This document shows positions 1 through 64,000 of a DNA stretch of 64,000 nucleotides, piece after piece. How positions within the stretch are numbered: position 1 is the first letter of the stretch; the number at the start of each line of letters is the position of its first letter. The translations under genes were made by a program, and so were the position numbers. This DNA is from Arbacia lixula. Its lineage: Eukaryota; Echinodermata; Echinoidea; Arbacioida; Arbaciidae. Under the pieces are notes generated by a model that saw only the letters and a list, made by a program, of their open reading frames with translations, searched no databases and had not been told where the DNA came from. The DNA is taken from the NCBI GenBank assembly GCA_963669155.1, contig OZ022577.1, forward strand, positions 5,330,165 to 5,394,164, read 5' to 3'.

Positions 1-119
1 AAAACTACGTTTACCATAGTAATTGGTAGCGATACCGGGTACTACAAATAAATCTTTTTGGCGTGATCTAGGTAATATTGAGATTAATATAATTAGCGAT
101 ACTCACGACATTATCTTTC

Positions 120-560
120 TTATGAACAGGTATAACCCTGGCCAATTTTAGGGGTGATGGGCCACACCACTCGACAACGAAATGTTACAAATATGAACGG
201 CCTTACAATAGAACCAACGATTTGCTTCAACAACGATGTACTCATTTCGTCATGACCACAAGAATGACTGTTTTTCAGTGATTTCACTATATTAAGTACT
301 TCTATGCAATCAGTTGGCATAAGGAAAAGCGAGTGTTCAGATGGCTCACTAAGAGATTGCCTAAATTTAGTTCCATCTATATTTATTTTATCTGTATGTT
401 ATTATATTAGCGAAATAGACATTGCAGGCATCAGCAATATCATCTGCAGAAGTGATATCTTTATCCTCATGACACATTTTCTGTGGGGCCTCAGTCGTGC
501 TGCGCTTACACAAAATATCCTTTACAATTTTTCAGGTAGAAGACATATTGCCACTCGCAT
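120..560 (-). mobile_element. Non-LTR retrotransposon (LINE) remnant, linker and start of reverse transcriptase
   Basis: Minus-strand translation of 120-320 gives a reverse-transcriptase-like start with the pattern LKNSHSCGHDEMSTSLLKQI, close to the common LINE motif 'LK..KS.G.D.i....LK'. Just upstream on the same strand, about 408-490, is the linker typical of LINE ORF2, ITSADDIADACNVYFANI. The two parts are interrupted by stop codons, so this is a dead, 5'- and 3'-truncated copy. It lies downstream of the P450 gene. The clade (Jockey/CR1/RTE-type) cannot be fixed from so short a piece. Confidence 0.6.
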
Positions 561-1213
561 TCTCAAACCGTTTGGAGTAAAACATTTCCCGTTAGGGATC
601 TGATAATTGTCGTCAATTTATTTCGATATTTCTTGTATTCATGAACATGATCCGGTGAATGTTTCTTTTTGTTTCTCTTGTATAAGACATTTCTCCTTCT
701 TAATAGACCGTAGAATACCTGTAGTAATACATGGATGTTTTCCTGTACTCTTACTATTGGATTGCTTTAAAACCGGAATGTGCTTATCAAAATAGAGATA
801 GATTTTTATGTACAGGCAACCAGTGTAAGGGTTTGTAAAATGGGAGTTATAGACTCATATTTTGGGTCTTTGTTACAAGCCTTGCAGCACAATTTTGAAT
901 TAACTGAAGCTTATGAAGCTGAGTGTCAGGTAAGCCATACAGCAAACTATTACAATCTATTACAAACTAATCTTTCAGTCGTCCCCTTGTCAATGTGAGG
1001 TCGAATTTTGATTATTTTGTATAATGCAAATCAATAGTTGAGATAATGGTCGTGGGGGGTTCATGGAGGTATGAGGGGTGAAAGTGATAGAGTGATAGAA
1101 TGGGAGGATGGTAATTCAATGAAGAATGAGATTCGTGCATGAACACAATAATACTGTAATCAACAACTTCTAGCTTTTTGACCTTGATGAACTCCGAATG
1201 CGGTATCTAGAGT
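561..1213. other. 3' flank of the P450 gene, no gene recognised
   Basis: No coding exon is recognisable on either strand between the LINE remnant and the P450 stop codon. The 3' UTR and polyadenylation site of the minus-strand P450 must lie here. A minus-strand AATAAA is present (plus-strand tttatt near 617), but it is about 600 nt past the stop codon and may not be the one used. Confidence 0.4.
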
Positions 1214-2620
1214 TTAAGTGCGAGGAATTATGTAGTTTTTGCAGCGATCCATAGGCTTGACTGTGAGTTCCGACATCATGGTGGAACTTTGGGACTGGTT
1301 GAACCGAAAGTTAAACCTTTGAAGAAGTTTACCAAGAATCACCCGAGCTTCCATCTGTTAAAAAGAGACGTGCAAATAATCACATGATTCTAGAGCGAGC
1401 TGTACTGTCTTACGAGGTGGTCTGTATCATAATTCCATTTTCATACAAAAACGTGAACAAAGACACGTTCATAACAAACGTCCCAGACGGAGGGAATGAA
1501 ATCATAAACATATGTAACCATGGTAATTGTTTATGCCCTCCATGCTGAACCACCACAAATCATGTTGACATAGTTAACACATATATGACCATTTGTTGAG
1601 CGACGCGCGATCTTTGTCTTATTATATTAGCAAACTTTTCAAAAGTAATCCATGTACAGGTTGAGTTATACCACTATGAGGTTGGGGCGAGAACTAGGCG
1701 TGCCAAGCAACATTGATCTATTGTTAGTAAAACACGAAATATGCGTGATATACGCGATGGTTATTTGACTTACCATAGCAAATTGCTGACCTATACAATT
1801 ACGCTGTCCCAAAGAAAAGGGAAAATAAGCGAAGAGATGTTTCGGCCTGTGATGTAAGAGAGAATGAAATAAATCAGGAAACAACCGTGAATTACTATCT
1901 ATGGATATATATTGGGTGAAATGATCCAAAAGCAAGAGGTAATTGAAATAGTTCCTGCCAGAAACCAGCGTGAAAAATGTAACTACATGTATTTAGGAGT
2001 GTTATCTCGTTTATGAACTATCTGTGGGACTTTTTAATAAACTAGAATAATGGAAAGTTCACTCAATTGCATAAAATATTTTATTGGCAGATGGGTTGTC
2101 ACGTTGGGTGGACTTGTCACTACTTATGTCTAGACTGTAAATATCGCAATATCGTGGCATTTACTTTCTAATACATGAGTATATCCAAGGGCTAGTGATA
2201 TTCTTACTATCGATTTTCAAATACCGTATGCTATTTTCTTCAGCTTTTGCACCAGCCTCAGACTTCACATTAGACAAACGACTTCATATGGTCGTCTATA
2301 ACCTGTTGCAACAGTTAGATGCTATGTCGTGACTGCATGATAATGAGGCTTCACTGATTCATTTAGATCGATTTAAAATGTTTCTTATGTGGAGCAAGTC
2401 TACATTTATTTTGGAATTGAATGTCGTTCAAGGAAGAGGTTACTATGAATGAAACTCTTACAGCGATCCGTCTTCGGACGCCTGGAAGCGATCGGGATTA
2501 AAGAGCAGTGGGTCGTCGAAGAACTCTTCACTTCGTCCCATCACCAGGGACATAACCTGTATGTAAGTAAGCAATGAGGAATATGGAAGAATTATGACAT
2601 TAATTAGAATGATCGTTCCT

Positions 2621-2653
<33 letters not shown>

Positions 2654-5600
2654 TCCTACCTTACCCCTAACGTGCACTCCCATATATACACAGTCATTTC
2701 TGTCGTAACACCTCCTAAACTTTTCTATCCCCTCCCGATCTTAAGTTGGCGTCCCGAAGTTGAAATCCGATGGAAACACGATGAAGGAAATTTTCAAAAT
2801 CTGCTTTAATCGTATAAAGTCATCGGCAAAGATTGGGTCATTCGTGAGGGCATCTTAAACCATCGTATGACCGCCGGTGAAGCTTCTCAGGCTCCGGCAG
2901 AAACTCCGTAAGTGCTGGCAAAATCTTTGACATGCTAGAAAAGTACCGGAAGGCCGCGCGAAGGTTAATTTTCGTGATGAATCCGCGTGTTAATTTTGCC
3001 CTTCGTTAGGCCAACGTAAGGGCATCTTGTCAAATCATGTCATCTTCGTCTTCACGTCGCGTGCTATCATTGGTGCCATCGGGGATTTTTGCCTCACGAA
3101 AACAATGCGAAGGAAACAAGAAGCAGCACGATTGTCTTAGGAATGCAACTCGACTACGCGAAGCCCTGGCAATACCGTCATGTCGAGATGGGAACACGGG
3201 GTCGAGAATTACAGCCGGATTTGGGTAGCTCAAAGTTTCCCATTTATGTGATCATCATATCCATTACCAACTTTCTCAAACCTATTCAGATATCGTGATC
3301 GATTTGTACCTTTAATGGCGTCTCACTCATGCATGATGATACGGATTAATATCAATTTCACACAGGACTTAGTCAACAAATGTAGCAACAACCCTGCTAC
3401 GTTATTTTTCTCAAAACTGTTTTGATAAAAAAAAATATTTTGATTAGGGACTTACTTTTTTGTGTGTTTAGTTTAAACGCACCGTCATGACGCCTTCTTG
3501 TATCCTGTGTGATAACTAGGCCTACCTAACTCTTTCATTCCCATAGGAGAGAAAGCTAGTTGTTATTGTGACTTTCGGGGCTTGGTCCTGGGAGGGTTAC
3601 ACTTCGTATTGCCTTCATGAGTTGTTCGGGGGCAATCGCGTGACCTTCTGCAGGCATCGTACATGCTTCGGCTGTTGATTGGCTGTTTGGTCAAATTCGG
3701 GGCCATCTTCGCACGAAATTCAAAATTCCATATTCGTATATCGGGGGTCACCTTCGGTACGGTATGACACCTGCATTAACGTTTTCACCATCCTTTGATA
3801 CCCCCGTCATACTCACTATACCACTACTTCCGTAAGGTCCCCCTTCCTCCTTCTCTTCTGCACCCCGGCCAACTCTACACCTTTCCACCATCATTAATTT
3901 GTATACTCACCGTCACTGTTGTGCCCGCCGGAATGGTGATACCTTGGTATGTGATGGGGTGAGCGGCCACTCGTGATGTCCCAAGAACTGGAGGGTACAG
4001 TCTCAATGTTTCCTTGAACACCTGTCAACATCAGTTTTAACATTTTTTTTTTAAGTCAAACAGTACTTGAAAAATGTGAGTTTATCAACGATTTTGCAAA
4101 AATTTGTTGCTTTTTGTATGGACATAATTGGAGAAAGGTTTGAAATCGTGAATCGTGAGGAAGATTTTGTATACATCCCAATGTTAATGATTTCGTATAC
4201 TTTCGGTTAATTTACGAAACGTTAAAAAGGGCATAGACACAAGACTTATATTTGATTACGATCAGTCTTCTGTAAGCACTCCACGTGTGTAACAGTAGCC
4301 ATTTCCTTGAACGCTGTTTGACTTAATCAATCCGTCACTCATCGACGCTATAAGTCAGGCATGTTAATTCTACACCGATTTCTCACTGAAGTGGAAGAAC
4401 TCCATTACATATACTGACCCTCATCATGTACTCCAATTTCGCTAAATCTTCGTAATCAATCATTGGCTTGTCTCCCAACACTTCATCGACTTCAGCTTGC
4501 AACCTGTAAACGGATCCAAAAATACTAGTATGATCATAGAAGGATAACTCTTTTGCACTGTATCATAGATCAAATGACCACTTTTAACACAATAGCATTA
4601 TTTGTGGAATAGATAGTTCTTCTCTGTTAATTACGCTATATAGTGATATTTGGATACCAAACCAGTGTGCTGCTTCGCCAGAGTGACATATGGTTGCCAT
4701 TCGACCTAGCGGTAGCAGTAAAGCGGCTCCGTGTGAGCGGACCGTTAGGATATTCATCCGCTTTGTTTCTTCGGATCTATTTTTCAATTAGTATATCTTA
4801 ACACGAAATGTATTTTCGGACATGCAGACATTTAATCAGACAAACCGTCTCACTTGTTGAAGTTTATGTGTAAATAGGAATATAGGAAATCCTGTAATGT
4901 TTCACGAATATCAGTCTACGTGAACGAAACCGCCTAGTTCTTAAAAGAAGTCTGAAAAGGTCATCCTCCAATATAACCCACCATGCGGAGGATTTGTATT
5001 GCAAGGACTAATTTCAGTCAGGGGTCATCGATAATAATCACCGCCACTTCATAATAGTAACTGAAAACGTGTTTCTTTGTTCACATTTAACGTGGCATTT
5101 ATCCGAATGAAGCACTAATGGTACTCTAATAGCTTACCTCTCTGCAACTTTGGGATTCCGGCCAAGTTGTTGCAATGTGAATGATAGCAGGTTGGCTGTA
5201 GTTTCTTGACCTAATAATGATAATATGAAGGAAAGACAGACACGAATATTTAGGTAAATCAAGACGGTAGACATCCAGAGGCAGGTAGATACATAGAGAA
5301 GGAATGTGTGTAGGTGTGTAAGCCTCTATGAGGTTGTGATGGCGCACTATGTAAACACAAACAATACTCTTCTTCTCCGGTGTCTTCATAAATGTGTTTT
5401 GGTTTACATATATCATGAACATACGTATGTATGTATGTGTATGTGTATGGAAGAGACGGATACCCGGAGAGATGAACATTCGCCCGGAATGCAGAACTAT
5501 GTCAACAACCTTGTATATATCCATGCCTTTCAACCTTGTGATTATTCATTCGAAAAGGTACAAAGGGAACTGATTTATTTATTTCATGCTGTACAATTCA

Positions 5601-8600
5601 GTAAGGAAACTGTTCTCATTTGGCAGATTTATACAAGCCAAGTCCCTGCCTCCTTCTCCGCCATGCTCCAGTACCATTTGTCACTTTCACTCATTGCTCT
5701 ATATCTTCACTATGCCCAAATCACTCTAGTTTCGTATCGATCAGATTCACAAGAAAGACTTCCAACCTGCGAAGAATAACGTGACGAATTCATCGAGCAT
5801 ATTGACCATCTGGAAGTCCTTGTCGCCCTCCAGATCTTTGGCGCCATCCAGAATCACGTTCAGGATGTCACTGGGCACGTGATCACCGCGTCGACGTGCC
5901 TCAATACGCGCTCTGATCTGATCTTCTCCGACTTTGCGCAACAGTTGCACCGCAGTGCGCGCAGAGTAACGAAGTTTACGCGCTTCTCCACGAGGGTCAA
6001 TCTGCAAAGCGATATTAGAGGGATGAGGGGACGGAGTCGAAAATAAGAATTATAGATGTTGAAAGGGTGACAGTTTCTTTAGCCGTGAATGTTTAAAAAT
6101 GCATTACAGGCTTAGTTTATTCATTTATTTATATTCAAATCTTCTTAACAAGAAATACAGGGTAAGCAGCCTCAGTTACAAAACAGCTTTACAGGTGCGC
6201 CCTGTATGTACAAAACATACAAAACAATCGCCGGTGGTATAATAAAGAAACTGCGTAATTAGTCATCAAAAAGCATTTAGATGTATATCGATCTGCGTTC
6301 AGTATTAGGCGTACATATTTATTTTGTAGTCTCTGTAGCTTTGACAAGTTTTTTTAGAACAAGTTCCCTATGCGGTACAACTGTAATCTTTGTATTTAGC
6401 AACAATGCGAAGTAAAAATTAACATGTATTTTATTTGGTACTATTTCTCCAAAATGACTGCATTTATCTATTTCTTGCCAGGCTTTTAAGATATGCATGG
6501 AAAACATTGGTATGCCATTCAAATTCATTTTATCTGTATCAGAATCACATAGAAATATAATTCGTCCGCCCAGTGATCTGAAGAAATTATCGAACGTTAT
6601 TTTCCAGCCCGCATGTTTTTCTCCATATAGTAAACGCTTGATCAACATTATTCTCTGTGTCTTAAAAAATACCCTATATAGTTCGTTACTCTCAGCCATC
6701 CAACGCAATAGTCCTGATATAGTATTTTCTTTTTAATCCTATCTCTCCCTCCCCAAATGAAAGTGAAAGAAATATTTTCTATTTCTTCAAGAGCATTTCG
6801 TGGAACTGTCATTAAAGAAAAAACATAGTTTAGTTTTGAAAATACATATATTTTTATCAGTTTAATTTTGCCAAACATTGTTAATTCTCTTTGTTTCCAC
6901 CAACCAATTAATACTTTTTATCTTACTTAGAATTTTCCTTGTAGTTCGGATCATCTTTTATTTTAGTATTCCGTGCGAAATATACCCATAGAATTTTGAT
7001 ATGTTGTACCCAATGCCCGAACGGAGGAGAACCAGTCTTATCTCTTTCCTCTCCCAACCACATATTATTTGTCTTATCCATATTCATCTTCAAACCACTC
7101 ATTTTCTCAACATCTTTTTAAAAATTTTGAACTCTATTAATTGAAGACATATCCTTCAAAAACAATGTGATATCATTTGCATATAAAACTTGTTTAATTT
7201 CTTTACTTCCGAATCCTACTCCTTCAATGCTTTTGTCATTCCGTTTATAGTGAGCAACAGTTCAATAGCTATTACGAATAGATATGGAGACAAAGGCTCA
7301 CGTTGTCTTACTCCTCTTTGAACTTCAAAGTATTCAGTTAAGTGCCCCCCCCCCCCCCCATTCATTACACAACTGCTTACATTGTTGTACAGGGTCTTAA
7401 CCCAAGAACAAAGGTCTTTACCGAAATCAAAATATCCTAAAGCTTTAAATAGAAGTCTGTGCGAAATACAGTCAAATGCCTTTTCGAAATCTACTGCTAC
7501 TCGAAATCCTGTTGGTTGATACAATGATTGAAAAAATGTCATCTTTTATCAAAAATAGATATATTTATTTTGTATAAAACAACCAACGACCCCTCCAAGA
7601 CCATTTCTGTACTTTCTTTCATTTTCTGAAATAGGTAAAACATGATCTATGGATTCTTCTAAGTAATTTAAAAGGTGAAGAGTTCGAATCGGGTTTTCGA
7701 TAGCAAATACCAATTAATGTGGATGCACTATTTGTACGTTTTATTTCAAGCCACATAAACTCCAGATCACTAATTTCGAGGTCTATTCTCCTTACATATA
7801 TTTATTTTGTATATAACAACCAACGCCCCCTCCGAGACCATTTTTGTCCTTTCTTTCAAAAGTAAAACCATCTATTGATATCGTATCATTTGATATATCT
7901 TCATTGAACCAAGTTTCCGATATTCCTAACACATCATAAGAAATTTCTTTAAGTCTACAGTTTTATTTCGTAAATTCCTTATATTTAAGTGAAGTAATTT
8001 AAAGCCCCTTTCTTTAGAAAAAGAGGATACATTTTCTATATTTTCCGGTATTAAAGGGAATATACTGTACTGGGAAGGCAAAAAAGCCTTCAAAAGGTAA
8101 TTGTTAGCAATCTTCTTGCCAATGGTCTTAAATTCATGCATTGTCCATTTTAGAAGCTTGCTGAAAATTATTTGCCCTCAAATGATCCATATTTGGAATA
8201 ATTAATGATTAATGATTAAATCCTCAAAATGTCCGGGCCGAGCATTTTGAGGATTTTTTTATTTAATCACTCATTACTCAAAATGTAGATCATTTGAGGG
8301 CAAATAAATTTCAGCAAGCTTCTAACATGGACAGTACATGAATTTAAGACCATTGGCAAGTAGATTGCTAACAATTACCTTTTGAAGGCTTTTTTGCCTT
8401 CCCAGTACAGTATATGTCCTTTAGTACATGTCTAGCATTAGTGCTGTTTCAATTACACAATCTTCAATCATTAAGTCTTCACCCAAAAATGACAAAATAC
8501 GAAAAGTGCATTTTGGGCATTTCCAGTTTTCAAACAATTAATCAATATCATCAGAGTGTTTTCTAGTAACGTGTCTGCATGAGATATGTGTTAAAAGACA

Positions 8601-11600
8601 ACACTGTGTGCATAACAATGCTTTCTGGTTATTTGCTATTAGTTCGAGGTCTGAAGTCCGTAAGTAGTAGACTGCAATGTTTGTATTTTAAGTACTTTTC
8701 TTCAAAACAGTGACACACTGATATGTTTCTTATTATATGATAATTTAACCCTGAAAAGCTTGAATTCATGTTTTTTTACCCAAAAAAATTCACAAGTCAC
8801 GCCGGAAACAGGATGACATGATTTCATTATTCCATGTGTATGTATGCATGTGTGTCTGTGTTTCTGTGTGAGCGTTTTAATGGTTGCAATGGTAGAAATG
8901 ATTGTAATGTAAATGAATGGAGATGGGTTGTAAACTCACATCAGCCCAAGGCTTGTCCATCATTGCTTGCATGCCCTGTAGAGCCGCGGTGACCGCCTTA
9001 GGGAACGAACAGCTAGGGTTGGTGGTCGCCTCCGTTTCCATGCTGAATGAAATCTGTGATAATAAAACTAAATGTTTGAATATCAACCAACACTTGACAA
9101 GACCAAATCATTAATAACATAATTCTTATCTATTTCTTAAGCTCTATCGTTTACTTACGAAGTGCCGTGAGTAATGGGTCAACGTATTTGCAATACCCCC
9201 TTTCTACAGAGGTGAGACCGTTGAGAGACCATTGTGCGACCACAATATTAAGCAGATCTTTCAATAGTTTCTTCCAGTGAGCACTCAATGGTTTCCAAGG
9301 TCTTCCATGATTTCTCAAGGATTTGATGAAAGTGTAATTATGGAATGTCAACGAGCGTGCAAGGATCTCCACAGCGTTTCCACATGCCCAACTTGTGAGC
9401 CTTGTAAACTGGTAGGAGATGTGGAAAAGTTTCGGTCGCTCAGTGGTAGTTGCCAAATGGTCTCCTAATAAGAGGTAGTGAAAGGGTGCTGTTTTACGCA
9501 ATGTGAAAGAGTAATTTTACCAAATATTACCCAGTTGGGAATTCATAATTGCGATTTCCAATTTGCCTGTATAATAAAGGCACTAAGACGTTTTAGGGAT
9601 CCATCAATGCTGAGATTAACGTATACGGAATACAAAGATAATCCACTTTGAGAGTGTCATTGTCATACACAATGAAGATTTACCTTAGCGATGACATCGA
9701 GCGTAGTGTTATTGAACTGGTCCAGCATGTCGACCTGCGTCTTACCATCCGCCTTCTTTAACAACTCGTGGCACAGAGTTTCAGAAGCCTCGTTGAACTC
9801 AGCCATCATTCCCATCAAGTACCTAATCAGCACAATGATACAAATAACGTTTTAATATTTACTGATATCTGTATACGCAGAAGAGGATTTTAAAATCGTG
9901 AATGACCCAACACGCAGCAGAGAGTCATGGGTCACGGGCTTATGGTTTAACTATTCCCCGAATTTAGAGCAGTAAGTACTATTCAAGAGTTAAAAAGGGG
10001 CTGCTTATGTAAATCACACATTACTGAAATTTAATGTTTCCTGAGCAATATGGACTTGTCCTCTTTTTAAAGTAACGTTGATTTTGGTGTGCACTGCGCA
10101 TGTTAAGTCGTTTTTACAAAATTCATTGTGACGTCCTGCGAGGAGATCCGCGTGCGTTAAATCCTAAGGTTAGATCCCAAGACATTTAGTACACAAGCTG
10201 TTGCGAGACTCAAAGTGAGAAAGAGGTACCCTGCCCTAGGTACGATGTGATATTTGAATTCAGAATACAGTGTGATAATCATTACTGGGGTATGATAATC
10301 ATCAGACTGCATAATCATTATCATTTATTACAATAGAAGCATGCGGAGAAGAACATACTTTCGTCGGAATGCTGGATTCATTATTGCTCTTCGATGGAAC
10401 CACTTTTCGTGGTTGACCTCAGAAACGAGTCCGTGACCGAGGAAACGAACACCGAACAGAGTTTGGAAGATTCTGTAGAAATGCTGAGGCTTGAGATGAC
10501 GACTGTTCAGCAGTAATTCCTGAAATATAGCATTATAGACACGATTGAGGTGGTAAGAGAGCTGAGAGATTATTTTTGTAGTCAGTAAAATGTGTCTCCA
10601 CTATCTAGATCTCCACTATGTATCTCATAATGTTAAAATGTGTAAGCCAAGCAGTGTATAAATTTACTACTACTACTACTAATTCGAGGGCATGCATAAG
10701 CTTCAGCCTATGCCATCTCGGGTTCCATGAACATAGTTGCACCTCCAGACCTGTCTATCAATCATGGCTGTCCTGAGCTCACTAACGCTATCAAGGCCAG
10801 TGTCATTCTTTAGTACGCTAATGTAAGTGGCCCGACTTCTCCCTCTTCTTGCAGTACCCTGTTTAGGCTCCCAGAGTGTGAGGGGATTAGCAGATAGTTC
10901 AGGGTGTCTCACACAGTGTCCCGCTATTTTCATTCTCCTCTTACGCACTTTGATAGATACTTTTGGTAGACGACCATATAAATTGACATTTCGTATGAAG
11001 TCACACCAGGACACATTAAGAACTATCCTAAGCATACGTGTGTACACTCCATCCACTATATAGACTTAATCAACGGTTAGGACTGGTGATTTTGTCAATT
11101 TCCTTGTGTGTTATTCAATACTCTAACCCCAAAGACACTCTATCTTCCAAGCTGAAATGTGGCCATGTTTCTAATATGATGTAATTAGTGGATGATGTCG
11201 TTCTTCCTTGGCATATGAGATGTCGGGCTATGAAGATGTGTGGTGTGTTGGTTAAGTATGTATGCTAGAAAATCCTTGGTATTGTATACAATATTAATGT
11301 ATGCATTTACATGATTTATTTTTCTGTCATTATGGTAGAAAAAGTTCAAATGAATATTTCCCCAAAATAGTTGTCCAACGTTAACTGTCAGACAGCTGTC
11401 AGACTACAAGTCTGTAGGAGATTCAGAGTTATCCAAGGAATTGGTGTGGTATTTTGTAAACGAACATAAGGCTTGACTTTAGTCCCTATACGATCCATAA
11501 AATATGCCCCATTAGTGCAGTTTTAACTTAGCTAAAGACGGTTTTATACTTAAGTTTCTTTCAGACTACCTTTCCTGAATCAGAGGCAAATATGAATCAT

Positions 11601-14600
11601 AATGTAAGCACCCGAAAATATGAAAACATTTTGAAGAAGAAGGATAGATCAGGCTGATTAGTATCAGGAATGATGTTCACGATAAGGTAGACAGGTGAAG
11701 AAAATGGGGTGATATTTGTATGAAAGCTACCTTGACGATTTCAGGAGCACAGGCAAACACGATCGGGCGATGGAATATTCGAATCCACATCAACGGGCCG
11801 CGGTCTCGCATGCTGTGGAAGAAAAGTCAATCATCAAGATAAAAATAAACCATTGTCTGCGAGATGATACTGAAAACACACGTTTAGTCAAATGATGTTG
11901 CGGGCTACATTTCAGATTATGGGCCGTCTTTAATTCTAGAATAGTATTTGCAGCCACTTGTATCACATCAACAAGTTTATCATTACGACATAATAGTCTA
12001 AGTGACTAATTGAAATTAGTGTTGTACCAAGAATTCGTTTTGAAAAACAAAATCTTGCTGGCTTTTAGTCACATCAGGGTCATACAAAGTGTACCAGATA
12101 ATCAATTCTGCATGGAACACTACCATTTGTGAACCAGACCTGTCAGTCCACAGCGTCTTAGCCAGACAGGGATATATTGGGTGACGCATTACTCTGAACA
12201 TTGGTAAGTCTTTCTAATAAGAGGAACAGTGTTTGGAATTATGCGCGAAAAATAAAGTCTGCTATTCAAAGAAAAACTACCAGTTTCATGTTCATTTCAA
12301 TTAATATTTCATGATTCACCTCCTAGGCCAAGGTATGATGAATTGTGATAATGTTCTGCATTAATTATCTGATACATGAACATTTTATGTTCATGATTTG
12401 TCTGCAGTTCAATGTAATCATAAATTCAACATTAGTCTAAAGCGTATTCCAGGGATATAAAAACATGAAATATCAAAGAACGAGCACTCAACATATTTCA
12501 ACTTTATAAAGTGTACTTTTTGGCTTGAATCGAGTTGAACCTTTGGAGTTATCATTGATGTGTCAAGTGTATTGCTTTTGAACAACTAGTATAATAGATA
12601 TGGGTGGGGGTGTAGCAGAGGGGGAACTACCCCCCCCCCCCTTCCCCCCTCACACTGTCACACTGTCACATAAATGTGCCCCGGTCAAGATTTCCACCTC
12701 TCCCCCCCCCCCCCCCCAAAAAAAAAAAAAAAAAACAAACAAACAAACAAACAAAAAAAACAAAAAAAACAAACAAACAAACAAAACTAAAAGTGTTTCA
12801 GCGCGTCTGATTATACTGTAGATATCCTAATGAACAGTAATAAAGTACTGACAACTGTGGATGTCTGTAATTTAAGTAGATAATGGTGGGCACTGCAGAA
12901 GGATATATTGACGTCATCGAGCACTTTTGTCTCTTTTCAATATGTAATGAAATACTATTGCTGCGCTTTTTACTCCAAAGTTACACCAATGTATGGCATA
13001 TTTAGAAGTCCATATATTTTCCTATTGAATTCATGGGAACGGGTCAATAAGATTTATTAAAGGTGATATTCATAGGAAATAAAATCAAATAAATATAGTT
13101 TATTTTATAATTGAATGAGTTATTAAAGCAATGTATGCAGCTAACATGCCATGAAAGTGTTCAGTTTTGTGTTTAATGAAAGTCAAATTTTACTAAATTG
13201 ACTCTCTTCCTGACCTATGAAATCGCGTGTACGTCACAGCCGGGATACGCATCACAATGACCATTGTGTATCACACCTGTTAATCCACTAGCAACTGCCA
13301 ACACAATTTCATTAACAATGCATGATGCTTCTGGCGGAAAAGAAGCTGCGGATTGGCATGTTTGATGCACAATAACGCCTCCCGTAACGGTGTTTCGGAT
13401 GACAGTAGGCAGCCAAATGGCAGGCACCGGAAAATACGCTTATTTTATTTTCAGCGAGGTAGTTGTGACCTTCACTTGACCTCTGGACCCGCGGAAAATG
13501 TCTCCTTTTCAAACTGCGATATCTTCATTAATATACCATATTTTCGTGCGCTTTCTTTTGTAACTGTATGTTGGAGGTCGAAATTTACCAAGTGCGAAAA
13601 AACATTTCATTAAAACAGGCAGAAAAATATTGCAAATTCGAGATAAATATGTGGTTCTAATAAAAATTAAAAAAAAAAAAACATAAACTCTATATTTCAA
13701 TGTCAATCGCTTTTGAGCCCCTAATATTTAGAGATCATCTGAAGCGAAATTTATTGTACTTTATTAAGATACCATTATTTTTCAACCTCCCCCCATAGAA
13801 GGGTCAGGATCCAGCAAAACATCAACCATGTTCAAATCCAAAATGAGCGAGATATGACGAAGTTGTGAGCGATCCTAACCAGCCAATCATAGTCCACGAT
13901 AATAACGAAATTCCACCGGCGATCCAAGGGTGAACCAATCATAGTCGCGGACTATGATTGACTGGTTAGGATCGCTCACAACTTCGTCATATCTCGCTCA
14001 TTTTGGATTTGAACATGGTTGATGTTTTGCTGGATCCTGACCCTTCTATGGGGGGAGGGTGAAAAATAATGGTATCTCCATAAAGTACAATAAATTCCGC
14101 TACAGATGATCTCTAAATATTAGGGGCTCAAAAGCGATTGACATTGAAATGTAGAGTTTATTTTATCTTTTTTAATTTTTATTAGAACCACATATTTATC
14201 TCAAATTTGCAATATTCTTCTGCCTGTTTTAATGATTTTTTTTTCACCCTTGGCAAATGTTCACCTCCAACATACAGTTACAAAAGAAAGTGTACAAAAA
14301 TATGATATATTTATGGAGATATCGCAGTTTGAAAGGGAGACCTTTTTCGCGGTTCGAGAGGTAAAGTGAAGATCACGATATACCGAGCTGAAAATAAAAT
14401 CGCGTGTTTTCCTGCCTGCGGACGAATATCGGTTGCGAAGTCCGTACGATTTCTGAAAATTCGCGTCACTTTGAAGACGAATAGCACAAATGTTTTATTT
14501 TTGAGCCCAAACAAAACTGGAATCAAATTCTCCGCTGGAGTACTGGCTTTCCAAAGCTGTAACTGGTGTTGCCGTCCAATTTGTAGAAGGGTCAGGATCC

Positions 14601-17173
14601 AGCAAAGTCTGAGAGCTTACATATATATCGGTTGCGAAGTCCGTACGATTTCTGAAATCTCGCGTCACTTTGAAGACGAATAGCATAAATGTTTTATTTT
14701 TGAGCCCAAACAATATTGGAATCAAAATCTCCGCTGAAGTATTGGCTTTTTAGAGCCGTAACTGTCGTTGCCGCACATTCCATAGAAGGGCCAGGATCCA
14801 GCAAGGTCTGAGAGCTTACATATTTCAAAAAAAATTGAGGCCTGTTTTTGAAAGCAAATAACATAAAAACTCCTTTGCGGATTTCGAAAAAAAAATGAAA
14901 ATATTTATTAAGAAACATATAATCTCAATCCCTGTCTAAAAAATCCTGATCAGTATGCTTACAGAAGACACCAGCAAAAGATCTCGCGAGCATGTCGAAT
15001 TCCTTCGTAATCTAGGTGCAGCAAAATCTGCGCGTGAGATTTCGCGAGACGAAAAATAAAACGCTCACGATTTCTATAGAACGAGCGAGCGCTGCCGATT
15101 GACTGTAGGGCAAATTTGTCCCCGAGAATACGGTGATTGTTTTCACCCTAATTTCGCTTTTTGGAAAGTGATATATTGTTTGAATGTCCACCGAGCTCAT
15201 TGTATGGCTTGTAAGCTTTCTGTAGATGAATATCTTCATATCTTTGGATTTTCTATGAATATCACCTTTAAGTAAGGCAATTTCAGCGATTATCATGATT
15301 ATACACAGTGTTTGGAATATTCTAGAAAAACAAAATAGCTATTCAAACAAAGATTACTAGTCAATAATTAATGTTTCGGCTACCAGACCAAGGTGTGGTA
15401 GGTTGCAAAAAAGGATTGTTATGTTTTTAAGCGGTTATCTGATACGCATACATTTAATGCTCCTGATTTCAATCTGATTACAATTCAACATTAAGGCTTA
15501 TTCCAAGAATTTCAAAAGATGGAATATCACAAAACTAGCGCCCAAAATATTGCACATTGAACATTGAACTTTACAGACTGTACGATTTAACTTCAAGCGA
15601 GTCAGACTTTTTTGAGTAATTATCAATGAAATGTGTCAAACGTGTTGTTCTCGAACAGGTAGCATGATCAATACATATCAATATAAGAATAAAATACTGG
15701 GAACTGTGAGTGTCCATAATCAAATTAAGAATGGCGGGTACTGCAAAGTGATAGGTGAGGTCATTATACGCTTTTTGCTTATCATGTGCTTATTCCACAC
15801 ACCAATGAAATATATTTCTTGCAACTTTTACTTCATACTTACAACAAGGTTTAGTCCAGAGTTATTATTTTTGCTTTTAGGAGAACTGCTATATACCATT
15901 TACGTACTAAGACACTTTAAGCAATATATACCCAGCAAGGGTGACATAAAACTCACAGGAAACCTACGATGAGAGCCACTGGAATGCCCAGTTTTTCCGT
16001 CGAACCCGTCAAGAGAGAAAGGTTCCCAAGGAAGAAGCTGCATGGAAGAAAACATGGACAAAGTGTTATCGAAATATTCAAGTGAAACCAGGGTCGGAGG
16101 CGTTGTGTTCTCTATGTATGCCAAGCAAGATGCTACTTTATTGAATGTGGGTGTATGTACTTTCAGTGGCGCACAGACAGTTAACGGGGGGAAATGATTT
16201 ATTTTCATGTAAATCACGAGCTGTTGTGTTTAAATTAAATCCCAATTTATTTCCTAAGAATTATAACAATTATCAATTTGCTAAATATGTTAAATTTATG
16301 TATAAATATCAAGTTATTGAGAAAAAAATCATGGCAGTGTATTGATTTTATTCTTTGGAGAAAAGTGAACTTGGGATTCCATCATTCAATACAGGGTAAT
16401 GTATAATATCCATTGACGTTTATACACTTCATCATCTTGTAAGCATATCGTTCAGCATGTTCAATACGCATATAGGTGGTAAGTTCCCCATGACACATTC
16501 AACACATGTGCAAGTGCTTTTCATTAATCTCGAGCATGGGCATAAACGTCCATGTTTCGAAGCGACTTTGTCGTACCAATCGTGATAGAGAGCCTATATA
16601 GGAAAGCAAAAAAAACGTAAAAAGTACAACCATCATGCGGGGGCATTGTAGATTGATACAAAAATAGATTCGAAGATGATTATAGTAAGAGGAAGGACGA
16701 AATCTCCTCAAACTATTTGTTTCCGAGTTTGTGTATTGTCTCAGTAGCAAGCACAGGGTAGTACGGGCATCGCAGCACATTATGCCTCCAACTTCAAGTT
16801 TATATAACTAAAAGCTAGCATATCAAAAAAGGCAGGAAAAGGTGGATGGAAGGTCAGAAAATACAAGTAAAGTGGTGGGATTTGTTGTGGTCATATCGGG
16901 TAATTTCTAACACCCACGCCCCCTCCCATCTTTTATGTTGAGAACCTAAGGAGGGGGGGGGTGTTAATTAAACCTTTATCGGATAATTATTATCGCACCT
17001 TTTGTTCCCCCCCCCCCCGAGTTGCAAGGGGAAGGGGGGGGGGTACAACCTCTAAACTCCCCCCCCCCCCCCCCGCTCATTCTCCCCCTTGTCTCTCTCT
17101 CTCTCTCTTTCTTTCTCTCTCTCTCTTTCTTTCTCTCTCTCTCTCTCTTTCTTTCTCTCTCTCTCTCTTTCTT

Positions 17174-17245
<72 letters not shown>

Positions 17246-17269
17246 TCTCTCTCTCTTTCTCTCTCTCTT

Positions 17270-17308
<39 letters not shown>

Positions 17309-17686
17309 ATCTATACAGGTTTCCAATAGAGAACATATCGCATATGAATATAATCAACCTCATTCTCAAACGTAGGCCTACTGATTTACACTTTTTTTTC
17401 TAATTTCATCGAGTCCTAGATTTCTATGATAGCACGATTACAACAGAACGGATATGATTCATAATAATGATACCGTATCAAAAATATCAATATAATATAT
17501 GTTCCGCTCACAAGAGATTGAACGCTAATGAATAACATCCACTAACCTGGTTCTCGGTGGCCCGGGTATATGGCGAAAAGCGATCTCTGTTCGATGCACA
17601 GCCACAACGTACGCAAGGAAGGCTACAAGCAGAGCCGCGGCCAGCACGCAAAATACGTACTCAGTAATGGTCAAAAACACGGCCAT
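1214..17686 (-). CDS. CYP46A1-like: Cytochrome P450, CYP46A (cholesterol 24-hydroxylase)-like, complete, 13 exons
   Basis: Membrane-bound haem mono-oxygenase; the vertebrate relative 24-hydroxylates cholesterol in the ER. Coding exons in transcript order: 17686-17547, 16037-15957, 11812-11731, 10519-10359, 9822-9684, 9053-8940, 6001-5767, 5210-5138, 4503-4419, 4021-3911, 2556-2462, 1846-1774, 1354-1214. They sum to 1530 nt (509 aa; human CYP46A1 is 500) and every splice phase joins. Residues ~8-30 form a signal anchor, followed by the proline hinge HIPGPPR. The I-helix is AGQETT (317-322), ExxR is E374-R377, PERF-like NPDRF is 427-431, and the haem site is FSLGQRNCIG with Cys456. The end, GKLLQRF then KPMDRC, also follows CYP46A1. 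The start ATG has A at -3 and G at +4. Nothing is broken. LINEs and fold-back repeats fill the introns. Substrate is unknown; CYP46 assignment is by motif and exon-by-exon similarity. Confidence 0.95.
2628..2652. repeat. (AC)n microsatellite in a P450 intron
   Basis: About 12 uninterrupted AC dinucleotides, just upstream of the exon carrying NPDRF in the minus-strand P450. It produces open cysteine/valine-rich reading frames that are not genes. Confidence 0.9.
6120..7542 (-). mobile_element. L1-like LINE fragment (reverse transcriptase to 3' end)
   Basis: Minus-strand frames give an RT palm segment at 7542-7216, VDFEKAFDCISHRLLFKAL, then RGVRQREPLSPYLFVIAIE. The catalytic FADD box is not in this open segment. 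A thumb/C-terminal region follows at 6878-6648, including FTFIWGGRDRIKKKILY, typical of L1/Tx1-type elements. The frames are broken several times. A run of 15 C (7345-7359) sits where the family has the 'NG..S' turn and inflates it to a glycine stretch. The copy lies in the P450 intron between the 9053-8940 and 6001-5767 exons, in the same orientation as the gene. Confidence 0.8.
7550..8160 (-). mobile_element. CR1-like LINE endonuclease fragment with internal duplication
   Basis: Minus-strand translation shows the apurinic-endonuclease start GFKLLHLNIRNLRNKT (about 8030-7980), then ISETWFNEDISNDTI and KNGLGGGVGCYIQNKY (to about 7797). After that comes WLEIKRTNSASTLIGICYRK (7775-7700). The GGGVGCYIQNKY block recurs at about 7620-7550 as GLGGVVGCFIQNKY, so a ~65-bp segment is directly repeated ~240 bp away. 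The EN sequence looks CR1/Jockey-like whereas the adjoining RT looks L1-like, so two different elements are probably juxtaposed. Confidence 0.75.
8061..8414. repeat. Palindromic fold-back repeat built on the LINE 5' end, copy 1
   Basis: The arm from 8061, tatactgtactgggaaggca, is mirrored by the arm ending at 8414. Arms of about 165 bp meet near 8238 around a short AT-rich core with gggccgagcattttgagga. The left arm also encodes the N-terminus of the LINE fragment (KTIGKKIANNYLL), so the hairpin was made from LINE 5' sequence. A second, shorter copy lies at 37790-38045. Confidence 0.85.
10668..11063 (-). mobile_element. LINE ORF2 C-terminal fragment with (TAG)n-type 3' tail
   Basis: The minus-strand 117-codon frame begins DGVYTRMLRIVLNVSW and continues LYGRLPKVS, RRMKIAGHCVRH, RGRSRATY, and a final DR..WR. 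This is the conserved C-terminal end of RTE/L2-like LINE polyproteins. Immediately downstream on that strand is a short (TAG)n tail (plus-strand tactactactac at 10668-10683), the usual 3' microsatellite of such elements. The fragment is inserted in a P450 intron, same strand as the gene, and is severely 5'-truncated. Confidence 0.85.
12222..13020. repeat. Diverged direct duplication, copy A
   Basis: The segment starting cagtgtttggaat recurs at about 15305. Blocks shared in the same order include the 'aacatg/gatg..aatatcaaa' block, the 'tgtcaa..tgttgcttttgaaca' block, 'aataaagtactg.gaactgtg' and 'ggcgggcactgcag'. Identity is moderate, so the duplication is old. Copy A additionally contains poly(C) and poly(C)-poly(A) tracts at 12630-12641 and 12702-12736 that copy B lacks. 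Confidence 0.65.
12702..12795. repeat. Poly(C)16-poly(A)19 tract followed by (CAAA)n
   Basis: A run of 16 C passes directly into a run of about 19 A and then degenerate caaa/aaac repeats. A very similar C16-A17 junction occurs at 41657-41689. It lies in a P450 intron and is not coding. Confidence 0.9.
13245..13365. repeat. Interspersed repeat, inverted partner at 40895-41010
   Basis: The sequence around tgaccattgtgtatcacacc and atgatgcttctggcggaaaa matches, in reverse complement, 40895-41010 (ggtgtgacacagaatggcca and ttttctgccagaagcatcgt). The two copies are over 27 kb apart. This copy abuts the outer end of the fold-back element. Confidence 0.7.
13420..14425. mobile_element. Large fold-back element, arms ~490 bp
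   Basis: The left arm (about 13420-13920) and right arm (about 13935-14425) are reverse complements over nearly their whole length, with high identity. Landmarks: agggtcaggatccagcaaaa at 13800 against ttttgctggatcctgaccct at 14025, and gagcgatcctaaccagccaa at 13867 against ttgactggttaggatcgctc at 13957. The centre lies near 13925 with a loop of only tens of bases. No transposase frame is visible. It lies in the long P450 intron. Confidence 0.85.
14427..14825. repeat. Tandem ~199-bp repeat, two units, beside the fold-back
   Basis: Unit 1 (14427-14627) and unit 2 (14628-14825) both run from tcggttgcgaagtccgtacg through gagcccaaacaa to gtctgagagcttacatat. Each contains ggatccagcaa, which is also in the arms of the adjacent fold-back. 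The tandem units therefore look like its outer domain. A weaker partial third copy may follow to about 14930. Confidence 0.8.
15290..15870. repeat. Diverged direct duplication, copy B
   Basis: This is the partner of 12222-13020, same orientation, about 3.07 kb downstream. The fold-back and its tandem repeats lie between the two copies. Confidence 0.65.
16937..17313. repeat. Poly(G/C) tracts and long (CT)n/(CTTT)n array in P450 intron 1
   Basis: Several runs of 9-18 C or G (16950-17075) are followed by ~220 bp of CT dinucleotides interrupted by TT at near-regular intervals (17091-17313). Long open frames of Leu/Ser or Arg/Glu on both strands here are low-complexity artefacts. Confidence 0.95.
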
Positions 17687-17765
17687 ATTTCTGTCGCAAA
17701 TAACTGTCTCAGCTCAAGAGTATGTTTCGTTGCTTATAGGAAAGAGATTTCAGTGGTATTCAATT

Positions 17766-17775
17766 GTATATATTT
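17766..17775 (-). promoter_or_regulatory. Possible TATA box of the P450 gene
   Basis: The minus strand reads aaatatataca about 85 nt upstream of the P450 start codon. That distance would leave a 5' UTR of about 50 nt. No initiator or other element was identified, so this is weak. Confidence 0.3.
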
Positions 17776-17789
17776 TGTGACAGAATACA

Positions 17790-20700
17790 TGGCTACATAA
17801 CCCACACGTGAATCTATGTGTGCTTCAGCGTGATATTACACGGCCATATCGATCGCGTAGCCTGCTGTATCCCTTGGTGCACTTCTGCTGAAAGGTACGT
17901 ACGTACAATCATGGACCGTACCAAGAAGGTATAGTAGGGTCCATGGTACAATATTATGCTAAATTTCACATTTCGGATATATGCAAACAATGAGGGCTCG
18001 CATAGAACACTGAACCAGTGTGAATTTGTGGGTCAGAGGAATATGACTGTTGTACGTGCTTATGCGGAGTGTAGTGAGGTCTACTGACACGTCCATAATT
18101 TAGGTCCCGTTGCGTAAAACTTACCATTATGGTAATTACCACGGTAACATCGCTTGGCAGCCAATGAACTTCAAGGTACTAATGTGGCCGGTAGCAAATA
18201 AGTTTTTAGGCAGCAGGGCTCTGGACTAGCCTAAAATTTGAAGTTGTGTAAATTCCACATCTAGATTCTAGAGGAAAATACAGAATTCCCCCCCCCCCCC
18301 CCCCCCCGTGCACTTTGGAAATTCGAATATCTGCTCCATTGCATTTTGAACAGGTAGTCTAAAAATAATGGCTATAGTGCGTTTACCTACAGACCATTGT
18401 AATAGACCTTTTCTCGTTATGTATGCAAATTTTATTCACGCCGTTCAAACAATACGTTACTAATAGTAATGGAACCCCAAAGCTTGTCCGAACTAATAGA
18501 TTCAAAGTACATTCCATCCATTGAATCTGAATGACAAGATACAGGTGAATGCAACACGTTACTACGCAGTTAGGGGGAAAGTTGTGAATACATTACCAAA
18601 ATGGTCTAATTCAACGTGATTTAAATATAACATAAGCTCAGATATTTGTTTGTATGACCCGCGGATGGCACGGTCATACATAATAGATTGATCGAGGTTT
18701 CAGGAAGTTTCAAGCCTCTGTACGTTCCGGTTCCATTGGCAGATATCCTACACGGCATAAATGTTGGTTGTATGAAGTGGCAAAGCAGTCATTTTGAATC
18801 TTCCATACGCGACATTCAAGGAAATTTACATCAACGGGAGCACTGATCAGGGATCCGAACGTGACGTAAGTGCCAAGGACTTATTGCGCTGTAAAATCAC
18901 ACCAAACACGGAAGCATTATGCAGCCGCGCTTAATGATTTTGTTCAACCAACACGCCTGCATAATAATGTGGAGTAAGTGGTTATGCCCGCATAAATATA
19001 AACGTATAAAGCCCACTTCATAAGACTTCTGTCTGGATGATGTTTCATTGTTTAGCTGTTACGTAAAGTGGTATTGACAAACATGAAATTATGTGCGCGT
19101 TGATAGGATGTAGTCTCTAGCGGGAATCAACAGTGAACATGTATATTGATAAGGATTGTCCGGTATGCATGACGGGGGGACGCGTCCCCCCCCCCCCCAC
19201 CCCCCCCCCCCCACCATTTCGAAGGGGGTGGGACACAATATCAAATGTCCCCCCCCCCCCACTATTTTCGGTCGTGTACCCCCACGAGACTGGGCGGATT
19301 AATTTTTTTTCGAAAAACGTCATAACCCCCCCCCCCCCCCCCCCCCCACTCAGCTACTTCTTGAGGAAAACATGTCCCCTCCACCTTCGGGGAGCGATTT
19401 CCGCCCATGTGTCAACGAATTAAGACGTTCAACGAAGGGTGTATGCAGGGATGTCTTAGGAAGGAGAAGCAACTCGAGCATAACTCTGTATGGATACTAA
19501 AGTGTGCTTATGAATGTCAAAAGCATTCCACAATCACTCCAATGCTTTGATGTCCCATGCGCGGCACCGACATTTAGCTGCTGTCAACTTGGAAAGCAAT
19601 ATCTTTACTTCACTGTTTTGCCTCTGGAAGCTATGTTTCTAATCGCATTTTTGTGCAATTTACAAGAAAGTTACGGGCAACACCACTAAAGATCTTGTAC
19701 TCGGTTTTCTTCTAAATAATTGTTGAATGATGCACAAACGGAGATATAAGATGATATTCTTACTTACACAATTAACAATCATATTTCTTTAATTTCCGCA
19801 GATTTCCGGAAATGTGGGATGCAATCATCAAAATTATATCTTAAGCTGTTTATTTTCATTAACAGAGTTTGCGTGCATTTGCGGGCAACTGAGATATTTT
19901 AGTTGAAAAAATGTTTATATTTGTTCGCTGATATCTCTATTCCTCACAAAAGTATTGATGCAATCCAACAGAACTGGACAAGTGAAATAAGACTCTACAT
20001 TTCTTTTGTTCTATCTGAGAAACAGTTGCTACGCAATCCTGTTCGTTATTATTAAAAGTTGGTTCATATCCTTCCATAACACATCCTTTGTGGATGTAAG
20101 TACTCTCGCATTGAATGCACAATTAAAACCTGGGTATATCCTGGATATATACTTATACGTTAACAGCATGATGAAAGCACGTTCATTCTAAGGTTATGTC
20201 ATGAGTCAGCGGCTATCCGGTCTTACTGTAGGCCGAGTTGCACTAGCTGCAACACTAGGGAAGAACACGAACTACTAGCTGATAAAATCATTTTTTGACA
20301 CTTTTGGAAAATGATAAAAAATAAATTAAAGCTCGAATCAACTTGAAATTGACAGATCATAAAGTCAAGGGATGTCAGTTTTTTACAAGCAGCTCTAATT
20401 TATTCCTACAGCAGTCGCGTGCATTGATATCACAATGGAGTATTTTATGCGTTTGGCTCTTTGATCGAGGGAGATCCGCCGCCAAACATGCATGACAAAT
20501 TTTGGATGCATTTGAGGAATATATTCTGTATGCGCAGAAGATTTCAGGAGCACTTCATGTACTAAAGTGCATGTGCAGTAGTAGAACATCGTATAATGAT
20601 ACGATTCGCTCACCCCCAATCTAATTTCCAGTGTGTGTAATAAGATCTGCTATGAACTCCCAGCGAAGGCTGAACGGTTGACATATTTCTCAAACCAGAT

Positions 20701-21183
20701 TTTTTTTGTTATTCAGAGGAAAGCACTGCCTAATTAGAAATACAGCGTATTATTTGAAACACCTGAATGTCTTGATTTTTTATGAGGCGGCGGTCATCAT
20801 AAATCAAAGGAGGTCTGTCCGAGCGCAGTCCATCCATGATAGGTGCATGGTCCGAGAAGCAACAACTAATATATTCAGAGCACGTTCCATCCATTCAAAC
20901 GGAATCACGAAATACCAATTTAACGTGTCACCAGGCATTTAGAGGGAAAGTTGTGAATACATTTCGAAACTGGCTCATTGCCCTAGGTCATTGGTACCAC
21001 TAATAATCTGTTCATGCGCACATTTCAACCATGAACTCGCTTATAACACCTATTGTGTTTTAAAACAAGCGGGTGATCATACTACCCTATCTTTGTAACA
21101 CCCTACGCCCTCACACTTGTCCAACATCCTTTACAGATTTTTGTTTAATCCGTTAAGTGAAGTGAAGTTAAAGGGAAAGTACA
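17790..21183. other. Intergenic region between P450 and APAF1, no gene seen
   Basis: No exon with protein similarity was found on either strand. The region holds poly(C) tracts of 20 (18288-18307), 13 and 12 (19186-19212), 12 (19249-19260) and 22 (19326-19347). A diverged direct repeat pair lies at 18480-18610 and 20815-20985, sharing attccatccatt and gggaaagttgtgaatacatt. An interspersed repeat at 20285-20390 recurs at 40725-40835. Any 5' non-coding exon of the APAF1-like gene would also lie here. Confidence 0.6.
20285..20390. repeat. Interspersed repeat, partner at 40725-40835
   Basis: Same order of blocks as 40725-40835: ttttttgacactttt, aatgataaaaa, gaatcaacttgaaat, cataaagtcaa, and cagttttttacaa. 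The copies are same-orientation and diverged. Confidence 0.65.
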
Positions 21184-21628
21184 CCCTGAAATTAAGTTGG
21201 TTTTAAGGAAAGCAGAAACATGAAAAAGACATATTAGTGAAGGTTTGATGAAAATATGTCAAAGGATAAGAAAGATGTTACTTTAAAAGCTTACATTTTG
21301 TGAGGTGCGAGCTGCTCTCCAATATGTTGTGTGCTGTTTTCTTCCATAAATCGCTCTTTTTCTGTTTTTGATGGAGGAATATGTGTGTAAAAACGTATGT
21401 CTAAAGATATATCAAATGCAAAGGAAAAATAATGCATATCCTTTTGAGAAAATAAACATTTTCCAAAAAAAAATACACAATATATGTCAGAGCATCTTGT
21501 ACGTGATGTCACAAAATAAAAACGTCACAAACCTTATTCTTTGAAGGATTTTCATTAAACCTCCACTAATATGTTTCTTTCATGTTTAATTTATATTAAA
21601 CCCAACTTAATTTCAGGGTTGACTATCG
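21184..21628. mobile_element. MITE with ~75-bp inverted ends abutting the APAF1 start exon
   Basis: The left end ccctgaaattaagttgg (21184) is mirrored by the right end ccaacttaatttcaggg (to 21618). Inner blocks are also inverted: gaaacatgaaaaagacatat / atatgtttctttcatgttt and gaaggtttgatgaaaat / attttcattaaacctcc. Similarity continues weakly to about 21628, eleven bases before the ATG of the next gene. No protein is encoded. Confidence 0.85.
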
Positions 21629-21638
21629 CGTGCACAGC

Positions 21639-24600
21639 ATGGACTCACCGTTGCCTCAGCACAAGAGTCGCAGCGAATCGGATGCTCTGACGGACTGCTT
21701 GATGTTGGAGCTGGCCGAGCGACTTCACCCAAACGACTACCGCCCGCTTGGCTTGCGACTGGGTTTCACGGAGACAAGGCTCTCGCACATCGAACGGGAA
21801 CGAATGGGCATCATCACGGAGTGCCTCTATCTCATGCTAACGGAGTGGAAACGGCGGGAAGGCCGGAGCGCGACGTCGCAAATTCTCGTCCAATCAGTGA
21901 GGAGTTGCCATAATTCGGAGGCGGCTAATTGGCTGCAGGCAGGTGCGTTCGTGTTTCCGTGCATGTTTTTGGCCAAACTGCGTAATTCGGCTTAGTTCTA
22001 CATGAAAAAAGCTGCCTCTGAACCATGTTGTATGAAAAAAAAAATCCCACTTAAGTTGAAAGGTAACACAAGTGATGTTTTATTACGAATCATTCTCTTT
22101 TTGTCACATTAGAAATTATTTGAATTAGATTCCAGAAGGTAGCCATAATATTGTACGCGGTACAGGCCTACCACAAAAGTCCAATGGACTATTCTCTTTC
22201 ATTGACGTTGGAAAAGTGAAAAATGTGTTGTGTGTTATTCTTCAGTTAGATTTAAACGAAATAAAAAAAAAATCATCCATGTTTTGTCTTATTATCTTCG
22301 TCAATTTGCATTTCAGAACTGGGCCTGAATGATCCTGCTCAACGGACAACCTCAGGTATATTGTTTTTCTTTTATAGACATGGTTACCATGGTCGCAATA
22401 GAAGAAAAAATATATTGACCGGCTTATGCCGTCAGAGAAATGATAATGTTGGTCTCATAAATCCGTTATTTCTGGGCATAAGAATGCAGCATTTAAGCAT
22501 TTTTACTGTTCGCTTATACGAGCACATTGTGGGGAGGGGGGTTCAGACGAAGTGAAAAGATTAACGAAAACGTGATGTTAAATTAGTTACAACATAGATC
22601 TATAAGACAGTGATAGAACGACATGGTAATGACAATATGTCTTGTTTGCAGTGGAGGATAAGCTGCACGAGGGCAACGTACCAGCCCTACCTGATTGCCT
22701 GACAGACCGACCGGTAGAGCTGGCCGAGATACGGGGCAAGCTACGGCGGGCCGTTGCCTCAGACAAGCCGGGGAGATGGGTAGTCCTGCACGGCATGGGC
22801 GGGATGGGCAAGACAGTGCTGGCCAATCAAGCTGTTAGGGATGAGAAGCTGATGGACGGTTCGTTGGTTTTCACTCAACCTAGGCATACATATCCTTAAA
22901 GACCACCCAAAGGAAAAACATCAACTCGGGCAGTGTTTTTTTTTATAGACAGATGCAAGTGATCTTGAAGACAGGTTTGACGTATATGAATCATTGGATG
23001 TGAGTATGATGTTTGAAATACATATACGATCGTCAGTGTATCTTGGTAGTCTATATGTTGATCTTGAATGGAAAAGTTATCCCTCCGCGTTTCCAATACA
23101 CCCCCAACTATAGCATTGACTCAACATGATTCAACCCAAGATATATCCTTATATATCCTTATCTTCAGGATCATCTTGTACATTGCCAATCATTCCTTCG
23201 TATATCGGTTTATTTTGAGTTATTTAATTATATAATTTCTTATTTTCGCATTATAAGCGTTGTGCATTTTCCTTAATGTTCTGATGCGTAAATAGTTTGA
23301 TGTGTTGCGTTGACGTCATATGAACATGAACTTACTTGACATTCCCTTATTATCATTACTGTTATAAAAACTTCTTGTGGAATAGGCAACAACGACATTC
23401 AAATATTGAACATAATGATTGAGTTGTGTGTAGGCTTCATTCCACTAATTGATAACCATGATAGCGCCCTGATTATTTGTTAATGGTCCCGTAATGTTTT
23501 CTGAAGCAGAATGAAAATTCAAAAGTTATGAAATGGGCACATCCCTTAATCTCCAATCCACAATTCTGCCTCAGAGTGTTTCCCCGACGGGATCTATTGG
23601 TTGTCGATGGGGAACGTGAAGGAGGTGTCCAGCATCCCAGACCGTCTTGAGACGCTGTGCCGCATCTTTGATACCAACCTCTCCTCTGCGCCGTCGCCGC
23701 CGAAGACCGTGGAGCAGTGGAAGCACCTCCTCACCAAGCTGATTGGCCAGCGGTACCCAAGGTTTGGTTGCGATAGGTTTACCAGGATCACGGAACTAAC
23801 TCATTTCGAACAGTAAACATGGTAAAAAGGCTGCTCGATTTCGTGGAGGAAAATAGGAGAGTGGCACATGAGAGAGTTAAAAAGTTCGTTTCTTACTTAC
23901 AATTTTAGCCAGTTTGTACACGTTGCCAGGTGTCATGATTGCTGTCATTTTCCATGGGTAGTCGGCCAATTACCATGGTCATTTGGTATAATATTTAAAT
24001 AGGAACTGGTTGGTGGTTATTGGATCGTTAATATCACATAACAATTCAAGCCGTACTACTTCTCATTTTGATACCATGAGCTATTTTCGAAATGACGGTG
24101 TCAATTGATGAATTACAGTTGTGAGTTTTTCACATCAAACACATCTCGAGCTTAATCTTACTTAGCACTCATTCTGAGATTTAGTTACGAAGGTCTCTAA
24201 CCATCTCAATCGGAGATGTAATTTCACGATGTCACGCAGGATTGAAAGCATGTTAAACTAATTTCCTGGTAGGTCCCTGATCGTCTTGGATGATGTGTGG
24301 ATGCAGGAGGTAATAGCCGCATTCGATGTCAGGTGCACTGTCATGATCACGACGCGAGACGCCGGTGTGTTGAGTCGTGTTTCTGGTGAGTGAGAATAAT
24401 GCTTCTGTTCATTCCTAATACACCATCCGTTTTGTATTTTCTTTCTTCTGGGTTGATAGCAAGCTACCTTTATCTATATATCTTCGATTTCCTCGGTTCT
24501 CGAAAATATATCTTGAATAATATGATACATTGTGTACTTTGTAGGTTTTCATTGTGCGATGATATTTTTGAATAGTAAACCTTTTTGTGTAACCATAACT

Positions 24601-27600
24601 TTGTGGGGAATGAGGTTATATTCTTTCGTGCTTATTGGTCCATTTATGATTACTTTGATATCGATTTGTTGTCGAGGCGTAAGGAAGGGAAAATTCGTCA
24701 TTCAATTTTGTTAAAAGCACAGCAGATTTTATAGATAGGACGAAGAAGGAGGGGTAAGGGAAGGAAAGAAAAGGTTATGTCTGATTAAATTTTCTCAGCT
24801 TTTTCACCTGCACCTCAAACATGGTAAATAATGTGATGTCTTCGTCACTTCATTTTGGACTGGAAAAGGACATAAGGATGAGTTGAATCTCTCTTGCGGT
24901 TTGTCCGAGGAGCAATCCCGTCAGGCCCTAGCCGAGTGGACATCCATCGACATCAACGATCTACCATCTGAGGCGGCCCTCATTCACGGCTTCAGTCGGG
25001 GCTCCCCGCTCATCATTGCAATCGTAGGTGCTCTTCTGCGCGATTTTCCTGACCGCTGGCAGTTCTACGCGTCACAAATGAAGACGGCGACAGCGAAGCT
25101 GCAGACGATGTCGACCGACTCGAGCTACGAGTACCGGAGTGCTTACGAGGCCATTGACATGAGCGTGGAAAAGCTGAGTGCGAATCAGATGGACATCTAC
25201 TCGTGGTTTGCCGTCTTTGAGAAGGGTTGGAGGGTGTCCAGCAAGGTGATTTGCCTATTCTTCAGATTGAAATAGTGAATGTTGTGTAAACAAATAAATA
25301 AATGTGGGAAAGATACACGTATTCTCCACAGCCAGGTCCATACTCGTCATCGGCAACCACATGGTGATAATTTAACGTATAATTATGATCCATTGTACAG
25401 GGCCCCTTGGTAGAGCAGATTTTTAACTGAAAGGGCTACCCTGTTTAGATAAAACTTAATAAATAAATAAATCCATTCTTCGTTATTGATCATCCATTAA
25501 TAATTTGTTATCATTTCCTAACTGATCAATGATAGCATATGATTCTGTATTAAGTATTTATCATCCATTGTTATTCATTTCATTTTGATTATTTACCATA
25601 TTATTTTAATTTATTTCTGAATCACAAATATTACATAAAGTTCAACGTCAGCTCATTGCTAAACAAATATTTAACTAACCTGAATTCTTGAATAATCTTC
25701 ACATTTCTTTTCTATTAAACATTATTATAAGCATTGAGCAAATATTTACATAGACGGCATGCACTATTAATGAAAGCCTGTTGCTTTTAGATGCTGACCC
25801 TGCTGGCAGAATGTTCCAAGGAAGAGGTGGAGGACAGGATGAGAGACATCGCCCAACGGTCTCTTGTCTCCACCGATTGGTCGGAGAAGAAGGACTGCCG
25901 GATCTACTGGCTGCATGACCTGCTTCATGATCACCTAGTCGCAAGGAAAGCAGGGGAGAGGAAGGTATAGTTATAATGTATAAGTTCCTTCTCTATCTCT
26001 CTCTCTTCATGTTCCATGTTCTCCTTCCCGTTCTTTCTTCTTTTGGTTCTTCTTTTCCACTTTATTAGCATTCTCCTTCTTGCATTGATAACTCTTCTTT
26101 TTCTTTTTGTGCAGACATGTACCCATTTCTCCCTCTTTCTTTATTTCTTTTCCTCACTATATGTCCTCGCGTTTTGACACAAGGAAGAATTGCCAATACG
26201 CTAAGTCAATAAATGGCTTGAGCTTATTCACCCGTTCACATTTAACTTTGAATCACAGCCGGCATCACTATGCAATGAAGCCAAGTGTTTGATGTCTTTG
26301 TGTAAGCGCTTCAAGTCGTGCCGAAAAGACATTATCCAGACTGCCCTTCATTTCCCGCCCTCTTCAGCCGTCTTTCAACGAGGTCTGCGCGTTGCCGAGG
26401 AAACCAAGGATGTATTCTTCACCAAAGAATCGTAAGTCAAAGTTAATGGTCTGCTCATCCAATATGTCACTGATTTCAGTGTGAAATACCGTTGTCTATA
26501 GTTGTTCACAATCTCACAGTATCATTGGTAAGGATGACTATGGATGATTGATAGAGTGTGATACCCCTTAGTGAAGAGCTGTGATAGGCTACCCTTTCTG
26601 CTTTGTGTATTCTTTAAAGTAAGAGTATACGTTGAAAATGGAAGCAATAATGAATTGCATTTCACTTGCCAACAAATGGTGGGCAATATCGACGAAAAAA
26701 CACAAACACTGTATGCAAGAATGTTATTTGTACCAATAACGCCGAACCTTCAACTCCTCCAACATGTTCAAACAAAATTGGGAAATTCATAATTAGAGCA
26801 CAAGATTATCCAAACAGATTAACATATAACAAAACTGAAAAAGGCTATTTCAGCCTAATTTACGATACACAGAACCAACAAATTAGAATTAACTACCCCA
26901 ACAAAGTATTATCTCGCCGTCACCTCATAGTTTGATCTGAATTAAAGAAATTCACTTTTCCACTGACTCGATTGACTCAATCTTTACTTTTCTCATAAAG
27001 CTTTAAAAAGAAAAATTAATATTACAGCTACTCCACAAGCTAGTTAATGTCTTTTTCACATTTGTATTATAATGAATACAACACATAATAGTATAACTTA
27101 ATAATAGTATATGGTAGTATAACGGTATGGTAAAAGTGACTGAATCGAATTCTTGAACGCGTCATATATCTAAATGCAGCATCTCTCTTATTTAAAATCA
27201 TTTATTTCGATGTTTGCTATCTTATATTGTATTGATGTCCTTTCTTTTTGATGTAATGTAATTTGTGTATTTCTATGATTGTTTACGTTAACTCTGTGTG
27301 TGTGCCACATGTGCCTTTTTCACACGTAATACCCACAAGTCCCATTGAGCAGCAGTTTATCTGGCTTTCAAAGGGTTAAAGGCATATCCGCCTCAAAATA
27401 TTACTAACATGATTTTGCCACATTGTTCATGTCTTTTCCATATACTTTCAATTGAAACATTTTTATGGTATTATTGAATATTGTCTCATTACGTGATTAT
27501 ATATATCTCTCTTTGAATGTACAGACAATGTGATTTTGTAGGAAGAAATTAATGATTCAAATTCAATTGAAATTGAAAATCAGCACGGTTCCTTGAAAAT

Positions 27601-29561
27601 TGCAGGACAGATACAAGGCCTTTGATGTTCTGCATACGGCATGGCACCGGCAAGGCAGCGAAAGTCGCGAGACTTACATCAAACGGCAAAGAAGTTGTTT
27701 CTGCTGATTACTACGGGAATGTCCAGGTGAAGATGCGATGCAAGTTGTTCCCAATATGTGATCACAAATGTTCTTCCTATTCAGTTTGTTAATTTCATCC
27801 GTGATCGAGTTGCTTTCTCAGTTGAAGTGCTTTCTTCTTCTCTTTATTTTTTTTTGTCCATCTTCAATCTAATAGAGACACTTTATTTAAAGTGTACCGT
27901 CATTATACCATTGAAATAAAGAAACGTACCGTGATATCGATTTCTGCCAACAATATGACGTAGAACTTGATGCAAGTGAATCATGAGGTCAAATGTGGAT
28001 GAGGCCCTCACGTTTAATTTTCTGACCAGATTGCTCGCCGACACTTTTTAATTCGCACTCCGCTGCAGATAGCCGATCTACACACCGGAGCCGTGCGCGT
28101 GTTCATGCCAGCCCACTCGGACATTATCAGTGACATCTCCTTGAGTCCAGATGGATCTCTCATGGCCACTGTCTCATCCGACCGCTCATTAGGTGTGCTC
28201 CTTACTCTCCTTTACCTACCTACCTGTTTTCGGGGGTATCGCGCATGCGTGTGGAGCAGTTGCGTTGGGCTATTTGATGGGACCAATTTTAATGTGCCAT
28301 TTCATCATCATGCTCAAGCCGAATAGCATTATGTGATGCCTATTTTGGCGTCCCCGTGAAAATACTACGATCTGAAAAGCCCGAAATGCCATTTTAAAAT
28401 CCTGGGGCATCTGCTCCTAGGTTGGTCAGTTGGTTGGTCAAGCAATCGATCGATTGAGTAATTGAATTATTAATTGATTGAGTGATTTGTTGACTGCGTT
28501 GTTTGCTGGCATGGTGGGTGGATGTTCGGCTTGACAGTTGTTTGTTGTTGTTTGTGTAAGTTCGTTTATGTTGTTCCTGGATCGTATTTGATGTGATGAT
28601 GTCATGAAAAAAAACTCCTGAGCCTCACGTTGCGATATATATTGCTCTGTGACAAAGCAAACGTTCATACGCAACGTTAACCAAAGTAAAAGTAACACAT
28701 GATAACAACACTACTTAAACAGTGTATATCAGATCCCGTGTTATTGACGTATAGTTTAGAAAACCACAAACAACACCATCCGATCAGTCGTTCGACTCTG
28801 TGACTGGCTAAATCGCAGTACCCAGTCATAGGATTTGTACAAGACTAAGTGACGTCACACTTCCAGGCTTGCAGAATCATAGCACAGTCGTGTCATCTCC
28901 CCCCCGGGGGGGGGGGGGGGGGTCACTCAACATATCACGTACGACGCACGCGTGTCCACAAAAAGCGTCGAAAAGGGTCGGCTAAATATCAGCCCTCCGA
29001 CGTCGTCAACGTTTTCTTAAAGAAAAGGGGTGTTTTTCAGCTTCAACTGTTTTTTCGACGTTTAGGGTATTAAATTGCAAATTCTTTACCATTTTTACGC
29101 GAGGTTTACGCCATTTAGGGTATGTTTTTCGACCGGGTTTCTGCGGGGTTTACGACATTTAGGGTCCATTTTTAAGTGTGTGGACGCGAGTGGGTAGCAC
29201 AATATTGTGGTGAGTGACCCCCACCCCCCCCCCCCCCCGGTCCTCTCCTGTGGCCTTTAAAGATTATCGTGGTATTTCTCATCAGGAGTCTGGACTATGA
29301 AGGGTGACCGGAGCACAGGGACCGGTGATCGGCTGGCGAAGCGACTCTCCTACGACAGTGCCAGGGTTTCCTGCTGCGAATTTGTGCATTACCGTAAAGA
29401 GCTGCTCCTCCTCTCAGGCGACAGTGGCGGTTATCTGAAGGTAGGGGGTGTTTTGTCCAAACCTCTCCCTCCTGTTTTTCTTCTTGGCAGTGTTGTCTCT
29501 CTCTCTCTTACATGCCTTTATTTTCTAATGTCTTTCTTTTTTATAACAACTATTCACCATA

Positions 29562-29599
<38 letters not shown>

Positions 29600-32500
29600 T
29601 CTCTCTGTCTTGCCTTCTTTTTGACCACAACATCGACCATGATATCAAACACCGACTAGCTTGAAAAGAATCTCACTCTTTACTTGCTCCACTTTCTGGT
29701 CAATAGAAGTATCCTTATAGGTCCTTGGTTCTGGTGTTGTCCCTTCCACGTCAGCCCGTGCCTTACAGACAGTCAACCTTTGATATAGGTTAAACCTGGA
29801 TGTACCTGTAACTATAAGTGTATCATTGTTGCATTATTTTCATGCATGAATATATTCATATTCTTGTATTTCACAAAGTATTTCTTCCTATTTCGTCTGT
29901 TAGATCTGGGGTCCTAGCTTTACAATGCGGCATTCCGTGAAGGTCCACGAGAATACAGTCCTGGCATGTAGTCCATGTCATGACGAGGGCACGGTTGCCA
30001 CGTGCGGGAAGAACGAGGCCGTCGTCAAGGTAATATCAGGGAAGGCCCAGGGTTGCACTACTCTGCATGTTTATTTCCTTCTTCGTCTTCTTCTTCCTCC
30101 TCCTCCTCCTCCTCTTCTTCTTCTTCTTCCTCCTCCTCCTCCTCCTCTTCTTCTTCTTCTTCTACTTCTTCCTTATTTTCTTCTTATTATTATTATCATT
30201 ATTCTCCTTCTTCTCCTACTTCTTCTCCTTCTCCTTCTCCTTCTCATTCTTCTTCTCCCTCCTCTTCTTTTGTTTCTTCTTCTTCTTCCTCGCCGTCGTC
30301 GTCGTCTTCTTCTTCTTCTTCTTAGTCTTCTTCTTATTCTTCGCCTTCTTCTCCTTCTGCTTTCTACCATCTTCAGCAGTTCTGTGCAAAAAACAGTCCT
30401 GTGGGTGGAATACTGCTTATCATTGTGTGTTGGCAGCAATATTCCACGGGATGTTTGGCAAATATGGCATGAAGAAATTGTAGCTCTGATTCATTGAATG
30501 TGCAGAAAATCTTTGCCAATGTTGGCGACCACTAAAACATGAAGAGAGTGTCGTTCATTTGATTGCTTGCCAGATGCCCCATGATCGCACTGTCCGCTAA
30601 AACCATGCAGGTCTTCTCTATTACAACTGGTGAGCTGAGGACCGAGATCGAACACGAGGACGATGTCGAAGCGGCGTCGCAGCTGAGCAACGGCCTGATC
30701 GTCTCGATCACGTGGAGCAACCTGCAGGTTTTCAATGGGAGCGGTCGTCGTCTGTACGCCTGGTCCACCCCGACGGACAATGAAGCTCTGGCGCACCTCA
30801 GCTGCTGCAGAAGCACGGATGGGCATCTCTTGGCCACGTCGTCTCGATCAGGTGCCGTCATGGTACAGGAATTGTTTCTTTAAATATCTTAAATATAAAG
30901 CTTTGTGAAAACATCCTAGTACATGATACACAAGTAGCTTGCTGCATTGTATTCAAAGATACTGACACGAATTCACCTTTTAATCACTTAGCATTGCATA
31001 CATGGGTTTCTGTTACTATATCAAGCGTCAGTAATGTGGAAAAGTCTAAGAAGCTTAGATAGCCAATATAGTGCGGCTTCGATGCGGAAATAATTATGTT
31101 CAGTTATGTGTATTGTACGTTTTCATAAAAGCACACCTCTTTTTCATGATACCACTTTGTCCTTATTACTATTAATTCGTATTGTCTACCTGTGTTTTAT
31201 GCAGGTCTTTGTCATGGGAGCGACATTCCCCATCACAAGGAAGCTGTCAATACTCTGTCGGCTCGTGGTGGGTGGAGTGTTCCGTCAAGTGAACAGCATC
31301 TCATTGTCCACATGGAAAGAAGGGAAGGGGGCCAAGGAGTCTGCCTACCTCACGACCGTTCAGGATGCAGGACTCCTACTGGTAAGAAAGACATGGATGT
31401 TCGTATATTTTGTGTATGATCGGTGTTTTCGGTTCGTTTCCGTCCGTTCGTCGTCAGTTAGATGATTAGTTATTTCCTTTATAGTTATATTTGCTGAGGG
31501 CATTAGTGAGCTCGCTAGTTAATTTAGGATTTGATATTTATTTTGATTGAATGATTGGATTATGGAGTTAATATTTTGATTATTGAGTAATCATAAATAA
31601 TTGATTAATTGACTAATTGATTAATTGATTGGTGGATTTGACAGATGGATGGATGGATGGAAGGGTGAATGAATAGATGGATGAATGAATGGATTAGATA
31701 AACGATGGATGGGTGGATGGATGGAAAACATTGGAAATCTATTCATTGCACTGACACATTGAACACTTCCTTTCCTTACTTCGTTGAAGGTCTGGAAGCT
31801 TGTCAAGGACAGTCTTCCGCCCGTCACAGATCATGTTCTATGGGATGTCTCCTTCAGTGCTAACGGGAGCCTGGAGCGCCTGGTTGGCGCAGGGTGTGGT
31901 GATCAAAGGCAAATCCAGGTGGGAGGATCACGCATTGTCTCTTCAAGCCGCCCGATTGCGTCTCTTATTCTGATGATCAAAATGAGTTCTCATCATGATC
32001 ATGAAAAGACGCTATCAACCCGACCAAAACATTGTATTCTGACAACCAAGCAAACCTTGATCAGTGACCGTCAAATGATCACTGAAATCATGTTTATACG
32101 ATTGACCATTATCAGTCGTCGGGGAATTGACTATCACCTCACATACTTCAGAGCTGATGATTATTAGACACCACGCGCTTGCTCTGATTTTTTTACTTTT
32201 ATACTAATCTAAAATCTTCGCTTCTGTCTTATCATTTAATAGCAACAGCCATCTTATTCATAGGCATTTAATCCTAATCATACTGTGAATTATTTGTTGC
32301 TTTAGTCTTAATCTGAATGCATTTCTTTTGATCCTTTCCCGTGTACCTAGATGATTGACTACATAGCATCGAAACACTCATTCATGAGTGGTACGAGCGT
32401 GGCCAAGGTGGGCGATGGGGCAGACATTCAGTCCCTCGATATTGAGCAAGTCCCGGGGCATGTTCTGGTCGTCACAGACAGAAACGTTCAGGTTTGTCAT

Positions 32501-34408
32501 CTCGAGAATACATCAAACGCTGGAAAAAGGGAAGAGGTGAAAAGGAGGGAAATGCTGTATTGTCAATCTTTATGTCAGCTTTTGTATTTTATCCTTATTC
32601 ATTACTTAAACTTTATTTGCCTTTTCAGTTATTTTGTTGGAACTTCTGTATGTTGAAAGACTTCTGTCGGAATAATATAACCAAAGAGATAATCTCCTCA
32701 TAGTACTGCACACATCATGTTCTCCTTTTCATACTTATGTCATTCTGTGTAAATTATAACGATGTGAATGTGATCGGGCCTCCGATTTGCGAATTTGCTT
32801 ACGTACTTGCGGGTACCGAGGGACTAAGTAAAATTCTCCCGAAAGTTGGGCCCGCGCAACTTTTTAATACCCCGATGGATATGTGATTGACCATAAGCAG
32901 AGTGACGGAAAATCAAGTTTTATAATGGGACGCTAGTATCTGAAGGGGAACATACTACCTCAATGAAAACCACAAGGCGCTACATAATACATCGACATTT
33001 AAACATAATTATCGATCTTGGTTGTTTCAATATCAGCTGATGAAACTTCCAAAGGCAGGAAAAACTTGGAGCAATATGAAAAGCAACGGTCAAATGTTTG
33101 GACCAGCTGAGACCAAGGTGTTGTTGGCCAAATTCATCGGTCACCAAAGGGAGCTCCTGACCGTCTCTACAGGAGCAGGGATCTGCATTGAGGTGAGGCA
33201 AGCTCTCGGCTGCCGGGTGGGGTGTGTTGGACACACTTTCCTCCCCAGGCAACACGGCATATTCATGTAGAAGTATTTAGCTGAGGCACCATGCTCCTTT
33301 TTAGGGCAAAAATTATTATTATTTTGGCTATTTATAGTAAATGCACTTCCATTTATCAAGTCTAAATACTTAATATAAAAGCCCCAAAATACATTTCTTG
33401 TGGTAATTCTTTGTTTTCTGCTGGGGCCAGAGCGCCCTCACCGTTTCCCCAGGACCAGGAATTAAACTTGAGATCACAGATGAGACGCTCTCCCTTCTTT
33501 GAAAATGGTTGATGTCAAAGTAGGCCTACTTTCACAAAATCTGAACACTCAAACTACTGTTCTTATTTGTTGTTCCGTCTTCAGGTTTGGTCCAATGAGA
33601 AGCAACCGTCCGTGATCTGCAACCGGGAAGTGATGTCCCATCAGGCATTGTCAGCGGCTTTATCACATGATCAGACAAGCCTCGTCATTGGATGTACTGA
33701 TGGCACCGCCTTGTTCTTTACGGTTCGTTGGTGACCTGATTATGACAAAGATCGACGGAAAAATACGAATATGCAAACACAAGTTGAAAAACAGATATTT
33801 CTATGCAATTCTGCGCAATTATCAAACATTTCCAGGTTTTCCTCTGAAGGTCTTGCACTTCGTTTACTTATTCGTAAATATATGTACACAACAAATCACG
33901 CATCCAGCCTTCGATAACCGCATTGAGCAGAAATACGCCGGGGCCGGTTTCAAGGATATATTGGCCGGTTTGTGTCGCATATCACTTCCATGCATAAAGT
34001 AACGATGTTGCAATTTTTTTATTTAGCGATTGGGCAACTTCGCTATACTAAGCTCCTTAATTTTCAATTGCAATGTGATATCAACTATTTTGTTAATCGT
34101 CAATGAGTGATTTGAAACAACTAAGCTATGGGCTGCTGTGACTTGGCAACGCTAGTACCTCAGTGTGTTTATTTTACCATTACCCTCGGCTGAAGCCTCA
34201 AATAATGGTAATTTCGATCCCACTTCGGTAAATAGATTTACCAGGTCATAGCAGCCCATAGCTTAGTCATGTTAGTCGTGTGATAAAACATATGGATGTG
34301 AAATAGCCAAATGAGAGCTGGATGTTGATGAAGAAGGTGGAGAGTACAATGAATGATGATGAGACCAAGAATGGTTGATTAGGAGGAAGAGGCGGAGGAT
34401 GGGGAACA

Positions 34409-34455
<47 letters not shown>

Positions 34456-35237
34456 GTGGTGGTGATGATGATTGTGTTGTTGATGATGATAATGATGATG
34501 GTGACGATGATAATTGTGATAATGTTAACAGACGGCATAGTAAAATATTAAAATCGGACAGAAAATATAGCCAAAACACATGCAGCCCAGCTTTCCAGAT
34601 TTGTGACAGATCGTTGACAGAGGTTTAAGCCAAGGTTCCCGGCACGATGATTGGCATTTCCAGTATGATAGCACATCACCTATCGATAATGATAATCAAT
34701 GATAACACTGGCACATCTTGCATTATCGTTGGTAATCACACAGTTGTGCGAGGGTAGACTAGAAGGGGCTAGCACGGAGCTCAAGGGCCCATCCAGCCGT
34801 GTCAGCTACGCTGAGTTCTCCACAGATGACTCTCTCCTCCTGTTGTCTGGATGGAAGCATGTCAAGGTCAGTTACTGTCTTCATTCTTTAACCATCTCAG
34901 TATCAAGCTATGAGAACTGTGTATCACATATGTGTGTCGGTGCATGGGACTGAGAAGCTTAAGCTTCTTTATTCATACCTTGGTTTGAACTTTCAACTTA
35001 AAATCTAAAATACCATCAATGTATGTGCGCTCAGGACTGTTCTTTGCTTCCCTCCATTGATCTTTTCCTCTCAATTTTTTAAGAGTGCGGACAGTTCTCA
35101 GAAGTAATACAGCGTGAAAGGAACAAAAAGGGAGGCCTTTTGATGACAGGGATAGGTAGAAGATGGGCGGAATGATCAGAGAGGGGGAGGGAGGGGGAGA
35201 GAGATTGGGTGGGGGAAGGGGTGAGAGAAGGGAGAAC

Positions 35238-35284
<47 letters not shown>

Positions 35285-36402
35285 GAGGGAGGGAGGGAGA
35301 GAGGGTGGAGTGTAGAAAGATAATGTGAGGGACAAAGAGGGAGAGGAGGCCGATGGAAAGAGAGAGAGAGAAAGAGAAATTGAGACAGAGAGGGGGAGAG
35401 CTAGGTTGAGATGGTGGGTGAGACTGGAATGTACTGATAATTCGAGGCATTATTGCCATCCGATACATACTACCAGCCATTGCCAGCCATTACCGGCCTT
35501 TGCCCAATTTTCCCCACGTTGTTCCAGGTGTTTGAGGTTGCTACCAAACGTGAGGTAGCCTGTGCCATGGACGACAATCCCATCTCTCTCGCTGCTTTCG
35601 CCATGGGTTCTACAAGAGTTGTCACAGTCTCTGGAATGTTCTTACAGGTATGAAGACAGTTAACGTGATATGAAATGTATTGTATCAAACAAGGAGACGT
35701 GATGGAAAAGAAGTGTTGTCTAATAATGTTACATGTTTCTTTCTATTGACGTAACAAAGCACCTTTGTTATTATTGACTCACAATCTCTGGAAAATGTAT
35801 CGAGTGTAATTTTCTTTTGATCCATGCTTCGTCATCATTTTGATACGATCGTTTGTGTATAATGTATATTATGCTCATGTTCATGTTAATGGAGTGGAAA
35901 CTTGATTTAACTATTTTTACCATCAGTTTGTCAATCAAAAAAATGAATGAAGTCTACTCACATTGTACACAGAAATTATATACATTTGTACTTGTTCTGC
36001 TTGTTGCTAGCTGTGGAATACGGAGAGTCTTGCGGCCTCGAATTACCCCCGCGCAACGGCCATCGTGACTATCAAAGATCTCAAGATATCATCGGATGGG
36101 TCTTACCTCGTCACAGCAGGCCACATCAAAACATTTGTAAGTTACCTTGGTTACTACACAATATCAAATACGGAAATAAAAACGCGCCGTTTCTTAGCCG
36201 AGTTCTAATGTTTGTAATATTTTAACTATAAAGAAGCGTAATATTTCACGTGATGCCTCCACTTTCAACCAATGAGATGAGAGGATTTCTCAAAATTGTG
36301 TAAATTCATTAGGCATTCATTTTCATAGGACAAAATATCCAAAGAATCCGAAGGGGATTATACTGGTAGTCCGTGAAGAGAGACGACTGGACATCCCCCC
36401 CT

Positions 36403-36457
<55 letters not shown>

Positions 36458-36895
36458 ACCACCACCACCACCACCACCACCACCACCACCTTCTACCCAC
36501 CCCATTTACAAAAAAAAACATATGATGTATGTCAAGCATTTCTTTAATCACGTGAGCACAAATGTGATATTAAAACTTCGATGTTGTCGTTCTTTTGTTA
36601 TTACTTTCCAACTTGTAAGATGTATAGGAAATAAAACAAAAAACATTAAATGGAAATAATAAAGAGATGTACTTTTATTTTGTTTTAATTTGTTTGTATT
36701 TTGTCCTTTCCTACTCAGTATACGAGCTACATCGAGTGGTGGAAGGTTGAAAGCAAGGCGGTGGTACTCCTCCAGCGATTCAGGGTCAACAGCAGAATCG
36801 TTCGTGTACGCTGCAACCCGCAGTTCACTACTTTCGTCACCGTGGATGAAACAGGCCACATTTACATCTGCAACAAACTTCTCAAGACACGTTGA
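21639..36895 (+). CDS. APAF1: APAF1-like apoptosome protein: death domain, NB-ARC, WD40; 22 exons
   Basis: Cytosolic NTPase scaffold; APAF1 oligomerises to activate an initiator caspase. Exons: 21639-21942, 22317-22355, 22652-22858, 23575-23761, 24273-24385, 24869-25245, 25791-25964, 26259-26431, 27606-27726, 28069-28192, 29286-29440, 29904-30029, 30506-30862, 31205-31381, 31790-31918, 32351-32491, 33037-33192, 33585-33722, 34744-34866, 35528-35647, 36011-36136, 36719-36895. Total 3744 nt (~1247 aa; human 1248). Residues ~10-95 form a death domain (LTEWKRREG), not a CARD. P-loop GMGGMGKT is 162-169, Walker B LIVLDDVW 248-255, sensor TTR 272-274, GSPL 328-331, winged-helix LHD 450-452. GALLRDFPDRW matches APAF1 closely. 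WD40 blades run from ~530 to the end. The linker between LHD and WD40 is about 90 aa shorter than in human. Exon 13 needs two 1-nt frameshifts to read through. The start is provisional: the frame is open upstream to 21600 and an acceptor-like tttcag precedes it. Confidence 0.93.
25390..25475 (+). repeat. SINE/LINE-like 3' tail
   Basis: The sequence gccccttggtagagcag, then gggctaccctgttta, then aataaataaataaat has the layout of a short retroposon 3' end with an AAAT-type tail. It lies in the APAF1 intron between exons 6 and 7. No head was identified. Confidence 0.4.
26432..27605. other. APAF1 intron 8, no exon seen
   Basis: This intron separates the last helical-domain exon from the first WD40 exon. 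An open frame at 26571-26935 has no recognisable similarity and no splice context in phase with the flanking exons. The APAF1 segment missing relative to human would in any case belong before exon 8. Confidence 0.5.
28899..29238. mobile_element. MITE-like element with poly(G)/poly(C) termini
   Basis: The left end is C7-G17 followed by tcactcaacata and cgcgtgtccaca. The right end is the inverse: tgtggacgcgagtgg, gtgagtgaccccca, then a long C-run. Imperfect inverted ends of ~40 bp flank ~250 bp that include two copies of ggtttacg-catttagggt. It sits in the APAF1 intron between exons 10 and 11. Confidence 0.7.
29566..29610. repeat. (CT)n microsatellite in APAF1 intron 11
   Basis: Uninterrupted CT dinucleotides followed by a degenerate pyrimidine tract. 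Confidence 0.9.
30067..30363. repeat. ~300-bp (CTT/CTC)n trinucleotide array in APAF1 intron 12
   Basis: Degenerate TTC/CTC/TAT repeats fill most of the intron between exons 12 and 13. The array gives long Ser-, Leu- or Phe-only frames on the plus strand and an Arg-only frame on the minus strand. None is a gene. Confidence 0.95.
31640..31725. repeat. (GGAT)n array in APAF1 intron 14
   Basis: Imperfect gatggatgg/gaatgaatgg repeats. They are preceded by a stretch of attgatt-type repeats from about 31540. Confidence 0.85.
34108..34268. repeat. Short hairpin element in APAF1 intron 18
   Basis: aactaagctatgggctgctg at 34118 is inverted at 34246-34268 as tagcagcccatagcttagt. An inner pair taccatta/taatggta flanks the centre. 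Total length is about 150 bp, consistent with a small MITE. Confidence 0.75.
34412..34520. repeat. (GAT)n trinucleotide array in APAF1 intron 18
   Basis: About 100 bp of gat/gatgg units. Open frames of Ile or Ser on the minus strand are artefacts of it. Confidence 0.95.
35240..35285. repeat. (GAAA)n within a purine-rich tract in APAF1 intron 19
   Basis: Eleven gaaa units lie inside a ~220-bp, almost pure purine stretch (35180-35400). Confidence 0.95.
36404..36490. repeat. (CA)n-(CAC)n compound microsatellite in the last APAF1 intron
   Basis: About 26 CA units pass directly into about 11 CAC/ACC units. Confidence 0.95.
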
Positions 36896-36922
36896 AAATC
36901 ACTGGCAATAGCGCGTCAGTGT

Positions 36923-36928
36923 AATAAA
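36923..36928 (+). terminator. APAF1 polyadenylation signal AATAAA
   Basis: A canonical AATAAA lies only 28 nt after the APAF1 stop codon (TGA ending at 36895). If used, it gives an unusually short 3' UTR of about 50 nt. Confidence 0.6.
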
Positions 36929-37789
36929 ATTATGATGCTTCCTTTATACTCGTGTTATCAGGTCAAAAATGAAAGAGGCTACAAATAATTAAGTCACAAA
37001 TGACAATTAGCATCAAAAGATGTCCAGTAAGCCAATGGCGTTTTCAAGGCCCGGTATTGTAAGGTTAAACATCTTGTGAACTTGACAAATGTTACGAGGA
37101 AAATCGTCACTAATTATCTAGACATCTCTTGTCAAACTTTCATTTCAAACCATATGCTATTCCTTTTATATTAAGTGTCCTTTACAAAGGCTTTTCTGGT
37201 CTAATTTTATGAGGCTGTTTTATGAAAAATTAGCATTGGTGATGTTGGGAGCTTTGCAAATATTGCGAGCCAAAAATTGTTTATCCAAACGTTCTCGTAC
37301 TTAAATGTTCATTTAAAACTATTTTCTGCATCATTGTCGCTTTGAAAGCTTATGTTGTGTTTTTCTGTGTTAATCTTACTAACTGTGTGAGGTTGTTTAT
37401 AGTAAATGACATAGATGATGCGACTCAAAAATAATTTATACAGACGTCTCATAAACTTTGTTTTAAAGATAGGGTGACCCATTTGCAAACTCGGCAAGAA
37501 ACAGCAGTATACCCTGACAATAACGGGCATGTATTCTCACAGTCATAACTTCACGAACATTTCCAGGTAAAGTGAAAAACATTTTTTTTACGTTTAAAAC
37601 GCACCGACCATAGTTTACAGTCACAATCGTATTGTCCATGTCAGCGGGCTTTTCTCCCATTGAACGCATGCACTGTGGAGCGTACCATCACGCACGGCGG
37701 TAGGTCTCTGGGCTATAAGTTTCGGACGACCCGCCCAAAACATCACATCTAGCAATCGCTATAATATTTGAGCTATTATGCTTAAAGGA

Positions 37790-38045
37790 AATATACAGTA
37801 CTGGGAAGACAAAAGGCCTACAAAAGGGTGGTCGTGAGCAATCTTCTTACCAATGATCTTAAATTTATCTATTGTCCATTTTAGAAACTTGCTGAAAGTT
37901 ATTTGCCTTAAAATGATTTGGAATAATAAGTGATTACTCAAAATGTTCGGCCCGAACATTTGAGGATTTGTGATTTAATCACTAATTACTCCAAATGTGG
38001 ATCATTTGAGGGCAAATCACTTTCAGCAAGTTTCTAAAATGGGGG
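37790..38045. repeat. Palindromic LINE-derived fold-back repeat, copy 2
   Basis: Starts tacagtactgggaagacaaa and shares, in order, agcaatcttcttaccaatga, cattttagaaacttgctgaa and tcaaaatgttcggcccgaac with the repeat at 8061-8414. The right arm mirrors the left only to about tttctaaaatg (38041), so this copy has lost the outer third of one arm. Confidence 0.8.
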
Positions 38046-40724
38046 ACTAAATAGTATCAGCACATAACAATTTCTTTGTAGCAAATAAAATAAGCGGTGT
38101 GGTCTTGTTATCCCCCATAGTCACAGAGGTGATTACAAACTGTGTTTGACACCGCGATGATAGTTCCATGATACCACAATATTTGTCCGATGCTTCTCCG
38201 ACATAGTAATACTTATTCTTTTGAGACAGAATTATTGCCTTTCTGAAGAAAAAAAGTGTATGCATAGCAGATAGACATTATACTATAATTTATGACTGCA
38301 GCAAAGTAAATAATTCTAGCTATCATCATTTTTGTGGAAGCCCTATTTTAATTAAAAAGTGGCTGACCAATGTGCTCAAATGTTATCGGTGATAATGTTG
38401 TGATCTGCCATTGTGAGGTCGAAATGAACATTTTCATTTATTTATATGGCTCTTACCTTTACCGTTAAAACTTCAATGCAATACTGTTAAAATGTGACAA
38501 GTAATCATGACAGAGACATCCTGCTAAGTCGGCTTCCATTCTTGTTGGATTTCATTTTAATCATGGAGCTATGAATCATCTTGAAATGATGAAGTCGTTG
38601 AAATCAAGAGACGGGAACCCGTGATAGCGATGGAACGGTTGAGGGTCCCATTATCTGTACCACTACTATCCTGTACACTTGTAGATTCAACATGTTGATG
38701 GTGGAGTTTTAATATGTGTACAGACTTGCCAATTCCGCTTATTTTAGGCTAAAATTAGAGCCAACCACCACGTATTGTGCCACAATGAAGCATACCCAAT
38801 GTACGGGTGATTTTTTTTTTATCCTAATGCCTCCAGCGCCCCCGCCCCCACCCCCCACCCCACCCTCACCCCGCCTCAACCGGACGTTTCTGCTATGATA
38901 ACGTGTTTTAACACTCATATCTCCCACACTGAAGTTGTACTCAAGTAACAGTAAATATAAGAGCCAGCCGTACCTCATCCATCCCCTACTCCCCGACTGT
39001 ACTCATCTCTCTATCCCTCTATGCATGCTCTTGCCAACGTACCCGCTATAAAAGCATTTTCATGGTCTCCGTAAAAATTGAACAAAGTGATTCGTATATG
39101 CAATCTGTGTTCCCCAATAGTTATTGTAAATACATTGTGGGCATCATGACGCTCCTACCAAGACAAGTGGTCCTTGATGCAATTCAATACATATATGCAT
39201 GATAATGTACACATATACTACATAAATATTAAATGTTTTATTCTGGTTCAGAAGTTAATTTTGTCTGATCTTGTCTTATTTAATGTACTTTGATATAAGA
39301 ACTGCTGGGTTTGAAATTATGAACTGCCAACGTGCTCTTCCAAATTAGTGCATTGGTTTGTTATGGTTTTGAATAGGTTCTCTAAAGCAGGGCGATCAAT
39401 GTTGAATTTGAAATTGATGATTTCAAAATAAACGATAAAGAAAAGTAAAGTAGTATAAGCCTTAGGGTAGATGCAGACCTATTCTTCACGGATGCCGTTC
39501 AACTGAGGGAAACAAGGCAATATAGAAAGCTGAATTCTAAAAACATAGATAATCAGACATGAGATCAACATCATGTTTGTGTACACGAATTAAGGCCTCG
39601 GCTTGATTTTACTTTGTAAACAAATAAATTATGAAGCAGGTTTCATGGCACCGCGTCCTCCCACTACTGTTCCATTTGAGAGAATGTTTTGTTTACTGAG
39701 CAGACTTGCGGCAAGTTTGTAAGATCAGCAGATAATCACAGCAATAAAGAGAGAGCCAGGGGAAGGAAGACGGAGTGGAGAGAGGAAATAGAAAGATCTG
39801 AGAATTATACAGAATGAGTCCCAAAAAATCCCATTGTTTTAAAGTTGTCTATTTTGAAGAATGAACATTTAATCATGGGTTCATGGTTATATCCGATAGA
39901 GTGAACATCCCAGTAAATCAAATCATATCATACAAAACTCAATGCAGAATCAAAAAGGGAGAAATGTCAACTCTGCATTGTGAAACGAGTTTTACTTCGT
40001 ATGTGTGTACGTACATGTATGTATGTGGGTGTATGTATGTGGGAAAAGTGCGTATGTGCGTGTGGGTGTGTGACAGCAAGTTATTATGAATTGCAATTAC
40101 AACAACTCCAAGGATATACGATAGGAAGATATGCACGTTAGTTTACCAGGAAAATCACTCATAATCAAATGATGCATTCAATTATATTCATGGTTAAGCA
40201 TATGTTGTATTTATCAAGGACAGGAGAGTGATTCCTTCTGTTGTTAGAGTACATGAATTTTTGTAATATAAGGAAGATCGAGGAAAATCAAAAAGCTATG
40301 AATAGGATTGCATTTATTGAAATGGGAATGTGTCGAGTTTTATTTATCTCTCCCTTGGTCCCGAACTTCCCCCTTTGTTTTTCCCCTTTAGTATCATAAA
40401 ATTGCAAAGAGGGAAGTTATATTGAATCAAGAATTTGGATCGTCAAAGGAAGGGGTGAATAATTACCAGTAAAGTGGTCCGGCATGGCATCTTCTTTTAC
40501 TTTGATAATTTCAACATTATAAAACAGAAACGCGAGTAGGTAGTATGATGGTGAATATGTGAGTGTGTGGGTGATGTGTTTTGATAATATGTGTGTGTTT
40601 AATTTTGTTGTGTGTATGTGAATAAGAGAGAGAGAGAGAGAGAGAGAGAGCGAATGGGAAAATAAAAAGGGAGAGGGAGGGAAGGAAAGGGGGCTAGGAG
40701 CACATGAGAGATATACTAAGTGTT

Positions 40725-41010
40725 AAAAAAATCTTTTGACACTTTTTAAAATAATGACAAAAAGTTACAACTTGAATCAAACTGAAATAAGCACATAATG
40801 AAGTCAATGTATATCATTTTTTACACACAATATTTGTGTGTATTAGATAATAAATTCAGAACAAAAAAATGGTAATTGTGCATAGCGTACACATGTCAAC
40901 CCACAACTTCTTTTCTGCCAGAAGCATCGTGCATCATCAGTGTAACTGATGGCAGCTACTAGTGGATTGACAGCTAGGTGTGACACAGAATGGCCATTGT
41001 TGTTTCTGAA
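40725..41010. repeat. Two interspersed repeats with partners at 20.3 kb and 13.2 kb
   Basis: 40725-40835 matches 20285-20390 in the same orientation. 40895-41010 matches 13245-13365 inverted. Both copies are diverged. Confidence 0.65.
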
Positions 41011-41841
41011 TTAATTTTCTGATGCACACAAATTTTTAGGTCTCAACTTGCTCAAAAGTGAAAATCTCATTTAATATTTCAAATGAATTGATAAGAAAGG
41101 TTAAGAGAAACCCACACTATCACCTACTCTAAATTATCAGTCAAGAATCCTTCAAAACTAGTTATGGACGGAAATTATGCGGGAGTGTGTGCATGAGTGT
41201 GTGTGAGTAGCCAACTGGCATCCAGACTGTTGGCCCTTTAAAATCCAAACTTGATCGCATTTCTGGTCTATGCACAGTACAACCCAATGTTCTTATACCA
41301 TGCTATTACTGTTGCTATTGCTAAAGTAGTCTGAGAATCCGCGGCAGCCAAGATCGAGGTATAGGGCCTACCACTCCACGCCACCCTGGATTAATACCCC
41401 ATAAAATAATAATCAGAAGAGAAACAAATATGTAACGCCTAAATTGCATCGTCTTACCATAGACCCTCATACTATGGTTTGACGAACATATAGCAACACA
41501 GGACTGGAAAAAGCAAAACAAAATATATTGTTTAGGCCCGACACAAAATATCCCGCGACCCACAAAATCGCGACTGTACGATTGCATCTGGAAAGTCGTT
41601 TTTACCCTTTCAGTATTTTGCAAGTTTAGTAGGAAATAATTATAGTACTATCTTCGCCCCCCCCCCCCCCCCAAAAAAAAAAAAAAAAATAGTGTCATAG
41701 TATAATGTAGAACAGTATTGTCCATTAATGTGTGTGGCCGTGGGGAGGGAGGGGGGGGGGGGGTACATTGGAAATATACTGCGGTGGGGAATGAGCGAGT
41801 GCCTGTGCACTTCTCGCTGGGCCTCGGTCAGTCACACGTGT

Positions 41842-41868
41842 TGCACATGCGCAGAGCTCCATGGCGAC
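41842..41868 (+). promoter_or_regulatory. Candidate NRF1-like site and X-box half site upstream of RSPH9
   Basis: tgcacatgcgca (41842-41853) differs at one position from the NRF1 palindrome TGCGCATGCGCA. The next bases, read on the minus strand, give gtcgccatgg (41859-41868). That contains a perfect GTNRCC half of an RFX X-box, but the second half is poor. RFX factors commonly drive ciliary genes, so the position 165-190 nt before the RSPH9 ATG is suggestive only. Confidence 0.35.
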
Positions 41869-42032
41869 ATCATAACAACGAAGAAGCCCATCCGCATTGC
41901 ACATCTGTACGACTTACGAACTTGACACGGTCGCCTCATCTTTATCCATTCTAAAAGCTTCGAAATTTACGAATATATCAGAACAATTGCAATATCACAA
42001 CACAGAATATTATTTGGAAAGTAAATTTCATC

Positions 42033-45000
42033 ATGGAAGCAGGAGGACTACACCTTGACATCAGTTATATCGGGTCTTCTGGGACTGTTTTGAGTGCTGA
42101 ACAGAGCGCGGCTCTCCAAACTTCACTCGTGATCCTCCAAAATAACTACAAATTCAATCGAGTTTTCTTCTGGGGTAAAATCACAGGCATCAAGGGCGAC
42201 TACTTTATTGCACAGGGATGTGGCAACGATGAAATGGTCGACAGGAAGACTCTATACAGGTAATTATTTAATGTGGAATATAATTTAAGGGAATCATAAT
42301 AGTCCCACCCTAACATTTTTATGTAAGGTTCTAAAGACCTCATAATCATGAAGCTTAAAAGTTAGCAGGTCGCATTTCACACCTTGCGGAACTCGTATTG
42401 AGTATGTAAGCGCATACAGGGAATGGGGAATTTATACTTCATTGGACATGCATACTATGGAGTGTGTGTGTGTGTGCACATATTGAAAAGCTGGCATTGA
42501 AACCGGTGTTGTAGCTGAGAGTTAAATTGCGTACGGATTGAGATTAGCAAAAAAAGTGAGATAGTGGTTTGAATTTGCTCGGTAAAACATTGCACAGTCA
42601 CATTACTGAACCTTGAAACCTGCCCCTACAGATAATATGCGATATCTCCGTCAATCCGTGAAGACATTTCACCAGTATTGCGTCTAGATCCTGTTCCTTC
42701 CAGGCTCGAGTCAAAAAAAAATAAAAATTCTCTGAAAATAGTGCATTGTGTTAACAAATGCGTAAATACACGATAAATCGGCATCCAACCTTTGATAACA
42801 TGCATTGAGCACAAATATGCAGGGGCCAATTTGTGGACCACTCACTATACATATCTCTGATTTCAACCCAGCCATTTCCCCCTAGCCCTAGGCTAACCAA
42901 ACAAAAATGTTGATGAATTTTCCAATAGCTGGATGAAGGTCCCCACATTGACAAATTGTGTACAACAGATAGCGGAGCGTGGTCCAGAATAGTCCAGATT
43001 CGCGAAAATTAAAACTCTGCGAAATATGTGGCGTATATACACTCCAGCTCAAAGGAATTGGCATAGGGAAAGGGAAAGGGAAGGAGCCGCAGTTTTAAAC
43101 CGCGATATATTTTGTCCAGTTCACAATGAAACATGATGCTTTTTAGGCTAAAGCATCATGTTTCATGCTGAACTATACAAAATATATCATGGTTTAAAAC
43201 TGCGGCTCCTTCCCTTTCCCTTTCCCTATTCCAATTCCTTTGAGCTGTTGTGTAGTTTGCCATTAGCCTGACTAAACACAAATTTGTCATGGCACCACTG
43301 CATTACATTATATCTATATTACTCAACATTCACAGGCACAGCCATTGGTGCAAATCACCTAGGAAAGCAGGAATTGTGTATCTCTTTCTTTTGGAAAACA
43401 AGATAGATTGCTTAATTGTCTACTACATCTACACTGTACGTAAAGTTGCACTTTCCTGTGATCCCATTGTTTACTTTATTTCAGTCTTGACTGTGTGACA
43501 TGGGGCCTGCTACCACTTGCTACCCAGGCTATAAGGGACCAGTGCGCTGTTGTCAAAGGACGCTTCATTGGCGATCCATCGCACGAGTATGAGCACATTG
43601 AAATCCAGAAGCTGGGAGAAGGTGAAGATGCAACAGAAGAGGAAAATACGGTGAGTAGTGATGGAATTAGTGTGCCCAGAGTTATCCATGAGCATTCATT
43701 CTATTTATTGTACCTCCCTGTTCCAAGGAAATTATATCAAAAAAGCTGGAAATGTATGACGATTGAAGACACACAAAAAATAAGAAGTCATTTTATGAAT
43801 ACGTTCATTGAGCCTTCAAATTTTTAGATGTATTGTCGGTTTCCATGGTGAGAGGGTATTTAAACATACAACTTAACGTGAAACCAAGTTGATGCATTCC
43901 TTACTGTAGGAACTTCTTTGTAGTATTGACATTACAAACGTATTGAGCTGTATGTTTCAGATGCATTATGGGTAGTGAGAAATATGGATATTCAACAAGG
44001 ATCTCTTAAAATGTATTTTCTTTGTGTTTTGGGTGCTTAATTTTGCTGAACCTTTGGATAACATTTTGACAGCTTGTGGGGTGGTGTTTCCGTACAAATT
44101 TGCCAATCAAACTATGTTTACTTGGAGCATGCTTCCATATTTCTTCCATGTGATCATATTGATTTTAAATAGATTTTCTTCTGTTTGATTTTCAGATAAT
44201 GATTAAGGAGGAAGATCGTCTGGCTGCAGTGATTGCCAAGATTGATGAGGAAGTGGCCATTGTTCCCCGCGGAGCATATGTCAAGACTCCACATGGTGTT
44301 GTAATGAAGAACCGCAGTTTCGAAGGTGGGGCATTGTCAAAATCATTTTGTTCCATCCATTTTTTTTTTACTGTTTTTCAAGTGTTTGTATAAAGCCTTT
44401 GTTAGAAAGTGTTTTTTCATCGCATTAGCCTTGCCAGAGTTTTGAACAATGATGTTGTGAAACAGCAAGCGAGTTCTACACAATCTAACAAATATTGATA
44501 CAGATGAGTATGGGCAATACTATATAGTTCTTTTACACATGTTTTTTAAAGGGTTTCTGCAAATGTCAGAGGGAAGGAAAATGACAAGAGAAACACATCC
44601 ACAAATATTAAGTTTTAGTACGTCATGTATATTGATTAACTTTCATTTTGATTATGAGGAAAAAAAAACATTACAAATATTTGAACTATTTTAACCAAAA
44701 TTAAAATAACCTGTTACTGCAGGTGGTTTATTTTGCTTAGATAAAGCTCACTTATTCACAATATCCCTTTTGTTTGACCCTGTAGGTCTTGCTGTGACAG
44801 AGTCGGGAAAGCTTCATAACTACTTCCACTTCCGGGAGGCAGTGAGACTGAATGAGAAGACACTCCTTGAGAAGGCTGATCTGGACAAGTCTGTGGACTT
44901 CTTGGACCCCATCCACGAAGACATTCCAAGAGGTAAGGCAATAAAGATATAAAAAGAGGTTGTCACTGTAAAGCTCAATTCTTGATGTAAAAGGTTAATA

Positions 45001-45815
45001 TAAAGTAAACCAAGACTATTCATGTACCATACTCTTTGATAAGTTCTACCGACATCTCATTGATTACATTGAATTTCTATTCAGTATATTAAAACTACAT
45101 TTTTACCCTTTAATAGCTATACCGGTAGTAATAGTAATGTTTCAGTGCAATTTTGATATTACATGAAAATAAATCTGTTATTGCTTGGCGATTGCAAAAA
45201 ACAGTATAATTAAGATGAAGCAAATCGAAGAGGAATTTTTCTACAAACAGGCTTACAGTAATAAAGTTGTGCAAATTGCATGGGGTACACAAATTTATAA
45301 GTTAAAGCTGTAGATTCATGTACAGTGTTTTTTTTCTTCTTGTTCAGCTGTTGCACTTTGTCATGCCTCCCTTGCAAAATTTGTCTGTAATAACTTGTAT
45401 TTTCTGTCTATTCTTTATCATTCTTCCTGGTCACTGGACAAAATTGTTTTTCGCTTTGTCATGCCTCCACTTCAAAACACCAAGAGCAAGCGTGCTTTGT
45501 AATGATGTCATATTTTCTGTCCATTCTTTATCATTGCTCTCAATGAAGAACATTATTTACTTAGACATTTATCCACCACAAAGAGACTGGAGTACAATAT
45601 GTTTGTAATAACTTCTAATTATTCTTAATTCTTTATCATTGTCATGATCAGGTGGGTCTTGGTCGCTGGACTTTGTGCGTGGCGGCGGGCTGGTGACAGT
45701 CCGGAGTCTGCTCTGGCCGGGGATGAACTTCTACCACGTCCCACAGACGAGGAAATATGGCTACATCTATGTTGGCACCGGAGAACAGAACAAGGACCTC
45801 CCCTTCATGCTCTAA
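42033..45815 (+). CDS. RSPH9: Radial spoke head protein 9, complete, 5 exons
   Basis: Axonemal protein of the radial spoke head in motile cilia and sperm flagella. Exons 42033-42259, 43485-43650, 44196-44325, 44786-44932 and 45652-45815 sum to 834 nt, 277 aa; human RSPH9 is 276. Conserved blocks run along the whole length: YKFNRVFFWGKITGIKGDY and YIAQG-like FIAQG near 50-65, VVKGRFIGDPSHEYEHIE in exon 2, VPRGAYVKTPHG and RSFEG in exon 3, YFHFREAV and TLLEKADLDKSVDFLD in exon 4. The end is RSLLWPGMNFYHVPQTRKYG, then VGTGEQNKDLPFML and stop. The start ATG has A at -3 and G at +4. All splice phases join. It is transcribed toward MRPS18A, with about 3.7 kb between the two stop codons. Confidence 0.97.
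43041..43256. repeat. ~215-bp hairpin MITE in RSPH9 intron 1
   Basis: The left arm contains ctcaaaggaattggcatagg and gaaagggaaggagccgcagt. The right arm carries their reverse complements, ending ccaattcctttgagctgttg. The arms meet at gatgctttttaggctaaagcatc near 43145. No coding capacity. Confidence 0.85.
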
Positions 45816-46130
45816 GCAGCCCCTTTATCTGAGGTGGCAAAATGTGATATACTCATGTCTCTATGTTCTCTTTCTGCTTTTGCCCAAAATTTCCCTGAAA
45901 GTACAAGTATCTTTTTTTTATAATTTTGACAGGCAATGGTCAAGATTAAAAAAATCAGGAAAAGGAATCCCTGTGCTTTAGATAGAATATCGATATGGAC
46001 ATTCTGGCTTACCCTTAAACATTGCGTGTTTCATTGTTATGCAATGTTTGCTCCAGCATGAGAACACCCTGTCATTTAGAGTGGAGCTGGCTACTAGTGA
46101 CTAATTTTGACTCACTGATTATAGTGTATA

Positions 46131-46325
46131 CAGTGAAACACCCCAAAGCTTTGTGACACTTGCCCCGAGAGTTTGGGATCAGTGAAACACCCAAAGCTTT
46201 GTGACACTTGCCCCGAGAGTTTGGGATCAGTGAAACACCCAAAGCTTTGTGACACTTGCCCCGAGAGTTTGGGATCAGTGAAACACCCAAAGCTTTGTGA
46301 CACTTGCCCCGAGAATTTGGAATCA
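46131..46325. repeat. 48-bp tandem repeat, 4 units, just after RSPH9
   Basis: Units begin cagtgaaacacccaaagctt and continue through gacacttgccccgagagttt. They start at about 46131, 46180, 46228 and 46276. The first unit has one extra C and the last is degenerate at its end. 48 is a multiple of three, so long repetitive frames appear on both strands. It lies about 315 bp after the RSPH9 stop, probably in the 3' UTR. Confidence 0.9.
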
Positions 46326-47839
46326 GGGAAACTTTGCTCCTCATATTTTGAACTCATTCTGATTTTGAAAAATTAATTTGGTCTACGATACATAATATAT
46401 CATCTTAACATTATCGTTGACTATTTAAGTGGAATGACTAAGTTTTGTGCCTTTGGCAGCCCAGTTATTCTCACAATGATACCCACATTCATGTCAGATG
46501 AGCTAGTGTCTTTGAATAATGTAAAACTGACACTGGATATATTTGGATTGAAACACACCCAGAAAAGGACATTCATGCAGCTGCTTGAATCGGATGTTCC
46601 ACGAGAGGAGCATAAACAAATTTACAGGTGTATGTGACACTGTAGTTCTCATCTTGAAAGTTAAGGAGTTCATGTCTGAATGTATATTTTTGTTATGTAG
46701 GTTACCCAATACCCATTCATATATTGAGTTGTACACCTTTAGCCAATGAAGGATGTGGCTACTAGAGAATATGACACTAAAAGTCCATAGGACAATATGA
46801 AAATCAAAAGAGCGTTTGTTTACAGTAACAAAATGTGTTGCAAAATATTATCAAAATATTATCATAGGAGCAATATCTATAAGAGCATGCCAAGACACTT
46901 GCATGACAATTTTTTTTCATCCCACATACGACTTATAATTATATAGAATTATAACCATAATCTAGTGTCTTCTATTGTCGTTTTTTTTTCCTTTTCTGCT
47001 ATTACTATACGAAGTGCGTAAATGAAAGTGAAGGAATGTCCCTCTATTATTTAATTGCAAGTTTCCAAGTCCAGTGTTACACTTACTTTATGCTACATGT
47101 TTGTAAATGTGTATATAGATTATTCATATATTATTCATTTTTAAACAAGTTTTCAGGTGTACAAATGTTATGTTTTAGAATACATTGTCACAACCAGTCA
47201 AGATACAGTATATCATCATGTGTACAAATGAAACCTGATTGTGCCCTGTGTGTAAAGATGTCTTCACCTTGATATATGGCTGGGAACAAGAACAGTCTTT
47301 GTAATTTCAGTGTGTCTACTTGACAAAGTGCACTTGATAATACTGTAAAAATAGGTAAAACTGATTATTTGAAATGAAAATTACTTTGTGTATATTGGCA
47401 CTACAGTACAAATAAACCATTAAGCCATGCCTTGTGGCAAGTGATTACGAGTGTTCCATCACTCTGTCAATTTGAACAAGGATTTCATTTAAAAAAAAAT
47501 CAAGATTTGAAGTTTTATTGATTAGATGATTGTTACCAATCAGCGACAAGCCAATAGTATACATGTACATGTACTTAAAATATAATTACAGCACACAAAG
47601 TTTACTTGTTTAGAGCAGATTTGTTTTAATTGGTGCCTGTAGGTTATCTTCTTCTCAAGGAAAAGATTGTCCTACTTGGTGCTTGTGACTGTATTCAAAG
47701 AGCCATTGTTCTACTTGTGTTAAATAAAGATATTGAAATAAGAATGTTCTGGATTTTATATTTGTAATGTAAATTTGAATATGATTTCACCCTCTTAGCT
47801 TGCTTTTCACAAACACACCCACCCACACATATATTGGAA

Positions 47840-48055
47840 ATGGATCAAGACAAAGGGGAGAAAGGGAAATTAATACAAAGAAAGAGAGGGAAATTAATAC
47901 AAAGAAAGAGAGGGAAATTAATACAATGAAAGAGAGGGAAATGAATACAAAGAAAGAGAGGGAAATGAATACAAAGAAAGAGAGGGAAATGAATACAAAG
48001 GGAGGGAAATGAATACAAAGAAAGAGAGGGAAATTAATACAATGAAAGAGAATGA
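47840..48055. repeat. 24-bp tandem repeat, about 9 units
   Basis: Unit gaaagagagggaaattaatac plus aaa, with g/t exchange in 'aaatgaatac' versions and one shortened unit near 48000. Open frames with KEREINTK-type (plus) and FVFISLSF-type (minus) repetition derive from it. Confidence 0.9.
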
Positions 48056-49521
48056 AATAACAAACATTGTACCACATATGATACACATATCTTAATACCT
48101 TTTGTAGTGTATTTTATACTTTGCACACAATTTTAGATGCCCAGATTGAATTGATAAAAGTTCCATTTTCACTTTTAAATAAACATGCACTTTTACAATT
48201 CAACCTAAAATGTACCACTCATTATCATACATGGTTGACACACTAATACATGTATATCAAATCACAGATGGTGCTCTGATGTTCTTGCCTCATGGTACTA
48301 CAGTTGTATTCTTAATTGCAATGACATCTTCTTTATCTAAAAAGGTAGAGTTCAATTTGTTTTTGCCGAGTATAGGCAGATGTCCATCATCACTATGTCC
48401 TAAGGTGCCACATTGATAATTCCACAATATTAATTTGAATATTTAAGGAGCCTTTCTTTTCATTGTCCAAACTACATGTATTAGAAATGTTTCCCATATT
48501 TTCTGGTTGCATTACATTCATTTCAGATTCATTAACCAATTGAGACTAACTACACATGTATTTAGATGGGAAGTTCAACCTTAATGAGACCCCCAAAATA
48601 AAATCTCTATGGTACATGTATTTAGAAGCAAATACAGATCAAGACTTTTCCTCAAAAGCTCAGTAAGAAATGGTTACTTTCTCTGGGTTTCATTGGATTT
48701 TATATTTGAACTTGAATTGTGGGCAGCTCACCAAAAAATGGTACCTGCAGAGCCAGACCCATACATTGACATTTACATGTTGTACATCACAATCTAAATG
48801 ACTCAATCACATTAATGCTATACACATGGTAATTTCTTGTGAAGATACCATTGTTGGCTAAAGCAGAGCCTGAGCACGAAACTACAAAGTATTCTGTTTT
48901 CCATGCCTTACAGTCTTTCAGTTTGAAACAACTCTTAAGTTTGATATTCTACCAAATTGATTTATGCTGTTCTTGTGGTTCATGCAATGGTTAAAAGAAT
49001 TGGTTTTTGTCTGAAAAGGGGGTGGACTACATGTAAACCTGGAAACGTCGTACATACCCTAGCTAGCATTTGGGGGTTGGGTTATCTTGTATCAGTAAGT
49101 CACATTTCCCCCCTAATGCATCAGTGGTACCACTGACAGCACATTTTGGAATTACATGGATCACTTTTGAGACATTTGGTTGCATTAAATCCAGGTTTGA
49201 AACTTTGAAACATGACATATATGAAAATGTGTCCATAAAACACAGAACTCCAGCATATGTATGAAACATGACATAATGACAAAGAACTTGCATCATACAA
49301 AAGCTGTAATCTTTCACAAAGGAAAATATGATCCACAGTGACAGTCCATATGAATAAAGCAGACACTTTGGGGGACTACACACATGCTGCCCAGTATTGC
49401 ATCTTTGTCATACTTTCAGTCTGTGAAGTACCAAATGACTGCATGGGGAAATCAACAAAGTCGGCCCTCAAGAGTACATTTGTTCCTCGCCTGAAACTTG
49501 AAATGTCTTCTACAAAAGACA

Positions 49522-52500
49522 TCAGAATCTATGGAATGCAGATTTTCCTTTTTCCTTCACTTGGGGCTTGCCAAGGTGCTTGGGTCTATGGTCGGGAAGC
49601 AGATCTATATGCAAATAATAAAAACAACCAAGGAGAAAGAAAATGTCTAAATCTTCATGAAAGGAACAATATAATAACGTGTTAATTAACTATACACCTT
49701 ATTCTTATTACAGTCTACTCTATTCTGATACATAGCCCACTGATCCATTCTTTCTCTCACTCTTTGTCTGTCTCTCTATCTCCCCTTTTCAGTCACTCTT
49801 CCTATTTCTAACACATCTAACACAAGCACACGCTCTCTCCCTCTTTCTTACTTTCTTTTTTTTTCTCTCTCTCTTTCTCTTCATCCTTTTCTTACATATA
49901 CATATGTACTAGTAACGTATATTGCAGTATCAGTATTAAAGTATTCAAACCTGGAACAAAGGTATGTTATTTAAGAACTGAACTTGGTTTATATCCATTT
50001 GAAGCAAAGGCAGCATATTCACTGTCTATAAGACCACATGATTTCTATCACATATCAAAACTTTGTTTTCCTGAACAGTAGATAAATCAAGTATATAATA
50101 TGTAGACTGGGACATACTTTATATTATCATTATATCAGTATATCAAGATTCTAGTACTAAGTATACCATCTTAATCATATTGGGGGTGTCATATTATCAT
50201 CCTGTCAACTAAGTAGCGTGGTATCCAGGCTATTGAGTGTATTGAATCCAAATTCAATAAAAAGATCCTGCAGTAAAATCCACTCTCTACTTCATCTCCA
50301 GCTCCCCCAAAGAGGAAATTAGTCTAGTCAGTACTACACCCGAGTGTATATTTCTTGTGATTTGGATTTGATTTGATGTCCAACAGCCTGCAAGCCAGGC
50401 TATTGATTAAGAGAAGATTAATCTCACCTGCTGCTAAAGCTCTCTCAACACATTCTTCCAGGACAAGTTGTTGCTTGGCGCACACACCAGTCATCTTTCT
50501 TGGGAGAAGATTCCCCTCCTCGTCAATAAATTGACTCAAGATGAGGACATCCTGCACAAAGAAATCATGTACACTGAGGCATTTGCGCTGTTCATTTCAT
50601 GCTTGTTTCTTTTCTTCTTTTTTTTTATCTGCGAGTAATAAAACTGGAGTTAATCACAATGCTAACAATCAGGTTCAGCATCATCATCTAAATTCCTCTT
50701 CACCCCACCCCCTACCAGTGAAGGAAAAAAATGAGTATTTAAGATGATTTAGCCCCTTCTAGACTTTGTAGCTTGATCTTGTTGTATGCATAAACTTGGT
50801 GATCTCAAAGGGGTTCACCTTCTAAAAACACCCTTATCACAAACCCTGTAATCTTCCACTGAGAGGTTTACGGTACACCATGTGTAAAGTCCTGGAAAGA
50901 CTGAGAGGAGAAAAGTGGATAGAAATTGGAGGTGAATTGGAAAGGCGAGAAAGTGGAGATTTGAAAGTAGAGTATTCTTTCGAAATGAGTGTAGTCCTTA
51001 AAAGGACTGTAAACATGGTTCCTCAAACGTCCGTACGCACGCCATAAGTACCACAACTCAACTAGCGAACCCTTACTCCTGAAGACAGACAGTCAATATG
51101 CTCGAAACGACAAGTCCACCTCTCTACTCATCAGCTCTTCACTCTCTCTGATTTAAAGTCCTTTTAAGAACTACACTCCATTCAAAAGAATACTCTACTT
51201 TCAAATCTCCACTTTTTCGCCTTTCCAATTCAACTCCAATTTCTATCCACTTTTCTCCTCTCAGTCCTTCCAGGACTTTACACATGGTGTACTGTAAACT
51301 TCTTAGTGATTGATCATACCACCATGCAAACCTTCAAACAACACCTGTAATCTTGTTTTGCAAATTCACTGTAGGTAGATGAGAGACATATTATATTATG
51401 TACTTGTGTGAATTTTGTCCATATAGCTTGTAATACAGTATGATTAGTACAGTATTAATCAACAAATGAGAAATTTGATTTTCTGATGTCTGTTTTTTGG
51501 TTGAAATCAATTTGGGGTTCTGGTTTTCTTTTTCAAAATGGAGTAAAAATCTTGAGCCTCACCTTGTACGTAATCCTAAGATTTCTGCTGCATACTGGGC
51601 ATGCTCCATGAGGATCCTCAACGGCCAAGTAATTCTCACCCACCGTCTTGTATGAAGCATCCACCTAAAAAAATGATTTACATCGATGACATCTCCTTAT
51701 TCCCTACGCTACCACTCATAATGATTGATAAAATACATTATTAGGGCACCATTATGATTACTTTGTACATACCTGTACATGTATGCAGACAATAACAGCT
51801 AAATGATAACCATCAACTTATTGCTTATACTCTCACATAAAGATGATTTGGGCATTTTGGTACAATGTGGATGGCAAAAAAATGGGTTGCATAGCTCAGT
51901 ATTTTGACATTTTATACCATTTCGTATGCATGAAATTTGATAATACACTTTGCTTTGAGTGGAGGCCAAAATTGCATCATAATGTCGGCCAATGTGATTG
52001 GTGATCATATATCTGGGGAAATTTTATATACTGTGTATATGAATTATTAAGATTAATAAAAACAAAACAATAAAACAAAATTAACCAATCTTAATATTAT
52101 GTATCTAGAAGCATCGAATCTTGAACTCTTTTTGCGCCACTGAGGCATTATTGCATGTAGGACTTGCATGAACAATACACACAAAACCCATAGAGCGTCA
52201 CTTGTCGGGTGGAGAAATAGTTAAAAACAATCATGTTAGGTGTCTAGCAAAATGAGCACATCACTACAACATTACTTCAATAAGTAATATTGGATGTGTC
52301 CAACTCCAATTAAAAAAAACTGTTTGTTTTACTCATACACAAACTATGGGAGATTTGCCAACATATGACCTGAATAGACATGGACAATAGGTGAGAAATG
52401 GACACAAGGCCTTACAATTTCCCCCATCAGTCTAGAAAAGAATAATGAAGATTCTCACCTCTATTGTATCACCAACTGTTCTCTCGTGAACTGCAAGGAA

Positions 52501-54134
52501 ACATATCATATTTGAGAAGTTAGAGTTCGGTCGACTTACTATGTTACAAAATATCACACATCTATTATTAACAAGATCAGAGCAATCAAAATTTCAACAA
52601 AGAGAACAATTAATAAAGGTAATACAAAATAATTTGGGGGGAATTTACACTTCATCAGCCATTCATACTATTCAGCTTGTGCGCGCATACTGAAAAGCCA
52701 TTGAAACCTGTGTTGTGGTGCGTGATCAAAAAGTGGGTTTTTTTGCATTTTAAGGCCACAACATTGCTCTAAAATCATATAAATGAATTTGCCTCACTAA
52801 ACCCTCCCCTTCCCTAATGAGGCTAATCTCACCATAGTCAATTTCACGCTAGACTATATCACGATCAGTAATAAAGAGTTAACTAGTGCTTTCGGCACAA
52901 ATATAAATATACGTTTTGTTTTTTAAGTCTACCGATATCTTTATTTTCATAGTTTCTGATTAATTCAACTTGGATAGACACTGTCTAAAAGCATGATTTA
53001 GGAAAAAGAGAGGTGGAGTATTTCACAACAAGGGAGTATTTTAAGTGAAAGTAATGACAATAAGTTCTTATGTTTAAACAAAATCATGTTCCCCCATTCG
53101 ATTTACTGAACCTCATTCTTTCATTTCAATAAAGTATGTTCCTCCGTTTGATGGTCAAGAGCCCGTTCTTTTGTTTTAACAAAGTGATATCCCCTCGTTT
53201 TATTTGATAAACTAAAAGAAACAAAAGCGATATACCAATTAAAAGCGGTTTAGATAATTCCAATGTTGGTAGTGAGATACAGCTGTAAGCTCGCCCTCAC
53301 GCCTCAATCGCATATAAAAAAGTGTAAACAATGCCTCATATCCACAAGCTCAGGAGCACAGGCTGATGATAGGATCTAGAAAGGATCAGGCTAATGGAGA
53401 CGCTCCATGAAATAATGAGCTAAATAGCGAATTTGCTCGTTCTTTGGCCATCTAGCCCAAGATTACTTGGGAAAATTTTTCAACCAAGTAGCTACCTACA
53501 TGTATTTCCACTGATCTGGCCTGGCTAATGAAGATGTAAATATCTAGTGAGCATGAAAGTAGCTAGCAATTTCACCACATCAGGCTTATGAAAACGCCAT
53601 AATCATTCCGTAACCAAGTGGATCTAAAATGGCTGTATCATATCATGACGATAATGCGGAATTATGTGGAGAAACCATCCATTTAAATAACCAAAGTATG
53701 CCAAATGAGGAAAAACATTGTGCAATGGCAATGCCAGTGAAGTACCTCTCTTATTTGTTTTATTTCTTTGTTCATTGGCTCTTTCTGGCCTACGCCTGGC
53801 CTGGCTTGATCTAGATGAACTAGACTAGTGTAATATCTACCTTTCAGTTCACAGTTTCAGCGTAGATTTTACCAGCCTTCACTTTCTCAGTTCACTTTTG
53901 TACACTTACGCGGTTATTATAGTTATGGGACAATGGTAAAAAAAAAAGATAATAACATAATGTTCGTTGCATACCTTCTCTGTACTTCTTAGGCAGGAGA
54001 GAAGAGTTTCCCGTACAAAATGGTATACGCAACATGATAATCGGCTTTGCTCTTCTGTTCGACATCCATTTCCAAGAAAATCCAGCAGGATTATTTGCTA
54101 ATCTCCTGGCTGATCGTAGCACCGTGGATGCCAT
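49522..54134 (-). CDS. MRPS18A: Mitochondrial ribosomal protein S18A (bS18m family), 5 exons
   Basis: Mitoribosome protein of the bacterial S18 family. Coding exons in transcript order: 54134-53975, 52490-52459, 51664-51563, 50551-50428, 49604-49522; total 501 nt, 166 aa, all phases joining. The N-terminus MASTVLRSARRLANNPAGFS is Arg/Ser-rich and lacks acidic residues, as expected for a mitochondrial presequence. The core DPHGACPVCSRNLRITYK, DVLILSQFIDEEGNLLPRKM, TGVCAKQQLVLEECVERAL and LLPDHRPK matches MRPS18A rather than the B or C paralogues (LPRK, EECV). Cys-Pro-x-Cys may bind zinc. Human MRPS18A has about 45 more residues after the last block. Here the frame stops after AFHRF, or a further exon is spliced from a possible donor (caa|gtgaag near 49555). 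An in-frame ATG at 54143 is an alternative start. Confidence 0.92.
50862..51302. mobile_element. ~440-bp fold-back element in MRPS18A intron 4
   Basis: The left arm, from gtttacggtacaccatgtgt to ccttaaaaggact (~51008), is mirrored by agtccttttaagaac (51158) to acacatggtgtactgtaaac (51302). Arms are about 145 bp; the middle is about 150 bp of non-coding sequence. Purine-rich on the left arm, pyrimidine-rich on the right. Confidence 0.85.
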
Positions 54135-54419
54135 GTTTATCATAATATATTAGCGCCCTCTCTCGAGAAGAACTACTTAATGTTTTGATTTGCGCACGTA
54201 CTATACTGATGCTTATCATTTATTAAACAAGAAAAATATCATATTACTACATTTTCAAAGTTAGCTAGAGGATTCAAATACTCTGCTTGGCATCTTATAT
54301 TTCTATTGAATCGTATTTTAAATATTTGTGAAAGAAATCTTGTTTAATTTAAAGATATACGTACATATTATTTTATTGTTTCTCTCCCGAGTGTACCATA
54401 GAGGCTTACAAAACTTCAC

Positions 54420-54580
54420 CCCGGGAAAACCTGGGACACCGACGACGCTAAAATTAGCTCCGTAGCTAGCGAGCTCACGCGTACGCGTATGCTACGAGAG
54501 CTAACGCCGGGCAACAACCCCCGGCCCTGGCGCCTTCGCAGCCGGCCAATAGTCGCGCGCTACGAAACGTTTGGAAGGGT
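54420..54580. promoter_or_regulatory. CpG-rich shared 5' region between MRPS18A and the unnamed gene
   Basis: The start codons of the two divergent genes are 685 bp apart. Within that gap 54420-54580 is strikingly richer in G+C and CpG than its surroundings (e.g. cgagctcacgcgtacgcgta and agtcgcgcgctacg). That is consistent with a bidirectional promoter. No TATA box was found. Confidence 0.5.
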
Positions 54581-54811
54581 TAAGGCTGTATGTAGCTCAA
54601 TGTTAGTTAGGATTAACAATAACATAAACTCATGTTCATCCGTGGTATCGGTATCAAAAGTTTGGAGTAAAGTGGTAGAGCATCACAGCCGCTTCATGCC
54701 TGTGCACAACAATAACAAGCTAACTAAAATCGGATCTCAAGACTTCACTTCAGTCTAGCTGAGCTCTTCTTCTCACTCTCACTCAGTCAGTTCTTGGCCA
54801 CCCTTCTTTGC

Positions 54812-54826
54812 ATGAAACATGGATGA
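54812..54826 (+). promoter_or_regulatory. 4-codon uORF overlapping the start of the unnamed gene
   Basis: ATG AAA CAT GGA TGA begins 7 nt before the main ATG (54819) in another frame and ends just inside the coding region. Its context is weak (T at -3, A at +4), while the main ATG has A at -3 and G at +4. Leaky scanning or short-range reinitiation could tune translation. Confidence 0.6.
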
Positions 54827-57800
54827 TGCTGATCTGGAAAAGCTGTCAATCAAACCAGGGGCATTGAACCCAAAATTCAACAGGAACACTGTGGAATATA
54901 ACGTAACAGTGGCAAGTGATGTTGGAAAATTGACACTCAGCTGTTTGACAAGTGATAGCAATGCAAGCTATCAAATAGTGGTAAGAAAATCAAGAATTGT
55001 TAAGTTTCGATAATCATGAATTGTGAAATGAATAATTGTAGGGCCCGTTTCAGCATTAGAATGACCGTTACATCTCATTTGGAGTTGACGCTTTGATGAC
55101 CGAGGGTTGCATGGCCTGGGCAGTTGTAAGAGAAATAAACAAGATGTGGGTGGAATGGTGGATGCGGTGTTCTAACTATATAAGGTCATTGACATTAGGG
55201 CAGGTTAGAAAATGTTTGAGTTATTAACGGTAGTCAAGTTAATAAAAGGTACAAAAGAAAGCCATTGCAAATTTAGTTCTAATGGTGGATTAAAGCTAGT
55301 ACAATACTAATGAATAAAATACTAGACAAATTTTACTAGTATGCGGATGATTGTAATTTACATGTTTTTGTAAGATAAGATCAACAGTAACACAATTTGC
55401 CAATAGGAAAATTATGATTTTAATCTTTCATACAAAATATGAATTATAACTAAATCTGAATAAGAGATAAGACTTTCAATACAAACTCCATTGTCAAGTC
55501 TTGCTACCTTGCCGTTCTCCAGGGGGGAGATGGAGGACGGACTGTTGATCTACCGGAGGGGAAGACCACGGACATCAAGATAGACGTTTCCGCTGAGGAT
55601 GGCACCAGCAAGCTCTATACCATCCATGCCAAGAGACTCTCAGCCAAGGATGCTTCTCTTACCAGCATCAAGATTCCAGACACTTCCCTCATCCCAGACT
55701 TCAGCCCTGATATCTTCAGTTACTCATGTGAGCATTAAAACAAACACATTACTTGATAAACGTAGCTTGTCATCAGACATCACTACAGAAATTATTTAAA
55801 ACACTTCAATACTCCCCCCTCCCCCCTGCTTTCCCTATATACTTTATACGCCATATATTATGTGAGTCTAATTTCATCAATTTCATGAGTGGTTAAATTT
55901 GCAATCGTGAAGCACATATACCATTAGTATATGTGCTTGTGTATGTCGTATTCATAGTTTCAAGTGTTGTTAAATTCGTGGATAGCATCCAACTCACAAA
56001 ATTTGGGGAAATAAAAACCCTGCAAAATATATGACGTATACAGTAGTCACTGGATATATTACAAGCCTGCACACTATTTCTCTGTGTCCTAAATCCACTG
56101 GGAAACATTCCACGCATTGCCATCAGCTGCCATTTCGGACAAACTCCTTCATTGTTGCAAGACTTTTACAGAGTAAAACATTTTGGAGGACGAGGGTGGA
56201 GATATTAACGCTTTTCAATGCTGTGCTTATTAGTTGTTATCAAACCTAGAACCTCTTTTATCTTCAGCCAAGTGTTATTTTCTCAGGACCACAACATCTT
56301 GAATATCCCAGACAACATTGAGACAACGTCTTTAATGAAAGTGCAGGTGTTCATCTGCAATGTATGGTGCCTGTTAATGGCGATTATAATGTATCTAAAA
56401 ATCTCTCTATGTTTGTGCTCACATTTGTGTTTTGTAATTGTGCTTCTATAGCCAGTTGTTTTTAACCCGTTTTACAGATGTTGTTTTTTCCACCTTTTCC
56501 ACCTGCTCTTTCTCCACCCTCTTTGCATTTTTTTTTTTTTGTCTCCCCATCATTTTGTTACCGGTAAGTTGCAGGATTTGCATATAATCTGAAATACGTT
56601 TTAAAAATAATCTCTCTTTTCCCCTGCAGGTATCCTTCCATTCTCTGCGAGTACTCTGAAAATTACTCCTACTGCCCCAGACAAGAAGAATGCGCTGAAA
56701 ATTAATGGTCAAGATCCAGGGTCAGAGGTCAATCTCAACGTGGGAGAAACTGTTGTAGAGATTGAAGTTACCTCTGCAGATGGCTCCAACAAACAGGTCA
56801 GATAGTATTGATTTGCTTGTCACCATGCATTTGTATCCTTGTTTACATATTTCTTTATTTCATTTCCAGGTAAAACAGTGAACCCACAACATGAGAATCA
56901 AAGCACTACCTGAGAACTTATATACAATAATCTACTATAACATCCTGTTAATGGAGACCTGTTCTCTTTATTAGTTGGTGCATGCATTGTAAATGATAAT
57001 TCACACATATGTATACAACTATGACATCTACAATCTCATTTGTTCTTTTCTTGACATATACTTCCATTAATGGGAATGTGCAGGAGTGGGAAGATCACAA
57101 AGATACTGGGACCATGATCATTTTACCATTTATACTAATTTGCGCATTCCCTAGTGTACACTCAATTTGTTGTTACTATAAAGAGCCTGCTTAAACTAGA
57201 CTGGTTCAATCTGCACTGGCCCCATAAAAATATTGGTATGATGAATCATCAGAGGAACTACAAAGACTTGAAAATGGCATGCATGTCACAATTTGTTTAT
57301 TCAGCATCTGTTCTTCTAAAAATGCAGATTTACACAGTACATGCAGCCAAGAAATGGTTTGGGCGTGCAATCCATTTTGCAGACAGCAGGGATGCCATGA
57401 AGTTTGAATGTCCCTTCACCATTGGTCCGTTCTACAAGCCCTGTAGCATCAGAGGTAACTATAAGAAAACAAAGAACAGCATTGATTTTAAAGTTTCCTG
57501 TGGAGGGGAGGGGATGAAAGATCATACTGGATACCCTTCCAAATAAAGGAATTCCTGAATATTTAAGGCCCCTGGCTTTATATTGGGCATGCAGACAGTT
57601 TCAATAACCAGAACAAACCTAATTCTCCCTATCGCATATAGCCGATATGAAGCGATATCACCTTGCAATACTGATACCTGATCGATTGCTCTCGGGACAT
57701 ATACTTCTGGTTAGAGTTTGATACTTATTCAATTCACGCAATAATGCACAGAATCTGTAATTTCAACCCTCGTAAACCTCGTAATATTAATACCGTTCAT

Positions 57801-60800
57801 GACCTAGATGGAAAGGTTGTTACACGGACAAAGGACTTGAAAAAAGTGCCACCAATTACTCACGGCATTGTTTTTGCCTACCTCAACATTGATTGTGGAT
57901 GGACTAATGAAAGAATAAAAAGACACAAGCAAGACGATGGCTATAGAATGTTCGTGGACCGGAACTTCATATCCAAAGAATTAAAGGTAAAAAAATGAAA
58001 CACACGTTCAGATTTGGAGAGGTATTTGCGATAGGGAGGATTATTTGATGAGCTGTTAATATAAAGACGTTGTTTTCAATCATATCAGGCCATCAATCTC
58101 TGTTTATGTTATTGTTACATTGTTTATTCCCCTTTTTATAATTTTATCCATGGATCTGTTATTCATCAAATTTACAGTATGCTCCATATGTAGGAGATTA
58201 TTACCATAATTTATATACATGTATAACCGGAAAAAACTTTTGTAACAATATATCACATATTCCCTGGTTGTTCTCTCTTTTTTCTTCCTGGTCACCACAC
58301 ACCCCTTTTTTCTATAAAATTCCGATACCCTATTCTTTTGATCTTCCCTCTGTAGGCTCTGACCCAAAGCATATCTTCAGCGAACCAATCATTGACGAGC
58401 TGACCAGAACATCCAAGGTGGATCCACTGGATGGGTCCCCACTCGAGAACAACTGGAAAGTTCCTGAAGCAGGCCTGGAGAAAGAGATGTCCGGTGCTGC
58501 AGTGAGCTGCATATATGCTTATGCAGGTAACCAAGATGTCGGATTTTAGTCTTAAGTCTTTGTGTACCGCATTCACACAATCGAGCATAAAGAAGCAGTT
58601 TCTCTGGCACACAAAGGGTTAAGGAAATGATGGGGAGGGGTTCTGACATGATTACGGGTCCTGTTCTGGTTTGATTTCAGGATCATATAAAGGAATCACA
58701 TAAATATGATGAAGTTGTTATTTACAGTCCTGAAATTAAACAAAACGGGCCCTTTGATCACAGCAAAACTGTTATGCCAAGGTCATCAGCTGCACCATCT
58801 TCACATTGCTATTAATTCCCTTCTTATTGGAATAAAAAGGAAATATTCGGAGAGGTAGATTTGGTAAACTTTCAAGGAAATGCTGGTGCACAAAATATCA
58901 GGGCTAATAGGTATGTAAGTGAAAAATGCTTTCATATTAATTTTTTAATTTTTTGCTCAAACTGGTTATCAATCTCCTGATTTGTTCTGTTGTCATACAA
59001 ATCAACTAGTCTAGTGATGTAATGCTTTCTCTATTTCCATAGGTTGTCAGGAGAAGATGAGGTACAGCGTGCTTGGTGCCCATGTGAAGGGATGTGAGAA
59101 GAGACCTAAAATTGATGTGGATCCTGAGGTGAGCTTTACTCTTTAACTTGTGAAAAATGAGCAGCAAATTTCTAAATTATTGTTGGTCAAAACACACAGT
59201 TTGTGTAGGATGAATGAAATACATCGTGCAACACCAGAATGTGTCTACTAAATTATGCAAAAAGGCACTTTTGTTGGAGGCTATATACTAAGGCAGTGCT
59301 CTGTATTTATCACATTTTAAGAACTGATGAATTAGTCTTTCTATTGTCTCGAATAGGTCAATTGAAATTGACGTATAATTCTAATTATCAGTTCATAAGA
59401 AGAGACACCAGAGGTAAGAAATAGAAAATATGGCAATTTCTTAATTTCTGAATAAAAGCATGTAAGGGTGAAAGGAAGGAAGTGCTGCAAGACCAGAAGT
59501 ACCAGTAGTTGTTTGTTGTGATGATTTTTGCAAGTCACCTCTATACAATAACCGACTTCTTCAAGCTCACTGATTACATGGTACCAATATATTTTCAGAA
59601 AAGGAACTATTATTGATTAGTAATGACTGGCCGTTTATTTTTAATTTGCCCTTGTAAACTACTGTAGAATACAGACACCTGCAAAGAGTGTAGCCGGAAG
59701 ATTTTCAAGGATGAGATGGACTGGCACAAGGCCCACCTGTGCATCTGTAAATTCACCAGCAGGGAGCTCAAACATTCTATCAAGGTAAGGAGCGGAGGGC
59801 GTCTCTAAGACCTTGGCCCATATTTGTGAAAGGGTAACTAACTTACTCGATGCCCTAAGTATGGAAGGCAGGTTGTACAACAATGATTTGGATTTAATGG
59901 AAATTAGATTAATGTCTATGTCTTAAATCAAAGGAGAACTCAGATAATTTTCTTTTAATGACTTTTCTGTTCATGTCACAGCACCTTGAGCATCTTTTTA
60001 TGTGGAATTTGCACATTTTAAATATATCTTATAATTATTAGGTTTAGTATTGTCAATATCATTGTTATAATCAGATTTTTTTTGTCACATTTGATTTAGT
60101 ATCATCTTTTTCACTCTTTGTGTTGTTTGTCAGAGTCATGATTGGGAGAAAAAGCTGCAGGTGTCTGAGGAAGGAGGCAGTGTCGACCAGCTGATGGCCA
60201 ATGCCAAGGAGCTCATCAAGAAGTATCGCACCATTCTGCCCAAGAAAGGTATGCAACTTATCATGTGATTCCCCTCAAAAGCACATGGCCTTGCAGGGGA
60301 AGCAAACGCACATGATAAGCTGAATTGAAGTAACTAAATGAAAAATCAGAGAACCAGATTGTTGAAAGTCTTGATATTCCATATAGGGCGCATTTAAGCC
60401 ACACGCTCTTGGTTCCTGCAGTTCCATGGCTAATTTTGACCTCTTTACTGGACCAGGGTTCACAAAGCCCAATAATCTAACTGAGGGGAATGGGTTAAAA
60501 TCTTCATTACTAACCCTGTAATCTTGCTCTGTAAATGCAAGGTATACAAATGATGCTCTTTTTAGCATGGTATGTAAGAACAATGAACCAACATAACCAT
60601 ACATCATTGCAGAACATCAGAGCTGCTCATCAAGGTGAATGATTAGAATTCAGTGCTTGTGATCAGGATTTTACTGTTTTTTGCATCTTGTGATTTGTCT
60701 GATTTTTCTCAAATATTTGCAAATCTTCTTCTCATATTTTTCTGCTTTTGTTCAATTCAACTTATAAGCTGGGTTCCATTCTCCTTCCATTAATGTCTCA

Positions 60801-63695
60801 AGATACAGTGTATTCAGTTTGTTTGTCTACATAGTTGACCAATCTATCCTTCATATAGTTGAAACTGTTTACAAAAATATTTCACCTTAAGAGAAAGGGA
60901 ATAGAAGAAATGATACCTTCAGGTATGGACAAAATCTTAAATGGAATTTGTTTGATTAATGAAAGTAATTTATTTGAACAATTCCCCCATGAGAAAATAG
61001 AAACAGATGCGAAGTCACATGTCATGACTGCCTGCTGTTGAATTGCTCTAGTTGAATCCTGTCTCACCCCTTGCAGGTCAATCGTCTCGGTTTGAGGAGG
61101 GAAGTTCCCCGCTAGACCTGCTGCACTCCGCTGCGGTGAGCCTCGCTTGCGCCATCAAGCAAAAGTCCAAACAGGCTGACCTTCACTTCACTCTGGGCCT
61201 GGTCCTGGAGGAGACCTACTATGCCCAGGATATGTACGGACTCAAGAAAGAGGTACATTATAGTGTGATAGACGTGTCGCTTTCACTTCATTCATTTATG
61301 ATGCAACCCCACAAAACCAGGATAAAGAGTATAAATTGTGAATGTGTGTGCAAGTACTGCAAGAGTTATCATCAATTCTCTTTGGTTCTTCGATCCTCTG
61401 TAAAGAATCAATTTTTTAATGTAATATTCATGTCAAGTTAACTTTTATGGTTCACATTCATACTGGAGTTAAACAACACATGTTTCATGGTAACGTGTCA
61501 CATGTGATAGATCTTTAACTTGACATAATTTCATTTTATTTTTTCCACACATTTCCATTATGTAGAAAGAAACTTTCTGATCACTAAATATCATAGTACT
61601 TTCAATGTCTATATAGAAATAGATCGTCATGTATATTTCCTCCATGTTTTGATAAAAAAAGCACTGATTATAGTGAAAACAAAATATCAATGCTGTATTA
61701 GATATTTGAATAGAATGTGAAAAAAAATATATATTTGTTCCTGTGGTAGTATGGCATTTAGTCAAATAAAATCCACAATGGCTGTCAGATGACTGAATTG
61801 CTGTGGCTTACAATGACAAATTTGAAGTAAAACTTACTTTTCTTAGGAAATACAACTGGACAATGCTCACACTACACAAATAAATATAGCAATGATATTA
61901 AAACGGAAGAAGAGTTGGAAGCAAAGAAGAAGAAGGAGGGGAGAGATAGCAGCACCTAGAATGTATGAATATAGAGAAAGGTATGGAATAGTATGTGGAT
62001 AGAGTATGGCAAGATAGGTCATCAAAAAAGTTGTGATGCAAACAGTCCACAAGATGATCAGTAAGTCATGGAATCATATGCAATTCTTGTGACTCAGGAT
62101 GAGGACTTAGACGACAGCATGGCCACCTTGTCACTGGGCCTTAGCACCAAGTCCAAGGACAGCAGCAAGGAGGATGACATCCAGGCTATCTGTCAACAGA
62201 GAGGGGCGGGAGCCAACGCCCCTCTCTCCCGTCAGCTGCAAGCCATCGACGAAGAGTACAAACATCTGCTCAACAGCGGCCAGTCACAAAAGTCGGACTA
62301 TGTGCAAGAGCTATACCTCTTCAAGTCCAAACAGGCCACCCAGGTAGGGTCCGAGAGCAAGGAGATGTCTTCATTCTTAAATTCTTAAGCCTCTCTTGAC
62401 CAGGCCGTTAAAAAAACTCAAACAAAGGGTCTTACTAAATGTATGGTTATAGCTATTGCGAGACTTAACCCAAACCTAAAATACTGATTGACTGAGAAAC
62501 CATTTAAGCAGATTGGAAGAGGTCTACCATGTTTCTTCAGTGTCTCTTGGTGTCATCTGCTGCTTATGGCAACCATTTTGTTGCTCTTGGTTACACCTGG
62601 CAGCTAATAGTAGGACCAAAAATTACTATTTTGGTTTTCAACTTGGAAACACTTATTCTTATTAAATGTATCATTATGAATTGAAATTACATTTAAAATA
62701 CACTAATAACTGTCTCAAACTGTCTAAAGAAAATTGAGATTGCAAATTTATTGAAGTAATAAACTTGTTGTTGCTGGTGGATGCATGTAGGGAGGCAAGA
62801 CAGCCCAGGCAGCCGCTGATGAGTCCAACCCTCTTGGCCAGGCCTGTCTCAAGTTCATGGATGCCCTGTCGCTGGAACAGAACAACGCCCTCTATAATAC
62901 TCATGTGGGCAGGCTGATGCTGCTGCAGGGCAAAGCAGAGGAGGCCCTCGTGAGACTTGAGCATGCTGTTGGCATCAAGCCTCTGCTGCCTGCTGGCAGG
63001 TAGGGGACAAGAGGAGGACGGGAGGGGAAATATATGAATACATTATTTAGCTTGGCTTTGAGATTACACCACTGCTTCCCACCGGCAAGTAAAGGAAAGA
63101 AGAAGGGAGAGAGAGGATATTTCAATATGATATTTATCATACCATTTTGTTTTCTGGTACATATTTTCTTACAATCCTCTCACATGTAAGTTTGTATAAT
63201 AGCTATATGGAATAAAAAAAAACATTTGACCACTAGCTTTAAAAGCAGGAAGACAGATGGCAAGGAGGAGGAGCTGGAGGGGGAGAAGAGGTTATATATG
63301 AGAAGATGGAGGAGGGCTGGGGAGAAGGGAATAATAGCCTTTGATGGACAAATAGAAAAGGAATGAAAGACAGAGTTGAAGCAGGAGAGGAAGAAAATGG
63401 ATTGATGGACGAATAGAAAAGGAATGAAAGAGAGAGTTAAAGCAGAAAAGAAAGAAAATAGAAGTGTTGCAGTTAGTGACAAGGAAAGAGGGAGGATTGG
63501 TATAATGAATGGATATCAGTGAGTAGTAAGACCTTGCTGACTTTTGATTCTTACCAGATTCTACCTGGGACTAGCCTTGGTCCAGCAGAAGGGTGGACCA
63601 GGAGCCAGGGCCAAAGAAGCCAGGGCCTATCTCAATGATGGAGTGCAATATTTACTGGAACTCACAACAAAGGAGGCTGAAACTGCAGAAAGCAG
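54819..63695 (+). CDS. Unnamed protein: cadherin-like beta-sandwich x2, U-box/RING-like, TRAF zinc fingers, TPR; 3' end beyond window
   Basis: Exons seen: 54819-54980, 55523-55727, 56630-56796, 57328-57454, 58356-58526, 59043-59128, 59668-59784, 60134-60248, 61077-61252, 62098-62343, 62791-62999, 63558-63695. They total 1919 nt (639 codons so far), all in phase; the gene continues. Residues ~4-104 and ~105-185 look like Pfam-type cadherin-like beta-sandwich repeats (SADGSNKQIYTVHAAK, AEDGTSKLYTIHAKR). Residues ~203-250 resemble a U-box: ECPFTIGPFYKPCSI, then HIFSEPIIDELTRTSKVDPL. Two TRAF-type fingers follow: C272-x6-C279-x11-H291-x3-C295 and C311-x2-C314-x11-H326-x4-C331. From ~390 the chain is helical with TPR-like repeats (YNTHVGRLMLLQGKAEEAL, then FYLGLALVQQKGG). 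No signal peptide is seen. A cytosolic ubiquitin ligase or scaffold is inferred from the domains only. I do not recognise a named orthologue. Confidence 0.88.
57622..58041. mobile_element. 420-bp TA-flanked inverted-repeat DNA transposon fragment with an ORF
   Basis: Ends are ATTCTCCCTATCGCATA (left) and, inverted, ATCCTCCCTATCGCAAATA (right). Both are flanked by TA (57620-57621 and 58042-58043), as with Tc1/mariner-type insertion. Inside, 57744-57998 is an open plus-strand frame of 84 codons, including HKQDDGYRMFVDRNFISKEL. That piece faintly resembles the 'DGYRLF...' block that precedes SWIM fingers in transposon-associated metazoan proteins. It sits between exons 4 and 5 of the unnamed gene. 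Confidence 0.65.
63339..63465. repeat. ~63-bp imperfect tandem duplication in a purine-rich intron
   Basis: tgatggacaaatagaaaagg and gaatgaaagacagagttgaa recur 63 bp later as tgatggacgaatagaaaagg and gaatgaaagagagagttaaa. The surrounding 63240-63500 is almost pure purine. Confidence 0.8.
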
Positions 63696-64000
63696 GTCAG
63701 TAGACATTTTTGCAGGCTTGATTTTTTTTCAAGCTTGTCACAATTTTTTGCATGTTTTTTTTTATAAAGGCTACTGCAATATTATGTGTACAAACTTTAT
63801 GAGCATGATTAATGAAAGCTGGTTGGTTTTGAACCATCGTCGAGCACAAACTTTGTGGAAATTTCGACTGACTGTGACAGTGTTTTTTCAAGACAATTTG
63901 GGGATTAATGAGTATATAGTATCCTAGATATGCTGTAGGATGCAACATTTTACTTCACAGTTGGAGTATAGTCTTTCAGCAATAGTGTAAGATTTGACTG
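63696..64000. other. Intron of the unnamed gene running off the window
   Basis: After the donor at 63696 (gtcagt) no further exon was recognised before the window end. The frame that stays open to about 63927 is intronic read-through. Confidence 0.5.

Follow-up and report, generated by a model that had tools for sequence, protein, structure and literature searches.

The analysed window, a 64,000-nucleotide stretch of the Arbacia lixula genome, contains the first part of a 20-exon, echinoderm-type gene encoding a protein of 1139 amino acids (aa). The gene is real, and its product carries two cadherin-like sandwiches and TPRs, both firm assignments from profile matches, together with a middle region that looks TRAF6-like and appears to consist of a RING-derived core and, after it, two fingers of TRAF type. 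The best explanation, which we hold with moderate confidence, is a TRAF6-like scaffold whose core would be zinc-free or bind one zinc and be U-box-like in function. The protein may be a ubiquitin ligase or a signalling adaptor and is treated here as a candidate.

The window corresponds to C2:5330165-5394164 in an assembly of 607 Mb and 590 contigs. Within it, exons 1 to 12 (54819-63695, plus strand) join in frame into 639 stop-free codons with consistent phases, all 11 introns between them are GT-AG, and a GT directly follows exon 12, which bears out the initial observation. The exons are as follows.

54819-54980, plus strand: exon 1, with the ATG and the first cadherin-like sandwich, aa 1-54 (frame, donor GT, PF12733)
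55523-55727, plus strand: exon 2, where sandwich 1 ends and sandwich 2 begins, aa 55-122 (frame, PF12733)
56630-56796, plus strand: exon 3, second cadherin-like sandwich, aa 123-178 (frame, PF12733)
57328-57454, plus strand: exon 4, last part of sandwich 2, then the first half of the RING/U-box-like core (C206-P-F-T209), aa 179-220
58356-58526, plus strand: exon 5, other half of the core (H226-x-F228, D243-P-L-D-G-S-P-L250), then the linker and the first finger 1 Cys, aa 221-277
59043-59128, plus strand: exon 6, remainder of TRAF-type finger 1 (C272-x6-C-x11-H-x3-C295), aa 278-306
59668-59784, plus strand: exon 7, TRAF-type finger 2 (C311-x2-C-x11-H-x4-C331), aa 307-345
60134-60248, plus strand: exon 8, without a Pfam match, aa 346-383
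61077-61252, plus strand: exon 9, without a Pfam match over the cut-off, aa 384-442
62098-62343, plus strand: exon 10, without a Pfam match over the cut-off, aa 443-524
62791-62999, plus strand: exon 11, TPR region, aa 525-593
63558-63695, plus strand: exon 12, end of the TPR match, aa 594-639

The gene does not end at position 63695, which is the exon 12 donor. The 3' exons, which the initial annotation had left to be recovered, lie beyond the window in the DNA that continues past it (L002), the first 164 bases of which are identical to window positions 63837-64000. Eight more exons, 13 to 20, were picked there by eye between L002 positions 475 and 7498 (64311-71334 on the window scale); all eight have AG acceptors, the first seven have GT donors, the phases match, and the last ends in a TAG stop at L002:7498, which completes the 1139-aa protein. 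The model is drawn from genomic DNA alone, and exons 8 to 10 and most of exons 13 to 20 are supported by frame and splice sites. The coding potential is not a chance effect, because none of 2000 base shuffles of the joined coding sequence was stop-free (mean, 49.5 in-frame stops) and because the G+C content of the 12 window exons (0.511) exceeds that of their 11 introns (0.352). As to the genetic code of the host, COX1 on contig C590 (15,740 bp) has 12 in-frame TGA codons and is regular with the echinoderm/flatworm table, with AAA read as Asn at N122 and N203, the latter presumably a position normally conserved as Asn, and AGA read as Ser at three places; this codon use fits the echinoderm code.

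A second copy or paralogue was not found in the 607-Mb genome by an exon-by-exon search in which the best candidates were scored. The 639-aa query gave 12 places at E ≤ 1, all inside this gene, and a genome search with PF12733 gave one place at E ≤ 0.001, exon 3 of the same gene. A 107-codon open frame in intron 4 (57675-57998, plus strand) was considered as a missed exon and rejected, being one copy of a repeat dispersed in the genome: of 1958 genome candidates, 150 places were scored, most of the places listed carry stops, and the frame has no Pfam match. Repeats also occur downstream. A tandem repeat with a period of 87 bp (L002:1253-1687), the copies of which resemble the first by 97%, 97% and 60%, begins 7 bases after the end of exon 14. 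Intron 14 itself contains degenerate direct repeats about 160 to 172 bp apart with AGGTCA-like motifs (L002:1939-3018), flanked by exact 11-bp inverted ends at L002 positions 1939 and 3008, and this segment is perhaps a mobile element.

Both ends of the first 639 aa are well supported. PF12733 matches there with an E value of 7.1e-28 and 97.3 bits (cut-off, 24.2) in two stretches, the better at aa 103-183, and it reaches 102.7 bits on the N-terminal 198 aa; we draw the borders of the two sandwiches at about aa 1-95 and 96-188. TPR_17 scores 29.5 bits in the full-length protein (cut-off, 24.4), also in two stretches, and TPR_11 scores 27.9 bits on aa 346-639 (cut-off, 26.8) and 24.1 to 25 bits with longer queries; the TPR matches fall at aa 546-611 and in a second, unplaced stretch. 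The cadherin-like domains and TPRs named in the initial annotation are therefore both upheld. Farther on, aa 831-990 form a basic linker of 160 aa (pI 11.2) rich in Ala, Gly, Lys and Pro, TPR_Slam weakly touches aa 997-1036 in the full-length query (14.4 bits; cut-off, 35.2), and the last 154 aa queried alone have no Pfam match. A PDB search with aa 640-1139 gave no match at E ≤ 1, and MATH/TRAF-C is absent among the six Pfam families matched by the full 1139 aa at E ≤ 10. Neither a hydrophobic leader nor a membrane span is present, the top 19-residue hydropathy over the whole protein being 1.27, so the protein is probably cytosolic, as had been proposed.

The two fingers have exactly the TRAF spacing first ascribed to them: C272-x6-C279-x11-H291-x3-C295 and C311-x2-C314-x11-H326-x4-C331. 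When aa 263-345 were shuffled 20,000 times, a pattern of this kind turned up at least twice in 33 shuffles; when the whole protein was shuffled 5000 times, it did so in 2. Pfam zinc-finger models stay below threshold (zf_C2HC_14, 14.5 bits against 25, E 0.032; zf-TRAF, 9.7 bits against 27, E 1.8), and no RING model matches at E ≤ 10, a range in which the HMMER filters remove most matches above about 0.1. Among 177,635 PDB sequences, aa 135-384 gave only two matches at E ≤ 10, both TRAF6: 5vo0 (E 0.12), collinear over the RING, finger 1 and finger 2 at aa 202-335, and 5vnz (E 0.58), with the RING and finger 1 aligned. TRAF6 also appeared at E 0.55 among 20 weak matches of the 639-aa query, and aa 186-358 had no match in the PDB.

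Profile comparison points in the same direction. With hhalign, aa 189-345 were compared with a TRAF6 profile built from two sequences. The alignment spans 91 columns (aa 232-333, 26% identity, P 0.00026, hhalign probability 42.5) and has a score of 29.86, which none of 1000 shuffles reached (best, 28.48); the reversed sequence scores 11.84, under the shuffle mean of 12.6. When 13 tiled stretches of the protein were compared with this profile, the two that contain the fingers scored 24.53 and 27.55, and the next, the unrelated stretch aa 937-1093, scored 19.68. In Smith-Waterman alignments with the whole region shuffled, the real score was reached in 1 of 2000 cases for human TRAF6 and in none of 2000 for 5vo0, the zebrafish-type TRAF6. 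When the real fingers were kept and aa 189-262 shuffled, it was equalled 8 times in 2000 with human TRAF6 and 4 times in 2000 with 5vo0, whereas aa 189-262, the RING half, alone were at chance (412 and 397 of 2000 shuffles), which indicates that the fingers carry most of the TRAF6 signal and that the RING half adds to it in context. The shuffles make a composition fluke less likely as the source of the TRAF6 match, although the null search with aa 186-358 stands against TRAF6. Because the matching PDB sequences are TRAF6 only, the core is more aptly called a degenerate TRAF6-type RING.

That degeneration concerns the zinc ligands. The motif residues read in the initial annotation, a CPxT start and an end with H.F, P and PL, are present as C206-P-F-T209, H226-x-F228 and P244....P249-L250. 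Taking eight positions of TRAF6 to be its zinc ligands, the pairs C-C/C-H/C-C/C-D align to C206-T209, P224 (or C217)-H226, S229-P231 or I232, and D243-D246. Of the eight ligands of a TRAF-family RING, at most C206, H226, D243, D246 and perhaps C217 are kept, and T209, S229 and P231/I232 stand in place of cysteines. The earlier view that RING zinc ligands are missing thus agrees with the alignment, in which most of the eight positions are lost. Judged from these residues, zinc site 1 appears lost and site 2 partly lost; the latter could at most bind via H226, D243, D246 and perhaps C217.

These losses are an argument for the chief rival of a TRAF6-like E2-binding scaffold, namely, that the core is a dead pseudo-RING and the protein a pure adaptor, in which the sandwiches and TPRs would bridge two partners, the fingers would provide a spacer or a surface for dimerization, and no E2 would be bound. 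The chance-level score of the RING half alone also favors this explanation. However, the core retains F208, P244 and L250, and its D-P-x-x-x-S-P-L stretch is similar to that in the UBE4A U-box (1wgm), whose local alignment score was reached in 70 of 2000 shuffles, the best result among the four single U-boxes compared; this hints at a maintained fold. We regard the pure adaptor as a possibility to be taken seriously, if only tentatively.

The same residues raise the question of whether the protein is a genuine U-box ligase that descends from a U-box gene and gained fingers and TPRs. The CPxT start, the lack of a full zinc site, the D-P-x4-P-L-type end and the local likeness to UBE4A all fit such an origin; the initial annotation had called the core a U-box or U-box-like. 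However, PF04564 has no match at E ≤ 10 in the protein queries (again with HMMER filters removing most matches above about 0.1), of 1000 shuffles 196 score at least as high as the core against a PDB U-box profile of six sequences, and end-free alignments to four single U-boxes are at chance (609 to 1366 of 2000 shuffles). The PF04564 model matches this genome at 22 places. Two arrays on contig C12 account for 17 of them; of the other 5, two on contig C4 (model positions 2-40 and 36-73) appear to be a single U-box core split by an intron. The model therefore works in this genome, including on split cores, and the core described here is not among its matches. With no Pfam match and with profile and single-sequence scores at or near chance, a U-box proper is not supported; descent from a U-box gene is, in our estimate, improbable. 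The two C12 arrays (C12:13322411-13324244 and 13409315-13411032) consist of half U-box matches, mostly spaced at 106 bp and with in-frame stops, and lie in opposite orientation about 88 kb apart.

That fingers and RING-like core are both chance likenesses within a scaffold made only of cadherin-like domains and TPRs would accord with zinc-finger matches that all stay under the Pfam cut-off and with the empty PDB search for aa 186-358, but the shuffle results against TRAF6 (0 of 1000), the rarity of finger pairs (33 of 20,000) and the collinearity with TRAF6 make it very improbable.

For a TRAF6-like scaffold, the following division of labor may be proposed. The N-terminal cadherin-like sandwiches would bind a partner or substrate. 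The core, RING-derived and apparently with two TRAF-type fingers after it, an arrangement like that of TRAF6 in its N-terminal half, would most likely work as a zinc-free or one-zinc, U-box-like E2-binding module; this is suggested by the retention of hydrophobic and Pro positions, since the residue that follows CP and the second-loop Pro are taken to be E2 contacts in this superfamily. The core may have converged from a TRAF6-type RING on a zinc-free, U-box-like state. The TPR region, the basic linker and the C-terminal part could be docking or assembly surfaces where TRAFs have TRAF-C/MATH. It is rather doubtful, and offered as speculation, that the gene stands for a new animal family of zinc-shed TRAF6-type RING ligases, sandwich-targeted and TPR-assembled, perhaps an echinoderm innate-immune or death-signalling scaffold.

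Should the core fold as a zinc-free RING/U-box beside TRAF-type fingers that are intact, it would represent a naturally occurring step between RING and U-box, and such an intermediate would make the origin of zinc-free ligases testable. A beta-sandwich known mostly from bacteria would, moreover, be the recognition part of an animal signalling protein in the cytosol. With a dead core, the domain order is still unusual and the importance modest.

A Pfam scan of 10 open frames revealed domains of neighboring genes in the window.

21600-21992, plus strand: Death-domain exon, upstream (E 6.2e-10)
24832-25272, plus strand: NB-ARC-like exon, upstream (22.5 bits; cut-off, 23.5)
50327-50596, minus strand: Ribosomal_S18 exon, divergent neighbor (PF01084, E 2e-12)

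The first two (21600-25272, plus strand) probably belong to an Apaf-1-like gene, as judged from these domains, and its nearness to the scaffold gene may be due to chance. The third would belong to a mitochondrial S18 gene. It had been suggested that a mitoribosomal gene shares a promoter region with the gene described here; the divergent Ribosomal_S18 exon is there, but the sharing of a promoter finds no support, the exon lying 4.2 kb from the ATG.

Among the papers listed by literature searches, judged by titles and the openings of abstracts, none gives an account of an architecture of sandwiches, TRAF-like core and TPRs. This leaves standing the initial suggestion of an undescribed E3 ligase or adaptor as far as the domain order is concerned; the U-box on which it was partly based is not supported, and the protein is an E3 candidate only. 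Searches of prokaryote contigs gave pattern matches in 67 stretches for aa 1-639 and 20 for aa 640-1139, and those of virus contigs in 2 and 1, respectively, with no relative confirmed in either; being limited to prokaryotes and viruses, these collections give no information on animals. The sole NCBIfam match, MamA, was dismissed as chance (14 bits against a cut-off of 200), and PADLOC gave no match with aa 1-358.

The cadherin-like beta-sandwich is known mostly from bacteria, and one animal protein described as having it is not known to contain fingers or TPRs. The paper that ascribes the domain to this animal protein calls its molecular function unclear (PMC5739604). Bacterial cadherin-like proteins share the domain with the protein studied here: tblastn against plasmids gave a best E value of 6e-16 and identities of 27.8 to 40.7% (in the 20 rows listed, out of 45 records). 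The plasmid matches, among those listed, lie over the sandwiches (one reaches aa 243), and several carry an autotransporter protein annotation. A single place covering 80% of the query was absent from all 45 records (E ≤ 1).

Animal U-box ligases are zinc-free RING-superfamily cores, and to our knowledge none of the seven main ones surveyed by Marin in 2010 has cadherin-like sandwiches or TRAF fingers. These seven genes are UBE4A, UBE4B, UIP5, PRP19, CHIP, CYC4 and WDSUB1, and CHIP has three N-terminal TPRs and then a C-terminal U-box (PMC3087547). Neither sea urchin nor Strongylocentrotus is mentioned in the main text of the survey (PMC3087547), so absence from it means little. With CHIP/STUB1 the present protein shares the combination, within a single cytosolic protein, of TPRs and, provided that our interpretation is correct, a core of the RING/U-box superfamily, whereas here the U-box profile is unmatched, the TPRs come after the core, and sandwiches and fingers are added. 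With TRAF6 (5vo0, 3hcs) it shares the order of RING-like core, linker, finger 1 (x11-H-x3-C) and finger 2 (C-x2-C-x11-H-x4-C). In contrast to TRAF6, the RING ligands are mostly lost, two fingers are found, TRAF-C/MATH is unmatched, and cadherin-like sandwiches stand in front of this shared order and TPRs behind it.
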